DNA from: a virus
Length of the DNA: 63,071 bases
IMG/VR virus record: IMGVR_UViG_3300047470_000132
Location: 1-63,071 of that record
Strand: one strand, 5' to 3'
Numbering within the stretch: position 1 is the first letter of the stretch; every line of letters starts with the position of its first letter. Shown here piece after piece: positions 1 through 63,071 of the stretch. A program made the translations under genes and the position numbers. The notes under the pieces are model-generated. The model made no database searches, was not told where the DNA came from, and was given only the letters and a program-made list of their open reading frames with translations.

Positions 1-127
1 CGGTCATGAAGCCAGCACGCTTCGTGTAGAACGTCACCAGGGGTACGTACTGGAGCGACATCGCGCCCTCGTCATGCAGGATCCATTCCTTCTTGTCGTT
101 CTGACGGTAGGTCGCCCAGTGGCCCGG
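1..127. repeat. 127-bp terminal direct repeat, left copy
   Basis: These bases are identical to 62945-63071. Both copies lie inside the portal coding sequence and the reading frame continues across them. Exact 127-base identity is what an assembler leaves when it closes a circle with a 127-mer overlap, so this is probably not a biological terminal repeat. The unique genome length is then 62,944 bp. Confidence 0.95.
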
Positions 128-739
128 TGTGATCACGCGGACTTGTTCGATCTTGCGTGTGCCGAAATCGCCGTCGTCCTCCTCGACGCACTCCATGAGG
201 CGCAGCATCGTGAGTACTTCAGCGCCGGCGCCAGTCTTGGCGCTTTTCCAGCCCAGCACCTGCTTGGGCGTGATGTGCACGAGGTAAGGACGAATCCCAG
301 CCTTCGTCTCGTCTGCCTTGGTCGGATAAAGCAGCTTGCCGTCTTTGTCAGTGGTCGGCGGGCACTCCACGAGGACATGCGTGAGGCCATATTTCAAACC
401 CGCCGTGAACACGTTGTGCGCGAAAACGTTCAGGTTATTGCCGCACTGGTCGATGTCCTGCAGCCAGGCTTCCTGCTCGGGCGCGATGTCTTTGCACGTC
501 ACCGGCTCGGCAAACGGTTTAGCCGCCATGTTCTCGACCGTGCGGCCTAGGCCATTGAACAACGTCGACGTCTTGATGCGATAGTCGTAGCTCTCACTGT
601 CCTCGCGCGGGAACTTGGGTAAGTACTTCTCGCGCGCTGCACGCATGGCCTCGGTCCCGCCACAAAGTGTGTCGATCTTGTCCCATCCGCCGATCATCGC
701 CTGCACTGCGGATGAGATGTCGTTGACCTTGGTTGCCAT
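1..739 (-). CDS. Phage portal protein, DUF4055 type (N-terminal part, cut by the window edge)
   Basis: This is the N-terminal 246 codons of the portal, the dodecameric ring at the capsid vertex through which DNA is packaged and the tail is joined. The start ATG is at 739-737, ten bases after the large terminase stop at 750. The frame runs off position 1 and resumes at 62944; joined, the two pieces give a 466-residue protein, normal for DUF4055 portals. The order terL-portal-head morphogenesis supports the call. Assignment rests on recognisable family sequence and position; no single catalytic motif is expected. The break is a property of the assembly and not of the gene. Confidence 0.85.
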   Translation of the reverse strand, partial: MATKVNDISSAVQAMIGGWDKIDTLCGGTEAMRAAREKYLPKFPREDSESYDYRIKTSTLFNGLGRTVENMAAKPFAEPVTCKDIAPEQEAWLQDIDQCGNNLNVFAHNVFTAGLKYGLTHVLVECPPTTDKDGKLLYPTKADETKAGIRPYLVHITPKQVLGWKSAKTGAGAEVLTMLRLMECVEEDDGDFGTRKIEQVRVITPGHWATYRQNDKKEWILHDEGAMSLQYVPLVTFYTKRAGFMT

Positions 740-749
740 GTGCTTCCTG

Positions 750-2033
750 TTAAATGTTCAGTGTGCGTACGCCTGCGGTTCGCTTGACGATCGGCCAGCG
801 CTTGACGATGAAGTAGCCGTTGGCATCGTTCGGGTGATCGTGTCCAGACTTCTTGTCCGGCGTGCCGTCCAACCCCCAAACCTGCTTCTCCAGCGCCTCG
901 GTCGTCACAGGGCATAGGTCGGTGTTGATCTTGAATCGGCGCACGCCTTCATCATTCAAAATCATTGCGTTGTAGGCATTCACCCGATCTCGAACAGCCG
1001 GGTTTGCCGCATTCACCTCGATCTGAAACCCAGCTTTCCGCAGGATCGACAGATCAGATTCGCTTGCATCCTTGCTGCTCGTGTTCTGACCGGACGCGTC
1101 TGGGTAAATCTTGATCATGTGACCTTTATCCTTGAAGTCTTCCTTCAAGATCTTCGCCATCGCCGGGGTATCGCGCACGTTCATGCGCTCAGCCAGCGTT
1201 CGTGGCAGTCCGTCGCGCACCACGCTTATGCAGGCGGACATGCATTGGACGTTGAAGTCGAGGCCGACCATCAGCGCTTCGCCTGGCTGGATGACCTCAT
1301 CCGTATGGTTCAGCTTGCGGTCGAAGTCTGGATAGACGCTGCCGCTCGTCAGGTTTGTGAACTGTCCTCGCAGGTATGCGGCGATCAACGCGGGTGGATA
1401 CGACTCGTGCAGCGACGAGATGTAGTCACTCGGCAGGTTGGCTTCGTTATCGTATGTGCTGGCCTGTACGATGCCATAAAGCTCAGCCAACGCGGGCTTT
1501 TCGCGCACCGCCTTCACAAACTGCTGATAGACGAACTTGAAGCCCTCGGGCGTCGTCGTCACATCAATGCCATTCAACAGGCCGGGCACGTTGTAACGCA
1601 TGCGGGCGATGATCTTTCGCCAGGCAGTCTGCGCCTTGACCAAGTTCATCACGTCCAGCTCGTCAACCAGGGCGTGCCCAATCTTGAAGCCGACAATCGT
1701 TTCTGGCTTTTCCATCGAGCGGCAGATGACCGTGCCGCGGTATTTCCGGCCCTCGTAGACCTCAACTTCGTGATCTGCGCTTTTCAGCTTCGTGCGCAGG
1801 CCCATCACATGTGCTACCTCCTCTATCGTTGGATAGAAGATGTCACGGATCTGCGGGTAGGTAGGCGCGAAGTAGCCCTGGTTGATGCCAGGCCACCGCC
1901 AGAAGTGCGCTGCGATCCCGGCGCAGCCGACGTAGGTCTTGCCGGACCCGAACCCAGCGACGTATGCCTTGAATTTGTGGGGGAGCTGCAGGAACTGCGC
2001 TTGCGGGATGTTTAGGACCGGGTTAATCGCCAT
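750..2033 (-). CDS. terL: Terminase large subunit
   Basis: ATP-driven packaging motor and headful/site nuclease, 427 residues. The ATPase domain has a Walker A P-loop GFGSGKT at residues 27-33 and a Walker B hydrophobic stretch ending in VDELD at 123-127. The C-terminal RNase H-like nuclease begins at GLDF (257-260), whose aspartate is the usual first metal ligand. The start overlaps the terS end by 11 bases and the portal follows after ten bases, the canonical packaging order. Length is at the short end for TerL but both domains are present. Confidence 0.93.
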   Translation of the reverse strand: MAINPVLNIPQAQFLQLPHKFKAYVAGFGSGKTYVGCAGIAAHFWRWPGINQGYFAPTYPQIRDIFYPTIEEVAHVMGLRTKLKSADHEVEVYEGRKYRGTVICRSMEKPETIVGFKIGHALVDELDVMNLVKAQTAWRKIIARMRYNVPGLLNGIDVTTTPEGFKFVYQQFVKAVREKPALAELYGIVQASTYDNEANLPSDYISSLHESYPPALIAAYLRGQFTNLTSGSVYPDFDRKLNHTDEVIQPGEALMVGLDFNVQCMSACISVVRDGLPRTLAERMNVRDTPAMAKILKEDFKDKGHMIKIYPDASGQNTSSKDASESDLSILRKAGFQIEVNAANPAVRDRVNAYNAMILNDEGVRRFKINTDLCPVTTEALEKQVWGLDGTPDKKSGHDHPNDANGYFIVKRWPIVKRTAGVRTLNI

Positions 2034-2559
2034 CGCGTTTTCGCGCGTCTTGCACGCCGAACGTGATCATCACCGGTGTTGGCTCGTCGTCATCGGGCGT
2101 CACATCCTTATTCGCCTTCAGCAGGTTCAGACCGATTTCGCTCGATGCATTTGCCATCTTGGTCAACAGTCCGATTCGCTGCAGTGCCTCGATTGACTTC
2201 TCCGGCTCGGCGTCATCAACCTTCTCGACCTGTCCGTGAGCGATGCCCGACAAGCGGTGCGCGGTCATGGCGCCGTAATGGGCCGCATCCGCAAGGTTCT
2301 CGGAGATAGCACGCAGTCGATCGGCTAAAGTACGCGCCTTGATTTGCGAACCTAAAGGAAGCGCCTTAAAAGCAGACTCCGCTGCAACCAGTTGATTTGC
2401 AACGGTTTTTATTTGTTCATGCTGCGCACCAAAACGCTTGCGGATAGCAGCCTCGGAGACGCCGAACTCACGCCCTAGGGCACGGGCCTTTTCGCCATCC
2501 AGCAGGCGCTTTCCGATACTCTCCCACTGCTTTTCGGTGAGCTTGGATGTTCGACCCAT
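2023..2559 (-). CDS. terS: Terminase small subunit
   Basis: DNA-recognition subunit of the packaging terminase, 178 residues. The first 50 residues read as a helix-turn-helix (LLDGEKARALGREFGVSEAAIRKRF), followed by a helical oligomerisation region and an acidic tail. A GAGG ribosome site precedes the ATG. It overlaps terL, with which it should be translationally coupled. The function is inferred from the HTH and from its position directly upstream of terL; the sequence family itself is variable. Confidence 0.85.
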   Translation of the reverse strand: MGRTSKLTEKQWESIGKRLLDGEKARALGREFGVSEAAIRKRFGAQHEQIKTVANQLVAAESAFKALPLGSQIKARTLADRLRAISENLADAAHYGAMTAHRLSGIAHGQVEKVDDAEPEKSIEALQRIGLLTKMANASSEIGLNLLKANKDVTPDDDEPTPVMITFGVQDARKRDGD

Positions 2560-2706
2560 AGCTACCTCTATCTAAATTCATCACCGCCCACCCCAAGCAG
2601 GGCCGCAGTAGCTGCGGAGGAGCCTCTTGGCCATGTTTCGCCGATGACTGCGCACGCTATTCGATGCCGCCGCTGGACGCGGTGGCGGTCTGTGCATGTC
2701 CCTCTA

Positions 2707-2940
2707 TCAACGCTGCAAGGGATACTTCTGTCGCCTCCCAGCGAGTGGGTACTGACCGGCGCTCGACCGCGGAGCATCGCCCGCTAGCGGTGGCTCGCCA
2801 AGGTTCGTACGATCGGGACTGGGCTCGATGTCCGCCTGTACCGATGCCTGCTGTGCGACCTTCGGCACCTGCTCGGTCGCTTGTCTTGCCAGCATCTCCG
2901 CCTGGAGCCGGACCAATACGGTGGCGTCAATATTTTCCAT
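2707..2940 (-). CDS. Small hypothetical protein upstream of terS
   Basis: A 77-residue frame whose ATG overlaps the stop of the preceding gene in a TGATG junction, suggesting coupled translation. The first 40 residues look like a genuine helical protein; the C-terminal half is rich in Pro, Arg and Gly and looks less coding-like. About 150 bases between its end and terS carry no gene I can support. No function recognised. Confidence 0.45.
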   Translation of the reverse strand: MENIDATVLVRLQAEMLARQATEQVPKVAQQASVQADIEPSPDRTNLGEPPLAGDAPRSSAGQYPLAGRRQKYPLQR

Positions 2941-3284
2941 CAGTCCACCACCGGTTTGACCCAGAGAGTCTTATCGAACTCATCGCCGTTGGCGCAGACG
3001 GTGTGCAGGGTAAGCGAGGCGTCGTCTGAGTACGGGCCACCGCTGGTCGTGGGACCAGAGAACTTGACCTTGACCAGCAGATTGCCAGGCGTTTGCACGG
3101 TTGGGCCGGAAAGCACGGTGATGCGGCCGTCGGAAGGGGCTGCCGTGCAGCTCTGTGCTGTCGTGTTATTCAGCGTAAGCTCGTTGGTCAGGTCCCACAC
3201 ATAGGTCCACTTGTTATCAGGGTCCTTGTCGACGTACCAGCGGTCTTTGACGGTGTCTTTGTATGGGGCGCGATTGATGGTCAT
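2940..3284 (-). CDS. Hypothetical structural-region protein
   Basis: 114 residues, rich in Thr, Ser, Lys and aromatic residues in a beta-strand-like alternation, with two cysteines. The composition resembles small virion or tail-associated proteins encoded beside fibres in phages. It lies between the FEG-repeat protein and the terminase genes and overlaps both neighbours by a few bases. No family recognised. Confidence 0.65.
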   Translation of the reverse strand: MTINRAPYKDTVKDRWYVDKDPDNKWTYVWDLTNELTLNNTTAQSCTAAPSDGRITVLSGPTVQTPGNLLVKVKFSGPTTSGGPYSDDASLTLHTVCANGDEFDKTLWVKPVVD

Positions 3285-3538
3285 TCGTAGCTCACTGTTC
3301 TGTTATTGCCTTCAAACGCGACCGTTCGCTGATTACCCTCGAACGCGATCGTGCGGTTATTTCCCTCAAATGCCACCACGCGGCCCGTTCCCTCGAAAGT
3401 GATCCATCGGTTCTTCGGGATCAGGCTCGCATCCATTGTTACGTCGGGCAGACTCGCCGCCGGGGGCGCCGCAGGCTGTGACTGGGCGTCAGCGCCGGTG
3501 GAGATCGGGGCGCCACCGATAGGATCGAAGCCAAGCAT
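3281..3538 (-). CDS. Small FEG-repeat protein
   Basis: 85 residues with a strict nine-residue repeat over residues 45-85: units WITFEGTGR, VVAFEGNNR, TIAFEGNQR, TVAFEGNNR and a partial TVSYE. Each unit would make a short beta strand and a turn, so the protein may form a small beta-helix or a fibre-associated plug. The N-terminal half is Ala/Pro-rich and probably disordered. A strong AAGGAGAG site precedes the ATG. It follows the large fibre gene by 9 bases, pointing to a tail-tip role. Function is inferred from context only. Confidence 0.75.
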   Translation of the reverse strand: MLGFDPIGGAPISTGADAQSQPAAPPAASLPDVTMDASLIPKNRWITFEGTGRVVAFEGNNRTIAFEGNQRTVAFEGNNRTVSYE

Positions 3539-3547
3539 GGCCTCTCC

Positions 3548-6145
3548 TTATGCTGGCAAGCCGACAAAGCCTGCCGTCGGCGTACGGGACCAAGGCGCTG
3601 CGCCGAAGTTCATCAGAATTACTGAATTGTTCGCATTAGTCGTGACCATAGGGAACACTGCTACGCCCCCTGACCATGGGCTGTTGGCAGCGGGCATCGT
3701 GTACGAACCTTGCAGCGTGCCATTTTTGAACCAGGCGACCGACTTCGCGTCCATGTCGAGTTCGACGCTGATAACGTCGTTCGTGGTGTAGGTGGCCCAG
3801 GTGTTCGGCAATCCACCGTACATGTAACGGTTACCGCTGCTGCTATCGTAAGCAGTGCCAGCGCCAGATGGATCGTTGCCAACGAAATTGTTGGTCGGGC
3901 AGCTCGCATTGCCGACACCGATCATCACGCGGCCTGCGCCGGCCATCTTCGCTTCAAAGTAATATTTTCCGGACGTAACGCCGCGGCTCGCGCGCGCCGA
4001 CTTGAAGCCCGCAGCGGTCCCGGTGACGGTCAGGCCGTCCGCCGATACCGTGATAGTGGAATCCTTGTCGGTCGCGCTCATGGTGGCGTAGGTGGTCGCG
4101 CCGCCTGCTGCATTGACCGCGTAAGTGCCAGAGGTGCCCGATACCTGCGTAGTACGGTCGCGCACGGAGATCGTGCGGCCCGCGCTGGCAGTTGCGGGCG
4201 TGACGCTGAACGAGAAGTTGCCGCCGCTGATCGTGGCCGTAGCAACTTGCGTCCACTGGCCTGCCGGGTCGTCGCTGAGGCGATAGTCGAGCGCGGTCGG
4301 GGTGCCGTTGGCGTAGGTGCCTGTTACGGCGAACGCCGTGCCGACCGTCTGCGTAGCCGGGGTGTTGACAGTGATGGCCTGCGCTGGCGCTCCCGCGTTG
4401 TTCGTGACGGCGATCGGGCCGAAGGCCACCACCTTGTTGCCGGCCGCATCCTGCAGGTCGTTCGTGCCGGTCGGCGTGTAAGTGATCGTCACGGTCTGGC
4501 CGTTCGTGTATGCCGTTGCCACGGTTACGGTGCAGGTATTGCCGCTGATGGCCACTCCGGAGACGCTGTTTGCGACTCCGCCCACGGTGAACGCCGCATT
4601 CGACGGCGCCGAGCCAGAAAGCGCCTCGTTGAACGTCATGACGATGTTCTTGGGCGCTGCATCGGCGATGGCGGCGGTCGGCGTGCCGGGCGGCGTGGTG
4701 TCGCCGCCGACCTGGGCGACGCTGTTAGTGATAGCGAAGGTTGCGGCGGTCGCCAGCGCGTTACCTGCCAGATCCTTGACCGGATTGGTCGCGGGCTTGG
4801 TGTACACGACGCTACGCGTTTCGCCGTACGTGAAGGCCTCGGCAACGGTCAGGGTGATGATGTTGCCGCTGATCGACACTGCGCTGATAGTATGGCCGGC
4901 AATGGTAAATGCCGACGCAGCCGGCGGCGACGTGGCGTCGAGCACTTCGCTCAGCGTGACAGCCACGGACGTCGGCGAGGCATTGGCCACGGTTGCGGCG
5001 ACAATCACCGGCGGAGTCGCATCCACACCAACCGAGAGCTTCGCCTTCGCGACAGCCAAGCCCATGCGCTGGCCCATGATGCGAATACCGGGCGCAGTGT
5101 AGTGCACGCCGGCGGCCATGCCCGAGACGGACAGCACGAAGGCGCAGCGGTCGACCTCGGCGACTACCTGCTTGTGTGCCAAGTCGATGACGGCTTCGCG
5201 CGGCTCGGCGCTCATGCCCTCCGGCGTCATCTGCGAGATCACGAACCAGGACTTCGATGCACCGGTGATGCCGGAGCGGAAGCCGGCGATCATCGCCTTC
5301 AGGTTCATGGCGTATTGCCATTGCGGGATGTTGGCCAGCGCGTCGGCTTCGCCCTGGGCCCAGATAGTGCCGACGAAACGCGAATTCGGATACCAGGCCT
5401 GCGCTGCAGCGATGGCGAGGTTGCACTCGGAAATCGCGGTCGAGTAGCCTTGTCCGCCCGGGGAACCGGGTTGCCAGAAGTTCCCAACCAGGCCGGTCGA
5501 GCCGGCCGCCACCGGAACCAACAACACCTTGCGATTTTGCGGGACGGTCGACAGGTAGGCCTTGGCGAACCAGGTGGCCGGGCCGGTCTTTCCGGTGCGA
5601 ACGCCGGTCATCATGTAGAGCGGATCTGCGCCGCTCAGGATCGTGTGCCGCGTCGGGTCGCCGAGAGGCGTAGACCACTGCCACACGCGCGGGTCGCCAA
5701 TATCAATCAGCGGATCTGACGCCGGATTACCTTCCATGTTGGACTGGCCGGCGCACAGCACGATGTCGAAGCCGGCATCGTCGGGATTGAGCAGGCCAGC
5801 CGCCAGGGAGGCCATCGAAACGACGCAAAAGATGTCCTTTGAGCCAGTGGCGAACGTCACGGCGGCGCCATTGTTCGAGCTGGATTGCACCGCAACGCGC
5901 GTCAATGTGGCGGCGTCGGTCACGGTGTAAGTGCTTATTTCCCAGTTCGAGCCGTCCGTCACGCAGAACGGCGCCGTATCACCGACCGCCAGTTGACCGG
6001 CGCCGATCGCTCCTGCGACCGATTGAAAACCGGTGACAGCGGCGCCCAGGCTCACGGTAGCGGTACTGGTGGCAGTAGTGGTCTGTTTCAGTCGGTCGGC
6101 AAACTTCATGGCTCGGGAGGCCCTTAACTCAAGGTTCGTGTTCAT
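3548..6145 (-). CDS. Large tail fibre/receptor-binding protein with SGNH esterase, Ig-like and SPRY domains
   Basis: 865 residues. Residues 1-115 resemble the virion-attachment heads of phage fibres. Residues 127-370 form an SGNH/sialate O-acetylesterase-type domain: block I GQSNMEGN with Ser135, the WAQGEAD block at 262-268, and GVHY with His348 as the likely catalytic histidine. Residues 377-475 and 483-583 are two bacterial Ig-like (SwmB/SbsA) repeats, 589-680 a third beta domain, and 685-855 a SPRY/B30.2 lectin-like domain. It probably removes O-acetyl groups from a surface polysaccharide during adsorption. An internal ATG at 6109 (MKFADR) is a credible alternative start. Confidence 0.85.
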   Translation of the reverse strand: MNTNLELRASRAMKFADRLKQTTTATSTATVSLGAAVTGFQSVAGAIGAGQLAVGDTAPFCVTDGSNWEISTYTVTDAATLTRVAVQSSSNNGAAVTFATGSKDIFCVVSMASLAAGLLNPDDAGFDIVLCAGQSNMEGNPASDPLIDIGDPRVWQWSTPLGDPTRHTILSGADPLYMMTGVRTGKTGPATWFAKAYLSTVPQNRKVLLVPVAAGSTGLVGNFWQPGSPGGQGYSTAISECNLAIAAAQAWYPNSRFVGTIWAQGEADALANIPQWQYAMNLKAMIAGFRSGITGASKSWFVISQMTPEGMSAEPREAVIDLAHKQVVAEVDRCAFVLSVSGMAAGVHYTAPGIRIMGQRMGLAVAKAKLSVGVDATPPVIVAATVANASPTSVAVTLSEVLDATSPPAASAFTIAGHTISAVSISGNIITLTVAEAFTYGETRSVVYTKPATNPVKDLAGNALATAATFAITNSVAQVGGDTTPPGTPTAAIADAAPKNIVMTFNEALSGSAPSNAAFTVGGVANSVSGVAISGNTCTVTVATAYTNGQTVTITYTPTGTNDLQDAAGNKVVAFGPIAVTNNAGAPAQAITVNTPATQTVGTAFAVTGTYANGTPTALDYRLSDDPAGQWTQVATATISGGNFSFSVTPATASAGRTISVRDRTTQVSGTSGTYAVNAAGGATTYATMSATDKDSTITVSADGLTVTGTAAGFKSARASRGVTSGKYYFEAKMAGAGRVMIGVGNASCPTNNFVGNDPSGAGTAYDSSSGNRYMYGGLPNTWATYTTNDVISVELDMDAKSVAWFKNGTLQGSYTMPAANSPWSGGVAVFPMVTTNANNSVILMNFGAAPWSRTPTAGFVGLPA

Positions 6146-6314
6146 CGAGCCGGCCAGCGATAAACGCCAGCAGCTCGTCGTCGGACTTACCGACTATGTC
6201 AGCAGGGAATAAGGCGATCGACCTGCGTTCGCCATTGATCGGAAAGATCAGAGCGCGAGGATCCGCCGCCCACTCGCGCATTTCGGCGAGCCAGGCGGCA
6301 GTGTCGGTGTTCAC
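6129..6314 (-). CDS. Small hypothetical protein
   Basis: 61 residues starting with GTG behind a GAGGG ribosome site; the start overlaps the stop of the upstream gene and the end overlaps the fibre start. A charged, helical protein resembling small prophage proteins with a two-helix fold. Its tight coupling between neighbours supports it as real. No function recognised. Confidence 0.7.
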   Translation of the reverse strand: MNTDTAAWLAEMREWAADPRALIFPINGERRSIALFPADIVGKSDDELLAFIAGRLDEHEP

Positions 6315-6724
6315 TCCCTCGGCCCCAGCAGCACGCGCACCATGTCAGCCAGCGAGTCTGAATACCTGCCGCAGCCATTGGCACGCAGCAGTTCCATTGC
6401 TTTTTGCGCATCAACCAACCGGCGGCACAGGCAGGTCAGCGCCACCGGATCGGCTTCCTTCGAGAGGATTGCCGGATGTTCACCTAGCACTGCGCGCACT
6501 ATCTGATGGCGGTAGACGTCGTGCACGTGGGTCACGTCCGGCCCCTTCGAAATGACTGGAATCGTGCCAGCGCGCTCGCGCAGGATCTCGCCGGGGCCAA
6601 GCTGCGGCCGCATGCGCGAGACTGTGGGCTTGCCGTCGCGGCCGTACTGCAACACCTCCAGAACGCCTGGTCGAGTGACGACCTTGCCGTCCACCTCAAC
6701 TCTCATCAGCGGCTGGACTCGCAT
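6311..6724 (-). CDS. Conserved hypothetical phage protein
   Basis: 137 residues from the ATG at 6724, which has a GAGGT ribosome site; a longer frame upstream to 6775 lacks one. The sequence alternates basic and hydrophobic residues and has two adjacent cysteines in LTCLCRR near the middle. It sits in a run of short overlapping leftward genes at the head of the late region. No family recognised. Confidence 0.7.
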   Translation of the reverse strand: MRVQPLMRVEVDGKVVTRPGVLEVLQYGRDGKPTVSRMRPQLGPGEILRERAGTIPVISKGPDVTHVHDVYRHQIVRAVLGEHPAILSKEADPVALTCLCRRLVDAQKAMELLRANGCGRYSDSLADMVRVLLGPRE

Positions 6725-6749
6725 CGTGCACCTCGTGGGTAGTTGAAGA

Positions 6750-6956
6750 TCAGTCGACCGCAACATTGCCGCCACCAGGGCGCTCGAGCGTCTTCATCAA
6801 TTCTTGCTGCAGGCGCCCGATTGCCCACACAATGCCAAGCGCCGCAACATCACGGCACGAGCCGTTCTCGGCGCGAAAGCCTTCGACCAGAACGCTGCCA
6901 GCGTCGACGCGCACGGCGCCAAACTCGGTCAGTCGAGCGGGAGAAGCATCAAGCAT
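6750..6956 (-). CDS. Small hypothetical protein
   Basis: 68 residues, ATG preceded by a GAGG site eight bases upstream. Spacing to the upstream gene is seven bases. A likely alpha-helical C-terminal half (ALGIVWAIGRLQQELMKTL) could interact with a partner. No function recognised. Confidence 0.65.
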   Translation of the reverse strand: MLDASPARLTEFGAVRVDAGSVLVEGFRAENGSCRDVAALGIVWAIGRLQQELMKTLERPGGGNVAVD

Positions 6957-6963
6957 GTGCGCC

Positions 6964-7158
6964 TCAGGCCGGCGACAGCTTCGCGGCGCCAAACAGCAGC
7001 GCGTGCAGCACATCCAGCGGACGCGCCCACAGCGGGCAGTGCAGTTCCATGGCGCCGCCGATGCCATCATTGGTGATCTCGACCTTGACGGCGCGGGCGC
7101 GCATCCACCACTTGCGCAGCAGTGGATGGATGGCCTGGCTAGTTTGCATTTCGTGCAT
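6964..7158 (-). CDS. Small hypothetical protein, first gene of the late-side cluster
   Basis: 64 residues starting at an ATG with a GAGGT site. It is the first leftward gene after the divergent HicAB cassette, and its leader carries the terminator-like hairpin at 7172-7202. Two tryptophans and a basic centre; no family recognised. Confidence 0.65.
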   Translation of the reverse strand: MHEMQTSQAIHPLLRKWWMRARAVKVEITNDGIGGAMELHCPLWARPLDVLHALLFGAAKLSPA

Positions 7159-7171
7159 CGCGCACCTCGAA

Positions 7172-7202
7172 TAAAAAGAGCCGCGAGCGCATCGAATGCG
7201 GC
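7172..7202 (-). terminator. Terminator-like hairpin in the leader of the late-side cluster
   Basis: Read leftward: GCCGC, a 13-base loop that can pair further, GCGGC, then TCTTTTTAT. It lies between the divergent promoter region and the first late-side gene. Such a leader terminator is where a Q-type antiterminator would act in lambdoid phages; that role is inference. Confidence 0.5.
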
Positions 7203-7260
7203 AGGCGGCGAAGTTCCCCGCCCTAGAGCAGAGACTGGAGACACTGAAAATACTTCGATA

Positions 7261-7308
7261 AAATAAACAAAAGTGCTTGCTTGTTTAAACGTTTTTGTTT
7301 ATTATATC
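7261..7308 (+). promoter_or_regulatory. hicAB promoter and probable HicB operator
   Basis: A promoter TTGCTT (7277-7282), 17-base spacer, TATTAT (7300-7305) reads toward hicA. Two inverted arms flank the -35: AATAAACAAAA at 7262-7272 and TTTTTGTTTATT at 7292-7303, with the palindrome GTTTAAAC at 7283-7290 between them. Antitoxins of the HicB family commonly repress their own promoter, so these arms are the likely operator. Confidence 0.6.
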
Positions 7309-7336
7309 TACATCGACAACACAACAAGGGGGTGCA

Positions 7337-7513
7337 GTGAAACAGACTGAGTTTGTACGGTGGCTGAAGTCCCAAGGCGTAATCCTCAAGAACGGCACGA
7401 ATCACTTGAAGGCTTACTACAAAGGAAAGCAGACATCCGTAGACCGGCACCCCGGTAAAGAGCTTGATGATCGCTACATCAAGACAGTCAAAAAACAACT
7501 CCGAATGAAATAA
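7337..7513 (+). CDS. hicA: HicA-family mRNA interferase toxin
   Basis: 58 residues from a GTG at 7337, placed six bases after AAGGGGG. It has the HicA dsRBD-like pattern: N-terminal KQTEFVRWLKSQG, then GTNHLKAYY with the conserved catalytic His, and the basic KQTSVDRHPGKEL segment before a final helix. HicA toxins cleave mRNA and block translation. It is followed by hicB, the normal HicAB order, and is transcribed against the surrounding phage genes. Length is typical. Confidence 0.88.
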   Translation: MKQTEFVRWLKSQGVILKNGTNHLKAYYKGKQTSVDRHPGKELDDRYIKTVKKQLRMK

Positions 7514-7514
7514 G

Positions 7515-7545
7515 GAGGCAGGCCCCGAAAGGGGTTTGCCGACTA
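7515..7545 (+). other. Hairpin between hicA and hicB
   Basis: GCAGGCCCC-GAAA-GGGGTTTGC folds into a stable GNRA-capped hairpin immediately after the hicA stop. It has no long T run, so it may modulate the toxin:antitoxin expression ratio or mRNA stability rather than end transcription. Confidence 0.5.
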
Positions 7546-7579
7546 CTGCACCAAATTCAACTACGCAATGGAGTGCGCT

Positions 7580-7996
7580 ATGAAATATCCAGCAAAATTC
7601 GAAGCCGGCGAAACCGGCGCCGTGATCGTTACGTTCAGGGACATCCCTGAAGCTATCGCCCAAGGCGATGATGAGGCCGATGCCCACACTGAGGGAGCGA
7701 GTGCCTTACTAACTGCGATGGACTTCTACTTCGAGGATCGCCGGCCGGTTCCAGCGCCGTCCGAGCCAATCGAGGGCGAGCGCCTCATCGAGCTTCCTCT
7801 GAGCGCTTCCGCCAAGGTCATGCTGCTCAATGAGATGCTGGCCCAGAAGGTCCGGCCGGTCGACCTTGCGCGCCTTATGGACCTGAAGCCTCAGGAGGTG
7901 AACCGCATCGTTGACCTCAACCACGCAACCAAGATCGACACGCTCGCGGCAGCCTTTAAGGCAATGGGTCGCGAACTTGACTTGGTTGTGCGATAG
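7580..7996 (+). CDS. hicB: HicB-family antitoxin
   Basis: 138 residues from the ATG at 7580; an upstream in-frame ATG at 7568 is less well placed. The N-terminal domain (MKYPAKFEAG, then VTFRDIPEAIAQGDDEADA) is the degenerate RNase H-like HicB fold, and the C-terminal part (VRPVDLARLMDLKPQEVNRI) is a DNA-binding helix-turn-helix. It should neutralise HicA and autoregulate the operon. In a prophage the pair may stabilise lysogeny or abort other phages; that is inference. Confidence 0.88.
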   Translation: MKYPAKFEAGETGAVIVTFRDIPEAIAQGDDEADAHTEGASALLTAMDFYFEDRRPVPAPSEPIEGERLIELPLSASAKVMLLNEMLAQKVRPVDLARLMDLKPQEVNRIVDLNHATKIDTLAAAFKAMGRELDLVVR

Positions 7997-8209
7997 CGCG
8001 TATGGGTTGCGGTGACCGAGGGACCCGTGCCTGACAATCAAGTCAGCGGTGCAGGCGCTTGGCAACAGGTTGCACGGCCACCACACGGCTGCTGACTGGG
8101 CCTAGCTAGTTGCTCGTCTTCAGCGTCCAATGTCCGCCTCACCCCGGCTCTATGCGTGCTTCGCAATCAGCATGCGTATGGTCACCAGTTACGCCGGTGA
8201 GGCGGCTTC
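7997..8209. other. Gene-poor stretch with a long inverted repeat
   Basis: No convincing gene here. CCGCCTCACC at 8134-8143 and GGTGAGGCGG at 8196-8205 form a perfect ten-base inverted repeat around a 52-base loop that has further short pairings. It lies downstream of hicB and at the end of the leftward middle operon, so it could be a processing or termination structure. Confidence 0.4.
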
Positions 8210-8332
8210 TTACAGCGTGAAGCGACGAAGCGCGCATTGGATGCGCTCGCCTGTTCTGGCCAATGCCAGGTCAAATTCGAGCCTTTGTCGTGGCGCCGTC
8301 TCTTGAGTGTCGCCGGGCAGGTACTCCAGCAC
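8210..8332 (-). CDS. Possible 40-residue small protein
   Basis: A GTG-started frame whose product has a balanced composition (LEYLPGDTQETAPRQR...). The start sits directly after an in-frame stop and no clear ribosome site is visible, so support is weak. It lies downstream of another short leftward frame at 8409-8525. No family recognised. Confidence 0.3.
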   Translation of the reverse strand: MLEYLPGDTQETAPRQRLEFDLALARTGERIQCALRRFTL

Positions 8333-8408
8333 TCATCGGGCAACTGAGAACCTGTGCGCGTTTCGTCGCGCTTCTACGCCGCCACTAGATGGCGGTGATG
8401 CGATTGGC

Positions 8409-8525
8409 TTAGGCCAGGCGGCCGATGCGCCGATAGAAGCGCCGCACAGCTTTCGCCATACCCAACTTCCCGGCGTTTTCGCGTTTGCGCTGGATGCGCT
8501 CGGCCTGCTTGTGGTTTGTAACCAT
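8409..8525 (-). CDS. 38-residue basic small protein
   Basis: A short frame with a very good GGAGG ribosome site seven bases before the ATG. The product is strongly basic and probably one or two helices (HKQAERIQRKRENAGK, then KAVRRFYRRIGRLA), consistent with a nucleic-acid-binding or anti-host peptide. The leader GGAGGCTAAATG is the same as that of the HNH gene ending at 41888. Function unknown. Confidence 0.55.
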   Translation of the reverse strand: MVTNHKQAERIQRKRENAGKLGMAKAVRRFYRRIGRLA

Positions 8526-8540
8526 TTAGCCTCCAGAAAT

Positions 8541-8573
8541 AGAAAAGCCCGCTGACCTTTCGGGGCGGGCTTG
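8541..8573 (-). terminator. Intrinsic terminator (leftward)
   Basis: Read leftward: AAGCCCGCC, an 11-base loop, GCGGGCTTTTCT. It ends leftward transcription from the gene at 8779-9012 and lies just ahead of the 38-residue frame. Confidence 0.7.
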
Positions 8574-8778
8574 GTGTGCTCCAGGGCTATCTGCCAAGTG
8601 AGCGAGACTGATTGTGTGTCACACGTTCTTTACAGGCGAGCGCCGGCTTTACTGCGGGCCGGGTACTCGACTGCCTCGGGTGACGTTGGCGCCGAAGCGC
8701 GCATTACGTGGATCGAGGGAACTGTGGAAGACTTGAGTTTACGCCTGTTTTTCGGGCGGCGCAATACTGTTGTGCTTG

Positions 8779-9012
8779 CTAGACCCTTGCGTCAACATAA
8801 CGCCACATCTCATGGTCGACGAACGACAGCCGGCGCCCATCATCGCTAACTACCGTGAACACCGGAACCTCGTCATCGCCGGTGAAAAATTCGTCAGCCT
8901 CTAGCTCGCCGGCAACGGTCGAGCCATCTTTGAGAAGCAGTTCGACGCGCCTTCCTACATCCTTCCAGTCGGCCGGCCATCCCTCGCCCCAGTTTTTGAA
9001 TGCGTCACTCAC
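8779..9012 (-). CDS. Hypothetical acidic protein
   Basis: 77 residues, acidic, with a predicted small beta-barrel pattern (VGRRVELLLKDGSTVAGEL, FTVVSDDGRRLSFV) reminiscent of SH3-like or translation-factor folds. It is the last gene of the leftward early/middle operon before an intrinsic terminator. No family recognised. Confidence 0.65.
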   Translation of the reverse strand: MSDAFKNWGEGWPADWKDVGRRVELLLKDGSTVAGELEADEFFTGDDEVPVFTVVSDDGRRLSFVDHEMWRYVDARV

Positions 9013-9056
9013 GATCTCCCTTTCTTGCGCTTGAGGTATGGGGAAATTACGTCCAA

Positions 9057-9836
9057 TTATAAAAGGAAGCCTCGCTCCTGCATGAAAACGATAGGGTCTT
9101 TCGCGTGTTTTTTGAGGTTACACACCTTTCTCAGTAGCTGCATGTTGCTGTCGGTGTTTGCGCCGCCAAGCGCGAGCGGTACGCGATGGTCTAGGTGATA
9201 GTCTCCATCAAGTTTTTCCTTGCACCCACAAGCGCATCCCCCACGCTGTAAAACAAAGAGTCGAGCGGCGAGCCCAGTAGAGAGCTTGCCGCCAACAGCG
9301 AGCTTGCGCGCCCTTCTGTTTGCGCCGTGGCGGCGAGCGGCATCGGGGTTCTTCGCATACCAGGCCGCGAGACCCTCGCGTAGGCGCGCGCGGTTTGCTG
9401 CCCGGTATTCCTGAGTCCACTTACGCACAAGTGAAGGGTTTCTCTCGCGCCACGCACGCGTGCGGGCTATGGAGGAATCTCGATGCGCTGCGCGCGACCT
9501 GCGATTTATTTCGCGGAATTTTTCTGGGTTTTCAGCGCGCCGCTGCCGTGCCCTCCAGGCTAGGATCGCAAGCCCGAGCGAGCCGATTGCCTCCCGGTGT
9601 CGTTCGACCTGAGCTTGACGCTTTTCCGGATTCGCCGCCCTCCACCTCGCCAAATTAGCTTTGGCACGCTCCGCGTTTTTACGCTGCCATTCTCCTGATG
9701 CTGCACTTGTGCACACACGACATGCGCGCTTCCGGCTATTATCCGGCTTGGAAGTTTTGTTGAATTCCTCAAGTGCCTTTTCGATTCCACACTTAGTGCA
9801 AACGCGGGTTTCATCGATTTCCATCGCGCCACTCAT
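9057..9836 (-). CDS. HNH endonuclease, free-standing homing type
   Basis: 259 residues. The N-terminus has a CxxC...CRVC zinc finger (residues 13-42), the middle is a long Arg/Ala-rich helical stretch, and the C-terminus is an HNH nuclease with CACGC and YHLDHRVPLALGG, then NMQLLRKVCNLKK. It resembles phage homing endonucleases that spread by cutting gene-free alleles. It is one of four HNH-type genes in this genome (also 23406, 36666 and 40854). Likely inserted between the Q-like gene and the small gene downstream. Confidence 0.85.
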   Translation of the reverse strand: MSGAMEIDETRVCTKCGIEKALEEFNKTSKPDNSRKRACRVCTSAASGEWQRKNAERAKANLARWRAANPEKRQAQVERHREAIGSLGLAILAWRARQRRAENPEKFREINRRSRAAHRDSSIARTRAWRERNPSLVRKWTQEYRAANRARLREGLAAWYAKNPDAARRHGANRRARKLAVGGKLSTGLAARLFVLQRGGCACGCKEKLDGDYHLDHRVPLALGGANTDSNMQLLRKVCNLKKHAKDPIVFMQERGFLL

Positions 9837-9850
9837 TCTGGAGCCCCGTC

Positions 9851-10396
9851 TTAAGCTACTCGGCGCATTTTTGCGCCCGCTCGAGCCGAGTGCGACTGAA
9901 ATCGCTCCTCTAGTTCACTCACCATGTCGGCAATCCTTTCGCGCTCCAGTGTCCCGCCCTGAATCGGCTCGCGGCCGGTTCCGGCGCAGCACGCGCACGC
10001 ACGGCTGAAGGCGATCTTCGTGCCGTGGCATACCTCACATTCGCCGGCAAGCCAGTGAGCCAGCGAGACGCGCGCGATCTTCTCGTAGATGCCGTAAGCA
10101 GCCTTGATGTCCCACTCGTGCACGATCTTGAGCCACTTGCGGTCCAGGCCCTTCTGCGTAACAGCCTTGATCCAGACCTTCAGCAGCACAGCCAAGTTGT
10201 GGTTTCCTGCCTCGAATGTCTTATGGTGCACGCCGTCGCCGTACTTCGTGCGCGCGAGCAGCGAGCCGAACACGCTACCCGATCCGCCCGACAGGTCAGC
10301 CAGGGCGGCGGCGGCAAGAGCTTCTGTCCGGCGGTGCTGCTCATCGTCGCGCAGGTCCGAGGTATTGAGTGAGGCGAGGTACTGTTCGGCGAACAT
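9851..10396 (-). CDS. Zinc-finger protein, candidate Q-type late antiterminator
   Basis: 181 residues with a DnaJ-like zinc motif near residues 118-142: CEVCHGTK...CACCAGTG, preceded by a helical region and followed by a charged helix. Antitermination proteins of the phage 82 Q type carry a zinc motif of this kind. It has an AAGGAG site and is placed between the replication/RusA genes and the late region, where Q normally lies. Assignment is by motif and position; a general DNA-binding role is the alternative. Confidence 0.55.
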   Translation of the reverse strand: MFAEQYLASLNTSDLRDDEQHRRTEALAAAALADLSGGSGSVFGSLLARTKYGDGVHHKTFEAGNHNLAVLLKVWIKAVTQKGLDRKWLKIVHEWDIKAAYGIYEKIARVSLAHWLAGECEVCHGTKIAFSRACACCAGTGREPIQGGTLERERIADMVSELEERFQSHSARAGAKMRRVA

Positions 10397-10494
10397 GGCT
10401 TGCTCCTTTAGGGTAGAGGAAGCTTACCACTCAGCAGTAAAAATCTTGCCTGCCCCGAACTTTTCCAAATTGCAATGCGTTGCGGATTTGCACG

Positions 10495-10671
10495 CTATTT
10501 GCAGAGCTGCAAAGCCTGAGCCTCGGTGAAGCCCTCCTTGACCAGGGCGATGTATTTGGCCCGCGTGATGCGCGCCTGCAGCTGGTTGTACTCGATGTGG
10601 GCTGCGATGTTGTCGCGTATGTCGCGCACCACCTGGGCCAGCGCTACGCGGGCCTTGTCGTCATCCGTCAT
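10495..10671 (-). CDS. Small hypothetical helical protein
   Basis: 58 residues from the ATG at 10671 behind AAAGGA. Entirely helical by composition; the C-terminus (LVKEGFTEAQALQLCK) is the familiar short helical motif ending many small phage proteins. No function recognised. Confidence 0.7.
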   Translation of the reverse strand: MTDDDKARVALAQVVRDIRDNIAAHIEYNQLQARITRAKYIALVKEGFTEAQALQLCK

Positions 10672-10720
10672 ACCGTCCTTTCGATATGCCGCGCAGATCG
10701 GCGCGCGGCTTGCCGCTGGC

Positions 10721-11149
10721 TTACGCCGCCTCGCCCTCCAGCTCAAGCACGGACACCGATGCGCATGGCGCCGAGCCGTACACCTTCCACAGCTCGATGC
10801 ACACGACCTGGGCGTCGTCCTTCCAAACGATCCCGTTGCATCCGTCCTTCAGCCCCTTGAGCACATTGTCAGCATCGGGCTTCTTGGTTGCCCGGATGGC
10901 GCCGGCGATTGCCATGTCGCGGCGCTTCTTCGACCAGCTGGCGGGAACCTGCAGGGCGAGGTTGACGATCAGCTTCACCGGCCGCGCCGTCGGCTCCCGG
11001 CCGGTCATTGCGGCGCCGGCAGCATGCTGGACCAGAGTTTCGTAGGCCGCAGTTTTCGCCGGGGTGTACGCCACCACGCCTTTACCGCGGCGCGCGAACT
11101 TAGGACGCCCCTTCGGTACCGGCTGGCCCGGGACAATGAACTCGATCAC
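10721..11149 (-). CDS. rusA: RusA-family Holliday junction endonuclease
   Basis: 142 residues from a GTG that overlaps the stop of the gene upstream (GTGA). It has the RusA hallmarks: VPGQPVPKGRP at the start, the acidic motif KPDADNVLKGLKD (residues 90-102) that binds metal, and VWKDDAQV (108-115). RusA resolves four-way junctions made during recombination and replication. Neighbours are replication and DNA-modification genes, the usual place of RusA in lambdoid phages. Confidence 0.93.
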   Translation of the reverse strand: MIEFIVPGQPVPKGRPKFARRGKGVVAYTPAKTAAYETLVQHAAGAAMTGREPTARPVKLIVNLALQVPASWSKKRRDMAIAGAIRATKKPDADNVLKGLKDGCNGIVWKDDAQVVCIELWKVYGSAPCASVSVLELEGEAA

Positions 11150-11502
11150 TGGCGCGCCTCCAGCTCCGCAATCACGGCCGCGACGATCAGGTGACGAGTG
11201 TTGGCCGCGGCGCTCTCCCCTTCCTGCGGATCTCGCGCCAGGTCGCAGCCTGGCGTGCTTGTGCCGATGACTGCGCGGTGCGGCCAGAGCTTCATCCGGC
11301 GTACGTACTGCACCATCAGCGGTCCACAGGCTAACCAGTCGCCGGTCCAGTCCGGTACCTTCGCCTGGTCGCGCGATGCCGGCGATCCGCCTGGTGGAGT
11401 GCCAAGCAAGGCACCACCGACGTCGAAGATGTCTTTCCAGCCCAGCAGCTCGGCTAGGCGGCGGTTTGCGTCCAGTGAGTGGTCGAGAGGCTCCTTCAGC
11501 AT
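11146..11502 (-). CDS. Phage ABA-sandwich (BC1872-like) protein
   Basis: 118 residues. Family-like features are LAELLGWKDI near the start, a central VPDWTGDWLACGPLM segment, and a C-terminal AANTRHLIVAAVIAEL helix. These small alpha/beta proteins are common in phage early regions and have no established function. It overlaps rusA by four bases and the coiled-coil protein upstream by seven. Confidence 0.6.
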   Translation of the reverse strand: MLKEPLDHSLDANRRLAELLGWKDIFDVGGALLGTPPGGSPASRDQAKVPDWTGDWLACGPLMVQYVRRMKLWPHRAVIGTSTPGCDLARDPQEGESAAANTRHLIVAAVIAELEARQ

Positions 11503-11717
11503 GTGCGCCCGCCGGACAGCCGCCTGAACTCCGCAGCAACTTGCTGGCCTGTCAGGATCAACGATTGCACCGGCTTGAGCTCGGCGCGCAGTTGCGCAAT
11601 ATCATGGCGCAGCGCCCGAACTTCATCGGCCAGAGCATCTTCTGGCCTCCTCGGGAAATCGCGCATGACGGCGCTGGCTTGCGATTGGCAGTGCGGCTTG
11701 TCGTATAGTGATGGCAT
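11496..11717 (-). CDS. Small coiled-coil protein
   Basis: 73 residues with a GGAG site. Residues 26-60 (ALADEVRALRHDIAQLRAEL...) have a heptad pattern typical of a dimeric coiled coil. It overlaps the next gene by seven bases. No function recognised. Confidence 0.65.
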   Translation of the reverse strand: MPSLYDKPHCQSQASAVMRDFPRRPEDALADEVRALRHDIAQLRAELKPVQSLILTGQQVAAEFRRLSGGRTC

Positions 11718-11743
11718 TTGATTCTCCGGGATAGTGGCGACGA

Positions 11744-11992
11744 TTAGGCTTGCGAGGTAATGCGGCCCAGGTGCACGCCATCAGGCAGGCGGTACCAGGC
11801 GAACAGTGTTTCAATCGGAACACGCGTGGCTCGCTGGATCTGGTCGAGCGTGCCAATATTTATGCCAACGTTTTTTCCGCTGCTCAGACGGCAGATCGTG
11901 GCCGGATCGAGGCCCAGGAGCTTCGAGCAGTGGTGATGGCTGCGCGCGCCGGTCGATTGCATCACGCCTTCGAGGAGGTGCTTGGCGGTCAT
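11744..11992 (-). CDS. XRE-like helix-turn-helix regulator
   Basis: 82 residues. Residues 14-60 fit an XRE/Cro-type HTH: HCSKLLGLDPATICRLSSG followed by NIGTLDQIQRATRVPIETLFAWY. A Cro/CII-like transcription regulator inside the leftward operon, possibly timing expression of replication genes. Its target sites are not identifiable from sequence alone. Confidence 0.7.
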   Translation of the reverse strand: MTAKHLLEGVMQSTGARSHHHCSKLLGLDPATICRLSSGKNVGINIGTLDQIQRATRVPIETLFAWYRLPDGVHLGRITSQA

Positions 11993-11993
11993 A

Positions 11994-12260
11994 TCATTCT
12001 TTCGTTTTGGTTTGAACTTCGTTGTTGTTTTGCTCTTTCGCCCGGCGTTTCTCGACCCAGGCCACGCGCTCTGCCTTGTTCGCCGGCCTGGCGTATCGCT
12101 TGCATGCGGGTTTCTGCCAGGGCACGAATGGATTGATCAGCGGCGCCGGCGTGCCGTCGTATCCCATGCAGCGCCCTAAGCCGACTGCTGCATGCTTTGG
12201 GAAGTCCTTCATCTTGAAGTGCTGGCACAGCGCGCAGATTTCGTTGCCGATCGTGGTCAT
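11994..12260 (-). CDS. Cysteine-containing hypothetical protein
   Basis: 88 residues with four cysteines (CALC near residue 9, C31, C53) and several Lys/Arg, suggestive of a small zinc-binding protein. It overlaps the replication protein by four bases and precedes the HTH regulator by one base. No defined function. Confidence 0.65.
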   Translation of the reverse strand: MTTIGNEICALCQHFKMKDFPKHAAVGLGRCMGYDGTPAPLINPFVPWQKPACKRYARPANKAERVAWVEKRRAKEQNNNEVQTKTKE

Positions 12261-13396
12261 GCGGCCTGCCTCTCGCTCGGCGCGGCCACTCCGGCGCGCG
12301 CATTGCTGGATTTCTCGCTCATGGTCCTCATGGCCTCACGCAGCTCGCTGCGGCGCGCTTCTCGCTGCTCATCGGTCAACTGCACACCCTCTGGCGGCGC
12401 TGGCGGGATGTACGGACGCTCGATCTTGCGCAACTCCGGCAGCGGCGTGTAGCCCTTGAGCGGGTCAACCTCCCCCATCGCTGCACGGATGCGTTGCACG
12501 AAGTCTTTCGGGTATTCGCCCGGGCGGGGCGAAAGCGGCGGCGTCAGCATGGCGCCAGCGGCCTCCATACCGGCCTTCGACTCCCACCAGCCCGCCGGCA
12601 GCCGCGCCGCAGGAGCCACGTAGGGGCGGACCTCATCGAGCCAGCGGCCAGCACGCAGCCAGGTTGCGGGGTGCGGGATGTATTGACCGTCGTCGCGGAG
12701 CCAGTCGGCGCCGGCCTTCTGGCTCTCGATTGCCCCGAGGATCAGCGCGAACAGCTCGGCATTTGGCTTGAGCTTGGCCCATGCCTTCTGCGCATCCTGC
12801 TTACCGACCTTGCGCGGGTACGCTGCGTAAAACTGGTCGAACGACTTCGGCTCGGACCGACCGCCGTCAGCGCCAGATGACGAAGAGGGTTTAGGTTTTT
12901 TCTCTTGTTCCTGCTCCTGTTCCTGCTCTTGGCTTGCAAGGGGCTTTGAAGGGGCTTCGAAGAGGCTTCCTTGAATCCTATTGAATGACATACAGAACGC
13001 CTTCGAGTACATATCGAAGAAGGCCCCGAGATAAGGGTTTTCAGGGAGGGAGTCGTACTCGTTCTGCACGCCCTTGATACGCAGATCCTTGTCTTTCAAT
13101 TGATCGGCAATCTGGAAGCGCGCCATCTCCATCACCCAGACCATTTCGCTGTTGTCGTCGTACCGGCAGAACTCGGCTTCGATGCACCCCTGAAGCCCCT
13201 TCGAAGCCCCTTCGAAGCCCAATCCAGTCTCGTGAGCCATGAAGGCTTTAGGTAGGTAGTAGAGCCCAAGCATATTGGCGTGAGGGCACGTCAGCAGGTA
13301 CAGGGCCACAAGCTGCGCCTCCAGGCCATGCTTACGCAGGGCCTTGCCGGTCTGGCCGATCCAGAACTTTGGCGACACCTTTCCGTAGTCACGCAT
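12257..13396 (-). CDS. Phage replication initiation protein (O-like)
   Basis: 379 residues. The N-terminal 110 residues (VSPKFWIGQTGKALRKHGLEAQ... winged-helix pattern) match the DNA-binding part of phage replication initiators. A linker with a five-fold EQ repeat (EQEQEQEQE, about residues 155-165) and a Ser-rich tract follows. The C-terminal region (FDQFYAAYPRKVGKQDAQKAW) is the domain commonly shared by phage replisome-organiser proteins. No helicase or DnaC-type ATPase is visible beside it, so host helicase is presumably recruited directly. Confidence 0.72.
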   Translation of the reverse strand: MRDYGKVSPKFWIGQTGKALRKHGLEAQLVALYLLTCPHANMLGLYYLPKAFMAHETGLGFEGASKGLQGCIEAEFCRYDDNSEMVWVMEMARFQIADQLKDKDLRIKGVQNEYDSLPENPYLGAFFDMYSKAFCMSFNRIQGSLFEAPSKPLASQEQEQEQEQEKKPKPSSSSGADGGRSEPKSFDQFYAAYPRKVGKQDAQKAWAKLKPNAELFALILGAIESQKAGADWLRDDGQYIPHPATWLRAGRWLDEVRPYVAPAARLPAGWWESKAGMEAAGAMLTPPLSPRPGEYPKDFVQRIRAAMGEVDPLKGYTPLPELRKIERPYIPPAPPEGVQLTDEQREARRSELREAMRTMSEKSSNARAGVAAPSERQAA

Positions 13397-14099
13397 TGGC
13401 GCCCTCGACGATGTTTGCGTACCGCTTCGCCAGGAACACTTGGCCGGCGCCAGTTACCATCGTCGTGAACGTCGCGTGCGTCACGCCCTTGCTATCCTTA
13501 TAAGGCTGCTGCTCGATAACGGTGAAGTATTCGCGGTCAATGTACTTTTGATATGGCAGGTTGTTATCCAGGAGGATGCCGTCCGAGCGGAGGCGTCTAA
13601 AGAGCTTGTTGCGCCCGATTTTCAGGGTCTTGGCGATCTTCTCGATGTGGCAGGCGCCATCGATCGCGCGCACCGCCTCGGCAAAGGCCACTTTAGGAGC
13701 GTCCGCCGTCACCCTCACTTCAAGCGCCTGGCGCGCCTCGACTTGGTCGGCCCAGGCGCGCGCGGCCTCTGCTGGGTTTGTAAAGTCCGGCAATGCCATA
13801 GCGACCTGCTGCTCCAGCTCCTGCCAGCGGTCCACCAGGCGGCCAGTGAAAGCCGGCGACATCTGCGCTACGATCACGTAGCTATCTCGCTTCCCGACCA
13901 GATAGACCTGCTCGACCACATGATTGCCAGCCTTGTCGCCATCCACCAGTGGTGGCTGGCTGATCGTGCGCGACTTAACCAGGCGCTCGATCGTCCTTTT
14001 GACGCTGTCGTGCCGCGATTCCACTACTTCGGCGATCTCGCGACTCGACATGGTCGCCTCGGTGGCGCCGATGGTTTGCAGTGTCAGAATGCTTCCCAT
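13389..14099 (-). CDS. Rha-family antirepressor with KilA-C-type C-terminus
   Basis: 236 residues. The N-terminal Rha domain (MSSREIAEVVESRHDSVKRTIERL) is the signature of phage regulatory proteins that bind DNA or repressors. Residues 125-236 (CHIEKIAKTLKIGRNKLFRRLRSDGIL..., ending ...GAGQVFLAKRYAN) match the KilA-C antirepressor domain. It may inactivate the lysogenic repressor or another host regulator. A strong GGAGGGG site precedes the ATG. Confidence 0.85.
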   Translation of the reverse strand: MGSILTLQTIGATEATMSSREIAEVVESRHDSVKRTIERLVKSRTISQPPLVDGDKAGNHVVEQVYLVGKRDSYVIVAQMSPAFTGRLVDRWQELEQQVAMALPDFTNPAEAARAWADQVEARQALEVRVTADAPKVAFAEAVRAIDGACHIEKIAKTLKIGRNKLFRRLRSDGILLDNNLPYQKYIDREYFTVIEQQPYKDSKGVTHATFTTMVTGAGQVFLAKRYANIVEGANA

Positions 14100-14101
14100 C
14101 G

Positions 14102-14419
14102 CTAGCCCCTCCCAAGGACGCGCAGGAAGCCGCGCTTAACCGGGCTGACCTCGATCGCCTCGCGGTCCATGGTTTTGAACTCATAGACCGGGGCGACGCC
14201 GAGGCATTCCTTGATCAAGCCCGGGATCGCCTGGCGCAGTTCCGCCGGCATCTTTTCGAAGTCGATGCAGTGCACGGTGTGCAGGACGTTGTATGCGTCG
14301 CTCGCCGGATTTACGTTCAGCATCTTTGCGACGGAGTCAATGGCGCAGATACTGAAATGCTTACCCACCAGCATGGAGTTGAGGGCGGTCGTCGCTGCCA
14401 GATTCTTCAGGTTGTCCAT
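14102..14419 (-). CDS. Hypothetical protein
   Basis: 105 residues, mixed alpha/beta, with YNVLHTVHCIDFEKMPAELRQAIPGLIKECLG in the middle (a pattern often seen in small prophage proteins of unknown function). It lies two bases from the antirepressor gene, so both are probably co-translated. No family assigned. Confidence 0.65.
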   Translation of the reverse strand: MDNLKNLAATTALNSMLVGKHFSICAIDSVAKMLNVNPASDAYNVLHTVHCIDFEKMPAELRQAIPGLIKECLGVAPVYEFKTMDREAIEVSPVKRGFLRVLGRG

Positions 14420-14438
14420 ATCGTTTCCTTTCTTTTAA

Positions 14439-14858
14439 TCACAGGCCGAGCGCGGCGAAGATGCCATGCGGCGCCGCCTTCGCCTTCTTTTCCCAGTGGC
14501 GGTTGCGGTGCCGGGCTTTGCGCTGGTCGTGCTTCTCGGTTCCCTTGATGCGCTTTTCGAAGCGGTCAGCGATCTCTTTCTTCGTCAGCCGCGGCAGCGT
14601 GTCTGGCACGTCCTCGCCCGGGCCGGCGTGCCATACCGGCATTGATGGGCCGCGCACCGGGTGCGGCAGCCATCGGCCGACGTGCACGTGGCGCTTTTCC
14701 GGGTCGCTCGGGTGTAGGATGGGAATCAGCCTGCATACGGTGGCGCGATGGAGCCCTGCTCTCTCTTGGATCTGCCGGTGAGTCGCCGGGAGCACGGCTA
14801 GGAGCGCAGCGATCGCTCGTGCGCGCTTCGGACTTACGTGTTCGCCGCACTCCGTCAT
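14439..14858 (-). CDS. Winged-helix-like hypothetical protein
   Basis: 139 residues. Residues 12-50 (AIAALLAVLPATHRQIQERAGLHRATVCRLIP) form a winged-helix/HTH pattern; the C-terminus is very rich in Lys, His and Arg. Probably DNA-binding. It overlaps the methyltransferase stop by four bases. Confidence 0.65.
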   Translation of the reverse strand: MTECGEHVSPKRARAIAALLAVLPATHRQIQERAGLHRATVCRLIPILHPSDPEKRHVHVGRWLPHPVRGPSMPVWHAGPGEDVPDTLPRLTKKEIADRFEKRIKGTEKHDQRKARHRNRHWEKKAKAAPHGIFAALGL

Positions 14859-15580
14859 GCCGCCTCCCCGAACAACCCAACCTGTTCTGGTACCGGCGGA
14901 TCAGGCACGAACAGTTGACCCTGTGCCACCTCTTGCTCGAGCCGGGCGCATGCAACGTCAAACCAGCGGCGTTCGATGTCGACGCCGATATACCGGTACC
15001 CGCCACGCAGCGCGGCGATGCCGAGGGATGCGCTACCCATATACGGGTCAAAGATCACAGCGCCAGGCGGCAGCTTGCACTGCTCGATAGCCCAAGCCAG
15101 CATCGCGACCGGCTTTTGGGCGGGATGCAGGCGGATAGCACCCTTGGATACGTTCTCCTCGCCGCTGCGCACCATCCCGCGCCACTTCTGCGAGAACAGC
15201 CGCGCCGGCCCCTTGAGATTCGTCCATGCCAGCTCGCAGTCGGCACAACTGTCCGAAGTGCCGCCGTCGCGCTTGTCCCAGACCAGCCAGCAGGAGGCAT
15301 CCGGCAGGCGGCTGCCGAAATGATTGCCGCCGAAGAGCACGACCTTCTCGTAATGGAGCCAAGGCGTCGGATCGAAGTCGCGGTCGTCGCCTACAATGTC
15401 GAAACCGTAGTTTGTGCCTTCGTTCCACCGATTGCGGCCGGTACCGCTGATCTTGCCGAGGTTGATGCCATAGGGCGGATCTGCGATCACAGCGTCGAAG
15501 CACCCAACCTCATGGCGGAGTTGAGTGCAGTCGCCGTGATAGAGGATGGCAGAACCTATTTCAGCCTTTTCGAAGCTCAT
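14855..15580 (-). CDS. DNA adenine/cytosine-N4 methyltransferase
   Basis: 241 residues from the ATG at 15580 (AAAGGAGG site). The catalytic motif IV DPPY is at residues 34-37 and the SAM-binding motif I region DPYMGSASLG lies near residue 200, giving the IV-then-I order of beta-class amino-methyltransferases. No cognate restriction enzyme is adjacent, so it is an orphan enzyme that most likely protects phage DNA from host restriction or alters regulation. It overlaps both neighbours in ATGA junctions. Confidence 0.9.
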   Translation of the reverse strand: MSFEKAEIGSAILYHGDCTQLRHEVGCFDAVIADPPYGINLGKISGTGRNRWNEGTNYGFDIVGDDRDFDPTPWLHYEKVVLFGGNHFGSRLPDASCWLVWDKRDGGTSDSCADCELAWTNLKGPARLFSQKWRGMVRSGEENVSKGAIRLHPAQKPVAMLAWAIEQCKLPPGAVIFDPYMGSASLGIAALRGGYRYIGVDIERRWFDVACARLEQEVAQGQLFVPDPPVPEQVGLFGEAA

Positions 15581-16089
15581 GCCGCCTCCTTTTGCTGGCT
15601 CTCGATCATTGAAATGCACTCGGCCAGCAGCTCCCGCTCGGTGCCGTACCGCGCCTGGAACGTCGCCTTGCGGCCGTGCACGCTGAGTCGCTGGCGGATG
15701 TCGCTGTCGTCCTGAAGGTGGTGCGGGCCGCATAAAGGCAGGACCAGGAAGTGCGCGCCCGGCTTCGTGCGCCCGTCGACGTGGTGAAGGCTGATCGCGT
15801 AGTTCGTCCAGCCGTCTTTCAGGCAGGCGATGCATGGCAGCTTGCCCATCCGGTCCATGAAGCGTGCTTCCTCCGCGGTCGGCGGGCGACCCTTCATCCC
15901 GCGCGACGACTTCAGCGGCTTGCGCGGCTTGGCCGTCTTCGCGCTTTTGATCAGGCGCTGCTCGACGCGCAGCAGGCCGGCGGCGGCCGGGGTCTTGAAC
16001 CCGCTGCCGCGCGAGATCGGAGCTTTGCGCTGCAGCGGCTTTCCGGGTTTGATCGGCTTGCCCGGTTTGAGGGTCGAGCGGCTCAGCAT
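15577..16089 (-). CDS. Ref-like RecA-dependent nuclease
   Basis: 170 residues. A long basic N-terminal tail (PGKPIKPGKPLQRK) is followed by a globular HNH-like domain: CIACL, SLHHVDGRTKPGAHF, LPLCGPHH. This matches the Ref (recombination enhancement function) family first found in phage P1, which cuts DNA at RecA-made D-loops. The basic tail is also a Ref feature. It is coupled to the methyltransferase and faces a rightward gene across 32 bases. Confidence 0.8.
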   Translation of the reverse strand: MLSRSTLKPGKPIKPGKPLQRKAPISRGSGFKTPAAAGLLRVEQRLIKSAKTAKPRKPLKSSRGMKGRPPTAEEARFMDRMGKLPCIACLKDGWTNYAISLHHVDGRTKPGAHFLVLPLCGPHHLQDDSDIRQRLSVHGRKATFQARYGTERELLAECISMIESQQKEAA

Positions 16090-16121
16090 GCTAGGATTCC
16101 TTTTTCACAAGGAGACCGACC

Positions 16122-16382
16122 ATGCAGAACAGCATCGATCAACGAGACCTCACCTACACCTTGCTCGGCGCCAAGCACGAGGGATACACCATCGAATGGG
16201 CCATCAACCCGTCGAAATCTGAGCCTGGCAAATGGCTGGGGCACTACGTCGCACATAAAGTCGGCGAGTCGACGCTCCGCGCATCTATCGTCAACACGTA
16301 CGACAATCCGGCGGACGCCCAAAACGAGACGATTAGGATTGCCAAAGCGATGGCCGACAAGGCGATCGCCGAGAAGAGCTAA
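16122..16382 (+). CDS. Isolated rightward hypothetical protein
   Basis: 86 residues with an AAGGAGA site. The only rightward gene inside the leftward operon, starting 32 bases from the divergent Ref gene and ending 14 bases before the convergent ASCH-like gene. The sequence (YTIEWAINPSKSEPGKWLGHYVAHKVGE) looks like a compact alpha/beta protein. Its orientation suggests a separately expressed moron. No family recognised. Confidence 0.65.
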   Translation: MQNSIDQRDLTYTLLGAKHEGYTIEWAINPSKSEPGKWLGHYVAHKVGESTLRASIVNTYDNPADAQNETIRIAKAMADKAIAEKS

Positions 16383-16396
16383 GCGGCGTGCTGCTG

Positions 16397-17137
16397 TCAT
16401 GGTGCCGCCCGCTTGAACTCGACCACCCACACCCAGGGGTTGGCGTCCCAGCTGCCCGCGCCGTTGATGCTTTCCCGCAGGGAACGGTAGCTATCGATCG
16501 GGCTATTGAACCATTCGGCGGTGTCGTCCTGGTTCTTCATCCCATAGTCGCAATAGGCCGGTCCGTTCCCGTAGTTGTTCTCGACGCAGTCGATCCCTTC
16601 GGCGACGGCATCGCCGCGGCTGATGTCGTGCAGCCGCTCAGCGCGCACCGCAGTGATCTCCAGCAGGATGCGGCTGGCCCAGCGCGGCATGTGGATGCTC
16701 GGGATCGGACCGAAGCTCCGCCAGTGCTCGGCGGTGCTTTCGCTGTTGTGAACTTCTTTGGCGTTGCGCGGGATGACATAGTCAGCCGGCACGCAGTATT
16801 CATCGGCGGCGGGCGAGTCGTATGCGACGAAGCGGTCGCCGGTCGACATCCACGGCTCCCAACCAGCGCCGAGGTCTTCTCCAATGCGGAACGTCTCGCG
16901 CACCCACAGGCGGTCGCCGGGCCGGCCATAGGAGCAATGCTCAAGCCAGGACCGGCTAGGGAGTCCCTTGTCATCATCTGCGGCGGCGCAGCCTTCGTGC
17001 TTACTCCAATGCCACCAGAGGAAGCCGCGGTCATCCATCGACGGCTGCGGCTTCATGATCCGCCGCGTCTGCGTTTTGCTGCCGTCGAGCAGCGCGCGCA
17101 CCATCGAGCCATTGAAAAGGATCGGGCGCTCCTTCAT
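16397..17137 (-). CDS. ASCH-like phage protein (often called morphogenetic protein)
   Basis: 246 residues beginning with the characteristic MKERPILFNGSMVRALL and GSKTQTRRI segment found in a widespread phage family related to the ASCH/PUA RNA-binding fold. Further family blocks are YGRPGDRLWVRETF and MPRWASRILLEIT. The biochemical role is not settled; RNA or modified-nucleotide binding is the usual suggestion. It overlaps the gene upstream by four bases. Confidence 0.75.
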   Translation of the reverse strand: MKERPILFNGSMVRALLDGSKTQTRRIMKPQPSMDDRGFLWWHWSKHEGCAAADDDKGLPSRSWLEHCSYGRPGDRLWVRETFRIGEDLGAGWEPWMSTGDRFVAYDSPAADEYCVPADYVIPRNAKEVHNSESTAEHWRSFGPIPSIHMPRWASRILLEITAVRAERLHDISRGDAVAEGIDCVENNYGNGPAYCDYGMKNQDDTAEWFNSPIDSYRSLRESINGAGSWDANPWVWVVEFKRAAP

Positions 17138-17544
17138 ACCTCACCCCCAGCAACACCCTTGAGGCTGAAACCGTCCGGCCGCACCGACCAGGCCGGCACG
17201 TCCTGACGCATACCGCGCGAGTTCGGGATGTGCTTCGGGTTCAGCGTCGACACGCGCCAGTCCCCGCGATACCGCGCCGGCGTGATCTGGCCGATGTATT
17301 CTTCCTTCGGCTCCAGGTCGGCGAAGTGCTGCCGCGTCTTTTCGGTGATGTCGACCAGGCCATCGGCCGTCGTGCGGAGCCAGTCGATGTCGAAGGCGTG
17401 ATCCAGCTTGTGCGGGCGCTTATGCTGCGGCCCGAAGTCGATCGAGGTGAACAGCTCACACATCTGGCGCGGACCGCTGGAGTTGATGAGTTCTGCAGCC
17501 TTGTAGATCGCGCAGCCCTTGGGCGGGGTTGTTCTGTCGGTCAT
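17134..17544 (-). CDS. Hypothetical protein
   Basis: 136 residues, without obvious membrane segments or metal motifs. It is coupled to the ASCH-like gene in an ATGA overlap and has a GGAGGG site. No family recognised. Confidence 0.65.
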   Translation of the reverse strand: MTDRTTPPKGCAIYKAAELINSSGPRQMCELFTSIDFGPQHKRPHKLDHAFDIDWLRTTADGLVDITEKTRQHFADLEPKEEYIGQITPARYRGDWRVSTLNPKHIPNSRGMRQDVPAWSVRPDGFSLKGVAGGEV

Positions 17545-17649
17545 GCGACCCTCCGAATAGTGAATTTGGCGAACGGGCAGCCTTCAATGTGAGGCTCGCC
17601 CTGGGGCTGGGGCAGCTGACGCAGCGCGGGGCGGAGTGGCGGATGTAGG

Positions 17650-17835
17650 TCATGCTCGCAGCTCCAGCGCGGGATACACGCGATACTCTGCGCCGGGCGT
17701 TCTCGGCATACCGTCCAGGTAGGCGTCTGCAGCTTCCCTGTTGGTAAGCGGGGTTTTGAGGATGCTCACCCAGCCGATCTTCGGGCCGTCGTGGCGCTCG
17801 ATTTGGAAGCCGATCTGATTGACGGCGGTGATCAT
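17650..17835 (-). CDS. Small hypothetical protein
   Basis: 61 residues with an alpha/beta pattern (GFQIERHDGPKIGWVSIL... EYRVYPALEL). It starts in an overlap with the methyltransferase stop. About 105 bases between it and the next gene contain only a doubtful frame, described among the rejected items. Confidence 0.65.
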   Translation of the reverse strand: MITAVNQIGFQIERHDGPKIGWVSILKTPLTNREAADAYLDGMPRTPGAEYRVYPALELRA

Positions 17836-18752
17836 GCAGCCTCCAGCATTGCCTCGATGACATCGTGAGCGGCGGGCGGCGCAACTGCGTTCCCCAGCAT
17901 GCCAACGGCGTCAACGTGCCTCTCCGGCAGGATGGTCTCCGGCGGAAAGCCCATGCCGGCGCGGCACTCCTGGGTGACGAGCATGCGCATGCGGTCGCCG
18001 TCGACCACTGCCCAGCGGTCTTTCGTGGTGATCGTGCCGATCGGGCGACCCAGCGAGCGCCCTGTCAGGCCTGATCCGCCTCCGTAATACGGCATGACGA
18101 ATCGATCTCCGAACGAGCGCCGGCCGGCCTGCACCCGGCGCAGGGTCGCGGCGGCGCGGCTTGGCTTTTCGATAGGCTGCCACTTGCCGGCGGCGAAGTC
18201 GATGAAGCTTGCGGCCGGCATATGTTCGCGGCGCGGCAGTGTCAGCATCAACGGGTGCTTGGCGCGGACGCAGGCGATAAACAAACGAACCCGGTGTTGT
18301 GGAACGCCGTGGTCGGCGGCGTCGACGATCATCGGCGTCAGTGCGTAGCCGAGCGCATCCATGGCCGCGCACCATGCCGGATACAGCTTCCAGCGCGTGA
18401 ACTCAGGCACGTTTTCGACCAGAGCAAAGTCAGGGCGGTGATACTCCGCGGCCGAGACAACCGCCCATGCTGTTGATCGGCTCGCATCATGCTGTGGGTT
18501 GCCATTCGCCTTGCCTCGTGCCTTGCTATGCCCTTGGCAGCATGGAGACGCCAGAAGAATGTCGTGCGCCGGTACGTCCTGCCAGTTCGCCTGATGGAGG
18601 TCTTGGCATGCATGCGCGGCGCCCGGGTGGTTTTGAGCATGGATCGCGACGGCTGCCGGCCAGTGATTCGCAGCCCATACGACGTTGATGCCAGCCATCT
18701 TGGCGCCCGTGCTAAATCCGCCGGCACCGGCAAAGAGGTCGATCGCCCTCAT
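17832..18752 (-). CDS. C5-cytosine DNA methyltransferase
   Basis: 306 residues from the ATG at 18752 (GGAGGT site). Motif I FAGAGGFS at residues 7-14 binds SAM; motif IV SPCCQGHS near residues 69-76 carries the catalytic cysteine; motif VI is LVENVPEF at 111-118; QHRVRLF is motif VIII and GNAVAPP motif X near the C-terminus. The target-recognition segment lies between about 190 and 250. It is an orphan enzyme overlapping its neighbours, probably a restriction-evasion gene. Confidence 0.93.
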   Translation of the reverse strand: MRAIDLFAGAGGFSTGAKMAGINVVWAANHWPAAVAIHAQNHPGAAHACQDLHQANWQDVPAHDILLASPCCQGHSKARGKANGNPQHDASRSTAWAVVSAAEYHRPDFALVENVPEFTRWKLYPAWCAAMDALGYALTPMIVDAADHGVPQHRVRLFIACVRAKHPLMLTLPRREHMPAASFIDFAAGKWQPIEKPSRAAATLRRVQAGRRSFGDRFVMPYYGGGSGLTGRSLGRPIGTITTKDRWAVVDGDRMRMLVTQECRAGMGFPPETILPERHVDAVGMLGNAVAPPAAHDVIEAMLEAA

Positions 18753-19204
18753 GCTCGCACCTCCATCCTGGCCGGGCCGGCGCCGAACAGCGCTGCCACC
18801 CACGGGTCCCGAACGATCGGCGCACGGCTAACGCGGATCGCGTAGTGGGTGTCGTCAGCCAGGATATGGAAGTGGCGAGCCGGATCCTGGGCTGCGTGCC
18901 TGAAGGCTGACCGTGGCGCCGCGGCCTGGCGGACTGGAATCTGCGTCGCGAGAGTGGCGAGGTAGACCCTCGACTCCTCCGCGCTCATCACCAGGCGGCA
19001 GACCATGTTGCCCGCGTCGATCGTGAGTTCAACCTTGCCGCGGAGGTCCTTCAGGTACTTGCGGACGCCCGAAGGGCCGACCTTCAGGATGTCGCCGAGC
19101 TCATCGCGCAGCAGCTGGCGGACCTGCAGGGTGGTGATTAGCATGCGCAAGCGCTCGATGCGCGCCGCGGTCTGGCCCGGGGTTACGTGGCGGGCGCGGG
19201 TCAT
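18749..19204 (-). CDS. Winged-helix-like hypothetical protein
   Basis: 151 residues. Residues 17-60 (IERLRMLITTLQVRQLLRDELGDILKVGPSGVRKYLKDL) look like a winged HTH; the rest is basic and without recognised family. It overlaps the cytosine methyltransferase and could regulate the cluster. Function unassigned. Confidence 0.65.
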   Translation of the reverse strand: MTRARHVTPGQTAARIERLRMLITTLQVRQLLRDELGDILKVGPSGVRKYLKDLRGKVELTIDAGNMVCRLVMSAEESRVYLATLATQIPVRQAAAPRSAFRHAAQDPARHFHILADDTHYAIRVSRAPIVRDPWVAALFGAGPARMEVRA

Positions 19205-19515
19205 CAGTGCACCCCGCCTTGTGCGTCAGCCTCGCGAGCTGAGCGGAACTGGCGCGCGCCCTCGATTCGAGCCAGTCGCTCTTCCGGGGCCTTGGAGAGC
19301 CAAGCCGCGCGCCCTGCCTCGATTGCTTCGTCGACCGTATCGCCAAACGCGATGGCGAAGCCTGTTTCGATATGTGTCGCAGCGAATTGCCCCCGCTCCG
19401 CGCGGTCGGGCCCAAGTGCAGCATGCACGGCGAACTTCTCGGCACTGCCGTCGATGTCGAAAGGCTCCGCAATCACCTCCCGATCGGATAACAGGCCGGT
19501 AATGGTGAGCCTCAT
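19204..19515 (-). CDS. Hypothetical protein
   Basis: 103 residues, mildly acidic. The C-terminal half (GDTVDEAIEAGRAAWLSKAPEERLARI) is helical. It overlaps the genes on both sides by a few bases. No family recognised. Confidence 0.65.
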   Translation of the reverse strand: MRLTITGLLSDREVIAEPFDIDGSAEKFAVHAALGPDRAERGQFAATHIETGFAIAFGDTVDEAIEAGRAAWLSKAPEERLARIEGARQFRSAREADAQGGVH

Positions 19516-19838
19516 GACTGGCCGCCGATCACGGCACGCGCGGCCGCATCCAGGTCAGTGTCGCTCAAGACGTGGTGACGGACTTCCGTGACGTAGACGA
19601 CATCGCCGCGCCGTGGCTTGTCCTTCTGCTGGAGGATCACCGCAGTGAGCGTGACATTGTCGATGACCGGCAACTTGACCGACCAGGCGCGGGCGATCAC
19701 CGTGTCGGGCCGGGCTTCGCGCCTGGCAGCGGCGATCCCAGCCAAGGTTTTGTTGTGATGCGCGAGTCGAGCGGCGAACGCGCCCGAAGACTGCTCTTCG
19801 CCGGCGTGCGCCGGCATCGCGATTTCTTGTGATAGCAT
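19512..19838 (-). CDS. Hypothetical protein
   Basis: 108 residues; a GGAGG site lies at the right distance from the ATG at 19838, although an internal ATG (MPAHAG) is possible. The C-terminal half (RGDVVYVTEVRHHVLSDTDLDAAARA) is alpha/beta. Overlaps the next gene by four bases. No family recognised. Confidence 0.6.
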   Translation of the reverse strand: MLSQEIAMPAHAGEEQSSGAFAARLAHHNKTLAGIAAARREARPDTVIARAWSVKLPVIDNVTLTAVILQQKDKPRRGDVVYVTEVRHHVLSDTDLDAAARAVIGGQS

Positions 19839-19864
19839 TCATGCCTCCATGTAGTCGTTTCACT

Positions 19865-19891
19865 AAGCCCGGTAGCCGCCGGGCTTTTTTA
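19865..19891 (+). terminator. Intrinsic terminator (T run on the + strand)
   Basis: AGCCCGG-TAGCCG-CCGGGCT followed by TTTTTT reads as a rightward terminator. No rightward gene lies just upstream, so it may stop antisense transcription into the immunity region; on the other strand it is only a hairpin. Confidence 0.55.
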
Positions 19892-19936
19892 TTTCTGCTG
19901 TTCAGCTACCCACTTCTCGTACTGCTTGCGGCTCAT
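19889..19936 (-). CDS. Possible 15-residue peptide
   Basis: MSRKQYEKWVAEQQK, whose ATG overlaps the stop of the upstream micro-frame as TAATG. The junction is what translational coupling looks like, but the length gives little statistical support. The stop abuts the terminator hairpin. Confidence 0.3.
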   Translation of the reverse strand: MSRKQYEKWVAEQQK

Positions 19937-19992
19937 TACGTGCCGGGCTCGATTGGTAGCGGCGCCGGCTGTTTCTCTTCCTTTTGATCCAT
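19936..19992 (-). CDS. Possible 18-residue peptide
   Basis: MDQKEEKQPAPLPIEPGT, an acidic then proline-rich micro-frame ending in the TAATG junction. AGAAGGCAG upstream is a fair ribosome site. Support is limited to this arrangement. Confidence 0.3.
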   Translation of the reverse strand: MDQKEEKQPAPLPIEPGT

Positions 19993-20065
19993 CTGCCTTC
20001 TCTTATTGACTGACCTCAGTCCTGCGGACCTGGGCCGGGTTATCGTGTTATTGGTGAGGAGCGGA

Positions 20066-20362
20066 CTACGCTCCCAGCGCAGCGACATTGATTGCGCCGC
20101 GGTACTTCGCCCGCCGATCGCCCATCAGTGCGCGCAACTCCCGCGTCGACAAGCCGCTCACTTCGTGCATGCTCAGCAGGATCGATGGGCCTACCGGTAG
20201 GCGCCGGTGACGGATCCGGCTGATCACCGGCGGCAAAACCTCCAGCTCGCGCGCCAGGGCTGCATCGCTCTTCAGGCCAAGGCGCCCGATCAGCGCATCC
20301 AGCAGTGCGCCCGGGTTGAGTGCCTCTGCGAAAACGGCTGCTTCGGTTGTTGCGGTGCTCAT
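20066..20362 (-). CDS. XRE-like regulator
   Basis: 98 residues from the ATG at 20362 (GGGGAGC site); a longer frame to 20416 has no site. Residues 25-80 (LGLKSDAALARELEVLPPVISRIRHRRLPVG...) fit a Cro/C1-type HTH, with a helical C-terminus (SGLSTRELRALMG). Likely a second Cro/CII-type regulator in the leftward operon. Confidence 0.7.
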   Translation of the reverse strand: MSTATTEAAVFAEALNPGALLDALIGRLGLKSDAALARELEVLPPVISRIRHRRLPVGPSILLSMHEVSGLSTRELRALMGDRRAKYRGAINVAALGA

Positions 20363-20419
20363 CGTTCGCTCCCCTGTTCCGATTGTGTTGGTGGCGGAAA
20401 CCCACCGCCTGGGCATTAC

Positions 20420-20626
20420 TTACGTCGACCTGTCTCCAGCGATCGCACCCTCGCCGCGACCTTTCTCCAGCTTCTCAACCGCCTCCGCCAATTCGTTCCC
20501 GTCCTGGCGGTGACGAGACTGTGCTCGCTCCCTCTCAGCTCCCGTCGCCATGGCTTTCGCCTTCCGGCTTGAGAACCAGTTGCGCGCCTTCGCCACCACC
20601 TTGTCCCTATCTCTCTGTTCGTCCAT
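20420..20626 (-). CDS. Small charged helical protein
   Basis: 68 residues from the ATG at 20626 with a GAGGG site. Almost entirely charged helix (DEQRDRDKVVAKARNWF... ELAEAVEKLEKGRG). Two other frames overlap this stretch but have Arg/Trp-biased shadow composition. No function recognised. Confidence 0.55.
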   Translation of the reverse strand: MDEQRDRDKVVAKARNWFSSRKAKAMATGAERERAQSRHRQDGNELAEAVEKLEKGRGEGAIAGDRST

Positions 20627-20676
20627 TCCGCCCTCGCAATCATTCATTCGTCGACACCCCGAGAATCCGGAACCCT

Positions 20677-20961
20677 TTAAACCCTCATGAACGGCTTCGG
20701 GGCGCCACCGCGGCCCGGGCGCGATTGTGGCGAACGCAACGGAAGCCTTAGGCCCGTTTTGGGCATATGCTCTCGGCCCTTGCGCCGGGTACGATGTGCA
20801 CTATCGAACTGGCGGATAGACGAAGACAGCTGCTGCAGGCCCAGGCCGATTGCCGTGCTCATCGACAGGCCAACAGGCTCGAAGGCCGCCTTCATGGCGA
20901 GATACACGTCGGGTGATAAGTAGCCCTTGACAGGAATGTTTTTGGCGTTCGGGTTGTTCAT
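20677..20961 (-). CDS. Hypothetical protein with possible ribbon-helix-helix segment
   Basis: 94 residues from the ATG at 20961 (TAGGAGA site). Residues 10-45 (VKGYLSPDVYLAMKAAFEPVGLSMSTAIGLGLQQL) resemble a strand-helix-helix DNA-binding unit; the C-terminus is basic and Pro/Gly-rich. Second gene of the leftward operon, so a regulatory role is plausible. Confidence 0.6.
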   Translation of the reverse strand: MNNPNAKNIPVKGYLSPDVYLAMKAAFEPVGLSMSTAIGLGLQQLSSSIRQFDSAHRTRRKGREHMPKTGLRLPLRSPQSRPGRGGAPKPFMRV

Positions 20962-21071
20962 GATTCTTCTCCTAGTGATGCGGGTTACAGGATGGGTAGG
21001 ACTGGTACTGGCTCGGTTTAGGTGACGCAGCACAAGACAGGCAATCTCAGGCTGTGTACGCTTGGCATTTT

Positions 21072-21356
21072 TTAGCCGACGCCAGTGAGATCAGGTTTCT
21101 GGTTGGCGATGCAACGAGGTGCCGACGGCGAGCAAGACTGGGACCGGATGTATGCCCAGTCGGCATCCGGCAACAGATCCTCGCAGCGCACCTCCCCAGC
21201 GGACTCGCGCTCGAGCAGGATGCAGAGCTCGGCTTTGAATTTTTGGTGGCGGCTGACAGCCTTGCGGAGATAGCCCTCAGTGGTCTCACAAGCAGAGGCG
21301 TAGGCTGCGCGCTCCTCCCTTGATAGGGCATTGAGGTACTTAAGCAATTTATCCAT
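21072..21356 (-). CDS. YdaS/Cro-like regulator, first gene of the leftward operon
   Basis: 94 residues from the ATG at 21356; the ATG at 21362 is equally possible. The sequence has the YdaS/Cro-like pattern: MDKLLKYLNALSREERAAYA, TTEGYLRKA, and EDLLPDADWAYIR, the last being a hallmark of the family. It is divergent from the repressor and directly behind the leftward promoter; with the -10 ending at 21363 the transcript would be nearly leaderless. It probably acts as Cro, turning down the repressor in lytic growth. Confidence 0.78.
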   Translation of the reverse strand: MDKLLKYLNALSREERAAYASACETTEGYLRKAVSRHQKFKAELCILLERESAGEVRCEDLLPDADWAYIRSQSCSPSAPRCIANQKPDLTGVG

Positions 21357-21362
21357 GACCAT

Positions 21363-21391
21363 AATTTACCCGCAGGTAAAGTCGAAGTCAA
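21363..21391 (-). promoter_or_regulatory. Leftward early promoter
   Basis: Read leftward: TTGACT (21391-21386), 17-base spacer, TAAATT (21368-21363). It points at the YdaS-like gene. Operator 1 covers the -10 and spacer and operator 2 abuts the -35, so repressor binding would block it. Confidence 0.7.
21365..21380. promoter_or_regulatory. Repressor operator 1
   Basis: TTTACC-CGCA-GGTAAA, a perfect 6+4+6 palindromic site. The same site recurs at 21405, 24518, 24553, 29554 and 29587, and degenerately at 21390. Confidence 0.82.
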
Positions 21392-21405
21392 TACCTACAG
21401 GTCAT
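21390..21405. promoter_or_regulatory. Repressor operator 2 (degenerate)
   Basis: AATACC-TACA-GGTCAT keeps the central ACC/GGT of the operator motif. It lies 25 bases from operator 1 and 15 from operator 3, beside the leftward -35 element. Confidence 0.6.
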
Positions 21406-21420
21406 TTACCTTCAAGTAAA
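21405..21420. promoter_or_regulatory. Repressor operator 3
   Basis: TTTACC-TTCA-AGTAAA, one mismatch from the palindromic motif. It is the operator nearest the repressor gene (ATG at 21439), fitting an autoregulatory site. Confidence 0.75.
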
Positions 21421-21438
21421 TTGCTGATTGAATGCGGC

Positions 21439-21939
21439 ATGGACAAATTTGAAGTACGAAGACTTAACTTGCGAGCGGTGCTCAGGACGCACTGCGGCGG
21501 CAAAGCGGCGACCCTGGCAGACAAAATTGAGCGGTCGGCGTCTTATGTTTCTCGCATGCTTTACCCGGAGGGGAAGGCTGGGAAGAAGAGGATCGGCGAG
21601 GACATGAGAGACATCATCGAGGACGCGCTCATACTGGCTCGCGGCAGCCTTGATGACCAGGCATCTGCAGCCGCAGAGAATGGCGGGCTAGTCGGCGGTG
21701 CTAGCGGCGGAGCGGCTCTCCGCTTGTCATTGGTTGAGCCAAGCAAATCTCAGTCGGACGACGAGCTACTTAAGGACGATACGGCGCAGGAAACAACTAT
21801 GGAGCGCCTGAATTGGAAAGAGAAGAGGCTTTTGGAGCTTTACCGGCGAGCGACGAAGGACGGCAGGACGATGATCTATGACGCGGCAATTGTCGCACCA
21901 AAGCAAGGGCACCCAAACCCTCTTGATCAGCCGGAGTAG
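21439..21939 (+). CDS. Probable lysogeny repressor (CI-like, no peptidase domain)
   Basis: 166 residues from the ATG at 21439. The N-terminal 65 residues (FEVRRLNLRAVL..., KAATLADKIERSASYVSRML) form a phage repressor HTH; the remainder is a short helical segment with no LexA/S24 peptidase Ser-Lys pair. It is divergent from the YdaS-like gene across three operators. Lack of self-cleavage means induction must use another route, for example the Rha-type antirepressor. Convergent with the next leftward gene with no gap. Confidence 0.78.
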   Translation: MDKFEVRRLNLRAVLRTHCGGKAATLADKIERSASYVSRMLYPEGKAGKKRIGEDMRDIIEDALILARGSLDDQASAAAENGGLVGGASGGAALRLSLVEPSKSQSDDELLKDDTAQETTMERLNWKEKRLLELYRRATKDGRTMIYDAAIVAPKQGHPNPLDQPE

Positions 21940-22128
21940 TCACGCCCCTACGGCCTCTGCGGGCATCGTGCGCTTGTACTGGGCCGAAAGATCGACCAGC
22001 ATCTCCTGGGCGCAAGCTCTCACTGTACGGAAATTCAAGATAAGGCGCCGCTCGTCGGCGGTTAACTGAAGCTCATCGTTATCGGAGATAATGACCGGCG
22101 ACGCTTTTCGAATGGTCTCATCCTGCAT
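21940..22128 (-). CDS. Small hypothetical protein in the immunity region
   Basis: 62 residues with a strong GGGAGGCGAG site, ending one base from the repressor stop. The helical C-terminal half (TADERRLILNFRTVRACAQEMLVDLSAQY) suggests a small dimer. It is transcribed toward the repressor gene, so its message would be antisense to the repressor tail if it read through. No family recognised. Confidence 0.65.
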   Translation of the reverse strand: MQDETIRKASPVIISDNDELQLTADERRLILNFRTVRACAQEMLVDLSAQYKRTMPAEAVGA

Positions 22129-22230
22129 TTTTCTCGCCTCCCTGCAAAGTCTCTAGATCCACTTGTTGCACACGCGTTTCCAGGCGAGCAACAAATGCAT
22201 GGCTTTTTTCTGCACAGCACATCGCATAAT

Positions 22231-22290
22231 GTAACTGGTTCCAATGTTACCTAAGCGCAATATGCTCTATTTATTGTAACGATAGGTAAG
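22231..22290. promoter_or_regulatory. Candidate divergent promoter/operator region
   Basis: Contains the imperfect palindrome GTAAC...GTTAC at 22231-22250 and, 25 bases on, TGTAAC-GATA-GGTAAG at 22275-22290, which partly matches the repressor operator. It lies between a leftward small gene and the ribbon-helix-helix gene, so either protein could bind here. Confidence 0.4.
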
Positions 22291-22375
22291 CAATGCGCAT
22301 TTTTTCCTGTAAAAGTGCCATAGGTTGTGTGGCACTTGCAACACTTCTGTTCAGAAACAGGTAAAAATCGCGCGG

Positions 22376-22633
22376 ATGAAAGAAAAGCCGCCGAAAAATC
22401 CCGCCATCAAAACCGCCATGCGCATCCCCGCAGACCTGCACGCGGACCTTAAGGACGCCGCCCTACGCGCAGACCACTCTATGAACGACGAGATCGTCAG
22501 TCGCCTCACTGCAGCTGCCGGTGGCGCCTCACTCTCGGCCGTGCTCGAGCAGAACCGGCAGATGATGACTGAGATCAAGAAGACCCAGGAGATGGTCCAG
22601 GCGATCATCGCAGCCATGGGCCCGCGCCGATAG
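22376..22633 (+). CDS. Arc/Mnt-type ribbon-helix-helix regulator
   Basis: 85 residues. After a basic start (KEKPPKNPAIKTAMR), IPADLHADLKDAALRADHSMNDEIVSRL is the strand-helix-helix of the Arc family, followed by a coiled-coil (LSAVLEQNRQMMTEIKKTQEMV) for tetramerisation. As in P22 immI, it may control an antirepressor or accessory genes. It has only a weak ribosome site (GCGCGG). Confidence 0.85.
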   Translation: MKEKPPKNPAIKTAMRIPADLHADLKDAALRADHSMNDEIVSRLTAAAGGASLSAVLEQNRQMMTEIKKTQEMVQAIIAAMGPRR

Positions 22634-22652
22634 CCATCCTGTGCGCCCCAAC

Positions 22653-22672
22653 TACTGTATATGCGTACAGTA
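22653..22672. promoter_or_regulatory. LexA-type SOS box
   Basis: TACTGTATATGCGTACAGTA has the full CTGT-N8-ACAG core and differs from the E. coli consensus at three central bases. It lies about 25 bases upstream of CTGACA (22697) and TAAAAT (22719), a plausible promoter for the lipoprotein gene. Confidence 0.78.
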
Positions 22673-22696
22673 TGAGACAGAGTTTAGCGTACTTTA

Positions 22697-22724
22697 CTGA
22701 CAAAGTGCCATGCCTGAATAAAAT
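22697..22724 (+). promoter_or_regulatory. Candidate promoter of the lipoprotein moron
   Basis: CTGACA, 16-base spacer, TAAAAT, just downstream of the LexA-type box and about 105 bases before the lipoprotein start. Confidence 0.5.
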
Positions 22725-22830
22725 TTTTTGAAGGCATCTCTAGCGTGGGAATTGGTGAGATTTCTGGACTATTGGCGGGATATACTACCCGGCGCTACAG
22801 CGCGCCTGGATGCCACTTATGGAGACTTCA

Positions 22831-23370
22831 ATGAAGACACTGCGCCTCACTGCTTCTCTGCTCGCGATTATCCTGCTGACCGGCTGTGTAACGTATGCTC
22901 CTGCCCCTCCACCATGGGCGCCGCTAACTGACCCGACCAAGGTTTCACTGGCTACGCGGGTCACGCATGACGAATACAAGAAGACGACAAATTTTATTGG
23001 CGCCAACGCTTCGGAACACAACCAGCTGCATTTGCGTGGGTGGCGCGATGATAGAACGAAGGTCGCCAGCTTCCAGCTTTACGCAACCTCGTTCTACTCG
23101 GATCACTGGCGCTTTTATAACGAGGCCTATGACTCCGATGGCAACAAGTTGGACTTCATATCCATCGACAAGAAAGTCGACTCCTGCAGCGGCGGCCGCG
23201 GCTGTTATTTCGAAGAAACAGTGGGCCTGAACGTATCGCGTAAATATCTCGACGAACACCAGGATACCGGCATCCACTACAAGGTCAGCGGCAAGGCAGG
23301 CGAATTCACCGGCTTTTTGCCGGCCGCCTACGTAAAGGGCTTTCTCGCTAGTGTAGATTCTGCCAGCTGA
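22831..23370 (+). CDS. Prophage lipoprotein (lysogenic conversion or superinfection exclusion candidate)
   Basis: 179 residues from the ATG at 22831 (GGAG site); a frame further upstream lacks support. A type II signal peptide with lipobox LTGC puts the lipid on Cys19. The mature protein has a paired-cysteine region (CSGGRGC, around residue 115) and no known enzyme motif. It has its own promoter region beside the repressor, the classic place for a moron. Small phage lipoproteins often block receptor or DNA entry, but that is inference. Confidence 0.75.
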   Translation: MKTLRLTASLLAIILLTGCVTYAPAPPPWAPLTDPTKVSLATRVTHDEYKKTTNFIGANASEHNQLHLRGWRDDRTKVASFQLYATSFYSDHWRFYNEAYDSDGNKLDFISIDKKVDSCSGGRGCYFEETVGLNVSRKYLDEHQDTGIHYKVSGKAGEFTGFLPAAYVKGFLASVDSAS

Positions 23371-23405
23371 TAGCATTTATCCAAATTGCGCAGGACTAGA
23401 CAATG

Positions 23406-24059
23406 TTAGCCGCCGCGAAAATCGGCAGTTATGTTTCCTTTTCCGTGATTGCAGTCTTCGCACAGCACCTGTAGGTTTTCGATGTCGAGAGCGAGATGAG
23501 GGAATTTCCTGCGCGACTTAACATGGTCCACATGCATTACTGCGCCAGTCTCAGGAGAGGCTCCGCAGCATTGGCAGCGCCGACCGTACTTCTGCAGTGC
23601 TTGGAACCTCAACTGGCGCCATTCGTATGATTGAAGGAATTCGGGGCTGTTGACGTAGTAATACTTTTCATCGAACGCAACAGGGACAGTGCCAGGCATT
23701 ACAGCTGGCTCATGCTTTGAAAACAGGGCAACCGGTCCTTTGGGCTTGCGAGGTGCCCTCGGCTTCGCATTAACCGACACTCGCGGCGCCCGCGGCACTT
23801 GCCACCGTCTTGCCAGCTTCTCCTCGGCAGCCAATTTCGCAAGTTTTCTAGCCATCCTCTTTTGCGACATATTGTCGCCGCGTCGACCGAGGGCGGCGAG
23901 CATCTTACCCTCGTCTACTTCACGGTCTTTGTTCTTCACCATCCAGCCCCGACCTAGCCTTTCCTCGATACCGGCTGCTGCCATCTCCAACTTCGAAAGG
24001 CCATTGAGGCCCGACATGTGCTTTTCAATGAATTCGCCAAGCGTCACCTTCTTCTCCAT
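23406..24059 (-). CDS. HNH endonuclease
   Basis: 217 residues from the ATG at 24059. A basic helical N-terminal two thirds (RMARKLAKLAAEEKLARRW, then PRAPRKPKG) precedes the nuclease: CQCCGASPETG, MHVDHVKSRRKFPHLAL, NLQVLCEDCNHGKGN, with all HNH and zinc residues intact. It lies against the surrounding rightward genes between the lipoprotein gene and a rightward terminator, suggesting insertion. The in-frame ATG at 24110 would place the terminator inside the gene and is less likely. Confidence 0.85.
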   Translation of the reverse strand: MEKKVTLGEFIEKHMSGLNGLSKLEMAAAGIEERLGRGWMVKNKDREVDEGKMLAALGRRGDNMSQKRMARKLAKLAAEEKLARRWQVPRAPRVSVNAKPRAPRKPKGPVALFSKHEPAVMPGTVPVAFDEKYYYVNSPEFLQSYEWRQLRFQALQKYGRRCQCCGASPETGAVMHVDHVKSRRKFPHLALDIENLQVLCEDCNHGKGNITADFRGG

Positions 24060-24080
24060 CGCCGATCGGCGAAAAATTTT

Positions 24081-24101
24081 GGCCGATTTCGGCCTTTTTT
24101 T
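24081..24101 (+). terminator. Intrinsic terminator (rightward)
   Basis: GGCCG-ATTT-CGGCC followed by seven T residues. It would end rightward transcription from the lipoprotein gene, 711 bases upstream, now separated from it by the HNH gene. Confidence 0.75.
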
Positions 24102-24517
24102 GGTTTGCACCCTATATGAGTACTATTGAAGTTCTATTCTTGGCTGTTTTTGAGAAGGTATTTCTAAGCTAGCACTTAATTACATGCCTCTAGGCTTACC
24201 GGTTCCGAAGCAGCACCTCCCAGCAGCCAAGTAAAAACTTGGACACCGTGAGGGCGACATGCCATCTGAGTTGACTCGGACGCTTCGCTTATAGGACAGA
24301 CGTTGGACCGTTGCCGGCACCCATCGATTGAGGCTCTGTCCACTATCACCCACCTCTGCGGCCACTCGACACCTTCTTGCCGCCCATCCACTACGCCCGT
24401 TTCGCTGGTTCACCCTTGGGTACTGCGTAGCGATCTTCATCGCTCACTCTTGCCGGTGGCTGCCGACGAGTGAAGCGGTCAGCCAAACTCAGCTGACACG
24501 CAAATTCTACACATTTT
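24102..24517. other. Stretch without a supportable gene
   Basis: About 415 bases between the rightward terminator and the first operator of the recombination operon. Leftward frames of 70-90 codons exist at 24176-24440 but lack ribosome sites and have shadow-like composition. I see nothing else here. Confidence 0.5.
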
Positions 24518-24533
24518 TTTACCCGCAGGTATA
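24518..24533. promoter_or_regulatory. Repressor operator 4
   Basis: TTTACC-CGCA-GGTATA, a near match to the motif with the same central tetramer as operator 1. It is 35 bases upstream of operator 5 and upstream of the -35 element. Confidence 0.75.
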
Positions 24534-24541
24534 TTTTTCTC

Positions 24542-24570
24542 TTGCGTTTGTTTTTACCTAGAGGTAAAGT
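24542..24570 (+). promoter_or_regulatory. Repressor-controlled promoter of the recombination operon
   Basis: TTGCGT (24542-24547), 17-base spacer, TAAAGT (24565-24570). The -10 overlaps operator 5. The same promoter with the same operators occurs at 29576-29604. Confidence 0.7.
24553..24568. promoter_or_regulatory. Repressor operator 5
   Basis: TTTACC-TAGA-GGTAAA, perfect arms, covering the spacer and -10 of the promoter at 24542-24570. Confidence 0.8.
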
Positions 24571-24607
24571 AGCTCTAACGCCCAAGCAAACTCGCCAGGA
24601 GACAACC

Positions 24608-24697
24608 ATGACCCCAGCAGAACTCGCAACTACCGCCAGCAAACAGTCGCCAGCCTTCGATTCCTCGGCACCGCTCGTGCCGGCCACGCTGGGTTAA
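24608..24697 (+). CDS. 29-residue small protein, first frame of the recombination operon
   Basis: A short frame with an excellent CCAGGAGA site seven bases before the ATG, product MTPAELATTASKQSPAF... and ending three bases before the next gene. It may be a genuine peptide or a leader that couples translation to the downstream gene. Confidence 0.5.
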   Translation: MTPAELATTASKQSPAFDSSAPLVPATLG

Positions 24698-24700
24698 GCC

Positions 24701-24943
24701 ATGGAACTCGAACTTCAAGGCCAGCGCTTCATGGTCAGCCCCTGCGGGTTCAAGTCCGACTGGCTTGACGTCGCCAGCATCGCGGAAGAGGTGCCGGACT
24801 GGACGGATTGCACCGATATGTCGGATGCCGAGACCGATCAACTGATGGTGCGCCGGATGCAGTCCGCTCAGCGTGAGGCGCGCGACGAGACTCGTCTGGC
24901 TATCGCGGAGTTCAACCGGGCCTACGACGACAACCGATTCTGA
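24701..24943 (+). CDS. Hypothetical acidic protein
   Basis: 80 residues, acidic, with WLDVASIAEEVPDWTDCTDMSDAE in the middle and a helical C-terminus. It starts three bases after the small frame upstream. No family recognised; small acidic early phage proteins often bind host enzymes. Confidence 0.65.
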   Translation: MELELQGQRFMVSPCGFKSDWLDVASIAEEVPDWTDCTDMSDAETDQLMVRRMQSAQREARDETRLAIAEFNRAYDDNRF

Positions 24944-25027
24944 TTTCGCCCAAGCGGCGCGCCTGGGAGCACAACGCGCGCCTTGCCCTGATCTCGGGTG
25001 AGGAAATAGAGGGAGGGGGATCTCAAA

Positions 25028-25066
25028 TGCCCTGGCAGCCTGGAACAGACAGGCACTCCCGATAAA
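25028..25066 (+). CDS. Possible 12-residue leader peptide
   Basis: MPWQPGTDRHSR, preceded by GAGGGAGGGGG, one of the strongest ribosome sites in the window. Its stop codon lies inside the 5' arm of the hairpin at 25057-25093, an arrangement like attenuators or ribosome-controlled structures. Confidence 0.35.
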
Positions 25067-25093
25067 CGCATTCCGCGAGTGCGCTTATCGGGA
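25057..25093 (+). ncRNA. Stable stem-loop in the 25-kb untranslated stretch
   Basis: Arms TCCCGATAAACGCA (25057-25070) and TGCGCTTATCGGGA (25080-25093) pair over 14 positions with one mismatch and a nine-base loop. There is no T run, so it is not a simple terminator. It sits in a 393-base stretch between two genes of one operon. Confidence 0.5.
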
Positions 25094-25336
25094 CTGGATG
25101 ACGGTTGAGGGTACTCAAGACGGTCCCCGTAAATGTCTAGCTGAACCCCAGGTTGGTGACCGAAAAACCTGACAGACCGGAAAGACGGGCAACGCGGGGA
25201 AGCATGGAGCAGCACAGTTCCGCGTAAAGGCAAAGCCATGCAGCAGTGCGATACGGCGGTACCCAGCCCGCGCCGGAGACGTAACCGGCACTGAACAACA
25301 ACCGCCGGCGGCGCCGGCCAGAACGAGGAGCAGGGG

Positions 25337-25969
25337 ATGGACAGCAGCACGAACGAGCCGATCGAAATCATCGATGTAATTGCAAAGCCCTATATGACCG
25401 GCAGCAAGACGATCTGCTACTACGTCGTGGTCGACCGCGCGCCGAAGCATGTCTACCAGCGCGACGGCAACCACCTGACCGCGCACGACAGCGGCTTCTA
25501 CGACTTCATGCAGATCGAGCCCGGCTCGCGCAATGCGTTCGCAGGCCGGAAGTTTTCCATCAACCTCACCGATGGTTCGCAGTTTGAATGCAACGGGCAG
25601 GTGTGGTCGGTTGGCCCGATTGGTGGCATCGATGCGGTGCAGGTCGGCGTCGCCACGCTCCAGCAGCTGGAGAGCTGCTATGTGTTCTTCGGCGGCTACG
25701 TGGCGCGCGAGAAGCTGTTGGCATGGCTCGCGTCGAACAAGCCGTCCCGTGACTACTACAAGTACGACCCGCGCGAGACGCTGACGTGGCAGGACAAACT
25801 GTATCGCGACCATCCCGATTTCGACACCTCAGTGTCGCCAAAACGCGCCCGCAAGCTGCGCAAACGTGGGGTCACGATTCGCCGTCATCCAATGACCGGC
25901 CGCCCAGGCTGGTCGAAGAGTTACGAGCGCAAGAAGGCTGTAATCCTCACACGTCAGGAGGTCGCATGA
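25337..25969 (+). CDS. Hypothetical protein of the recombination operon
   Basis: 210 residues with a AGGAGCAGGGG site. The N-terminal 150 residues are beta-rich (KTICYYVVVDRAPKHVY...), with aromatic-rich VFFGGYVAREKLLAW; the last 60 residues are very basic (KRARKLRKRGVTIRRH). A nucleic-acid-binding role fits but no family is recognised. Overlaps the next short frame. Confidence 0.65.
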   Translation: MDSSTNEPIEIIDVIAKPYMTGSKTICYYVVVDRAPKHVYQRDGNHLTAHDSGFYDFMQIEPGSRNAFAGRKFSINLTDGSQFECNGQVWSVGPIGGIDAVQVGVATLQQLESCYVFFGGYVAREKLLAWLASNKPSRDYYKYDPRETLTWQDKLYRDHPDFDTSVSPKRARKLRKRGVTIRRHPMTGRPGWSKSYERKKAVILTRQEVA

Positions 25970-26022
25970 CCGCCGCCCACATCGCCCGCCGCCTGGTGCG
26001 CAAGATCGCTGAGGCGAAATAA
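25966..26022 (+). CDS. 18-residue micro-protein
   Basis: MTAAHIARRLVRKIAEAK, an amphipathic basic helix, with a CAGGAGG site and an ATGA overlap with the gene upstream. The site quality makes expression likely; function unknown. Confidence 0.45.
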   Translation: MTAAHIARRLVRKIAEAK

Positions 26023-26051
26023 ATCGAACGAACTACAACTGGAGATGAGAA

Positions 26052-27068
26052 ATGAATGACGTAATCGAGATGTCCCGCCGCGAGGTCGCGGGCCTGACTG
26101 CGGGCGAAGCGCACCGCTACTCGGCGGTTGAGATTCGCGAGCGAGTAAATCTCGTGCAGGAGGTGATGCGCGGGATCATGAAGGAAGGGACGCACTACGG
26201 AAAAATTCCCGGCACCCCGAAGCCGACCCTTTACAAACCAGGCGCCGAAGTGCTGTGCGTAGCGTTTCGTATCGCACCGTCGTACCGTGTTGAAGACCTG
26301 AGCGACGCCCTCACTGCCCGCTTTCGTGTGACGTGCATCGGTACGCACCAAGTGTCGGGAATCGTGCTGGGCGAAGGTGTCGGTGAATGCTCGTCAGCCG
26401 AGGAGAAGTACAAGTGGCGCAAGGCCGTTTGCACTGAGGAGTTCGACGCCACGCCGGAGTCACTACGCAGACTCAAGTTCTCGCTTTGGAATAACAAGGT
26501 CGAGAAAAAAGTTCAGGTGCGCACCGAGGCGGCAGACCAGTCCAACACTGTGCTCAAGATGGCCTGTAAGCGCGCCAAGATCGCGATGACGCTCGATGTC
26601 ACCGCAGCTTCCGATATGTTCACTCAGGATATTGAGGACCTGCCGGAGGAACTGCGCACGCATGAAACTGCGGAAGCCGGGCAGCCGGCGATGACCGCCC
26701 TCGCCTCCGAATGGGTCGCGAAAGCCAATGCCGCGGCGACGGCCGACGATCTTGCAGCCGTCTGGAAGGCCGGCGTAAAAGCGATCAACGAAGCCAAAGA
26801 CGTAACCGCATCGAACGCATTCAAGGCGGCGGTTACCTCCCGCGGCGAAGCCATCAAAGCAGCGACACCGGCAGCAACGCCAGCGGCCAAACCCGCGCCT
26901 ATCCCCGACGCCCTCGCCGGCCTGCTAGCGGACATGGAGGCTGCAGCCGACGAAGGCATGTTGGCATTCGAGGCGTCATGGGGAAGCCTGTCGAAAGCTA
27001 CGCAAGCCAGCCTGGCGGGGCAATACGATGCGCTGGTGGCGCGCGCGGCAGCAAAGGATGCGCCGTGA
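26052..27068 (+). CDS. Phage recombination-associated protein
   Basis: 338 residues. The N-terminal 170 residues carry a widely conserved phage signature, VMKEGTHYGKIPG-like (here MKEGTHYGKIPGTPKP) and LYKPGAEVLCVAF, followed by Lys-rich and QSNTVLKMACKRAK segments. The C-terminal 130 residues are Ala-rich. Proteins of this type are regularly found directly before YqaJ exonucleases and are thought to be the annealing or ssDNA-binding partner; this is an inference from gene order. Confidence 0.72.
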   Translation: MNDVIEMSRREVAGLTAGEAHRYSAVEIRERVNLVQEVMRGIMKEGTHYGKIPGTPKPTLYKPGAEVLCVAFRIAPSYRVEDLSDALTARFRVTCIGTHQVSGIVLGEGVGECSSAEEKYKWRKAVCTEEFDATPESLRRLKFSLWNNKVEKKVQVRTEAADQSNTVLKMACKRAKIAMTLDVTAASDMFTQDIEDLPEELRTHETAEAGQPAMTALASEWVAKANAAATADDLAAVWKAGVKAINEAKDVTASNAFKAAVTSRGEAIKAATPAATPAAKPAPIPDALAGLLADMEAAADEGMLAFEASWGSLSKATQASLAGQYDALVARAAAKDAP

Positions 27069-27718
27069 TCTTCGTCGAATGCTTACAAGGTAGCCCCGAG
27101 TGGCACCAGGCCCGCGCCGGCGTGATCACGGCATCCTGCTTTGGTGAGGCGATCTCGCGCATGTCGCGCACGTCAGGAAAGCGCAAGGCAGGCGATCCGA
27201 CGGCGGCGTCTGACAAGTACGCCGCAGACCTGGCGATCGAGCGCATTAGTGGCAAGCCTTACGGCGCTCCGCCAAAGGCCTGGGTGCTAGACCGCGGACA
27301 CGAAATGGAGGCGTTGGCGCGCATGCACTACGAGGCGCGCACCGAGTCGCTCGTTACCGAGGCTGGCCTCGTCCTCACCGAGAATCGCCTCTTCGGCTAC
27401 TCGACCGATGGTTTTGTCGGAGACGACGGCCTCATCGAAATCAAGGCGCCCATCGACAGCCTCAAGATCATCGAGGTCATGGATGGCGACCTGTCCGAAT
27501 ACCAGCATCAAATGCAGGGTGGCATGTGGATTACCGGTCGCAAATGGTGCGATTTCATCATGTACGTGCCTGATTTACGCAACGCCGGCAAGGATCTGTA
27601 CGTCAAGCGCGTGATGCGCGATGACGCCTTTATCGACGCGATGGTTCTTGAGTTGGCCGCATTCGCTAGCCGCGTCTCCGACCGTGAAATTCTCTTCAAA
27701 CTTAAGGAGGCAGCATGA
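27065..27718 (+). CDS. YqaJ-type exonuclease (lambda Exo family)
   Basis: 217 residues from a GTG that overlaps the preceding stop. It shows YqaJ landmarks: GSPEWHQARAGVITAS near the start (binds the DNA end), a central DRGHEMEALAR with the catalytic Glu, DGFVGDDGLIEIKAP with the D-x-E-x-K metal centre (about residues 117-132), and YQHQMQGGMWITG. It degrades one strand of double-stranded ends for phage recombination. Confidence 0.93.
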   Translation: MIFVECLQGSPEWHQARAGVITASCFGEAISRMSRTSGKRKAGDPTAASDKYAADLAIERISGKPYGAPPKAWVLDRGHEMEALARMHYEARTESLVTEAGLVLTENRLFGYSTDGFVGDDGLIEIKAPIDSLKIIEVMDGDLSEYQHQMQGGMWITGRKWCDFIMYVPDLRNAGKDLYVKRVMRDDAFIDAMVLELAAFASRVSDREILFKLKEAA

Positions 27719-29013
27719 CCACGACTACCACCGCCGAACTGGCGGCACTCTCCGGCACCGACCTTACCACCCTGCCGCCGGCAGCGCGCGCCGCGGTCGC
27801 ACTCAAGAGCGAGCAGACCCGCAAGGACTTGGCTTTGCTGGTCGAGCAGTCGGCCGGCATCACTGCTGTCCTGAATGCCGATGGCCGCGAGCAGGCGCAC
27901 CGTGTCGCGATGACCCTCAAGGGTGCCCGCGTCACGATCGAGAAGACCGGCAAGGAAGTGCGCGACGACGCGACCAAGTTCTCTAAGGCGGTCATCGCCG
28001 AGGAAAAGGATTTGATTGCCATCATTGAGCCAGAGGAGGTTCGCATCCTGGCGCTGCGTGATGCTTGGGATGCACGGATCGCCGCTGAGAAGGCTGCGAA
28101 GATCGCTGCTGAGCGGGCGCGCGTCGAGGTGATTCAGGGTCGTATCGAGGCCATTCGCCGCGCACCATTGGCGGTCGCCGGAGAGTCGTCTACCGCAATC
28201 CTTGTCACCCTCGAGTTGGTGCGAGACGCGATCATTGACGACTCGTTCGAGGAACTCAAGGATCAGGCAATGGCAGCGCGATCCGAGGCATTCAATGCAC
28301 TGGAAGCGGCGCACGCCAGGGCTGTCGAGGCCGAAGTTGCCGCCCGCGCAGCCGAAGATGCTCGCAAGGCCGAAGCCGCCCGCATCGAGGCTGAGCGCGC
28401 CGAACTGGCCCGGCTGCGCGCCGAAGCGGCCGAGCGCGAGCGCCTGGCGAAGGCTGATGCCGATCGCGTTGCAGCCGAGCAGGCCGAGGTGGCTCGACAG
28501 CTGGCTGAGCAGCAAGCCGAGCTACAGCGTCAGCGTGAAGCCGAATCTGCACGGGCGCGCGCCGAGCAAGAGGAACGCGACCGCGCCGCAGCCGATGCGC
28601 AGCGCCGACTCGCCGAGCAGGCTGCGGAGCTGGCTGAGCAGCGCGCCGCTTTCGCTCGCCAACAGCTTGAAGCGGCAGAGCGCGCGCAGGCAGCCGCGCA
28701 GGTAGAACGCGATCATGCCGAAGGGCTGCCGATGAACGCGCAGTTCGACGCCGACCGAGAGGCTGAGCGCGTGCGCCTGCAGGAACTGGCCGACCAAGCC
28801 GCCGCCGATGCTCGTGAACGTGCTGACGATGAGCGCGCTACCGGGCTGCCGGCTGGCGCGCTGGGCGCGGATGCGCTAGCGGATGTCGACGAAGGCCCCG
28901 ACGACAACGAGATCATTATGCTGGTATGCGAGGTCTACGGCATGACGTTTGCCGCGGCAGTCGACCGTCTGGCAGCAATCGACTTCGACGCCGTGCGGAA
29001 GGCTCAGCCTTGA
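27715..29013 (+). CDS. Long coiled-coil protein of the recombination operon
   Basis: 432 residues, overlapping the exonuclease stop in ATGA. Residues 1-120 are a globular head (SGTDLTTLPPAARAAV...GREQAHRVAMTLKGARVTIEK) seen in phage DUF1351-like proteins, residues 130-360 an Ala/Glu/Arg coiled coil like TolA, and the last 40 residues a small domain (DNEIIMLVCEVYGMTFAAAV). It may tether or regulate the recombination enzymes. The repetitive coil makes exact family assignment uncertain. Confidence 0.7.
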   Translation: MTTTTTAELAALSGTDLTTLPPAARAAVALKSEQTRKDLALLVEQSAGITAVLNADGREQAHRVAMTLKGARVTIEKTGKEVRDDATKFSKAVIAEEKDLIAIIEPEEVRILALRDAWDARIAAEKAAKIAAERARVEVIQGRIEAIRRAPLAVAGESSTAILVTLELVRDAIIDDSFEELKDQAMAARSEAFNALEAAHARAVEAEVAARAAEDARKAEAARIEAERAELARLRAEAAERERLAKADADRVAAEQAEVARQLAEQQAELQRQREAESARARAEQEERDRAAADAQRRLAEQAAELAEQRAAFARQQLEAAERAQAAAQVERDHAEGLPMNAQFDADREAERVRLQELADQAAADARERADDERATGLPAGALGADALADVDEGPDDNEIIMLVCEVYGMTFAAAVDRLAAIDFDAVRKAQP

Positions 29014-29465
29014 CTCGCCCGAAGTTCGAACAGCGCCGGATCCTGCTCCGCAGCCCCGATCAGGTCGAGCGCGCCATTGCCCTGCTCCGCAATGTGCCAC
29101 TCGACAGCCTCAAGCCCCTTGAGCTGCTGGTCCGCGAAGAGGCCAGGGCTCGAAAGCTCGATCAGCAGGGCTTAATGTGGGCGGGACCGCTGGCTGACTT
29201 GGCGGCGCAGGCATGGTGCGACGGTCGCCAGTTCAGTGCGGAAGTCTGGCACGAGTTCTGTAAAAAAGAATTCCTTGCGGAGGAGTTCGATCCAGAGCTT
29301 TGCCTTGAGGGTTATCGTAAATGGGACGTTGACCCGGCCGGCAACCGCGTGCTGGTCGGCTCAACCACCCAACTGACGGTCAAGGGGATGGCGCAGTACT
29401 TGGAGCAGATCTTCGCCCTCGGCGGCTCGCTGGGAGTCGAATTCCAAGAGCCGCAGCGCAGCTGA
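29010..29465 (+). CDS. ninB: NinB-like recombination protein
   Basis: 151 residues from a TTG overlapping the preceding stop (TTGA). The block GLMWAGPLADLAAQAWCDGRQFSAEVWHEF and LVGSTTQLTVKGMAQYLEQI fit NinB (Orf), which binds ssDNA/SSB and can replace host RecFOR functions. It closes the recombination operon just before the next repressor-controlled promoter. Confidence 0.82.
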   Translation: MTRPKFEQRRILLRSPDQVERAIALLRNVPLDSLKPLELLVREEARARKLDQQGLMWAGPLADLAAQAWCDGRQFSAEVWHEFCKKEFLAEEFDPELCLEGYRKWDVDPAGNRVLVGSTTQLTVKGMAQYLEQIFALGGSLGVEFQEPQRS

Positions 29466-29553
29466 TACCGACGCAACTAGCCTGCATATTGCGCCGAATA
29501 CCTTCGGAATACAGTCAATCAAACGCGACAGGCAAGCCAATTCCCGGCAATTT

Positions 29554-29569
29554 TTTACCTGAGGGTATA
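29554..29569. promoter_or_regulatory. Repressor operator 6
   Basis: TTTACC-TGAG-GGTATA, upstream of the second rightward promoter, 33 bases before operator 7. It has the same GGTATA arm as operator 4. Confidence 0.75.
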
Positions 29570-29575
29570 TTTTGC

Positions 29576-29604
29576 TTGCGCTTGCTTTTACCCCGAGGTA
29601 AAGT
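29576..29604 (+). promoter_or_regulatory. Repressor-controlled promoter of the rdgC-int operon
   Basis: TTGCGC (29576-29581), 17-base spacer, TAAAGT (29599-29604). The promoter, its spacing and overlapping operator copy those at 24542-24570. Confidence 0.7.
29587..29602. promoter_or_regulatory. Repressor operator 7
   Basis: TTTACC-CCGA-GGTAAA, perfect arms, lying over the spacer and -10 of the promoter at 29576-29604. Confidence 0.8.
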
Positions 29605-29642
29605 AGCTACATCGACGCAGCGAACTCAACCAGGGGCCAGCA

Positions 29643-29876
29643 ATGACGCAGACGACTCACCCTAGTAAGGAACTAGTCCGCGAACTCATGGCGAAGCGCT
29701 GGGAATCGAGAGAGCCGCCACCGAGCCCGGAGCGAATCAAGGAGCAACTCGGATGGCGGTTGATTGAGGCAGAGCGCGCCGCGGTGCAGCTGCTGGAAGC
29801 ACGAAGCGCGCTGCAACCCTTTCGCTCGATGTTGAGCCGCCGGCACGGCGCCAGTGCACAAAAACAGAAACCCTAG
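29643..29876 (+). CDS. Hypothetical protein, first gene of the rdgC-int operon
   Basis: 77 residues, highly charged, helical (LVRELMAKRWESREPPPSPERIKEQLG...). A GGGGCC-type site and its place 39 bases behind the promoter make it the first gene of the operon. No family recognised. Confidence 0.65.
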   Translation: MTQTTHPSKELVRELMAKRWESREPPPSPERIKEQLGWRLIEAERAAVQLLEARSALQPFRSMLSRRHGASAQKQKP

Positions 29877-29887
29877 AGAGCCGAAAA

Positions 29888-30184
29888 ATGAATCTAGTCC
29901 ACCTCATCACCGCATGGCTGGACCGCAAGTCCGCCGCCCGCGCGCGCCGCCGCGAACGCCGTCGCTTGCACCTGGAGCTGATCGAAATGGGCCGCAACCG
30001 TGCGCAAGACCGCGATAGCCAGAAGCAGCAAGTTGCGCGCGTCACGGAAATCATGAACCGCCTGTTCGAACTTTCGCTGCATGCCGACCGGGAGTCGGCG
30101 GAATCGCGCCTCAGCGGATCCGAATTGCCGTGGCCAGGCCTGCCGACTGAAGGCCTGCGCATTGTGCGGGGAGGCCAGCAATGA
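29888..30184 (+). CDS. Hypothetical basic protein
   Basis: 98 residues, with a strongly basic stretch (RKSAARARRRERRRLHL) after a short hydrophobic N-terminus and a helical middle. Probably nucleic-acid or membrane associated. Overlaps the next short membrane frame by four bases. Confidence 0.6.
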   Translation: MNLVHLITAWLDRKSAARARRRERRRLHLELIEMGRNRAQDRDSQKQQVARVTEIMNRLFELSLHADRESAESRLSGSELPWPGLPTEGLRIVRGGQQ

Positions 30185-30288
30185 GCCGCCGCCAGATCTC
30201 GGCCCGCGTCATCGTCTTCGTGATCACGTCCGGCGCTGGCGCCATTCTGACTGCCGTGATCCTGGCCAGCCGCGCGGGGTCGGCATGA
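30181..30288 (+). CDS. 35-residue single-span membrane protein
   Basis: MSRRQISARV followed by one hydrophobic helix (about residues 10-29). Positive N-terminus predicts inside. Starts in an ATGA overlap and ends in another with the next frame, so three genes are read as a coupled chain. Function unknown. Confidence 0.55.
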   Translation: MSRRQISARVIVFVITSGAGAILTAVILASRAGSA

Positions 30289-30401
30289 TCCGTAGCGCAG
30301 CGCGGGCCGCCGTCATCGTAATCACGCTGCTTTTCCTGATGGCCGAATCGGAAATTCTGGACCACGCACCGCCGACGGAAGTGTCGCAGGCGAACCAATA
30401 A
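30285..30401 (+). CDS. 38-residue single-span membrane protein
   Basis: MIRSAARAAV then a hydrophobic helix (residues 9-20), and an acidic, Pro-containing tail. Coupled in ATGA to the preceding membrane frame. A pair of tiny membrane proteins in tandem may form a complex; no known family. Confidence 0.55.
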   Translation: MIRSAARAAVIVITLLFLMAESEILDHAPPTEVSQANQ

Positions 30402-30421
30402 CTACAACAAAAGGACCCAAG

Positions 30422-31321
30422 ATGTTTTTCAAGAACCTGCAGGTCTACCGCCTGCCCACACCATATTCGCTGACCGCCGACCAGCTCGCGGCTGCCCTGC
30501 TCCCACAGATGTTCGCCCCAGCGTCGAGCAATGAACTGCCCCGCCAGGGCTGGGGCCGGCCCCGCGGCGAAGACGGCGCGCTCGTGCATGTCGTGAACGG
30601 CCAATTCCTGCTGCAGCTGGTCACCGAGAAGAAGATCCTGCCGTCGAAGGTAGTCAATCAGGTTGCGAAAGAGCGCGCCGCGGAGCTCGAGGAACAGCAG
30701 GGTTTCGCGCCCGGGAAGAAAGCGATGAAGGAACTGCGCGAGCGTGTCGCCGACGAACTCATGCCGCGCGCCCTCTCCGTCCGGTCACACCTCAATGCCT
30801 GGATCGACCCGGTCAACGGCTGGCTGGCCGTCGACACCGCGCGCCCGACCAAAGCCGATGACGTGATCAAACTGCTGCTGAAGGCCGTCGATCGCATGCC
30901 GCTCGAGTCGCTGCGCGTGCAGCGCTCCCCGGTAGCGATGATGACCGCCTGGTTGGAGTCGGACGAAGCTCCCATCAACTTCACCATCGACCAGGACGCA
31001 ACCCTGCGTGCCGCCGGCGAGAGCAAAGCCCAGGTCGGCTACAAGCGTCACACGCTCGAGGTCGAGGACATGCGTCGCCACATCGCGGCCGGCAAGCAAT
31101 GCACCCGCCTCGCGATGACCTGGAACAGCCGGATCTCGTTCGTCCTGACCGAGGCCCTGGCGATCCGCTCGATCAAGCCGCTCGACGTCATCCGGGAAAA
31201 CGAGATCGCCGCGGCGAACGACATCGAGCGCGCTGACAACGACTTCAGCCTGATGACTGGCGAATACGCGCGGATGCTCGCTGACCTGGTCGAAGCGCTC
31301 GGCGGCGAGGCCAAGGCATGA
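30422..31321 (+). CDS. rdgC: Recombination-associated protein RdgC
   Basis: 299 residues, full length for RdgC. Recognisable blocks are MFFKNLQVYRL at the start, RQGWGRPRG, LLQLVTEKKILPSKVVN, and the C-terminal CTRLAMTWNSRISFVLTE. RdgC forms a ring on double-stranded DNA and restrains RecA. In a phage it may regulate recombination or limit RecA-dependent repressor events. It follows the membrane pair by 20 bases. Confidence 0.95.
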   Translation: MFFKNLQVYRLPTPYSLTADQLAAALLPQMFAPASSNELPRQGWGRPRGEDGALVHVVNGQFLLQLVTEKKILPSKVVNQVAKERAAELEEQQGFAPGKKAMKELRERVADELMPRALSVRSHLNAWIDPVNGWLAVDTARPTKADDVIKLLLKAVDRMPLESLRVQRSPVAMMTAWLESDEAPINFTIDQDATLRAAGESKAQVGYKRHTLEVEDMRRHIAAGKQCTRLAMTWNSRISFVLTEALAIRSIKPLDVIRENEIAAANDIERADNDFSLMTGEYARMLADLVEALGGEAKA

Positions 31322-31494
31322 GCGACGTTCCGGAGCGCCCGCCGAGGGAGCCGATCCTCGAAAGGCTTCGCCGGCTGGGCCTGAGGAATGACCCCAGCAG
31401 CAACAGGCCCGTGAGCTCGAGGCGACACCGCCTGAGGATGGACGAGATCACCTTCAGCAAGCCCAACACCAACGACACCAACAAGACTAAATAA
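31318..31494 (+). CDS. 58-residue basic protein after rdgC
   Basis: Starts in an ATGA overlap with rdgC. Rich in Arg, Pro and Asn (PERPPREPILERLRRLGLR), with an Asn/Thr/Lys C-terminus, likely disordered. No family recognised. Confidence 0.55.
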   Translation: MSDVPERPPREPILERLRRLGLRNDPSSNRPVSSRRHRLRMDEITFSKPNTNDTNKTK

Positions 31495-31513
31495 CGATAC
31501 CGGAGAGCCAGCC

Positions 31514-33421
31514 ATGACGAACGACAGCGCAAACACCCCAAGCCGCCGCATCGACGACCACCTGCCGAGCCAACCGCTGCAGTGGGAAGACCAGCCCGAG
31601 GCCGTGCGCCAGGAACGCGCCAAGACCGCCAGGCGCCTGGCTAACGAGCTGGCTGACGCGGGCGCCGCGTTCTTGGCTCACATGGGCACTGGTGGCGGCA
31701 TCGCAGCAATCCCGAACACTGGGCCGGCGCAGTACGTCGTTGCCGGGACGATGGCTGCGATCCGCGAGGTGCTGGGTGAGCAGACGAGCACCCCGGTGCC
31801 GCGCGGGGGCGGCATTACGAGCATCGAAGGACTGACGCGCTACGTGCTTTGCAACGACGGAGAAATGCGCCCGGTATCGAGCGCAGCGCGGCGCATCGGC
31901 GGAGAGTTTTACTACGTCAGTGACGTTGAGCGCTTTATCTCTGCCGGCTCGCCAGTCTCCGCAGTAGAGCAGCCAACCGGCGATCTGCCGCCGAAGCCGC
32001 ACACGACTTACAACGGCTACAGCGACGGCAGCGAGCCGCTGTGGACCGCCGAGCATATGGACGACTACGCCCGCGCTGCGATCGCCGCCCACCTTGCCCA
32101 GCAACCGAAAGCAGAGCAGCCAGCCGCCAGCATCAACACCGAAGATTTTCGCAAGCTGCTGTTCGTGTACACCGAGGCGCTGTTCGGCGGGTCTGAAAAG
32201 GCGCAGGGCGAGAGCTTCGCCGCGCTCGTCGATCACATTCACGAATGGCGCGCCGCCCACCTTGCAAGCCAGTCACAGGCAGCACAGCCGACCGCCGAGC
32301 AAATCATGGAGCTGGCGCACTCGTGGGCTCAGGCGGCATACAAGAAGGCGCTGAACCTGCCATTCGAAGACATCGACGCGATTCGCAAGAAGTTGCGTGA
32401 AGCTGCCACCCACCTCGCGGGCCAGTCACAGGCAACCGCCACGGATGCCCAAGTCGAGCGGTTTTGGGCTGCCTACAACGAAGCAACGCAGTTCGGCAGC
32501 ATGATCGACGCCACCAAGAAAGCGCTCGCGGCGACTGGAGTCAGCCAGCAGGCAACCAAGGTGCAAGCCAAGCCGATCATAGGTGCATACACTTGGTATC
32601 ACCGGGGAATGGTGAACTTCGATGAGGCCGACGCACTCAAGGCGCTAGACGACGGCAAGGGCACGTCGATCGCGCTCTATCTCGCCGCGCCAGGCGACGA
32701 GGCCACGCAGGATCAACTTGTCGGTGCGATGTACGCCTTACGCGCCATTGCCAGCGGCATCGAGAACCCAACTCAAGTTGCGGAATCTGCGCTCGCCGTC
32801 ATTGCTTCACTCGCCGCTGCGCCTCAATCCCTTACCGCACAGGAAGTCACCCAGCAGGCAGCGCCCGTTGCTGCGGCAGCACGCGCGGCTGAGCGGATCG
32901 ATGCCATGCACAAGGGTGTCGTTGGCGTGTTCGCCGAAATCAAGGCTGAACACCTTGCATCGCTCACCCAGCAGGCAGCGAAGGCCGAGACAGGCGCGCA
33001 GGCGATTATTGCTGACTTGGCGGCGGTTGTACGCGCACAAAACGGCAACCAGCACGCCGACATCAACGAATTGCTGTGCCGCGCAGAGAATTTTATCGCC
33101 CCTACTACCAGCACCGTGAGCGCGCCGGAGCTGTCGGCTCTGTCGCAGCGCCTGCGGGCAATGCTTCCCTCAAACATAACCGTGCATGACTTGCGCGCGA
33201 TCGCTGACGGAATCGATGCGGGCACCCAGGCAGCGCCGGAAGAGGTGCGCAATCAGGCGCTGTCCGATGCCGAGGACGCAGCAAGGGCTGTGATGGATGC
33301 AGCCGACGAGGCCAGCGAGTCCGCCGAGAGCATCGGTGCATTCCGGTGCATCAACGCTATCCGCGCCCTCAAGCGCACCAGCACCGACCAGGCTGATACC
33401 GATACCGGGAGCGCAGCATGA
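31514..33421 (+). CDS. Mosaic early protein built from linker-separated modules
   Basis: 635 residues. Several alpha-helical modules are joined by Ala/Gln linkers (e.g. HLAQQPKAEQPAAS, SQSQAAQPTAEQ, SQATATDAQ). Modules include a VEHGS-like N-terminal region, TEDFRKLLFVYTEALFG, a DAQVERFWAAYNEATQF piece, and DUF551-like or EaA-like elements known from enterobacterial and Burkholderia phages. The Ala/Gln linkers recur in the protein at 33955, suggesting shuffling. Role unknown. Confidence 0.6.
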   Translation: MTNDSANTPSRRIDDHLPSQPLQWEDQPEAVRQERAKTARRLANELADAGAAFLAHMGTGGGIAAIPNTGPAQYVVAGTMAAIREVLGEQTSTPVPRGGGITSIEGLTRYVLCNDGEMRPVSSAARRIGGEFYYVSDVERFISAGSPVSAVEQPTGDLPPKPHTTYNGYSDGSEPLWTAEHMDDYARAAIAAHLAQQPKAEQPAASINTEDFRKLLFVYTEALFGGSEKAQGESFAALVDHIHEWRAAHLASQSQAAQPTAEQIMELAHSWAQAAYKKALNLPFEDIDAIRKKLREAATHLAGQSQATATDAQVERFWAAYNEATQFGSMIDATKKALAATGVSQQATKVQAKPIIGAYTWYHRGMVNFDEADALKALDDGKGTSIALYLAAPGDEATQDQLVGAMYALRAIASGIENPTQVAESALAVIASLAAAPQSLTAQEVTQQAAPVAAAARAAERIDAMHKGVVGVFAEIKAEHLASLTQQAAKAETGAQAIIADLAAVVRAQNGNQHADINELLCRAENFIAPTTSTVSAPELSALSQRLRAMLPSNITVHDLRAIADGIDAGTQAAPEEVRNQALSDAEDAARAVMDAADEASESAESIGAFRCINAIRALKRTSTDQADTDTGSAA

Positions 33422-33771
33422 GCCTCACCACGACTAGCCGCAGCACCTACATGTGCATGAGCGTGCGCGGCGGCATCCGCCACCTGCAAGGGCTGCGCAA
33501 GAACGCCAAGACCTACATGACCGACGATCAGGGCCGCGCCCTGAGCCGCGACGAGGCCATCAACGCCATGATGGACGAGTTGGCAAAGGGGCACGAAACG
33601 ATCCCGATGGGACCGCATTGCGCCAATCCTTGCCCGAACGCTGACAAGGGATGCCCCGGCTTCGACTACGGCGCTGGCGGCGGATGCGGCGGCTTCCAAA
33701 CCGAATGCTCCAGCACCGCAGCTCAAGCTGCTACCGCTACCGATACTGCGAAGGACGTCGAGCATGGATAA
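33418..33771 (+). CDS. Cysteine-rich hypothetical protein
   Basis: 117 residues with a cluster HCANPCPNADKGCPGFDYGAGGGCGGFQTEC-like arrangement (five cysteines in about 30 residues) that could bind zinc or an iron-sulphur cluster. Overlaps both neighbours by four to eight bases. No family recognised. Confidence 0.6.
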   Translation: MSLTTTSRSTYMCMSVRGGIRHLQGLRKNAKTYMTDDQGRALSRDEAINAMMDELAKGHETIPMGPHCANPCPNADKGCPGFDYGAGGGCGGFQTECSSTAAQAATATDTAKDVEHG

Positions 33772-33958
33772 GCGCGCGCTGCGTAAAGTCATCCTTGGCC
33801 AACTAGCGGCAGAACTCCGCACGGCGGTCATCATCGATGGCGACAACATGAGCGAAGAAGACCTAGCGCGCGCCGACGACGTCCAGCACGAGCTGGCCGA
33901 GGAATTCGAGCGCCGCGCGCAAGGCGGCCGATACTCTCCTGAATGGGACAAGCCATGA
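33764..33958 (+). CDS. Small acidic helical protein
   Basis: 64 residues; the sequence is mostly two helices (KRALRKVILGQLAAELRTA, EEDLARADDVQHELAEEFERR). Overlaps the previous gene by eight bases and the next by four. Function unknown. Confidence 0.6.
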   Translation: MDKRALRKVILGQLAAELRTAVIIDGDNMSEEDLARADDVQHELAEEFERRAQGGRYSPEWDKP

Positions 33959-35523
33959 CCACCACCAACACCCCAGGAATCGACCTGGACAACGAATACG
34001 AAGCGCCCAGGACTTGCATCAGCCCCCTGGCTACGCGCCCGGTCCTGTACACCGACACCGTAGGCGGCAACCAAACGTGCCGCGATGACCTGTGGGCCGT
34101 CACCACGGACGAACTGAACGCCCTCACCCAGCCGCGCGGCACCGAACAGGCGAGCGAAATACCGGCGATTCTGTTCGACGGCCATGCCGTGTATGCCGAA
34201 GTCATGGCGAGCGACCCGCACGCGCCGCGCCCGACTGCCGACAACATCGCTGACGTGTTGGATGCTGTCGTGCGCTTGATTCGTCGAACGAACACTGTTC
34301 AGCAGGCGGGCATCGGGGGAATATGGGCAGAGGCAGCGGCAGATCCTGCATTCATCCGCGAAATTGATGAGGACCGCGCCGCCGTCCTTGCCCGGCAAGC
34401 CGCGCCCGAAGCACCTACCTCCATTAACCTGAGTGGCCTGACGCAAGACCGCGTGCTGGAGATCGCCAAGCAGCATTTCGGCTGGGTCGCCGGGCTTGGC
34501 GGCTTTGACGATGCTGTGCTCAAGTTCTCCACCGATCTGGTAGGCGAGGCCAAAGCTGCATCCACTGGGGCTGCGCCCGAAGCACCGGCCAGCGAGCAGC
34601 AGTCTGTAAAGTGGACCGCCGATGAGATCGCTGATGCGTGCGTAAAGGCGGGGTTGGGCATCCTTGAATGCAACGCCCTGATCGTCACGTTGAAGGGTAC
34701 CCCTGCGGCTACCCAGCAGGCTGGAGCGGCTGACGACCCAATGGGCGACAGATGGCACAGCCTCACCTGTGATGGCACCTGCTCCCCACCATGCGAAGCG
34801 GCCACCACGGCAAGCCCTGAAATCCTCGTAGCGAACGAGGAAGGTATCGAGCTACCCATTGAGCGCCGTGACGACGGCAAGTGGCAATTTAGCGTGACCA
34901 CGTGTGGCAGCCAGCGCCCAAGACTCAACCCTGCGGCCGCTACGGCAACTTGCGGGAACAGTCACCAGTCGCCCTACGAAGACGCGCCTGTACCCTCGGC
35001 GGGCGGCATTGGCAAGTCCATCGTGGATGCGGCCACCACGGCAAGCGCGAGCGGGGAGATTGAGGCTTACATGGTCGAGCTTGACGGCGGCGAACCAATC
35101 GCCTTGCACTTCCAAAAGTTCCGCGCTGACCGCAAGGCGCGCGAATGGGAGAGCGCCAAAGTGGTGCCTCTTTGCCGCGCCCCAGCACAGCAGACGGAAC
35201 GTATGCAACCCAGCCGGGAAGGTGCACCACTGGATATTGTCCTGCACGCTTTGCGCGAGGCGAAAGAAGGACTTGCAAGAGCCGGGGAGGACGGGTGTTG
35301 CTACTATCCGGGAACACACGAGGTCGACCAAGCACTTGCCGCCATTGCCCAACAAGCCGCAGCCCATGCACCAAGCCGCGATGCCGATTGGCAAAGTGGC
35401 TATAAGACCGGATACGAAACCGGATTGAGCGATGGTCGCGCAGAATTCACCAACCCTGCCGCCACATCGCCAGCAGAGCGCGCAGCCATGTCTGCCGCAA
35501 CCGAAGCGAAGGAGCAGAAATAA
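33955..35523 (+). CDS. Second mosaic early protein with Ala/Pro/Gln linkers
   Basis: 522 residues from the ATG at 33955 (ATGA overlap). Modules of 40-80 residues are separated by linkers such as AAPEAPASEQQ and PAATQQAG. A DUF551-like piece (YMVELDGGEPIALHFQKF, then SAKVVPLCRAP) and a C-terminal YKTGYETGLSDGRAEF are recognisable. It shares linker style with the 635-residue protein. These regions are known for rapid module exchange in phages; role unknown. Confidence 0.6.
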   Translation: MTTTNTPGIDLDNEYEAPRTCISPLATRPVLYTDTVGGNQTCRDDLWAVTTDELNALTQPRGTEQASEIPAILFDGHAVYAEVMASDPHAPRPTADNIADVLDAVVRLIRRTNTVQQAGIGGIWAEAAADPAFIREIDEDRAAVLARQAAPEAPTSINLSGLTQDRVLEIAKQHFGWVAGLGGFDDAVLKFSTDLVGEAKAASTGAAPEAPASEQQSVKWTADEIADACVKAGLGILECNALIVTLKGTPAATQQAGAADDPMGDRWHSLTCDGTCSPPCEAATTASPEILVANEEGIELPIERRDDGKWQFSVTTCGSQRPRLNPAAATATCGNSHQSPYEDAPVPSAGGIGKSIVDAATTASASGEIEAYMVELDGGEPIALHFQKFRADRKAREWESAKVVPLCRAPAQQTERMQPSREGAPLDIVLHALREAKEGLARAGEDGCCYYPGTHEVDQALAAIAQQAAAHAPSRDADWQSGYKTGYETGLSDGRAEFTNPAATSPAERAAMSAATEAKEQK

Positions 35524-36215
35524 TGGCTGATGAATTGAAGCCTTGCTATTGCGGTGGCACGCCAAGTAGGTGCTCGCTCAACGATTGGCAGTATTGGATC
35601 GAATGCAGCGACTGTGCCAACGAGACGGCGCGGAAAGCAACTCATGCGGAAGCAGAGGAAGAATGGGACCGTCGCGCTGCTCCTATAGCCGCGCAACTAG
35701 ATGCCGAACTGCCGCCGCCGCGCAACAAGGCGGGCGACTTCGAAGACTGGGCAGGTGTGTACGCTGACCACGAAGTGCGCAATATCGTCGCCCCGTATGC
35801 CGAGCGTATCGCCATGCATGAGCGCGTCCACAACATCATGGTCGAGCAGGTGCGTGAAGGTGCCGAGCATATCCGCCACCTGGAGCGCGAGCACGGTTTG
35901 CTATCGATGGTTGTTGAGCAATTAAAAGCCCGCCTCGCGTCCGCCGACGCACTCATCGAAAGCATGGCAACCGAAGCAGATCGCCGCGCCTATATTGACG
36001 GTCGCACTGCTGGTACAGCGCCCGAGAAGTTTGGCTGCCATTGCGACTTGGAGCCGCACATGGAGCCGGACAGCTGCGTGATCGATACCAACCGCCGCGA
36101 AGACTGTCTCTATGCCCGTGGGCACGCGACCAAAGAGGCGTGCGAATACTGGCAACCCATCAAGTTCGCTGCCGCCCCTACTCCTACTAATGGTGGAAGA
36201 GAGGAAGCCAATTGA
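35523..36215 (+). CDS. Lar-type zinc-ribbon protein with coiled-coil extension
   Basis: 230 residues. The N-terminal 50 residues carry a restriction-alleviation (Lar-like) zinc ribbon: LKPCYCGGTP, CSDCANETARKA, THAEAEEEWDRRA. A coiled-coil segment (IRHLEREHGLLSMVVEQLKARL) and a Cys/His-rich C-terminus follow. Lar proteins of Rac prophage relieve type I restriction; here function is inferred from the motif. Overlaps the upstream stop by one base. Confidence 0.65.
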   Translation: MADELKPCYCGGTPSRCSLNDWQYWIECSDCANETARKATHAEAEEEWDRRAAPIAAQLDAELPPPRNKAGDFEDWAGVYADHEVRNIVAPYAERIAMHERVHNIMVEQVREGAEHIRHLEREHGLLSMVVEQLKARLASADALIESMATEADRRAYIDGRTAGTAPEKFGCHCDLEPHMEPDSCVIDTNRREDCLYARGHATKEACEYWQPIKFAAAPTPTNGGREEAN

Positions 36216-36664
36216 GCCTGCCCTACGAAAACGCCACGAGCGGAGCCGCCGCGCTGGACGAGATCGGCAAGATACTGACTCGCTTCGGATGCGCGCGCTT
36301 CGGCACGATGACCGACCACGAAGCCGGCGAGCTGCTGGTTCAGTTCACGCACCGGGACCGCAATATCTCCGTAAAGGCAAGCTTCCGTGGCTACGCGGCG
36401 GCCTGGCTGCGAGAGCATCCCCACACCAGCCGCACGAGGAAGACCCTCAAACAGCACGAGGCGGCCGCGCTGGAGCAGGCCAAGATCAGCGTGTGCTCGA
36501 TCTTGCGCGACTGGATCAAGGGTCAGGTGACGGCTATTGAAGTGGGAATCCTCACCTTCGAAGGCGCATTTCTCGGGCAGATCATGCTACCCAACGGAAA
36601 ATCCGTGCTCGAACACACCCAGGCCGCCGGCTTGTTGCAAATCGGCGCCACCAAGGAGACATGA
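36212..36664 (+). CDS. Conserved hypothetical phage protein
   Basis: 150 residues, starting at a TTG in a TTGA overlap. Shows the phage pattern LDEIGKILTRFGCARFGTM and YAAAWLREHP...QAKISVCSILRDWIKGQVTAIEVGI, a family of unknown function often near early accessory genes. It may have a DNA-binding fold, but this is not established. Confidence 0.65.
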   Translation: MSLPYENATSGAAALDEIGKILTRFGCARFGTMTDHEAGELLVQFTHRDRNISVKASFRGYAAAWLREHPHTSRTRKTLKQHEAAALEQAKISVCSILRDWIKGQVTAIEVGILTFEGAFLGQIMLPNGKSVLEHTQAAGLLQIGATKET

Positions 36665-36665
36665 A

Positions 36666-37067
36666 ATGGGCCTGAGACTGACGAAAGCGCAGCGCGCGGC
36701 ATTGCGCGAGAAGTTCGGCGGCCTCTGCTCCTACTGCGGCGAGCCGCTCGGAGACCGCTGGCATGCCGACCACTTCGAGCCGGTCGAGCGCAAGCTCCAG
36801 CACGTGCGCGGCAAGGGCTTCGTTCCAACCGGCGAACTGTACCGCCCGGAGAACGACACGGTAGCCAATCTAATGCCAGCCTGCCCGCCATGCAATATCG
36901 ACAAGCACGCGATGTCGCTGGAGAACTGGCGCGTGAAGCTGGCGCGCGCCTTGGAAGTGCTGGCGAATAACCAGCCTACCTACCGGCACGCCCGGCGCTT
37001 TGGTCTACTCGTTGAGACGCCAAAGCCGGTGGTCTTCTACTTCGAACAGCTCGCCAAGGAGGCGTGA
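36666..37067 (+). CDS. HNH endonuclease (short form)
   Basis: 133 residues. The compact HNH has CSYCGEPL, WHADHFEPVERK, and LMPACPPCNIDKH. An ATG at 36661 would give only four residues, so 36666 is used. It is one of the common small phage HNH proteins and is co-directional with its neighbours, more like a resident early nuclease than an inserted homing enzyme. Confidence 0.85.
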   Translation: MGLRLTKAQRAALREKFGGLCSYCGEPLGDRWHADHFEPVERKLQHVRGKGFVPTGELYRPENDTVANLMPACPPCNIDKHAMSLENWRVKLARALEVLANNQPTYRHARRFGLLVETPKPVVFYFEQLAKEA

Positions 37068-37068
37068 A

Positions 37069-37116
37069 ATGGACAACAACCAGATAGGAAAGGCGCGCGC
37101 CAAATGTGGATTCTGA
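37069..37116 (+). CDS. Possible 15-residue peptide
   Basis: MDNNQIGKARAKCGF, preceded by AAGGAGGCG. Overlaps the following small gene by 13 bases. The good site may in fact serve to load ribosomes for the next gene. Confidence 0.25.
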   Translation: MDNNQIGKARAKCGF

Positions 37117-37280
37117 TGATTTTCTACATCGCCAACATGGGCCATAACGCGACTAGCCAGATGGCGGTGGAGTTCAACACGAAAGAAGCCTGTCTGAGCG
37201 CCGCCGCTGAATGGAAACGGCTGTACAGGGAGCCTGAGAATCTCAAGATGCTGTGCGCATACAAAGGGGATAAAAAGTGA
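37104..37280 (+). CDS. 58-residue secreted or membrane-anchored small protein
   Basis: N-terminal MWILMIFYIANMG is a short hydrophobic anchor; the remainder is soluble with two cysteines (C30 and C51) that may form a disulphide. Has AGGAAAGG upstream and overlaps the next gene (GTGA). Similar small Cys-pair proteins are common in phage early regions, function unknown. Confidence 0.6.
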   Translation: MWILMIFYIANMGHNATSQMAVEFNTKEACLSAAAEWKRLYREPENLKMLCAYKGDKK

Positions 37281-37735
37281 CCGTAGACACCGAAAAGATG
37301 AAAGCGCTAGCACTGGCGGCGCCTTGCCCTTGGTGCGGCCAATCGCCCGACGTGACCAACGAAGCGGCGTTCCGCCTGACGGACGGCGAGAAGTATGGTG
37401 CGCTCCAGTGCTGCGGCATCGGGCCAGAAGTTCGCACGGACTACAAGCCTGTCGAGCACTGGAAAGCACGCGCCATCGAAGCATGGAACGAGCGCACGGC
37501 TCCCGCGGCGGGAACAGAGAAGGATGCAGAGCCTGGCGAGTCGAGCATTAACGAGATCCGCACGGCGATCGCGGACTACTACCGGGCACTCAACGCACGA
37601 CAGCATGGCGAACTGGCGATGGATCGGGCCTTCCGTGCCATTGAGCGTGAACTGGGCATGTCGTGGGATATGTGGACCAGGGCTGAGGAAGAAGCTATTG
37701 CTGCGCACACCGAAGCCGGAAAGGAGCCTGCATGA
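37277..37735 (+). CDS. Second Lar-type zinc-ribbon protein
   Basis: 152 residues from a GTG overlapping the upstream stop. N-terminal ribbon APCPWCGQSPDV and QCCGIGP, then HWKARAIEAWNERT, the typical end of the Lar-like domain. The C-terminal half is helical (SINEIRTAIADYYRAL...). Likely a paralogue in function of the protein at 35523, probably acting against host restriction. Confidence 0.68.
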   Translation: MTVDTEKMKALALAAPCPWCGQSPDVTNEAAFRLTDGEKYGALQCCGIGPEVRTDYKPVEHWKARAIEAWNERTAPAAGTEKDAEPGESSINEIRTAIADYYRALNARQHGELAMDRAFRAIERELGMSWDMWTRAEEEAIAAHTEAGKEPA

Positions 37736-37989
37736 AGACCATCAACACCGGCCCTTTCCGCCAGCTCATGCATGAGGTGAAATTCGGTCACACCACAGAA
37801 GACGAGGCTGCGACCAGGATTGACGCGCATGTTGAGCTGGTGGTCGAAGCGGCGCTGAGGAAGCATGGAATCGAGCCTAGGCCAATTCCGAATGCCGAGC
37901 AGCGGCTGTTTGCCGCCCTGCGGGATCTCGGCCAGGCGCAGGAAGACGAGTCGGCGCCACCAGGGCGCAAAGAAGGGAATGAACGATGA
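37732..37989 (+). CDS. Small hypothetical protein
   Basis: 85 residues; helical, with a charged C-terminal tail. Overlaps both neighbours in ATGA junctions. No family recognised. Confidence 0.6.
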   Translation: MKTINTGPFRQLMHEVKFGHTTEDEAATRIDAHVELVVEAALRKHGIEPRPIPNAEQRLFAALRDLGQAQEDESAPPGRKEGNER

Positions 37990-38243
37990 GCGCAATATTT
38001 GAACTGCCGCTGCCAACCGAAACGCTCAATCCGGACGAGATCATCGAGATTTCCGGGTGCCGTCAAAAGAATGAGCAGATCGAGTGGCTGAAGAAGAACG
38101 AATGGCATTTTCTGCGGAATCGCGCCGGCGCGCCGATCATTGGCCGGCTGTACGCTAGACTGAAGCTGGCCGGGATCAATCCGGCCGCGCTGGCGGCGCC
38201 CGAGGCGAGCGGCTGGCAGCTGGACGTGTCCAACATTCGATGA
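37986..38243 (+). CDS. DUF4224-like protein, excisionase candidate
   Basis: 85 residues. It shows the DUF4224 pattern LNPDEIIEISGCRQKNEQIEWLKKN followed by FLRNRAGAPIIGR. Small proteins with this domain are regularly encoded directly before integrases and are thought to serve as excisionases or integration directionality factors; here int starts ten bases downstream. Confidence 0.75.
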   Translation: MSAIFELPLPTETLNPDEIIEISGCRQKNEQIEWLKKNEWHFLRNRAGAPIIGRLYARLKLAGINPAALAAPEASGWQLDVSNIR

Positions 38244-38253
38244 CAGGTAACTG

Positions 38254-39312
38254 ATGCGACCGAAGACGACCGGGCGAAAGCTGCCGCCGCGCATGCTCGA
38301 GCGGAAAAGAACACTGAAGTCCGGAGAGGTCTGGGTCGGGTACTACTACAATGGCCGGGACGATACCGGCAAGCGTAAGGAGATTCCGCTCGGCACGGAC
38401 TTGGTGAAGGCAAAGCGGAAGTGGGCCGAGCTTGAGTGCGTAGACGTGCCGCTCGATGCATCGCTGATGAAGTATGCCTTCGACCAGTACGAGCGAGACA
38501 TCCTGCCGAAGAAGAAGCCATCGACGCAGCGGGAGAACAAGCTCTGTCTGTCGCAGCTGCGACCAGCATTCGACAAGGCGCCTATCGAACGGATCACCCC
38601 ACAGGACATCGCGCGCTATCGGGACGCTCGGACGGCCCCGGTACGCGCCAACCGCGAGATCGCCCTGCTCTCCCACGTCTTCAACATGGCCCGCGAGTGG
38701 GGCTTCACGAAGCGGGATAACCCATGCCGCGGTGTCCGGAAGAACAAAGAGGCGCCGCGCGACTACTACGCCGAGGCTGACGTCTGGGATGCCGTGCACA
38801 AAGCCGGCAGCCAGGCGCTCCGCGATGCGATGGACTTGGCTTACCTTTCGGGCCAGCGACCGGCAGACGTGCTCAAAATGAGCAAGAGCGACATCCGTAA
38901 CGATGAGCTGCATGTCCTGCAGAACAAGACCCGACACGCGCTTCGCATCACCTTGCACGTCGGAGGAGAGTCAACGCAGTTGGGGGCATGCCTCGATCGG
39001 CTGCTTGCGCGCCAGGTGAAGTCGATGAGCGGGGAGCTAATCTGCACGGAGCAGGGGCAGCCCATGACGATGAAGATGCTGCGCGATCGATTCGAGGCTG
39101 CTCGCACCGCAGCGGCCAAGCAGGCCGAGAAAGCGCGCCAGGATGATCTGGCGAAGCGCATCAGGGCGTTCCAGTTCCGTGACATCCGACCAAAAGCGGC
39201 TAGCGAAATGAGCAGCCTGCAGGACGCCAGTGACCTGCTGGGCCACACTGACAAGCAGATCACGAAGCGGGTTTATCGCCGCGCCGGCGAGGTCGTAAAA
39301 CCGACAAAGTGA
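38254..39312 (+). CDS. int: Tyrosine recombinase integrase
   Basis: 352 residues. The catalytic domain shows Arg202 in SGQRPAD, Lys225 in QNKT, the box II FRDIR (309-312, with Arg in place of the usual His), His331 in LGHT and the nucleophile Tyr341 in VYRR. The N-terminal arm-binding domain (about 1-60) and core-binding domain (about 70-150) are intact. It catalyses integration at the tRNA-Ser-like attP core 129 bases downstream. It is under the repressor-controlled promoter at 29576. Confidence 0.95.
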   Translation: MRPKTTGRKLPPRMLERKRTLKSGEVWVGYYYNGRDDTGKRKEIPLGTDLVKAKRKWAELECVDVPLDASLMKYAFDQYERDILPKKKPSTQRENKLCLSQLRPAFDKAPIERITPQDIARYRDARTAPVRANREIALLSHVFNMAREWGFTKRDNPCRGVRKNKEAPRDYYAEADVWDAVHKAGSQALRDAMDLAYLSGQRPADVLKMSKSDIRNDELHVLQNKTRHALRITLHVGGESTQLGACLDRLLARQVKSMSGELICTEQGQPMTMKMLRDRFEAARTAAAKQAEKARQDDLAKRIRAFQFRDIRPKAASEMSSLQDASDLLGHTDKQITKRVYRRAGEVVKPTK

Positions 39313-39319
39313 TGCGGGG

Positions 39320-39340
39320 TTGCGGAAATCGTTTCCGCAA
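39320..39340. repeat. Candidate integrase arm sites, left of the core
   Basis: TTGCGGAAA at 39320-39328 and its inverse TTTCCGCAA at 39332-39340, almost back-to-back. The same nonamer occurs on the other side of the core at 39606, as expected for arm-type Int sites. Confidence 0.55.
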
Positions 39341-39404
39341 CTGCCCAAACGATAGGCAAACGCGGTCGCCATTTTCGGCCGGACGCGCTGGCCTCAGAAA
39401 TGAA

Positions 39405-39428
39405 AAAGCCATTGAAGTACAATGGCTT
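39405..39428 (-). terminator. Phage-borne terminator next to attP
   Basis: Read leftward: AAGCCATTG, five-base loop, CAATGGCTT, then TTTC. It is 12 bases behind the 3' end of the tRNA-like core in the direction of tRNA transcription, so it would terminate the rebuilt tRNA gene after integration. Confidence 0.65.
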
Positions 39429-39440
39429 ATCACTGAAATC

Positions 39441-39498
39441 TGGCGGAAGCGGTGAGATTCGAACTCACGAACGGGTTCCCCCGTCGGCAGTTTTCAAG
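39441..39498 (-). other. attP core: 3' half of a tRNA-Ser(UGA) gene
   Basis: The complement reads CTTGAAA (anticodon loop, anticodon UGA), variable arm, GTGAG-TTCGAAT-CTCAC (T arm) and acceptor strand ending GCCA. The 5' side diverges and cannot complete a cloverleaf, so this is the segment shared with a host tRNA gene. Its place just after int marks it as attP. Confidence 0.82.
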
Positions 39499-39542
39499 TC
39501 CGCAGACTTAGCCCTAAAAATCAACACGTTGGGGCGTTTTCG

Positions 39543-39614
39543 TTTCCGCAGGCGCTGAGATTTCGGCTGGAATTTTGCCTTATTTTTCAATGACGTCCAG
39601 ATGGGTTGCGGAAA
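39543..39614. repeat. Candidate integrase arm sites, right of the core
   Basis: TTTCCGCA at 39543-39550 and TTGCGGAAA at 39606-39614 repeat the left-arm nonamer. Confidence 0.5.
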
Positions 39615-39635
39615 TGATTTTGGGGGCTTATGGGC

Positions 39636-39926
39636 TCAATATCCAGTGATCCGCACCGACCATTCCTGCTCGTAGCCGGCGCCGGCCTTGTCGCGCTCGA
39701 CGCCGCGAAACTTCATCATGTCGACATGCATCACGACAAGCTGAGCATGCTCGAGCGACGGGATGATGGGCCGCATGTGCTCATCGTCCGGCTCGGTCAA
39801 AGTGGCAGTCGGTACGCCACCGACGCGTCCGAAGCGAAGCTCTCCCTGGTAGCCCGGGTCGCTCTCGACCTCGGCGCGCGGGCGCTCGATGCCTCTGTCG
39901 TAGAGGCGCTTGACTATGCTGTACAT
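39636..39926 (-). CDS. Conserved hypothetical protein beside attP
   Basis: 96 residues from the ATG at 39926 (a longer frame to 40010 has a poor composition). Contains ELRFGRVGGVPTATLTEPDDEH and KFRGVERDK...YEQEWSV; likely a small beta-rich DNA-associated protein. It is the first leftward gene past attP and has TATACT seven bases before the ATG, so it may be a short-leader message expressed from the prophage. Confidence 0.65.
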   Translation of the reverse strand: MYSIVKRLYDRGIERPRAEVESDPGYQGELRFGRVGGVPTATLTEPDDEHMRPIIPSLEHAQLVVMHVDMMKFRGVERDKAGAGYEQEWSVRITGY

Positions 39927-40038
39927 GGCTTGAGTATAGCAGCCGCTTGTACCGCCTCTCCCGCTCGGTTGACCCCTGCCAAGTTGCCGCAAGCACAACT
40001 CTGCGACCATGTCTCATCAGCATATCTGAGGCACTGCA

Positions 40039-40467
40039 ATGTCGGAATTCTATAGTTACTTTAAGGAAAACATGGAGGCTCTTAACTTGACTCCTCCGCC
40101 CGAGAGCCTTTTCGCGACGCAAGCCCTTGCCGTTGCAACGATCAATACATTCGTTGCTTTTATTGACAAATTTGGGACAAGAGTCACGGTGATGGATGTG
40201 ATCGGTGCTGGCACCAGATTGGAGCAGCTGTCCGTGGTGGGCGCGATGGGCGCCGCCTACTACACCGGGGCTTTAATTGGCAGCCTAGCGGTTGCGACGG
40301 GCCGAACGCTCGCGGGCGGGACATCGTTGGGCGATGTGCTTTTAGAGACGTTGGAGTGGAGGGTTGGGCGGCCGTGGCTTACGGAGCTTCTGCAGCACAG
40401 GCCGGAAATCTATGACCCGAGTATGCCAGGCCGAAAATACCACAGAACCTACCGGTACATGAGATGA
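40039..40467 (+). CDS. Hypothetical protein with hydrophobic segments
   Basis: 142 residues. The middle (about residues 66-95, VVGAMGAAYYTGALIGSLAVATG) is a Gly/Ala-rich hydrophobic segment, probably membrane inserted. It starts a three-gene rightward set beyond attP. This set reads toward the leftward HNH gene. Function unknown. Confidence 0.6.
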   Translation: MSEFYSYFKENMEALNLTPPPESLFATQALAVATINTFVAFIDKFGTRVTVMDVIGAGTRLEQLSVVGAMGAAYYTGALIGSLAVATGRTLAGGTSLGDVLLETLEWRVGRPWLTELLQHRPEIYDPSMPGRKYHRTYRYMR

Positions 40468-40640
40468 AGGACCGCTTATTGCTTCTCGTGACAGGTATCG
40501 CGTGCTCCTTGGCTGCCTGGGCTTTCTGGAGTTACCTCGGGAACGATGCGTTTGGCGTCCTGAATTCCCTTCTGGTCACCGTCTTGGCGATAGACAATAT
40601 CCGGCTTCGCCGTCAACTGCGTGCGAGGCCGCGTGGATAG
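40464..40640 (+). CDS. 58-residue membrane protein
   Basis: Starts in an ATGA overlap. Two hydrophobic helices (residues 4-22 and 28-44) followed by a basic tail (RLRRQLRARPRG). Probably forms a membrane complex with the preceding protein. Overlaps the next gene by eight bases. Confidence 0.6.
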   Translation: MKDRLLLLVTGIACSLAAWAFWSYLGNDAFGVLNSLLVTVLAIDNIRLRRQLRARPRG

Positions 40641-40827
40641 CTCGCGTCGAACCGACCTCATCACCGCCAGCCGGGTCGATCTGACCCTGATGTTGATCCC
40701 GCTGATCAGCCGGTGGGAGGCGGCCTGGACGCTGGCGGCGAACGATGTCCCGCTCGAGGTAGCGGCGCGCGTCCTCGCCCTGCCGCGTGAGCGCCGGCCT
40801 ACGCCGCAAGCAGCATTTCTGGCGTGA
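40633..40827 (+). CDS. Small HTH-like prophage protein
   Basis: 64 residues from a GTG. Contains SRRTDLITASRVDLTLMLIP and LAANDVPLEVAARVLALP, an arrangement seen in small proteins near prophage ends. The C-terminal half could be a helix-turn-helix. Ends 26 bases before the convergent HNH gene. Confidence 0.6.
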   Translation: MDSSRRTDLITASRVDLTLMLIPLISRWEAAWTLAANDVPLEVAARVLALPRERRPTPQAAFLA

Positions 40828-40853
40828 CAGTGTGAGGGCGGGCGTGATCGGAC

Positions 40854-41888
40854 CTAGAACAAGCGCCCCATCATTGCTGCGAACTTGAGCGGGTCGCGCG
40901 CGTTCTTTCTTAGGTTGCACTTCGGGCACGCGATTACGAGATTGCTTATCTCATGCTTCCCACCCTTCGCCAGTGGCTGATAATGATCCACGTGGTATTC
41001 GCGCGAACACTTCGCCTCGCACCAGTAGCACACCTTTTTCGCCGATTTGATCCACTGGCGGATAGCCGCCGTGCTATCCCCCTGCTTTTCTTGGGACCGT
41101 CGACGGGCCGTGTACGAGAATAGGATGGCTCGCCGCTTTTCCGGGTTAGCCTTAACCCACCGCCGGGCCCGCTGCTTCCACTTTTCTGGGTCTCTCGCTC
41201 GATAAGCTTGGTCATAAGAAGACTTTTTCTCGACCTTCTTTGGGTCTTTCCCGCACTCGACACATGCGTAGCTAGCGACCCAACGCAACCCATCATGGCC
41301 GCGGAGGCAAGGCGATCCGACAAACGTGGTCTCCCCAGCGGCAATCGCGGCGGATCGGTTCGCCATCGCCTTATTCTTAACCTCGGCCCGTTGTTTAGAT
41401 AGATCTCTTCTCGCGATGCGCCCGGCAACTACCTCAGTTGACTCAGGTTTAAGCGAAAGTCTGTGACATGCGACGCATCCATACGACTTCGAAAATCTGA
41501 GGCCAACATGCCCATGTTTGCATGGCCTCACAGATTCGTACGTGTCTGCGCCAGCGACCAATGCCGCCGCCCTAGCGCGTTTATCGGCATGGCGGGTCGC
41601 AAGCCCGGGGTTCCGTTCTAGTTTTTGCTTGCGCCGAACCTCTAGCAACTCTTCGCGGTGCAACCGGCGATTCAGTTTATGCTGCTCACGCCAGGTGGCG
41701 GTCTTTTCGGGATTCTCAAGCCTATACTTCTCACATGAGGCGCGGGAGCATTCGCAGCAGGTGCCATTACTTACTATCCGATGGCTGATATGCCCGCTCT
41801 TGCATGCCTTTCCGGTGAAGTAGAGCTTCTTGCCGACCTCTCGAGCCGCTTGTCGAGTGATGGTGACGGTATAATCCGACTCAGCCAT
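40854..41888 (-). CDS. HNH endonuclease with three tandem zinc modules
   Basis: 344 residues. Three copies of a C-x2-GH-x(10-11)-C-x2-C module occur at about residues 29-47, 123-141 and 197-215 (CKSGH...CCEC, CKHGH...CVAC, CLRGH...CVEC), alternating with long basic helices. The C-terminal HNH (CYWCEAKC, YHVDHYQPLAKGG, NLVIACPKCNLRK) is intact. The modules probably read DNA in series. Strong GGAGG site; leader hairpin and LexA-type box upstream. Confidence 0.88.
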   Translation of the reverse strand: MAESDYTVTITRQAAREVGKKLYFTGKACKSGHISHRIVSNGTCCECSRASCEKYRLENPEKTATWREQHKLNRRLHREELLEVRRKQKLERNPGLATRHADKRARAAALVAGADTYESVRPCKHGHVGLRFSKSYGCVACHRLSLKPESTEVVAGRIARRDLSKQRAEVKNKAMANRSAAIAAGETTFVGSPCLRGHDGLRWVASYACVECGKDPKKVEKKSSYDQAYRARDPEKWKQRARRWVKANPEKRRAILFSYTARRRSQEKQGDSTAAIRQWIKSAKKVCYWCEAKCSREYHVDHYQPLAKGGKHEISNLVIACPKCNLRKNARDPLKFAAMMGRLF

Positions 41889-41916
41889 TTAGCCTCCGCA
41901 ATAGGTTTTGTGGTTA

Positions 41917-41951
41917 GAGGTCAGCATGCGTTGACGCGCATTGCTGACCTC
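41917..41951 (-). other. Leader hairpin upstream of the triple-module HNH gene
   Basis: GAGGTCAGCATGCG / CGCATTGCTGACCTC arms pair over about 14 positions around a short loop. It lies between a promoter with a LexA-type box and the HNH start, and could also stop late transcription coming from the phosphoesterase gene. Confidence 0.5.
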
Positions 41952-41958
41952 GCCATTA

Positions 41959-41978
41959 TACTGTTGACCCGTACAGTA
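41959..41978. promoter_or_regulatory. Second LexA-type SOS box
   Basis: TACTGTTGACCCGTACAGTA, full CTGT-N8-ACAG core with the same flanks as the box at 22653. A leftward TATAAT at 41960-41955 overlaps its edge, so LexA would block a promoter for the HNH gene. Confidence 0.7.
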
Positions 41979-43154
41979 TTATGCTGATTTCACCATCGAC
42001 ATTTCGAATCTAGTCCTTTGAATCTCCCCGAACTCTCGGTGATAGACGATCGCATTCATGTCTTTTTTGCTGCGGTATCCCTGACCGGCGTGCCAGGCAT
42101 CCGTTCCAGCTAAAGTCCGGTGCGTTTCTACGGTGCAGCCGACATAGTCACGGCGAGTCAAGTGGTGAATGTGGCCGCAGTGCCATACGCGATGATCGGT
42201 GATGCCCCAATCCTCTTTGCGGTCTTCGGCCATGATCAGCGGGAGGTCCTGGGCTTTGGCGCCGTGCCCATGGTGCGACCCGATAAGGACGCGGCCAAAG
42301 CGGTGGTACTTGTAGAGGGCAGTTCCTACATCAACGGTGACGCGAGGCTCATCGTGGAAATAGAAGCTCATCGCCATTGCAAGCGCCAGGGCGGCATCCC
42401 TGTCGTGATTTCCGCGAACATTCCAGACTTGGACGGTCTTGTGCTTCGCCAGGAGTTTCAGCACGCAGCGCACAAGAGCCATTGCGCCCGAATGCAAAAC
42501 CTTCCCGAACCGCGTGTCGACGTCGAGGCGATTTCCGTGCTCCGTCTCGTTGGTACTGTCGTTTCCGTGCAGAAAGTCACCGAGGTTAATTAGCAGGGCC
42601 GTTTCTGATGGTGGCGCCAGCGAGATCAGGTGATCAAACGCGCTTTCCAGGCGGTGAACCGAAATTTTGGCGTCATACGCGTCACCAGTCTCAGCTGGAT
42701 CAGCATACATACCATGGTGATGGTCGCCGATCGGATACACCGTCAGCAGATCCGCATTGACGAACGACGGTGCGGGGATCGCCGGCGCCAGGCCCTTGAC
42801 GTCAGTGCACAGCTCCGCGACAAACTCACGAATCAGCTGCTCGCGGCGCTCATCGTCAGCACTACTCTTCACCCATTGAGCGGCGAGTTTACCCTCCTTG
42901 TCGTAGAGAGTAGAAACGCCACGAACCTTGAATCCATCCGGCACGATGCGCGTCATGTCGTTGCCTGGCGAGTAGCCACGGAGGGCTGCCGCTACCCTGA
43001 GTCGGCTAATCGACTCGTTCACAGCATTCTTCGCCACGCCCAGCGCCTTGGCGGCCTTGCGCATGCTGCCGTGTTCCTCGATGGCCTGGATGTATTCGAT
43101 CTGCCGCGCGGTGGCGAACTCGATCAGCTTCGGGTCGATGATGGTTTTGGTCAT
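41979..43154 (-). CDS. HTH-metallophosphoesterase fusion protein
   Basis: 391 residues from the ATG at 43154 (AAGGA site). Residues 14-60 (YIQAIEEHGSMRKAAKALGVAKNAVNESISRL) are a helix-turn-helix; residues 150-380 form a calcineurin-like phosphoesterase with GDHHHG, GDFLHGND, GNHDR, GSHHGHG and GHIHH metal motifs in order. Such fusions occur in phage late regions; the substrate is unknown, but a DNA-directed nuclease or phosphatase is plausible. It is the last gene of the late unit and overlaps Rz. Confidence 0.85.
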   Translation of the reverse strand: MTKTIIDPKLIEFATARQIEYIQAIEEHGSMRKAAKALGVAKNAVNESISRLRVAAALRGYSPGNDMTRIVPDGFKVRGVSTLYDKEGKLAAQWVKSSADDERREQLIREFVAELCTDVKGLAPAIPAPSFVNADLLTVYPIGDHHHGMYADPAETGDAYDAKISVHRLESAFDHLISLAPPSETALLINLGDFLHGNDSTNETEHGNRLDVDTRFGKVLHSGAMALVRCVLKLLAKHKTVQVWNVRGNHDRDAALALAMAMSFYFHDEPRVTVDVGTALYKYHRFGRVLIGSHHGHGAKAQDLPLIMAEDRKEDWGITDHRVWHCGHIHHLTRRDYVGCTVETHRTLAGTDAWHAGQGYRSKKDMNAIVYHREFGEIQRTRFEMSMVKSA

Positions 43155-43660
43155 GGGGTCCTTGGTGTTGCTTGTCCGGGGGCTCGCGGCCATGCGGCGC
43201 TCAGGGTTGCGGCATCGTTAGCGTGTCCTTGAGCTGCTTCTCCCATCGCGCTATATCGTCCGACACAGTCCGCAAATACGGCTTGGTAGGCTGCGGCGTA
43301 CTTACGGGCGGTTTCGGCGGAAGCGCCGGACAGGAGCTGGCCGAGCTTGTCGGTTGTGTTGCGCAGGCCGTCAGCAGCAGTACGAGCAGCATTGGCGTCA
43401 GTGCGAAGTGCCTTGGCATTTTCTGCTCCTAGGTTGATTGCGGCGTCGTACTTCTCGCGCCACTCCTTTTCTTGCTTTTCGGCGGCGAGCTTGTCGGCGG
43501 CCTTCTGCTCATTCCATCGGCCCTGCACTTCCTGCCGGCCGATGTCGCGCTCGTGCTCGAGGAACTGGTGAACACCGATCACGGCGCCGACGGCGAGCGC
43601 GCTGATCACCACGATCTCAGCCACCAGCTTGTACGGCGCTAGGGCGTCGAGGATGCTCAT
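43151..43660 (-). CDS. Rz: i-spanin (Rz)
   Basis: 169 residues from the ATG at 43660. A single N-terminal inner-membrane helix (VAEIVVISALAVGAVIGVHQF) is followed by a long periplasmic coiled coil (EVQGRWNEQKAADKLAAEKQ...). The o-spanin gene lies inside it in another frame, the classical nested Rz/Rz1 arrangement. With Rz1 it fuses inner and outer membranes at lysis. It directly follows the endolysin. Confidence 0.88.
   Translation of the reverse strand: MSILDALAPYKLVAEIVVISALAVGAVIGVHQFLEHERDIGRQEVQGRWNEQKAADKLAAEKQEKEWREKYDAAINLGAENAKALRTDANAARTAADGLRNTTDKLGQLLSGASAETARKYAAAYQAVFADCVGRYSAMGEAAQGHANDAATLSAAWPRAPGQATPRTP
43201..43419 (-). CDS. Rz1: o-spanin (Rz1), nested in Rz
   Basis: 72 residues in a different frame entirely inside the Rz gene. 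Signal peptide with lipobox LTAC, lipid on Cys19; the mature chain is proline-rich (CPALPPKPPVSTPQPTKPY) as expected. Anchored to the outer membrane, it pairs with Rz across the periplasm. Confidence 0.88.
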   Translation of the reverse strand: MPRHFALTPMLLVLLLTACATQPTSSASSCPALPPKPPVSTPQPTKPYLRTVSDDIARWEKQLKDTLTMPQP

Positions 43661-44145
43661 GTCAGCCCTTTCAGGCAAAGTTCGCGCTCACGCTGCCGGC
43701 GCTTCGTCAGGCCCGCGACTTCGCGGCCGGCAGCTTTATTCCACAGCAGGAGCGCATCACACGCCCCGGGCATGTCGCCGGCGTTCGCGCGGCGGGCCAT
43801 GCTGCTCGAGCAGAAGTTCGCCACCCCGATATTGAAAGCCGCATCAACGAAGGCGACCTTCTGCCCGGACGTCAGGCGCTCCATCGGCACGCACTTCGCG
43901 ATGCCAGCGGCGTGCCGCTCCAGGTCACGATCCAGCTGCGCATCGCACTCGGCGGGCGTGTAGTTATGGCCGACCTGTGCGTTCTCGGTCGCGCCATCGC
44001 AGTACGTCAGCACGCCTCCGATGTCCCGGTAGGTCTTGAGCACCCTCCCCTCTTGCGTCGGGGTGAATGCGAGCAAGGCGGCCATCGCGACGGCGCCGAC
44101 GATCGCGGCAAGTCCGCCGGCGCGCTTCTGGGTCTGATCAGCCAT
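43657..44145 (-). CDS. SAR endolysin (glycoside hydrolase 24)
   Basis: 162 residues. A weakly hydrophobic Gly/Ala-rich N-terminal segment (residues 10-28) is a signal-arrest-release helix. The lysozyme triad spacing is perfect: Glu32, Asp41 and Thr47 match T4 lysozyme E-8-D-5-T. Cys49 lies close to the active site, as in SAR enzymes controlled by disulphide or membrane release. It cuts peptidoglycan after the holin depolarises the membrane. Overlaps Rz and holin genes. Confidence 0.9.
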   Translation of the reverse strand: MADQTQKRAGGLAAIVGAVAMAALLAFTPTQEGRVLKTYRDIGGVLTYCDGATENAQVGHNYTPAECDAQLDRDLERHAAGIAKCVPMERLTSGQKVAFVDAAFNIGVANFCSSSMARRANAGDMPGACDALLLWNKAAGREVAGLTKRRQRERELCLKGLT

Positions 44146-44383
44146 TGGCCGCCCTCCCTGCCTGCGCGGCCTTGTGTGCGCGCTGCATTGCCCGGACCAT
44201 GTTGAAGACCGCGACCAGGAAGCCGACGACCTTGTAGACGTTCGGCGGCAGGTACGGCGCCAGGCTGGGAAGATAGTCGTTCACGCCCTGCATGATCTCG
44301 CCGGCGAACGGGAATGCGGCAAGCAGCGCAGCGTTGAACCAGACGCCGGCCGACTGCAGCCAGGCCTTGAGCCGGGCCATCAT
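44138..44383 (-). CDS. Membrane protein of the lysis cassette (second holin/antiholin candidate)
   Basis: 81 residues with hydrophobic segments at 13-29 and 47-62 and a basic C-terminus (RAMQRAHKAAQAGRAANG). It overlaps the endolysin by eight bases and the first holin by four. Phages with SAR endolysins often have pinholins with a second membrane protein; which of the two genes is the active holin is not clear. Confidence 0.7.
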   Translation of the reverse strand: MMARLKAWLQSAGVWFNAALLAAFPFAGEIMQGVNDYLPSLAPYLPPNVYKVVGFLVAVFNMVRAMQRAHKAAQAGRAANG

Positions 44384-44592
44384 GGCTGCGCTCCCAGCTT
44401 CGCCAGCGTAGCCGCCGTTTCGCGCTCCTCGCGCCGATCACGGCGATACATGAAGATGGCGTTGATAGTGAAAGTGAGCAGCGCCGTGATAATACCGACG
44501 ATGACGCCAAGCTCGGTGAGGGTCAGCGATGCGCCGATGGATGCGATGCCTCCGGCGTAGCTGGTGACTTCGGGAGCGGTGATTTTGCTCAT
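44380..44592 (-). CDS. Holin (HP1-like)
   Basis: 70 residues from the ATG at 44592 (AAAGG site). Two hydrophobic segments (YAGGIASIGASLTLTE and GVIVGIITALLTFTINAIFMY) and a charged tail (RRDRREERE) fit the HP1 family of holins. It leads the lysis cassette. Confidence 0.78.
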   Translation of the reverse strand: MSKITAPEVTSYAGGIASIGASLTLTELGVIVGIITALLTFTINAIFMYRRDRREERETAATLAKLGAQP

Positions 44593-44600
44593 TAGAGCCT

Positions 44601-45068
44601 TTAGGTGGGCGTAAAAAAACCCGCATCGGCGGGCTGGGTGAAGTAGCTGAGGGCCGCATGGAGCGTCCCGGGGTCGAAGCGCCAAGGGTCCGGTACGCCA
44701 AGCGCCGCGCCAATGGCTTCAGAGCAGAACCACTTGCGCTTGTCGTCGCAAACTGGCGAGACCACGAAGTGCAAATTCCCCAGCAGGTCGTAGGCATCGC
44801 CCAGGTGCGCATCGAACCAGTCGATTGCAGCCGGCGCCAGATGATCAGGCAGGTCAACGAAGTCCCACAGTGCCGGGTCGAAGTCGATGGCCTTGAAGCG
44901 CACGCCTCCGTCCATGTAGGACGATGACGCCGCCATGCCGTCAGCGAAGATCAACTCAGCGTGCGAGTACGGGCTGCGAGTCCACCAGCGGACCAATCGG
45001 TTATAGACACCCGGAAGGCCGGCGTGCGTCCCTTTGTAGAAGGCGGCGCGCAAGGTCGCGGTCACCAT
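44601..45068 (-). CDS. Permuted papain-like (NlpC/P60-related) protein
   Basis: 155 residues. The arrangement YSHAEL (His) early and WFCSEAIGAALG (Cys) late is the circularly permuted papain fold found in phage and bacterial YiiX/LRAT-like enzymes. It may be a cell-wall amidase/peptidase or an acyl-transferase; the substrate is unknown. The terminator at 44613-44633 overlaps the final codons. Confidence 0.7.
   Translation of the reverse strand: MVTATLRAAFYKGTHAGLPGVYNRLVRWWTRSPYSHAELIFADGMAASSSYMDGGVRFKAIDFDPALWDFVDLPDHLAPAAIDWFDAHLGDAYDLLGNLHFVVSPVCDDKRKWFCSEAIGAALGVPDPWRFDPGTLHAALSYFTQPADAGFFTPT
44613..44633 (-). terminator. Intrinsic terminator inside the end of the papain-like gene
   Basis: Read leftward: CCCGC-CGAT-GCGGG followed by seven T residues, overlapping the last codons of the gene at 44601. 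It separates tail genes from the lysis cassette. Confidence 0.78.
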
Positions 45069-45655
45069 TCGATGGCCGCAACTTCTTCGGGCGTACTGGC
45101 TGCCGCCAACTGTGCCTTCAGGTCTTGAGCGTGGCTGAAGTTTGCCGTGCCCTGCGCCGTCATCGAGGCATACATCGCCTTGAATGCATCCACGTCTACC
45201 AGTTGGATAAAGGTGTTATCCGTTGCCTTCCATGCCATCGGGAAGCCCTCCGGGAAGCCGCCGGAAAGACCGATGTTGTTGGCGACGCCGTCAATGTCCG
45301 AGCGCGACAGGGCGTCACAGGCGATCTGCTTGCCGGCGTGGGGGAATGTCGAGAAGTTCGCGATCGCGCGCCAGGCGTTGATCGCTTCGTTCTTCGCAGC
45401 CTTGAGTGCCGCCAAGTCGACCGGGGGCTGGGGCGCAGCCGACACCAACTCGATGCCGTCGCGGGCTTCGTTGGCGCGGTAGTTGACCCAGGCGCCGGCC
45501 TGCTCCTCGTCGATGACGATCATGCGCTCCAGGTGGTCGTCGGGCGGTACTTGGAGGTAGCAGCCATCTAGCTTGCCACTGTCGGGTTCATACGTCACGT
45601 AGCGAACGACCTGCAGGTCGGAGGCTGCGGCGGCTAGCAACTCGGTATCATTCAT
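45062..45655 (-). CDS. DUF4376 tail fibre assembly-like protein
   Basis: 197 residues. The C-terminal 110 residues have the DUF4376 pattern: KNEAINAWRAIANFSTFPHAGKQ, CDALSRSDIDGVA, GFPMAWKATDNTFIQL and SHAQDLKAQLAAA. The N-terminus is variable. Such proteins lie downstream of fibre genes in phages and are thought to help assemble or decorate the tip. Overlaps the papain-like gene by seven bases. Confidence 0.78.
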   Translation of the reverse strand: MNDTELLAAAASDLQVVRYVTYEPDSGKLDGCYLQVPPDDHLERMIVIDEEQAGAWVNYRANEARDGIELVSAAPQPPVDLAALKAAKNEAINAWRAIANFSTFPHAGKQIACDALSRSDIDGVANNIGLSGGFPEGFPMAWKATDNTFIQLVDVDAFKAMYASMTAQGTANFSHAQDLKAQLAAASTPEEVAAIEW

Positions 45656-45662
45656 ATGTGCC

Positions 45663-46673
45663 TCACGCGCGTTTAGTGATTTTCATTTCGGAGTACACCT
45701 CGACGGTGCCAGCAGAGGCCCCTGCATTGATACCCGCCGACCCACTACTTCCACTGGCACCCGCCCAGTGCTCCAACCGGATCGTTTTTGCTGCGGAAAT
45801 CGTTAGGTAGGCGCGAACGACAGAACGAGTCTGAAAGGCGTTAGTAACATTTGGGGAATACTCAGATGTGCCCGCATCCACCACGGCGCTGTCTGTAACG
45901 TTGTAAAGCCTTATTTGATGAGATCCGCACTGGTATCCGGGCGCGGACGCTTCAATCTCATACGTACCGGCAGGCAGAGTGACCATTCCGCTGCCCAGCG
46001 AGGCGCTGCTAATGGTGTTCCTCTTCACCGTATTAAGGGTGCGGATAACCCACGACCCAGCAACAAGAGCGCCTCCGTTGGTGCCTAACGGCTGCTCCGT
46101 ACGCACATACATGACAGGCGGGTCCCAGCTGGAGCCCGCGTCACCTGTGCGCGTGAACTTAATCAGCACCGCTTCGTTTGCACCGAAGGGATTCGCCGAG
46201 CTGCCGCCAGTGTTCGTCACGACCAGCTTCCGGTAGCCGGTCGCAGTCGCGCGCGCGGTTAGATCGAACGTGAGAAACTTCGTCGGGTCGCCCTGCTTGA
46301 CGATCCGGAGCTGCCCCTTTACCTGGCTAGTCGAGGCGTCGAGCTGATCGAGAATGGTGGTGTAGTCGACCGTGTCCGCGCCGAGCAGGTCCGCGAACAG
46401 TTGGGTTGCTGCGTTCTGGTTCGCTGCGTTGAAGCGCAGCTTGCCGGGTGTCGGGTCCGCGTCTGCCGTCGCGGAAAGGTCGACCGTGTACGGGATCGCG
46501 TAGGCGCCGCCGGCCGCCACCACGTTGAACGCCGCGACTGCTGCATTGAACTGCGCCCCGAAGGTAGGCAGGTTCGCGATCAGCGATGCCCAGAGGGTGT
46601 CGAAGGTCTGCTGGTCCTGCGTCCGCGCTGGCATCTGCGCTGGGTCTAGGTAGACGGTAATCTGGTTCGCCAT
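45663..46673 (-). CDS. Tail fibre/tip protein
   Basis: 336 residues from the ATG at 46673 (TAATG overlap with the gene upstream). N-terminal helical region, then a beta-rich body and a C-terminal jelly-roll-like domain (SLGSGMVTLPAGTYEIEASAPGYQ..., RLEHWAGASGSSGSAG, VEVYSEMKI) of the C1q/TNF type seen at fibre tips. Probably a receptor contact. Precedes the DUF4376 gene. Confidence 0.7.
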   Translation of the reverse strand: MANQITVYLDPAQMPARTQDQQTFDTLWASLIANLPTFGAQFNAAVAAFNVVAAGGAYAIPYTVDLSATADADPTPGKLRFNAANQNAATQLFADLLGADTVDYTTILDQLDASTSQVKGQLRIVKQGDPTKFLTFDLTARATATGYRKLVVTNTGGSSANPFGANEAVLIKFTRTGDAGSSWDPPVMYVRTEQPLGTNGGALVAGSWVIRTLNTVKRNTISSASLGSGMVTLPAGTYEIEASAPGYQCGSHQIRLYNVTDSAVVDAGTSEYSPNVTNAFQTRSVVRAYLTISAAKTIRLEHWAGASGSSGSAGINAGASAGTVEVYSEMKITKRA

Positions 46674-47719
46674 TAAACGGTCCCTTGGATTTGAAGATTC
46701 ATCGCGGATTGCGTCGGATACTGGATGACGCCCTTGAAGCTGGAGTAGCGACCGAAGGCGCAGGCCGGCCCGTACATCGCCGCGCCAATCCACGCAACAG
46801 GCTTTTGCCTGAGCGCGGCCAGCTTGCGCTGAACGGCTGCGATGCGGCTGTTATCGATAATCACGTCGACGTCCAGCATCTTTGCGAAGTTGCGCACCAT
46901 GACGTTGCTGGTGCCGTCGAAGTTGAAGTTGATGGTTGAGTAGTCCTTCAGCTCGAAGCTCAGGCCGTATTGCGACAGCCCTACGTCGACCAGCGGACCA
47001 ATCGCGCACACGCCGCACTTCGCGATACCGCCTGGCGCCTTGATGGCGACGGTGACGAGAGCGTTTGCGTACGGCGGCAGGAGAACGGAGACCGCGTAAT
47101 CGCTCTTGTCGATGGGGTTGAAGCCCCAGCCGTAGAAGCTCGATCCGGAGTTCGGTATCACGAGGCTTTGGACCTCCTGGTGCACGACTCCTTCCAGCAG
47201 GTCGACCACCGAGATCCGAATCTCGCTCGCATCTACGTTGCCAAAATAGACGCCCCGGCTGACTGCTTGCGGCGATAGGACGACGATGATCTCTTCGGCG
47301 TTCACCGTCTGGGTGACGTTGTACTGGTCGAACATCTGCCGTCGATTGATGGACCTTAGCAGCGGCGTCCATGCCATCGTGTCGGTCAGCGCCTTGCCGA
47401 GGTTCGATGCGATCAGCGACTGATACATCAGGTATGTCGCTGGGTCGTAGACCTGCACATCCTTCGCGTAGGTCGTGCCGACGCTATACGCTGTCTCGGT
47501 AATCGGTACGTTGGAGTAGACCAGCCCCGCGCCGCTCCCTATGACCTCACCAGCATCGAGCATGGCGTACGGTGCCTTGCCGAGGTTGGCGGGATCGTAG
47601 GTGACGCGCAGCGTGTTGGCAGGAGCCGTCTGCTGCACGCCATTGCGGTCGTAGTAGGTCGCCGTGGACGCGCGTGTGCAACTTACGTCACCCAAGGTGA
47701 CGGGATCGATAATCATCAT
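46673..47719 (-). CDS. Distal tail protein, hypothetical
   Basis: 348 residues, beta-rich with aromatic motifs (YDRNGVQQTAPANTLRVTYDP; SGSSFYGWGFNPID). Fits a baseplate or tail-tip component by position between tape measure and fibre. Ends in a TAATG junction with the fibre. Family not recognised. Confidence 0.65.
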   Translation of the reverse strand: MMIIDPVTLGDVSCTRASTATYYDRNGVQQTAPANTLRVTYDPANLGKAPYAMLDAGEVIGSGAGLVYSNVPITETAYSVGTTYAKDVQVYDPATYLMYQSLIASNLGKALTDTMAWTPLLRSINRRQMFDQYNVTQTVNAEEIIVVLSPQAVSRGVYFGNVDASEIRISVVDLLEGVVHQEVQSLVIPNSGSSFYGWGFNPIDKSDYAVSVLLPPYANALVTVAIKAPGGIAKCGVCAIGPLVDVGLSQYGLSFELKDYSTINFNFDGTSNVMVRNFAKMLDVDVIIDNSRIAAVQRKLAALRQKPVAWIGAAMYGPACAFGRYSSFKGVIQYPTQSAMNLQIQGTV

Positions 47720-47725
47720 CGTGGG

Positions 47726-50700
47726 TTAGCTCGCTGCTTTAGTTTGGAGTGCGTCGGCGCCGTAAATCACCCGCTCAAGCATTCCGTTCAGGCTCTGCTG
47801 CTGCTTCACCTGGGCGACGTTTTCGGCGCTGTTGTTTTCACGAAGCTGGGCAACTTCCTGACGCAGGGCCTTGATCTCGGCCACAAGCACATCGTTGTTG
47901 CTCGATGGGCTGGATAGCCGTGACATCAGCATCCGATTGTCCGCGGCCGGGATGATTCGCTCGCCCTTGTGCACGAGCGCCGGCATGTCCTCGGGGATGA
48001 AGTTCGTGCCGACAGCGAACGGGTGCAATTTCTTGTACTCGTCGGTGGCCTTCGCGTCCTTCAGCCAGTCGGCCCGCTCGGCATCGTCCATTTGCGGACC
48101 GTAGGCATTCATCCAGAACCGCAAGCCCTCGGCGTCTGGCGCTCGACCCAACACGCTTTGATACATGCGGTTGAGCTCTGCCTCGGTCGATCCCTTGATC
48201 CCATCGACGATTTGCGACACCGGCGCACCGCTGGCGGCTGCGTTCTGCCACCATTGGAGGCCCTCGGCATCCGGAGCGCGCCCCAGGTACTGCTGGTAGG
48301 CGCCATTGATCGCGGAGGTCGATGCGACGATTGGATTCTGGTTCGCCGACAGGATGGCCTTGGTCAGCCCATCCATCGCCTGCACCAGGGTCAGTCCGTT
48401 GGTATCGACGCCCTTGAGCACATCGATCTGCTGCTGCGCCGCCGCCAACATTTTGTTGAGCGAATCGAGCTGCTTCTGATCCACCGACAACGTGCTGTCT
48501 GCCATATCGCCCAGCGATGCGATGTCGTTCCTGGTCGAGTAGAAGTCTTTCAGGTAGTCCTGCTGCGTCGAGAACATACTTGAAGCGTCATGCGACAGGA
48601 TGCTGAACGACTTCTGCATCGAATCGGCTGACGGCAGCGGACCACCTGCCTGCGCGATTGCCAAGGCCGCCTTGACCTGTGCCTGTGCCGCTGCACGGTC
48701 AGCCGCCTCCGTACCCTGCGCCTTCATGCTGGAGAGCGTCGACTTGACCGCGTCCGACAGCGCTTTTTCTGCAGTGATGCGTGCGGTGAGTGCGTCGGTG
48801 GTCACCTTAGTCACGCGCTGCAGCACAGAGAATGCGTTGTCGACCCCGCCGAGCAGGGTTGATGCCGCATCTTTTTCAGCCTGGAGCGCCGAAACCCGGT
48901 CATACAGCGCCAGGTTGCTTGCGTCGATGGACGCCCGCTCCTTGTCGTGCAGCTGGATCGACGTCATGGTCAACTGGTCCAGCTTGTCCTGCAGCCCCTT
49001 CCGCTCGTCGGCAATCTCCTGCTCCGTCTTGGTCAGATCGACCGTAGCCGCATGGGTAGCAGCGAATGCGCTTTCCAGGCCCATCAGCGCGGCGTATTCC
49101 TTTTGCCCCGCATCCGTGGTCAGGTCGAGCCCCAGCACTACCTTCTTGAATGCTTCGCGCGTGGTGATGCCAGACAGTCCCAGCGCCGCCAGCTGGTCGT
49201 CGACAAACTTCGCCACTGGCGCCAGTTGCTCGGCTTGTGTCAGGAAGTCCTTCGCGAACGAGGCGGTATCGGATTGGAACTTGTCGATACCACCAGCCAG
49301 CGCGATCAGGTTCTCGCGCGCGCCGACGCTGGCAAATCCCACGGCGCCAAAGCTCATGCCAATGCTGCTCAGGCTTGCATCGAGCTTGGCGTAATCCGTG
49401 GCAATGCGAGTAACTGTTTCCGCATAACCCTCGCCAACCTTCTGAAACTTATCCAGGCCCGGCAAGGCCGCCTGCGCCATCTTGTCCATCGTGGACGAGA
49501 TGACAGCATTTATCGCCTGCGTCAACGCGTCGCCACTCAGGCCTTTGAGCGACAGCTTCGTCGTGTCGATGGTGAGGTTGTCGAGCGCATTTGTTACCTG
49601 ATCGCCGCAGACACCCAGGCTGGTGGCCGCGGTCTTGAGTGCGTCCTCGACGTCACTGAAAACCAGCCCAAACTGCGCCGTCAGATCGCTGCTAAGCCCT
49701 TGCGTCTGAACCGAGTTGCTCGTGCTTTTGGATAGGCCGAACCAGCTGGATTTCGTCGTATCGACGGAGGCGTACTGCTGATACCCGCTCCCTGCTTCCA
49801 AGTCACGGATCTTGCCTCCGAATTGCAGGCCCGAGTCAACGATGGTCTGTGTGGTTTTCCCCCAAAGGTTGTTGATGAACGAAGCAAGTTTGCCGCCGAG
49901 AATGGGGCCGGCGACGCCTTGCGTAACCTGCGTCATAACTGCCGAAATGGCGTCAGTAGGCTTGCCGATGTTGAGCTGGCCCTGTGCGATACCAAAATTG
50001 GAGCCATCCGTCAGGCCGGGCGCGCGAAACACAATGTTCGCCAGCCCGGTCATCGCAGTCTCGATGCTCTTCAGTGATGCGAGCATTCCCTTCGTGTAGA
50101 CCAACTGCGCACTCGAATTTTCCGTCGCAAGCTCGATCGAGTGAGCGATCGAGTCGGACTTCGCATTGGAATCGCCAAACACGGTTCCTGTACCCTGGGC
50201 CTTCTGCACGTCAGCCGCAGACTGCCCGCCATGACCGCTCACGCCGCCGCTGATTGCAACGCCCAGGCCGGCCACAACTGCCGCCATCGCGGCCATGCGC
50301 GCAAAAGCCGAGTATGGATCGCCTTCACCCTGCGTCAGCACGGCATTGACGCCTTTCACGAGGCTCAGCGCCACTTCGGCTGCGTACAGGACCTGAGACG
50401 CCGCATGCATTGCCGCGTATCCCTTGGAGCCTTGCTCGAAGAAGCCTTGCGCGGCGTCGGCCATATCGCCATAGGATTTCAACTGCGCCTGAGATCCGTT
50501 CAACTGCGCGCGGTTGATGGCCTCGACCTTTTCGGGGTCATCATCGGAAAGTCTCTTCGCTGCCGCAAGCTCCTTCTGCGCCTTGAGTTGGCCGGACACG
50601 CCCTCCGCATAGGCCTTGAACATCTGGCCGATGGCCTTGCCGCCAGTGCCAAACGCATTGCTCAGGCTATCGGCGATGCTCGCGCCAGCGCGCTGCCAGT

Positions 50701-53068
50701 CCTGAATCGCTTGGTCGGCCGCCTTCTTGCTGAATAAGTCCGACTCCTGGGTAGCTGCCGCGGTAGCAACACGCGCGCGCGCCGCACGCATGTCCTCCAG
50801 GTACTTGAGAATTGCTTTTCCCTGCTCGATTTCTTTTTCGGTGGCATTGCCTCGTGCCTGCTCAGCGATGAACTGCTGTTGCGATGCGATTGCCAGATCA
50901 AGGCGCGCGACCGTTTCCCGCTCGATTGCGCTGCGCGACTTTTCGTGCGCTCCGTTCGATTGCTCCAGCTTTTCAGCTTCGCCGCGGAGGCCAGAGAGAT
51001 ACTTATTCATCGCATCCTGGCTTGCCTCTTCAACAGCCTTCTGGCGCAGGCGTTCACCCTCGTCGGCGACGATGATGTCCTGGTCGTACTTTTGGCGCGA
51101 TGATTCTTGCTTGTAGAGGATGTCGTCGATGGCCTTTTTGTTGCGCTCGCGCTCCTCGTCGGTCGAGTTGTGATGCGCGCGCAGTGCGGCCAGCTCATCG
51201 GCATACATTTTCTGCTCGCTCAGGAAGGTCGTTGTCATTCCCTCTTTGCGATTCAGGAAATACTGATCGTCGCCCAGTTCGCCGGCCTTGTGCCGCATGT
51301 CGTCCAGCTTCATCGAGAAATCCACATAGGACTTGTCGATAGCTGATTCTTCCTGAATGCGGGCGAGCTTATTTTGCAGGCGCTGGCTGTCAGCCTGGTC
51401 GATCTTGGGCTTCGATTCGCGCCCCTCCGTGTCACGGAAGTGCGGCGTGCCCTGGTACACCTCTTTGGCGAGTTTGGCCTGCGCTGCCTGCTGGACTTCA
51501 ATGCTCTTGCCGGCATTGGCAATCAGCAGCGCAGTCGCGCGGGCAGCGTAGTCCTGGTCGACCTTCAGGCGCTCGTCGGCATCCTTCTTTTGCTTGGCGA
51601 GCCGAGTTGCCTCACGCTCATCGGCCGCACGCTGGAAGCGGTCAAAATTACCGCTCAACTCAGCTTGATGCTTAACATAATCGGCATTCTCTTCAGCGAG
51701 CGCGGCTCGGCGCACTGATTCAATGCGCTGCACCTTGGCAAACGCATCTTTTTCAGCCATCCCGTTGCCGCTATCGCTGACGGCTTTCGATTGCGCGTCT
51801 GCGTCTGCATTGATCGCCTTGCGTGCATCCAGATGGCGGGCCCAGGCGTCGAACTTCTGGAATGTGGTGAATGCGTTGCTGACCTCGTTTGCGAGCGTGA
51901 CAAACATCCGCGTGAGATCGTGGCCCCACTCAGCGAGCTGCCCATTTTTGGCGAGCTGGCTCACCTCTCCGTTCGCATCCTTGAGATTGTCGGTCAGGGC
52001 CATCACACCGATGGTCAGCACCTCATTGAAGGTCTCGCCGAACGTGGTTTTCAGATCACTGACATAGCGGCTCATCGACAGGATTTGCTTACTTGCCGTG
52101 CCCATCGCCGCCTCGTAAGTACCGGCGATGTCGGAGCCGCGTTCCATGACGGCATTCAGCCGAGCTTGCACGCGCTCGTTTTCAGTCAACTCCCGGGTAG
52201 ATTTGCCGAGCTCTTGCGCCATCTGCTGGTAGGCCGATTGCAGATTGACGTTGATGCCGATATTCCGGAGGATCAGGACGTTCCCGCGCGAGATGCCATT
52301 GACCAGGCGCTCGAATGCCTCGGACGAATTGATGTTGCCGATAACGGCGGCATCTTGGGCAATGCGCGCCAGCTTGGATGCGTTCGTGAGATCAACGTGG
52401 GCCTGCACCAGCTTGATGGCGGAGTTGCGCGACTCGACCATCGTGATGCCCTGTGCGGCGATTGCTTCCGATGCCACGTCCATCTGAACTTTCGTGTAGC
52501 CGGCCGTTTTGCCGACGACACCCAGGACGACGCCGAGAGTCTCGTACCGCGCGGCCTGCATAGCGGAGTCCTTGACAACATCAGCGATCTTCAGGGCAGC
52601 ATACCCAGCGGCCAACAGCTTGAGCGCGTCGGCGAGGACGTTCGTAGACTTGGCGGCATCGGCTTTTGCCTGCGCGGCGGCGCGCATCGCATCCTCGTGC
52701 GCCTTGACGGCAGCGATGGCTTCGCGCGTCTGTGCCGTTACACCAAGCTGCGCGGCCTGATAAGCCATAAGCTGGGATCTGCTCATGCCGATGGTCGCGG
52801 CCTGCTCCCTGAAGCGCTCGATCAGCTGCGTTTGGCCGATGGTCAACGCGGACGTGGAATTGCCCAGCACGGCATTGGCCTGCGCCGCGGCTTTCGCCTG
52901 GTCGGCCTGCGCCTGCATGATCTTGGCCGTGTCGCTCATCTGGCCGTTGCTGACGCGGATCTTCTGCTCAACGCGCGCGCTTGCCTCGCCCAGGGCGTCG
53001 AGCGCCTTGGTGCCCTCGACCACAGGACGGCTGTCCATTTCGATGCCGATACTCGCGAAATCCGTCAT
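47726..53068 (-). CDS. Tail tape measure protein with C-terminal DUF4214 repeats
   Basis: About 1780 residues from the ATG at 53068; a longer start at 53113 would run through a terminator. Long helical regions, a hydrophobic segment in the first quarter and a Gly-rich one near the middle are standard. Near the C-terminus are two DUF4214 copies (YLGRAPDAEGLQWW and VLGRAPDAEGLRFW, 45 residues apart), then FAVGTNFIPEDMPALVHKGE, the typical phage tape-measure end. It sets tail length and may enter the host membrane. Confidence 0.9.
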   Translation of the reverse strand: MTDFASIGIEMDSRPVVEGTKALDALGEASARVEQKIRVSNGQMSDTAKIMQAQADQAKAAAQANAVLGNSTSALTIGQTQLIERFREQAATIGMSRSQLMAYQAAQLGVTAQTREAIAAVKAHEDAMRAAAQAKADAAKSTNVLADALKLLAAGYAALKIADVVKDSAMQAARYETLGVVLGVVGKTAGYTKVQMDVASEAIAAQGITMVESRNSAIKLVQAHVDLTNASKLARIAQDAAVIGNINSSEAFERLVNGISRGNVLILRNIGINVNLQSAYQQMAQELGKSTRELTENERVQARLNAVMERGSDIAGTYEAAMGTASKQILSMSRYVSDLKTTFGETFNEVLTIGVMALTDNLKDANGEVSQLAKNGQLAEWGHDLTRMFVTLANEVSNAFTTFQKFDAWARHLDARKAINADADAQSKAVSDSGNGMAEKDAFAKVQRIESVRRAALAEENADYVKHQAELSGNFDRFQRAADEREATRLAKQKKDADERLKVDQDYAARATALLIANAGKSIEVQQAAQAKLAKEVYQGTPHFRDTEGRESKPKIDQADSQRLQNKLARIQEESAIDKSYVDFSMKLDDMRHKAGELGDDQYFLNRKEGMTTTFLSEQKMYADELAALRAHHNSTDEERERNKKAIDDILYKQESSRQKYDQDIIVADEGERLRQKAVEEASQDAMNKYLSGLRGEAEKLEQSNGAHEKSRSAIERETVARLDLAIASQQQFIAEQARGNATEKEIEQGKAILKYLEDMRAARARVATAAATQESDLFSKKAADQAIQDWQRAGASIADSLSNAFGTGGKAIGQMFKAYAEGVSGQLKAQKELAAAKRLSDDDPEKVEAINRAQLNGSQAQLKSYGDMADAAQGFFEQGSKGYAAMHAASQVLYAAEVALSLVKGVNAVLTQGEGDPYSAFARMAAMAAVVAGLGVAISGGVSGHGGQSAADVQKAQGTGTVFGDSNAKSDSIAHSIELATENSSAQLVYTKGMLASLKSIETAMTGLANIVFRAPGLTDGSNFGIAQGQLNIGKPTDAISAVMTQVTQGVAGPILGGKLASFINNLWGKTTQTIVDSGLQFGGKIRDLEAGSGYQQYASVDTTKSSWFGLSKSTSNSVQTQGLSSDLTAQFGLVFSDVEDALKTAATSLGVCGDQVTNALDNLTIDTTKLSLKGLSGDALTQAINAVISSTMDKMAQAALPGLDKFQKVGEGYAETVTRIATDYAKLDASLSSIGMSFGAVGFASVGARENLIALAGGIDKFQSDTASFAKDFLTQAEQLAPVAKFVDDQLAALGLSGITTREAFKKVVLGLDLTTDAGQKEYAALMGLESAFAATHAATVDLTKTEQEIADERKGLQDKLDQLTMTSIQLHDKERASIDASNLALYDRVSALQAEKDAASTLLGGVDNAFSVLQRVTKVTTDALTARITAEKALSDAVKSTLSSMKAQGTEAADRAAAQAQVKAALAIAQAGGPLPSADSMQKSFSILSHDASSMFSTQQDYLKDFYSTRNDIASLGDMADSTLSVDQKQLDSLNKMLAAAQQQIDVLKGVDTNGLTLVQAMDGLTKAILSANQNPIVASTSAINGAYQQYLGRAPDAEGLQWWQNAAASGAPVSQIVDGIKGSTEAELNRMYQSVLGRAPDAEGLRFWMNAYGPQMDDAERADWLKDAKATDEYKKLHPFAVGTNFIPEDMPALVHKGERIIPAADNRMLMSRLSSPSSNNDVLVAEIKALRQEVAQLRENNSAENVAQVKQQQSLNGMLERVIYGADALQTKAAS

Positions 53069-53080
53069 GGGCCGCCCAAT

Positions 53081-53103
53081 AAAAAATGCCCGCATCAGCG
53101 GGC
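53081..53103 (-). terminator. Intrinsic terminator before the tape measure gene
   Basis: Read leftward: GCCCGC-TGAT-GCGGGC-ATTTTTT. It sits 13 bases upstream of the tape measure ATG and separates it from the chaperone genes. Confidence 0.8.
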
Positions 53104-53125
53104 GGTGCTTCACTAAGCCGAGCGA

Positions 53126-53437
53126 TCAATCTGCCGGCGCTGCTTCCTTGGCTTCGGTGTGATGCGTAACGAAGATGCTATCGATGCGCCTGATGACCTC
53201 GAGCTCGTAGGGATTGAGCCGGATCCCCTCCAGCTTTTGCCAGTCCACGATTTCACTCGACAGGCGACTGACGCCGAACCCGGCGTTCTGCCGCATTGAG
53301 CTCATGACCTGGAACCACTCCCATATGTGGCTAAGTTCGTGCGGGAATGGCTGCGGGGCCAACTGCTCAGGTGTTTGCCCGCTGGTGCGCTCTATGACTT
53401 CCAAGTGCTCGCGCAGGGTGCAGCCATCACCCTGCAA
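53126..53437 (-). CDS. Tail assembly chaperone, GT-type T segment
   Basis: A frame of at least 103 residues, which reads open upstream as far as the slip site at 53494-53500. It is probably made mainly as the C-terminal part of a G-T fusion by -1 frameshifting; the TTG at 53437 is only a fallback start. Contains LAPQPFPHELSHIWEWFQVM, typical of this small tape-measure chaperone. It precedes the tape measure, as in lambda gpG-gpGT. Confidence 0.8.
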   Translation of the reverse strand: MQGDGCTLREHLEVIERTSGQTPEQLAPQPFPHELSHIWEWFQVMSSMRQNAGFGVSRLSSEIVDWQKLEGIRLNPYELEVIRRIDSIFVTHHTEAKEAAPAD

Positions 53438-53448
53438 CTCGGAAAGCT

Positions 53449-53943
53449 CTAGCTGTTGTCTTGCGTAGCTGCAGAGCTGGTCAGCGAGGCCGGCAAAAAA
53501 TTATTGTCCTCGGCCATCGCGTACAGGATTTTCTCGACCCAGGTCGGCTTCTGCTTCAGGATGACCGGCACGAGCGCGGCGTCGAAGGGGCGCGCAACCT
53601 GCTTACCATCCGCATCCTTCTTGGTCCAGCCGAACCAATCGACCACGACAGCAGTCGCGCGGGCCGTATTTTGGCCGTCGACGATGTCGATGACCTTGGC
53701 GGCGCCGTCGTCGGTCTTCACGTCGATCGCCTTGTTGCGCTTGGCGGCGGCTTTCTGGTTCTCGATACGGACTGCACGCTCGGCCGCGCGCGCTTGCTCG
53801 CTGTTGCGGCTGACGATGCGGAAGCCCGACACGGCGTTGCCGTCATCGTCGAAGATCACGCCGACATCGAAGGTGATCGGCTTTTCGGCGTCGCCCAGGA
53901 TGGCGTCCAGATCGTAGCTTGCTGCGGTAGTGGTTTGGGTCAT
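53449..53943 (-). CDS. Tail assembly chaperone G
   Basis: 164 residues. Small alpha/beta protein (TFDVGVIFDDDGNAVSGFRIV...), with a C-terminal PTWVEKILYAMAEDNNFLP. Its codons 149-150 form the slip site T TTT TTG (53500-53494). Unshifted ribosomes finish at 53449; shifted ones make a 272-residue G-T protein. Both forms coat the tape measure during tail assembly. Confidence 0.85.
   Translation of the reverse strand: MTQTTTAASYDLDAILGDAEKPITFDVGVIFDDDGNAVSGFRIVSRNSEQARAAERAVRIENQKAAAKRNKAIDVKTDDGAAKVIDIVDGQNTARATAVVVDWFGWTKKDADGKQVARPFDAALVPVILKQKPTWVEKILYAMAEDNNFLPASLTSSAATQDNS
53494..53500 (-). other. Programmed -1 frameshift site
   Basis: T TTT TTG in the frame of the G chaperone is a perfect X_XXY_YYZ heptamer. 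The -1 frame is open from here to 53126. The location at the end of G, before the tape measure, is the conserved one. Confidence 0.82.
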
Positions 53944-54066
53944 GGTAGTGCCTTTCTTCGCGGGATAAAAAGTGCCGGTGCCCGCCGCCGCTTCCCCGCG
54001 AAGGAAAGACAGCGGCCGGTCCGTGCTCGGTGTTGGCTTGCGCCGTAAGGGTGTGTGGTCAGCCGA

Positions 54067-55284
54067 TTAGGCGGCGCTATCCTGGATCGAGATGATGGTT
54101 TGGTCGGATGCTTGCGCCGGCCCGCCAGCGGCATTCAGTTGCGCCGTGAAGGGGTAAGTGCGCATGATTGCCTTCTCGCCATCGTCAGGCGCGTCGTCCG
54201 TCAGCTTGATGGCCGACAGGTTGATAGCGACGAAGCCGGAGCTGTTGGTCGTATCGGCAGCCATCACGGCGACCAGCGAGGTGACGGTCTCGTTGTCGTA
54301 CAGCGAGGCGATGGTCGTGCTGTCGAACAGCGCCGAGAACGTGCCGGTCACTTCGATGCGGCCACGCGACATGTCCGGATTGAAGTTCGAGCCAACGACG
54401 GGTCCGATAGCATTCAGGTTGCCCTTGATGGTCATCGAGATGCTGGTGACGCCCGCCTGCGGAGCGCCGTTGACCAGCACAGCGCCGCGAACCGCTGTCA
54501 GAACCGGTGTAGCGGTTGCCGCCGTCGGCGAGGTCAGAACCTGCGTCGTGCCGCGGGTGCGCACGCCCAGGCCCTGCGATGCCAGCTTGATGGTCGCGTT
54601 GCCGCTGGCCGGCAGGCCAATATCGCATTGGCCGATACGCAGGTCCGGGAACAGCTCGCTCTTGCTGATGTCGCCATACCACTCTTCGACCGTGAACAGG
54701 GTATCGGTGTGGCCAGTCAGCGGCGCCATGGTCTTTTTCCCGATGACGGTCATCGTCGCGGTGGCGATTGGACCCTCAGCCACCAGTGCCGAGCTGTTGA
54801 CGGTCAGGACGGTAGCAACGGTCGCCGTCAGCGACGTGATCAGCAGGTTGTTGTTGAGGTTGGCCGCGTTGAAAGCGCCGGCGGTAAGAGCGACCACATC
54901 ACCCTGCTTCACGCCATCGGTCAGGTACGAACCGGTTCCGCGCGTGACGGTGTAGAGCGGGCCGGCGCCGGCAACGGTCAGCGATGCGGTCGTAGTGGTG
55001 GTGCCCGCGGTGAAGACCTTGCGCAGCAGACCGGCGAGCGGCGCGGCGTAGGTGCCGGGCGACAGCAGGCCATCGAAGTCCCACGAGGTCGACGCGGTGC
55101 CGAGGTTGACCCCGGTGGACTGCTGATGCTGCACGATCTCGTCGTTGGTGTAGGTGGCGCGCGACTTCTTGCCGATCGAGGTCTTGCGGCGCAGGACCTG
55201 CCCGCCTGCACCGGTTGCAGGGGAGCCGAGGCCGGTTTGGGCCTTCAGTACGGTAATTTTTTGGATGCCTTGTGCGACGGTCAT
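54067..55284 (-). CDS. Major tail tube protein
   Basis: 405 residues. A long beta-sandwich protein, rich in Thr/Ala/Val, with paired tube-type domains and Ig-like inserts; ends in a segment typical of phage tail tubes (EKAIMRTYPFTAQLNAAGG). Position between tail terminator and chaperones supports it. Length suggests an extra decorative domain. Confidence 0.8.
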   Translation of the reverse strand: MTVAQGIQKITVLKAQTGLGSPATGAGGQVLRRKTSIGKKSRATYTNDEIVQHQQSTGVNLGTASTSWDFDGLLSPGTYAAPLAGLLRKVFTAGTTTTTASLTVAGAGPLYTVTRGTGSYLTDGVKQGDVVALTAGAFNAANLNNNLLITSLTATVATVLTVNSSALVAEGPIATATMTVIGKKTMAPLTGHTDTLFTVEEWYGDISKSELFPDLRIGQCDIGLPASGNATIKLASQGLGVRTRGTTQVLTSPTAATATPVLTAVRGAVLVNGAPQAGVTSISMTIKGNLNAIGPVVGSNFNPDMSRGRIEVTGTFSALFDSTTIASLYDNETVTSLVAVMAADTTNSSGFVAINLSAIKLTDDAPDDGEKAIMRTYPFTAQLNAAGGPAQASDQTIISIQDSAA

Positions 55285-55304
55285 TGAATGAGCCTTTCAA
55301 AATG

Positions 55305-55327
55305 AAAAAGGCCCGCCGCAGCGAGCC
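55305..55327 (-). terminator. Intrinsic terminator before the tail tube gene
   Basis: Read leftward: GGCTCGC-TGCG-GCGGGCC-TTTTT. Nearly the same hairpin as at 59476-59500. Confidence 0.75.
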
Positions 55328-55358
55328 TGAAAATACCGCCGGAGCGGATCAAATAGAA

Positions 55359-55766
55359 TTAGGTGAAAACGTCGGCGTGAAACGGAGCACGCACGACAAC
55401 CTTCCAGCGGTCGCCCTCGACCGTGCCGTTCGGAATGGCTGGCGTCTTGTCGATCTGCACCGTCACGCCGCTATCGGTGAAACTGGCGCCGCGCTTGAAG
55501 ACATCCCGGAGCAACGCGGCTTGCTCGGCCGCGTCCGCGGTGCCGGTGCCAGTCGGGTATTGCAGATTCACCTGCAGCACGCCGATCTCCTGGTAGAAGC
55601 CGTCGCCCATCGTCGGATTGGCTGGCGTGGCGAACATGACGAACACTTCCTGATACGGCACGCCTGCGACGGGCGAATACTCCTCGTTGCCATGCACCGT
55701 GTCGAGCGCGGGAGCGATCGCGGTCAGTGCGTTCTCGAACGCGTTCTGAATAGCCTGTTGGCTCAT
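55359..55766 (-). CDS. Tail terminator protein (DUF4128-like)
   Basis: 135 residues from the ATG at 55766. Pattern MSQQAIQNAFENALTAIAP, then EVFVMFATPANPTMGDGFYQEIGVLQVNLQYP and VQIDKTPAIPNGTVEGDRWKVVVRAPFHAD, typical for DUF4128/gpU-like proteins that cap the tail tube. Overlaps the tail completion protein by four bases. Confidence 0.8.
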   Translation of the reverse strand: MSQQAIQNAFENALTAIAPALDTVHGNEEYSPVAGVPYQEVFVMFATPANPTMGDGFYQEIGVLQVNLQYPTGTGTADAAEQAALLRDVFKRGASFTDSGVTVQIDKTPAIPNGTVEGDRWKVVVRAPFHADVFT

Positions 55767-56278
55767 AGTGGGTATGCCTCGAATCCTGCCTTCATGTCGC
55801 CGCCGCCCGCCTTGACGCCGTTGACGGCGTTTTCGACGATGTTGTTCCATTCGACTACGGTCAGCGCGACTAGGCCGACTGGCGCCTGGCGGGACCAGCC
55901 TTCTTCGATGCGCTTGGCGTAGGGCAGCGGGTTATAGAGGTAATAAACCTTGCCCGCTCTCGCTGCTCCGATGACGCCTGCGTGCGCGGCCAGCGTTGCC
56001 GACCCATCCTTGTCGATTCTCCCGCTGTCGCCCGCAGTTGTTCTGTCGAATCCGGATCCATCAGAGGTTGGCGCATACTCAGCGACACTCCATGCCCCCC
56101 TGAATCTCCCACCCGCATAGCCCTTTGGAGCTGGCCGCTGCCAGTAGCTTGCATCGCCAACCGGAGAGCGCTGCACCAGCCGCCCATCGAGCGTCACCAG
56201 CGCGTAGCGCACCACCTTGTCGGCATCGCCCTTGGTCTTTTCGATCCAAGCGTTGATTTGCGCGGAGAAGGTCGCCAT
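55763..56278 (-). CDS. HK97 gp10-like tail completion protein
   Basis: 171 residues. KVVRYALVTLDGRLVQRSPVGD and FRGAWSV near the start, and YNPLPYAKRIEEGWSRQAP later, are typical of the HK97 gp10/neck family joining head and tail. Overlaps both neighbours. Confidence 0.8.
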   Translation of the reverse strand: MATFSAQINAWIEKTKGDADKVVRYALVTLDGRLVQRSPVGDASYWQRPAPKGYAGGRFRGAWSVAEYAPTSDGSGFDRTTAGDSGRIDKDGSATLAAHAGVIGAARAGKVYYLYNPLPYAKRIEEGWSRQAPVGLVALTVVEWNNIVENAVNGVKAGGGDMKAGFEAYPL

Positions 56279-56655
56279 CAGAGTCCGGCGATCAGGTTGT
56301 ACAACACGACCACTCCACCCGGCGACAGTGGATCGACGTTGCGCACGGTGTAGAGCTTCGTTCCGACCTGCGCCAGGTCGCCGTGCTTTGGTTCGACCAG
56401 CGCCGCGCCGGACTCGGACAGCGCCGAGATAATCAGCTTTCGGTCTCCGGCCGCAACCAGCGTTCCGGCCTGTGTCGTCGTGCCGACAGCGTGCGCCGAT
56501 ACTGCCGTATCCAGTCCCCAGGCATTGGCCTCGGTCGTGATGATCGGTACCGAGCCGTTCGCATACGTGCCCTTGGTCTTGCTGGTCAGGCGGATCAATT
56601 GCCCATCGGCGCGGAATGCTGCGTCGGCGTCGCGGGCGTCTTGTGCGTAGGTCAT
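56278..56655 (-). CDS. Head-tail connector/head closure protein
   Basis: 125 residues from the ATG at 56655. Beta-barrel-type sequence (DGQLIRLTSKTKGTYANGS, ALVEPKHGDLAQVGTKLYTVRNVDPLSPGGVVVLY) found in connector proteins. Located between the Ntn hydrolase and gp10-like genes. Confidence 0.7.
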   Translation of the reverse strand: MTYAQDARDADAAFRADGQLIRLTSKTKGTYANGSVPIITTEANAWGLDTAVSAHAVGTTTQAGTLVAAGDRKLIISALSESGAALVEPKHGDLAQVGTKLYTVRNVDPLSPGGVVVLYNLIAGL

Positions 56656-57083
56656 TCGAGCTCCAGCGTGTCGATACCGTTGCCGCAGTAGACATCGAAC
56701 GCACATGCCACCTCGACGGCGCGCCGTGCATCGCATCCTAGGTGCATCGCAGCCATCGCATAGTCGCGACCCGAACCGCGCGCGAAGAATGGCGACTCGA
56801 CGCGCTCAGGGAATGGATTGTTAGACGCGTACATGAAGACCTTGCTGTCGGCAGAGATCATCAGCGTACCCGCGCCATCTTCGTCATCACGGCGCGGATA
56901 AGTGTCAGGATTGCGAGAGCCATAGAACCAATTCAGCAGCTCGGCGGCGTGTGCACCCCCGCCTGAGAATGCTACAAGGCCGTCCGGCAAGCGATGGATT
57001 TTCGTCACAGTGGAAGCCATGCCGCCGCCCGTGGCGCGCTTATCGGCCGCAAGAGTGCGGCCATCCCACGCAATGCACGTCAT
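56652..57083 (-). CDS. Proteasome/HslV-like Ntn hydrolase
   Basis: 143 residues beginning MTCIAWDGRTLAADKRATGGG: removal of Met would expose Thr2 as the catalytic nucleophile, and the AAD-K pattern supplies the Asp and Lys of the proteasome beta fold. Further family-like blocks are VAFSGGGAHAAELL and SPFFARGSGRDYAMAAM. Such phage Ntn hydrolases occur among head-tail connector genes; the substrate is unknown but a role in head maturation is possible. Overlaps both neighbours. Confidence 0.83.
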   Translation of the reverse strand: MTCIAWDGRTLAADKRATGGGMASTVTKIHRLPDGLVAFSGGGAHAAELLNWFYGSRNPDTYPRRDDEDGAGTLMISADSKVFMYASNNPFPERVESPFFARGSGRDYAMAAMHLGCDARRAVEVACAFDVYCGNGIDTLELE

Positions 57084-57598
57084 GCTCGCTCCAGTCGAAT
57101 ACCCATGCCGCCCGATGCAAGCAACGGCTTCAGCAACATATCGATTGCCCGATAGCGCACATATTCCGGCGCGCCTGATGCGTACACCGTCTTGATCGGC
57201 CCGATCGTCTTCTCGGCCACGGTACGCTGCAGGTCTGGAGCCAGCTCCCCGGCGGCGGCGCGCAGGGCCATTTCCGCCGTCGCCTGGATGACCTGCTGCG
57301 GAATGGTGTTGAATGGCACGTAGTAAGGCATGCGCCCGAAGCCGACGTCATCGAGCTGCACCTCAAGCCGAGGCCAGTCGAGCGCTTGGTTCAGGCTTGC
57401 GCGCGCTCCCTTCCATTTGGTGCGGTACATCTGCAGCAAGTAGTCGGTTGCGCGACGCGCCGCCTGCTCCTTTTCCGTCACCGTAAGCGCAGCCCATTGA
57501 GCATTGCCGCGCGCCGCATGGTAGGCATCAATCTGCGCAACCGACGCGTAGCTCTCAGAATCAGCGCGAGCGCTTCCATCTTCCACGATCAGGCTCAT
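57080..57598 (-). CDS. Head-tail connector with DnaT-like domain
   Basis: 172 residues. Contains YASVAQIDAYHAARGNAQWAAL, EKEQAARRATDYLLQMYR and VIQATAEMALRAAAGEL, the pattern of phage DnaT-like/connector proteins that attach under the portal. Overlaps the Ntn hydrolase and the next small gene by four bases. Confidence 0.78.
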   Translation of the reverse strand: MSLIVEDGSARADSESYASVAQIDAYHAARGNAQWAALTVTEKEQAARRATDYLLQMYRTKWKGARASLNQALDWPRLEVQLDDVGFGRMPYYVPFNTIPQQVIQATAEMALRAAAGELAPDLQRTVAEKTIGPIKTVYASGAPEYVRYRAIDMLLKPLLASGGMGIRLERA

Positions 57599-57774
57599 TC
57601 GTTACTCTCGGGTGTTTGGCGCCCAGGATCGGCCAGCGGGCGCAATTGGCCTTGCCCAGCAAGCGGGAACCGGCGCGGCGGCGGCTCGTTTTGGCTAGTC
57701 TGCATGCGGTCTGCAACCGCTTCCGGCTGCGATGCGAGGGTGTGCGCCGCGAGAAGTTTGGCTGCGTCGATCAT
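57595..57774 (-). CDS. 59-residue small protein
   Basis: Starts with a GGAGAG site, ends in an ATGA overlap with the connector gene. MIDAAKLLAAHTLASQPEAV is helical; the remainder is Pro/Gln-rich and disordered. Without it there would be a long gap in an otherwise gapless operon. Function unknown. Confidence 0.6.
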   Translation of the reverse strand: MIDAAKLLAAHTLASQPEAVADRMQTSQNEPPPRRFPLAGQGQLRPLADPGRQTPESNE

Positions 57775-57790
57775 GCGGCTCTCCGGATGG

Positions 57791-58234
57791 TTATTGCGCT
57801 GGGTTTTGGTCCAGCAGGGCTTGCAGATCGGCTTTCTTGGCGTCGGCGTCGAAGGCGATGCCGCGCGCGGTCAGGGCTTCGCGCAGGGCCGCGATGCCGA
57901 GCGGCTTGGCGTCGGATTGTTCGGCGAGCTTGGCGGCCCATTCGGTCAGGCGGGTGCGCTCGGCCTCCTGCTCAGCAGCTTGCGAGTTCAGACTCTCGTG
58001 ACGGGCGTCGAGGTCGGCGCGCATAGCCATCAGTTCGTCGTGGCGGCGCTCCAGCTCGGCGCGGGCCTCGTCCAAGTCCTTGGTGGTCAGCGTGCGGGGT
58101 TGCTCGGTCGGCACGTGGTCCAGGTCAGCGGGGTCGATCGCTTCGTGGTGGTCCAGATTGAAGTCGGCGCGGGCGATGACGACGAATGGGCCTTGCGATG
58201 CCTCGTCCGTCGATTTGATGCGGATGGTGTCCAT
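57791..58234 (-). CDS. Hypothetical coiled-coil protein of the head region
   Basis: 147 residues. A short N-terminal beta piece (FVVIARADFNLDHHEAID), a coiled coil (LDEARAELERRHDELMAMRADLD...) and a C-terminal SAP/HeH-like helical domain (LGIAALREALTARGIAFDADAKKADLQALL). The last is frequent in phage head genes and may bind DNA or scaffold. Confidence 0.7.
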   Translation of the reverse strand: MDTIRIKSTDEASQGPFVVIARADFNLDHHEAIDPADLDHVPTEQPRTLTTKDLDEARAELERRHDELMAMRADLDARHESLNSQAAEQEAERTRLTEWAAKLAEQSDAKPLGIAALREALTARGIAFDADAKKADLQALLDQNPAQ

Positions 58235-58287
58235 ATTACCTTTCGGTGCGACCCGGCTGCCGAAGCGCGCCGGGTCGGGTTACGGGA

Positions 58288-59454
58288 TTAGCCCAGCAGC
58301 ACGCCGCCCAGGTGCGGATTCGGTGCGGCCACGCCCCACGCGAGGTTGACCTCGTAGCGCACTTGGCGCTTCTGCTTGTACACAGCGAACTCGTAGGTGA
58401 TGCCCGACACCGGATCGGTCACCAGCATCACGTCGTCGGCGTCGTCGCCACCGTCCGGCATGGCGGGAGCGCGGGTCGCCAGTTGAATCGCGGCACGGTG
58501 GAAGAACATGTTGCGGGTGCCGGCGGCAACCACGGTGATGCCGGTGGCGGCGGCGGGCAGCTGCTGCATCAGGCCGGGGGCTGCCAGTTTGATCGAGCCG
58601 CCGTCAGCCGAGCTAGCATCGCCCGACTCCAGCATGTACATGTTCGGGTCGCCAGCGAACTTGATGACGTCGCCAGCGAGGAACGAGCCAGTGCCGGCTG
58701 CGGCCAGGCCGATCACTTGCGCTCCGATTGCATAGCCGGCGTTGTTGGTGGTTGCGCCTGCGGCGGTGCCAACCGCGACGTTCTGCTTGACCTGGCCCGA
58801 CGAATGGATGTCCCAGCCTTCGATCTGCGTGATGCGACCGGTGCGCAGCAGTTCGTCCGAGCCCGCTTCGTTGGTCTTGAACAGGCTGGACTGCTTGCCG
58901 CGGATGTTGGCGATCGCACCGGTACCCAGGACCATGTGCAGGTCCGACTCCGGGGCGCCGTTGTCGTCCAAGACCTTGCGGGTCTGCGCGAAATCCGACA
59001 GGTCGTCCTTGGTGCCGAACGGGATGGTGCCGGGGGTGCCGTAGGCGCGCGACATCTTGCTGTGCAGTGCGGCCAGGTCGGCCTCAACTTCGTTGGACAG
59101 GGTGCGCAGGGCCTGGGTGATGCGCTGCTCGTTGACGTTGCCCAGGGTGCCGGCATTCTGCAGGCCCTTGGTTTCTTCGCCCGTGATGCCGAACGGAACC
59201 GAGCGCGCCTTCGAGATCGTCATCTGGACATTGCCAACCGTCTGGTTCGGGGTGTCGGCGGCGTACGGCGCCGGGGTCAGGTCTTCAGCGGCCATTGCGC
59301 CGACGACCGGCGACATGACGACTTGATTCAGTGCTGCACGCTCAGCGGACGAGTCGCGCGAGACGGCGCGGATGAAGCCGACGCGCTCGCGGGCGATGAC
59401 GTTCATCGAATTGTAGATGGTCGGGATGAGGCTGGTGAGAGTCAGGGTGCCCAT
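58288..59454 (-). CDS. Major capsid protein, P22 coat-like
   Basis: 388 residues. Begins LTLTSLIPTIYNSMNVIARERVGFI and shows SRDSSAERAALNQVVMSPVV, the style of P22 gp5-like coats, with VNEQRITQALRTLSNEVEADLAALH at mid-protein. It has HK97-type features through P-loop-like beta regions and an inserted domain. Follows the scaffold gene. Confidence 0.88.
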   Translation of the reverse strand: MGTLTLTSLIPTIYNSMNVIARERVGFIRAVSRDSSAERAALNQVVMSPVVGAMAAEDLTPAPYAADTPNQTVGNVQMTISKARSVPFGITGEETKGLQNAGTLGNVNEQRITQALRTLSNEVEADLAALHSKMSRAYGTPGTIPFGTKDDLSDFAQTRKVLDDNGAPESDLHMVLGTGAIANIRGKQSSLFKTNEAGSDELLRTGRITQIEGWDIHSSGQVKQNVAVGTAAGATTNNAGYAIGAQVIGLAAAGTGSFLAGDVIKFAGDPNMYMLESGDASSADGGSIKLAAPGLMQQLPAAATGITVVAAGTRNMFFHRAAIQLATRAPAMPDGGDDADDVMLVTDPVSGITYEFAVYKQKRQVRYEVNLAWGVAAPNPHLGGVLLG

Positions 59455-59475
59455 GCTTTAAAGCCTTTCAGAAAT

Positions 59476-59500
59476 AAAAAAGGCCCGCGTTCAGCGAGCC
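59476..59500 (-). terminator. Intrinsic terminator before the coat gene
   Basis: Read leftward: GGCTCGC-TGAAC-GCGGGCC-TTTTTT, 22 bases ahead of the coat start. Together with 60498 it isolates coat expression. Confidence 0.72.
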
Positions 59501-59623
59501 GGTCAGGATGATTTGAGTTTTCAGAACGTACAGGCTATCCAGCCCAAAGCACCCTGCCGACATCCATCAGCAAGGCATCAAAATAGCCCGTCGTAACGGG
59601 CCGGTGATTTGTTGATCGCGCGC

Positions 59624-60418
59624 TTAGTCGGTGACGACGGCACCGCCCTTGATTGCTTCGGCCTGGGCTTGCGGGGCCATTGCGAAGAACTGCGATCGCG
59701 GGATCTCTTTGCCGCCGCGACCGCCGCCACCGCCGCCCGATGCGCCGCCGCCCGATGCGCCCGAGCCCTTGAGGATGGAATCCTTGTGCGGGTACTGGTT
59801 CACCATGACCTGCAGTGCTTCTTCGAAGTCCGCATGGTTACCGTGGTTGGTCGCGGAGAAGATCGGGTTTCCAGCCTGGTCGAGCGGGACGAGTTTCCCG
59901 GATTCGACTTTGAAGCGGTCGCCGAAGAACTTCTGCGCCATGTCGGCCGGGATCGCGAGCTTGTCGGCGATGAATTTCGAGCTGGCGAACGAGCCGCCGA
60001 TGATGTGGTTGTTCAGGTCGCCGGTCAGCTTGGCGTTTTGCTCGGTCAGCGCCTTTTCCTTCTCCTGCGCGGCGCGGGTCGCGGCAGCGACGGCTTCCTG
60101 CGCGGATTTGGCGGCAGCATCCTTGATCTCCTGGACCTTGCCGGCGGTGATGAGGTCACCGTCTTTGATGTTCTTCGCCAGCTCCAGCGCCTTGCGGGCG
60201 GCCTCGCCATCCTCGATGCCATCGAAGCCTTTCAGCTTGGCCTCTGCGGCCTCCTTGGCCTCGCGATGATTTTTACTCTCGCTGTTGAGTCGGGAAATGG
60301 TAGCGATCGTGTTGTCTGCGTCGAACGGCGCTTCACGGCCATCAGCGTAGACGAAGATCGGTTGTTTCTTTTCGGCGTCGATCACGATTGCGCCGTTGGC
60401 ATCAGTTTTAAAAGGCAT
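59624..60418 (-). CDS. Capsid scaffolding protein
   Basis: 264 residues. N-terminal beta piece (VIDAEKKQPIFVYADGREAPFDAD), a long helical central region (about 38-135), KFIADKLAIPADMAQKFFGDRFKVE, and a Gly-rich flexible tail (about 218-240). Matches phage DUF6651/GP20-like scaffolds that template capsid assembly. Lies immediately before the coat gene. Confidence 0.82.
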   Translation of the reverse strand: MPFKTDANGAIVIDAEKKQPIFVYADGREAPFDADNTIATISRLNSESKNHREAKEAAEAKLKGFDGIEDGEAARKALELAKNIKDGDLITAGKVQEIKDAAAKSAQEAVAAATRAAQEKEKALTEQNAKLTGDLNNHIIGGSFASSKFIADKLAIPADMAQKFFGDRFKVESGKLVPLDQAGNPIFSATNHGNHADFEEALQVMVNQYPHKDSILKGSGASGGGASGGGGGGRGGKEIPRSQFFAMAPQAQAEAIKGGAVVTD

Positions 60419-60497
60419 GGTTCATCTTCCCGGCCATCCGGCCATATGCTGAGCATTCCTGCTCGTTGCGCCCTAGTCCATCCGGCATTCGGGCAAA

Positions 60498-60527
60498 GAA
60501 AAAGGCCACCGGGTTGCCCTGGTGGCC
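60498..60527 (-). terminator. Intrinsic terminator before the scaffold gene
   Basis: Read leftward: GGCCACC-AGGGCAACCC-GGTGGCC-TTTTTC. Confidence 0.75.
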
Positions 60528-60586
60528 TTCGTTGAAACTGCATTCTTAGTTACATGCAAGCGCTGTCGCGGGCGGATAAAGCCCTG

Positions 60587-60817
60587 CTATTTTGATCCTT
60601 TCGACCCCGCGCCTACATGTTCGGTCAATCCCTTCACCACAAAATGCGCCGGTACCTCACCCTGCGCGACCAGCTCGACATCGGTCACAGCCTGCCCATC
60701 AGGAAGCTTGACCTGCGCCCCACCCATGCCGAGCGCCTTGATGCGCGCCAGTTTGGCCGCGAGGTCATCGACCGTCAGGGGCGGGCCAGTCAGCAGGGAT
60801 TTCGGGTCGAAGGTCAT
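60587..60817 (-). CDS. Small hypothetical protein of the head region
   Basis: 76 residues from the ATG at 60817. TVDDLAAKLARIKALGMGGAQVKLPDGQAV... resembles a beta-grasp or decoration-like fold, but no family is certain. Ends before the terminator at 60498. Confidence 0.65.
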   Translation of the reverse strand: MTFDPKSLLTGPPLTVDDLAAKLARIKALGMGGAQVKLPDGQAVTDVELVAQGEVPAHFVVKGLTEHVGAGSKGSK

Positions 60818-60860
60818 CCGCCGAGTGTACCCTACTGCGTGCACTTGGCCTGCAGATCGG

Positions 60861-61082
60861 TCAACCGGCGGGGCTGGCTACCTCCGCGAACTCCTCGTCC
60901 GCATCTTCCGCCACCACGTCGATTTCAGCCATCGCGGTCAGGCGAACCATCAGCAGCCCGCCCGGCTCCAGCGGCTCGAACTCGATCCGGGTGATGCCGG
61001 ACAACTGCTCGTCGCCTGCGTAGATTTGGGTATTGGCTGCAGTGCCGTCGCTGACGATGCGCAGCCTTTTCTTGTCGCTCAT
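60861..61082 (-). CDS. Small conserved hypothetical phage protein
   Basis: 73 residues. KRLRIVSDGTAANTQIYAGDEQLSGITRIEFEPLE is a beta-rich sequence frequently found beside portal and head-morphogenesis genes. Acidic C-terminus. Function unknown. Confidence 0.68.
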   Translation of the reverse strand: MSDKKRLRIVSDGTAANTQIYAGDEQLSGITRIEFEPLEPGGLLMVRLTAMAEIDVVAEDADEEFAEVASPAG

Positions 61083-61098
61083 GTCGTTCCTTTTGATC

Positions 61099-62286
61099 TT
61101 AGTTTGCGTACTTAGCCTTGATGTCCGCGAGCTTCAGCGGTCGCCCATCCATACTCACCAGGTCGCGCGGCGTAAGTTTCCCGGCCCTAAAGAGCTCCGC
61201 GCGCCCCTTGCCGAGCACTTCGTTCTGGTAGTCCTCGCCCTTCATCTTTAGGTACTCGGCAAAGGTCGTCTTGGCGGAAATCGACCCCGAGGACGACGCG
61301 CGCATGCCGGGATCCGGCTCGTCCATGTCGATGCCCATCTCGCGCAGGGTCTTCATCAGCGCGATTTCGCTAGATCGGCAGCTGAAGTGCCGCGGCACTC
61401 CGCCGTTGTACGGCAGGTCGTTGCCGTTAATCGGCTCGTAGTCGTGATCCCACTGGGCGCCACTGTACGCGATGCAGGCCAGGCTTGTATGGCCATCCAA
61501 CGTCGATACCTGCATGATGCCGTTCGTGATGTCGCGGTTTAGCTCCATCGTCTTGCGCCGCGCCGCTGCTGCGACGGTCGCTACACTGGTCTGCACGACC
61601 GCCGCAGCATTCTTCCGTGCCAGCGGCATGATGCCTGGCGGCCCAACCCCGTCTGCCGGCGCCTTCGCAGTCACCTCCTGCCCGACGATGCGCTTGATGA
61701 TCTGCGCATTCGTTTCGCCCTGCGCTGCGCCGATGCGGATTTCGTTCGCAAGCTTGAACTGCGTGTCTTGCGCCTGCCTGAGCCACCAGTTCTTTGCCGG
61801 TGAGCCTTGAATCAGAGCGTCGCTTGCCAGCGTCTTGAGGTAGTTCTCCGTCGGTAGCGCGACGCCCAGGCGGATTTCGATGGACGTTGCGACTGCCTCA
61901 GCACTCGCGGCGGCACGCGTTTCCGTGATCGCTGCGCGCAACTCAGCACTGGCCGGCAACTCAGCACCTGGCGTCATATCGACCACCTTGGCAAGCGCCG
62001 ACTGCACGCCCAATGCCTCGACTTCCGCGACAGACGCCAGGTCCAGCTCCATCTGCGCCTTGCCGTAGTAGCTGGCAATTAGTTCGTTCGACTCGCGCAG
62101 CAGTGCGTTTTTGCCTGCCTTGCCGAGCATCGACAATTCAGGTGCGTTCGCCAGCAGGCTCACGATGTCGCGCTGCATCAGCACCATGACCGCCATCACG
62201 CGCGCCCTCGCCTCGGCTTCAGCGCGGAGCATGTCGACGTTCTGGGCCAGCAGCAGCTCCATCAGGAACTGCTCGAGCGCGCTCAT
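61099..62286 (-). CDS. Head morphogenesis protein (SPP1 gp7/Mu F-like)
   Basis: 395 residues. Starts in an ATGA overlap with the portal. The N-terminal 150 residues are helical; residues 195-310 carry the family pattern IRIGAAQGETNAQIIKRIVG, VQTSVATVAAAARRKTMELN, ISTLDGHTSLAC-like (here VSTLDGHTSLACIAYSG) and YNGGVPRHFSCRS. This minor capsid protein aids DNA ejection or head assembly. Confidence 0.9.
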   Translation of the reverse strand: MSALEQFLMELLLAQNVDMLRAEAEARARVMAVMVLMQRDIVSLLANAPELSMLGKAGKNALLRESNELIASYYGKAQMELDLASVAEVEALGVQSALAKVVDMTPGAELPASAELRAAITETRAAASAEAVATSIEIRLGVALPTENYLKTLASDALIQGSPAKNWWLRQAQDTQFKLANEIRIGAAQGETNAQIIKRIVGQEVTAKAPADGVGPPGIMPLARKNAAAVVQTSVATVAAAARRKTMELNRDITNGIMQVSTLDGHTSLACIAYSGAQWDHDYEPINGNDLPYNGGVPRHFSCRSSEIALMKTLREMGIDMDEPDPGMRASSSGSISAKTTFAEYLKMKGEDYQNEVLGKGRAELFRAGKLTPRDLVSMDGRPLKLADIKAKYAN

Positions 62287-63071
62287 GCTGCGGCCGGCAT
62301 CGGCACGCTGAACTCAGGCGGCTCCTGCTCGATACGCGACTGGACATCAGCCCAAACTTTGTCAGGCGAGACAATGCCATACCGCTTCATTTCATCGAAG
62401 GCGTCTTCCTTCGACAGCATGCGCGCGTTCACCAGCTGCACCAGCGCAGTCACAAACGGGCCAGCCGTCTGCAGGATCGCATCGGACGAGAAATCATCGA
62501 AGATGTCGATGCTGCCGGCGTAATTCAACTTCATCCAGTCGTGCATGATGAACAGCGACTGATCGAGCGCATCCTCCAGTCCCTCGACCATCATCGAGAG
62601 CTGGCATTTCTGCTCGCTGTCCTCGATGGCGTTTTGCGTCGCGGTCGTGGAGACCTGCGTTTCCGCCAGCAGTTCGGCGCCCATCGCACGCATCTGGTTT
62701 TCGAGGTCTTGAAGGGATAGCCGGCCGGCTTCGATCGCCGCGCCGGTGTGCTCGACGTACTTGGCATCGGCACCGGTCGGCAGCATCATGGCCGACTTCG
62801 CGCCGATCGACACCTCATCACCATCGTTGACGCCGGTAATCGCCAGGATCGGCACGCGAGCGGTGTGCAGGATCGAAAATTGGTCGCTGGAACTCTGCCA
62901 ATGTGCAACATTCAGGTCAGCCAGGTCCGTCAGCGGCGGAACCGCGGTCATGAAGCCAGCACGCTTCGTGTAGAACGTCACCAGGGGTACGTACTGGAGC
63001 GACATCGCGCCCTCGTCATGCAGGATCCATTCCTTCTTGTCGTTCTGACGGTAGGTCGCCCAGTGGCCCGG
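62283..63071 (-). CDS. Phage portal protein, DUF4055 type (C-terminal part, cut by the window edge)
   Basis: C-terminal part of the portal split by the assembly ends; it joins the piece at 1-739. In the unique genome, 62283-62944 adds 220 codons. It contains SLQYVPLVTFYTKRAGF, LADLNVAHWQSSSDQ and a helical stem/wing region, then an acidic tail. Ends in an ATGA overlap with the head morphogenesis gene. Confidence 0.87.
   Translation of the reverse strand, partial: PGHWATYRQNDKKEWILHDEGAMSLQYVPLVTFYTKRAGFMTAVPPLTDLADLNVAHWQSSSDQFSILHTARVPILAITGVNDGDEVSIGAKSAMMLPTGADAKYVEHTGAAIEAGRLSLQDLENQMRAMGAELLAETQVSTTATQNAIEDSEQKCQLSMMVEGLEDALDQSLFIMHDWMKLNYAGSIDIFDDFSSDAILQTAGPFVTALVQLVNARMLSKEDAFDEMKRYGIVSPDKVWADVQSRIEQEPPEFSVPMPAAA
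62945..63071. repeat. 127-bp terminal direct repeat, right copy
   Basis: Identical to 1-127, inside the portal gene. Treated as the circularisation overlap of the assembly. Confidence 0.95.

Follow-up and report, generated by a model that had tools for sequence, protein, structure and literature searches.

The window, by which we mean the whole 63,071-base virus record analysed here, is a 63-kb temperate-phage record that carries seven TTTACC-N4-GGTAAA sites in three intergenic promoter regions. Three of the operators, which constitute OR, separate a YdaS/Cro-like gene read leftward from a CI-like gene read rightward, and the other two regions, which we term OL1 and OL2, each precede a rightward operon. 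The features of the locus are as follows.

21072..21356, minus strand: Cro-like lytic regulator of the YdaS family (PF15943 above cut-off; phrog_35 repressor)
21363..21391, minus strand: PR, TTGACT-17-TAAATT by consensus scan, predicted promoter of cro, Ant, replication and terminase genes
21365..21380: OR1, TTTACCCGCAGGTAAA, no mismatch; overlaps the -10 of leftward PR; kept in relatives
21390..21405: OR2, AATACCTACAGGTCAT; centre 41.5 bp upstream of the cI ATG; shares bases with the end of the PR -35; position conserved
21405..21420: OR3, TTTACCTTCAAGTAAA, one mismatch; centre 26.5 bp before the cI ATG, within PRM
21428..21433, plus strand: proposed PRM -10, TTGAAT, 5 nt before the ATG
21439..21939, plus strand: CI-like prophage repressor, 166 aa (phrog_5736, phrog_12107), with an N-terminal HTH domain
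24518..24533: OL1 upstream operator, TTTACCCGCAGGTATA, one mismatch
24542..24570, plus strand: PL1, TTGCGT (24542-24547), 17-bp spacer, TAAAGT (24565-24570), predicted driver of the recombination operon
24553..24568: OL1 downstream operator, TTTACCTAGAGGTAAA; overlaps the PL1 -10
24608..29465, plus strand: recombination block, read below as an insertion; leader ORFs and the 25337 ORF, then the four genes that follow (Pfam and PHROGs)
26052-27068, plus strand: annealing-type protein, assigned from gene order and from the matching position of an annotated annealing protein in phage Rb1
27065-27718, plus strand: YqaJ exonuclease
27715-29013, plus strand: coiled-coil protein
29010-29465, plus strand: NinB
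29554..29569: OL2 upstream operator, TTTACCTGAGGGTATA, one mismatch
29576..29604, plus strand: PL2, TTGCGC (29576-29581), 17-bp spacer, TAAAGT (29599-29604), predicted driver of the 77-aa gene/RdgC operon
29587..29602: OL2 downstream operator, TTTACCCCGAGGTAAA; overlaps the PL2 -10
29643..29876, plus strand: leader gene of 77 aa (MTQTTHPS...); in relatives with a single OL, its ortholog is the first gene downstream of that OL
38254-39312, plus strand: integrase gene, further downstream on the same strand as the OL operons

The operator arms are perfect at 21365, 24553 and 29587 and carry one mismatch at 21405, 24518 and 29554, giving six sites in the window with at most one arm mismatch where 0.03 are expected; none of 100 shuffles reached six. 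The copy at 21390 has four arm mismatches. Using a matrix trained on 59 sites, all from phages other than the window phage, we scanned the entire record and found the seven sites at ranks 1-7, from 26.2 down to 18.6 bits, with the 21390 copy in seventh place at the lower score; no site of that quality occurred in any of 20 Markov controls. All seven coordinates in the original prediction, including the degenerate one, were thus confirmed, and the whole-genome scan that it had proposed gave no good site beyond them. The eighth-ranked sequence, at 10.7 bits, lies inside the repressor gene at 21560, where it encodes a conserved LYPEGK motif, and was dismissed as an operator. The motif ends are AT-rich and overlap -10 boxes, as might be found for chance palindromes or convergent promoter sequences, but given the excess over expectation, the spacing conserved in dozens of phages and a motif that switches with immunity type (see below), we regard this origin as exceedingly improbable. 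No publication on the motif in phages came up when the literature was searched for its arms.

At OR, the -10 of PR overlaps the 21365 site, just as the -10s of PL1 and PL2 overlap their downstream operators. OR1 and OR2 are 25 bp apart. OR2 and OR3 are spaced by only 15 bp and share one base, an arrangement that differs from lambda; with this spacing, simultaneous occupancy of OR2 and OR3 is uncertain. The proposed -10 of PRM is a weak match in the window. Among 34 distinct upstream regions, however, 31 contain a -10 match of at least 4/6 ending about six bases before the cI ATG, compared to 33% in shuffles, and only one has a Shine-Dalgarno sequence before cI. The repressor mRNA is therefore predicted to be leaderless. 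OR2, whose centre is 41.5-42.5 bp from the ATG in nearly all the phages, would then occupy the position of a class-II activator at PRM. With a cro start at 21356, the PR transcript would be nearly leaderless too (region 21356-21391, minus strand); the cro leader of coliphage mEp043 is longer.

Over residues 1-79, the CI-like repressor has 56% identity to the cI annotated in mEp043. The window protein has no Pfam match, and comparison of its sequence with solved structures gave nothing useful. Its predicted structure consists of a helical N-domain (pLDDT 86-90) and two C-terminal helices, and a fold search with this model returned a weak match, to be taken as a lead only, to the Rep-Ant complex of a Salmonella temperate phage (5d50, E 0.2, TM 0.23). 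An S24 self-cleavage domain is typical of lambdoid CI proteins, though no universal feature. The tail is short in the repressors of the window and its nearest relatives, and we did not find the S24 peptidase domain in those of the window, L010, L011, L014, L018 and L070, but it is present in those of L016, L019, L022, L025 and mEp043, which belong to the same operator family. Since its presence differs within one operator family, the C-terminal tail has been swapped while DNA recognition was retained. We also noted a Rha/KilAC antirepressor-like protein encoded at 13389-14099 on the leftward lytic (minus) strand, with homologs in L012, L013 and L070 (63-77%); its product is a candidate, and only that, for a factor that may inactivate a non-cleavable repressor.

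The divergently encoded YdaS/Cro-like protein is 94-96 aa long; its ORF may begin at 21362, and the conserved start is at 21356. Both profile and fold place it in the YdaS/Cro family: the nearest folds to its predicted structure are CP-933P YdaS (8co2) and a Xylella prophage Cro (3bd1), the 8co2 match having a probability of 1.00 and a TMt of 0.72 but an E of 0.03. Its homolog in mEp043 (40%) is the annotated Cro. Experiments on CP-933P showed that YdaS plays the part of Cro at shared operators, with both repressor and YdaS binding the same region (Jurenas et al., 2021; PMC8630535), and by analogy the window protein probably binds the same operators as the CI-like repressor.

We examined which loci carry the motif. 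Among the 48 loci with a homolog of the repressor N-domain, 34 have sites (80 sites at ≤1 mismatch), and most of the remainder have forms with two mismatches at the equivalent positions. The motif is missing from loci that have just the recombination genes or the 77-aa gene in common with the window but not the repressor, and sites were found at just two of 41 loci without a repressor homolog, L030, a fragment of the window phage type, and L067, which has a Cro homolog. The centres of OR1, OR2 and OR3 lie 66.5, 41.5 and 26.5 bp before the cI ATG (±1, rarely +3) in 30-odd phages of beta- and gammaproteobacteria; hosts of the N-domain homolog carriers include Herbaspirillum, Paraburkholderia, Klebsiella, Edwardsiella, Yersinia and Brenneria. 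Natural swaps point the same way. L092 and L095 differ from the window in their repressors while retaining the 77-aa-gene homolog and RdgC, and the operator pairs before their 77-aa gene are CTATCC-N6-GTATAG-like in L092 and CAGTCAGACT-like in L095, in each case recurring between the phage's own divergent repressor genes. OR and OL thus switch as a pair, which fits a single repressor that recognises both. A motif that follows the repressor family and changes with the repressor across dozens of phages supports, at the level of sequence, the predicted one-repressor regulon over three promoters, one leftward and two rightward.

We considered whether the sites might instead serve the YdaS/Cro-like protein alone, or some other regulator of the phage, the 166-aa protein not being the main repressor. 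Paraburkholderia phage IPK (L067) is the case in favour, in that it pairs a Cro homolog with related ATTACC...GGTAAT-type sites at 7938-7992 and has no detectable homolog of the window CI; it is a mixed switch, with Cro and repressor from different lineages. Nevertheless, at nearly every locus the motif goes with the CI N-domain, the mEp043 counterpart carries the annotation cI, and the joint binding of one region by the CP-933P proteins (PMC8630535) is what lambda behaviour would lead one to expect, leaving this alternative very unlikely. Where the original prediction gave the 21439 product as the sole binder, the YdaS/Cro-like protein probably uses the sites as well.

The two rightward promoters have the copied layout previously described for 24.5 and 29.5 kb, namely TTGCG(T/C), a 17-bp spacer and TAAAGT, with operator start-to-start spacings of 35 at OL1 and 33 at OL2. 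The PL1 geometry recurs in relatives, and where their OL spacing is 25 bp the upstream operator reaches the -35, just as at PR. A general rule of spacing by one helical turn (15, 25, 35) was considered and set aside as soft in view of cases of 33 and 34. OL1 precedes the annealase, exonuclease and NinB genes and OL2 precedes the 77-aa gene and RdgC. OR and OL1 are 3.1 kb apart in the window; the OL-OR distance in lambda is about 2.3 kb. With an antirepressor-like protein, a replication protein and terminase encoded leftward, and the annealing-type protein, YqaJ exonuclease, NinB, RdgC and integrase rightward, the gene plan is a mirror image of that of lambda. Among the first genes tested after PL1 and PL2, no PHROGs match to an antiterminator was found and nothing N-like was recognised.

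Comparison with relatives bears on the origin of the third cluster. In L010, L011, L012, L013 and L070, a single OL stands before the 77-aa-gene homolog, which is followed by RdgC in all but L012, where RdgC was not found, and the recombination block is absent from the OL position. In the window, L009 and L030, two OL pairs flank the block, with the second preceding the 77-aa gene. Relative to the single OL of L010/L011, the upstream flank is better matched by window OL1 (0.78/0.76) than by OL2 (0.58/0.47), whereas the downstream leader is better matched by OL2 (0.88/0.85) than by OL1 (0.68/0.65); across L010-L013 and L070, the OL2 leader is 0.85-0.90 identical to that of the single OL. The simplest history suggested by these comparisons is that the ~5-kb recombination block was inserted at OL with the operator-promoter copied, which would account for the 29.5-kb cluster.

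The clusters, three in number and up to 8 kb apart, had been taken to resemble dispersed immunity more than the compact lambda OL/OR pair. We weighed a system of the P1 or mycobacteriophage L5 type, where a single repressor works through numerous operators or stoperators in scattered places. The window has only seven sites, however, all over early promoters in OR or OL positions with none in genes or late regions, and nothing beyond the early promoters, where P1 C1 sites and L5 stoperators would be sought, exceeds the eighth-ranked score. The divergent cI and cro genes, three OR sites and PL pair are lambdoid, as in mEp043. The first two clusters are a standard OR and OL, and only the third is extra, a copy of OL. 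We therefore disfavour the dispersed interpretation, to which we attach very little probability.

The locus shares with lambdoid immC regions the divergent repressor and Cro genes with three operators, the overlap of these operators with predicted PR and PRM, and the same operators at a PL driving recombination and integration genes; it departs from them in having two OL pairs rather than one OL and in lacking the S24 cleavage domain in CI. Lambda itself has three OR sites, with OR2 near -42 of a leaderless cI start, and operator-covered PR and PL. Unlike the window, lambda has unrelated repressor and Cro sequences, one PL, a wider OR2-OR3 spacing and a cleavable CI. In mEp043, for which cI, Cro, cII, N and PL are annotated, the motif is present at OR and at the annotated PL before N. 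In addition to the homologous CI N-domain (over 79 aa) and Cro, mEp043 shares with the window the operator motif, an OR whose three sites have matching distances, and an OL pair over the annotated PL; its differences are a CI with an S24 peptidase, an N gene that follows, and a single OL pair with sites 25 bp apart, 1.2 kb from OR. No clear mutation was located in mEp043 c-1 relative to the mEp043 record, the 20,237 bp around cI being identical. The CP-933P paaR2/ydaS-ydaT region likewise has a YdaS-family Cro, a short CI analog, a shared OR, an OL at PL and a leaderless repressor mRNA, predicted in the window and shown for paaR2 (PMC8630535), but differs in its GTTTAGTAA operator half-sites, toxin-antitoxin genes in the operon and one PL. 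The immB regions of N15 and phiKO2 also have three OR sites and two OL sites for one repressor (PMC4488713), but these are linear plasmid prophages with no second OL pair, and the N15 OL is upstream of repA.

We conclude with considerable confidence that the locus forms a lysis-lysogeny switch of the lambda type in which OL/PL has been duplicated. What can be read directly from the genomes is that the sites exist and are conserved, that they go with the repressor, and that the architecture is duplicated. The two OL pairs, also found in L009 and L030, lead us to call the switch a variant, and its unusual features are the duplicated PL and a repressor without an S24 cleavage domain. From homologs we infer binding, activation, Cro competition and looping. 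The CI-like repressor and its YdaS/Cro-like antagonist would compete for one operator motif. CI at OR1 and OR2 would shut the leftward lytic PR and, from the class-II activator position of OR2, stimulate transcription of its own leaderless mRNA; Cro at OR3 would switch that transcription off. The same repressor would shut PL1 with its recombination operon and PL2 with the RdgC operon. PL1 and PL2 would descend from one OL promoter, the ~5-kb cassette having entered at OL with a copied operator-promoter and thereby kept every early operon under the same immunity.

With a single operator alphabet and a nearly fixed geometry, the lambda-type switch spans phages of many beta- and gammaproteobacteria, and a duplicated OL offers a way to add early modules with immunity unbroken. 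For these largely uncharacterised phages, leaderless cI, OR2 activation and immunity specificity become predictions, and swap pairs of the L092/L095 type are suited to testing operator-repressor specificity. More speculatively, and in our view less likely than not, operator-promoter units might serve as recombination seams. A gene block would recombine into OL by way of the repeated operator sequence and duplicate the promoter, so that the new operon would immediately come under control of the resident repressor. The result would be a CI network of three nodes in which OR could loop to OL1 or, alternatively, to OL2.

Megablast against named phages gave no close relative. L070 (JANINJ010000013.1), a close prophage relative, is in a MAG labelled Xanthobacteraceae, possibly through mis-binning; L069, the other close relative with a named host, is from the betaproteobacterial Herbaspirillum. 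We also observed, adjoining cI, a gene for an Arc-like ribbon-helix-helix protein (22376-22633, plus strand) that is kept in L009, L010, L011 and L070 and has a distant homolog in L092, with Pfam matches below cut-off. P22 immI carries the Arc regulator, and by this likeness the Arc-like protein could be a second regulator. Inverted repeats upstream of its gene, at 22230-22300 (GTTACCTAAGCGC / GTAACGATAGGTAAGCAATGCGC), are perhaps its own operator.
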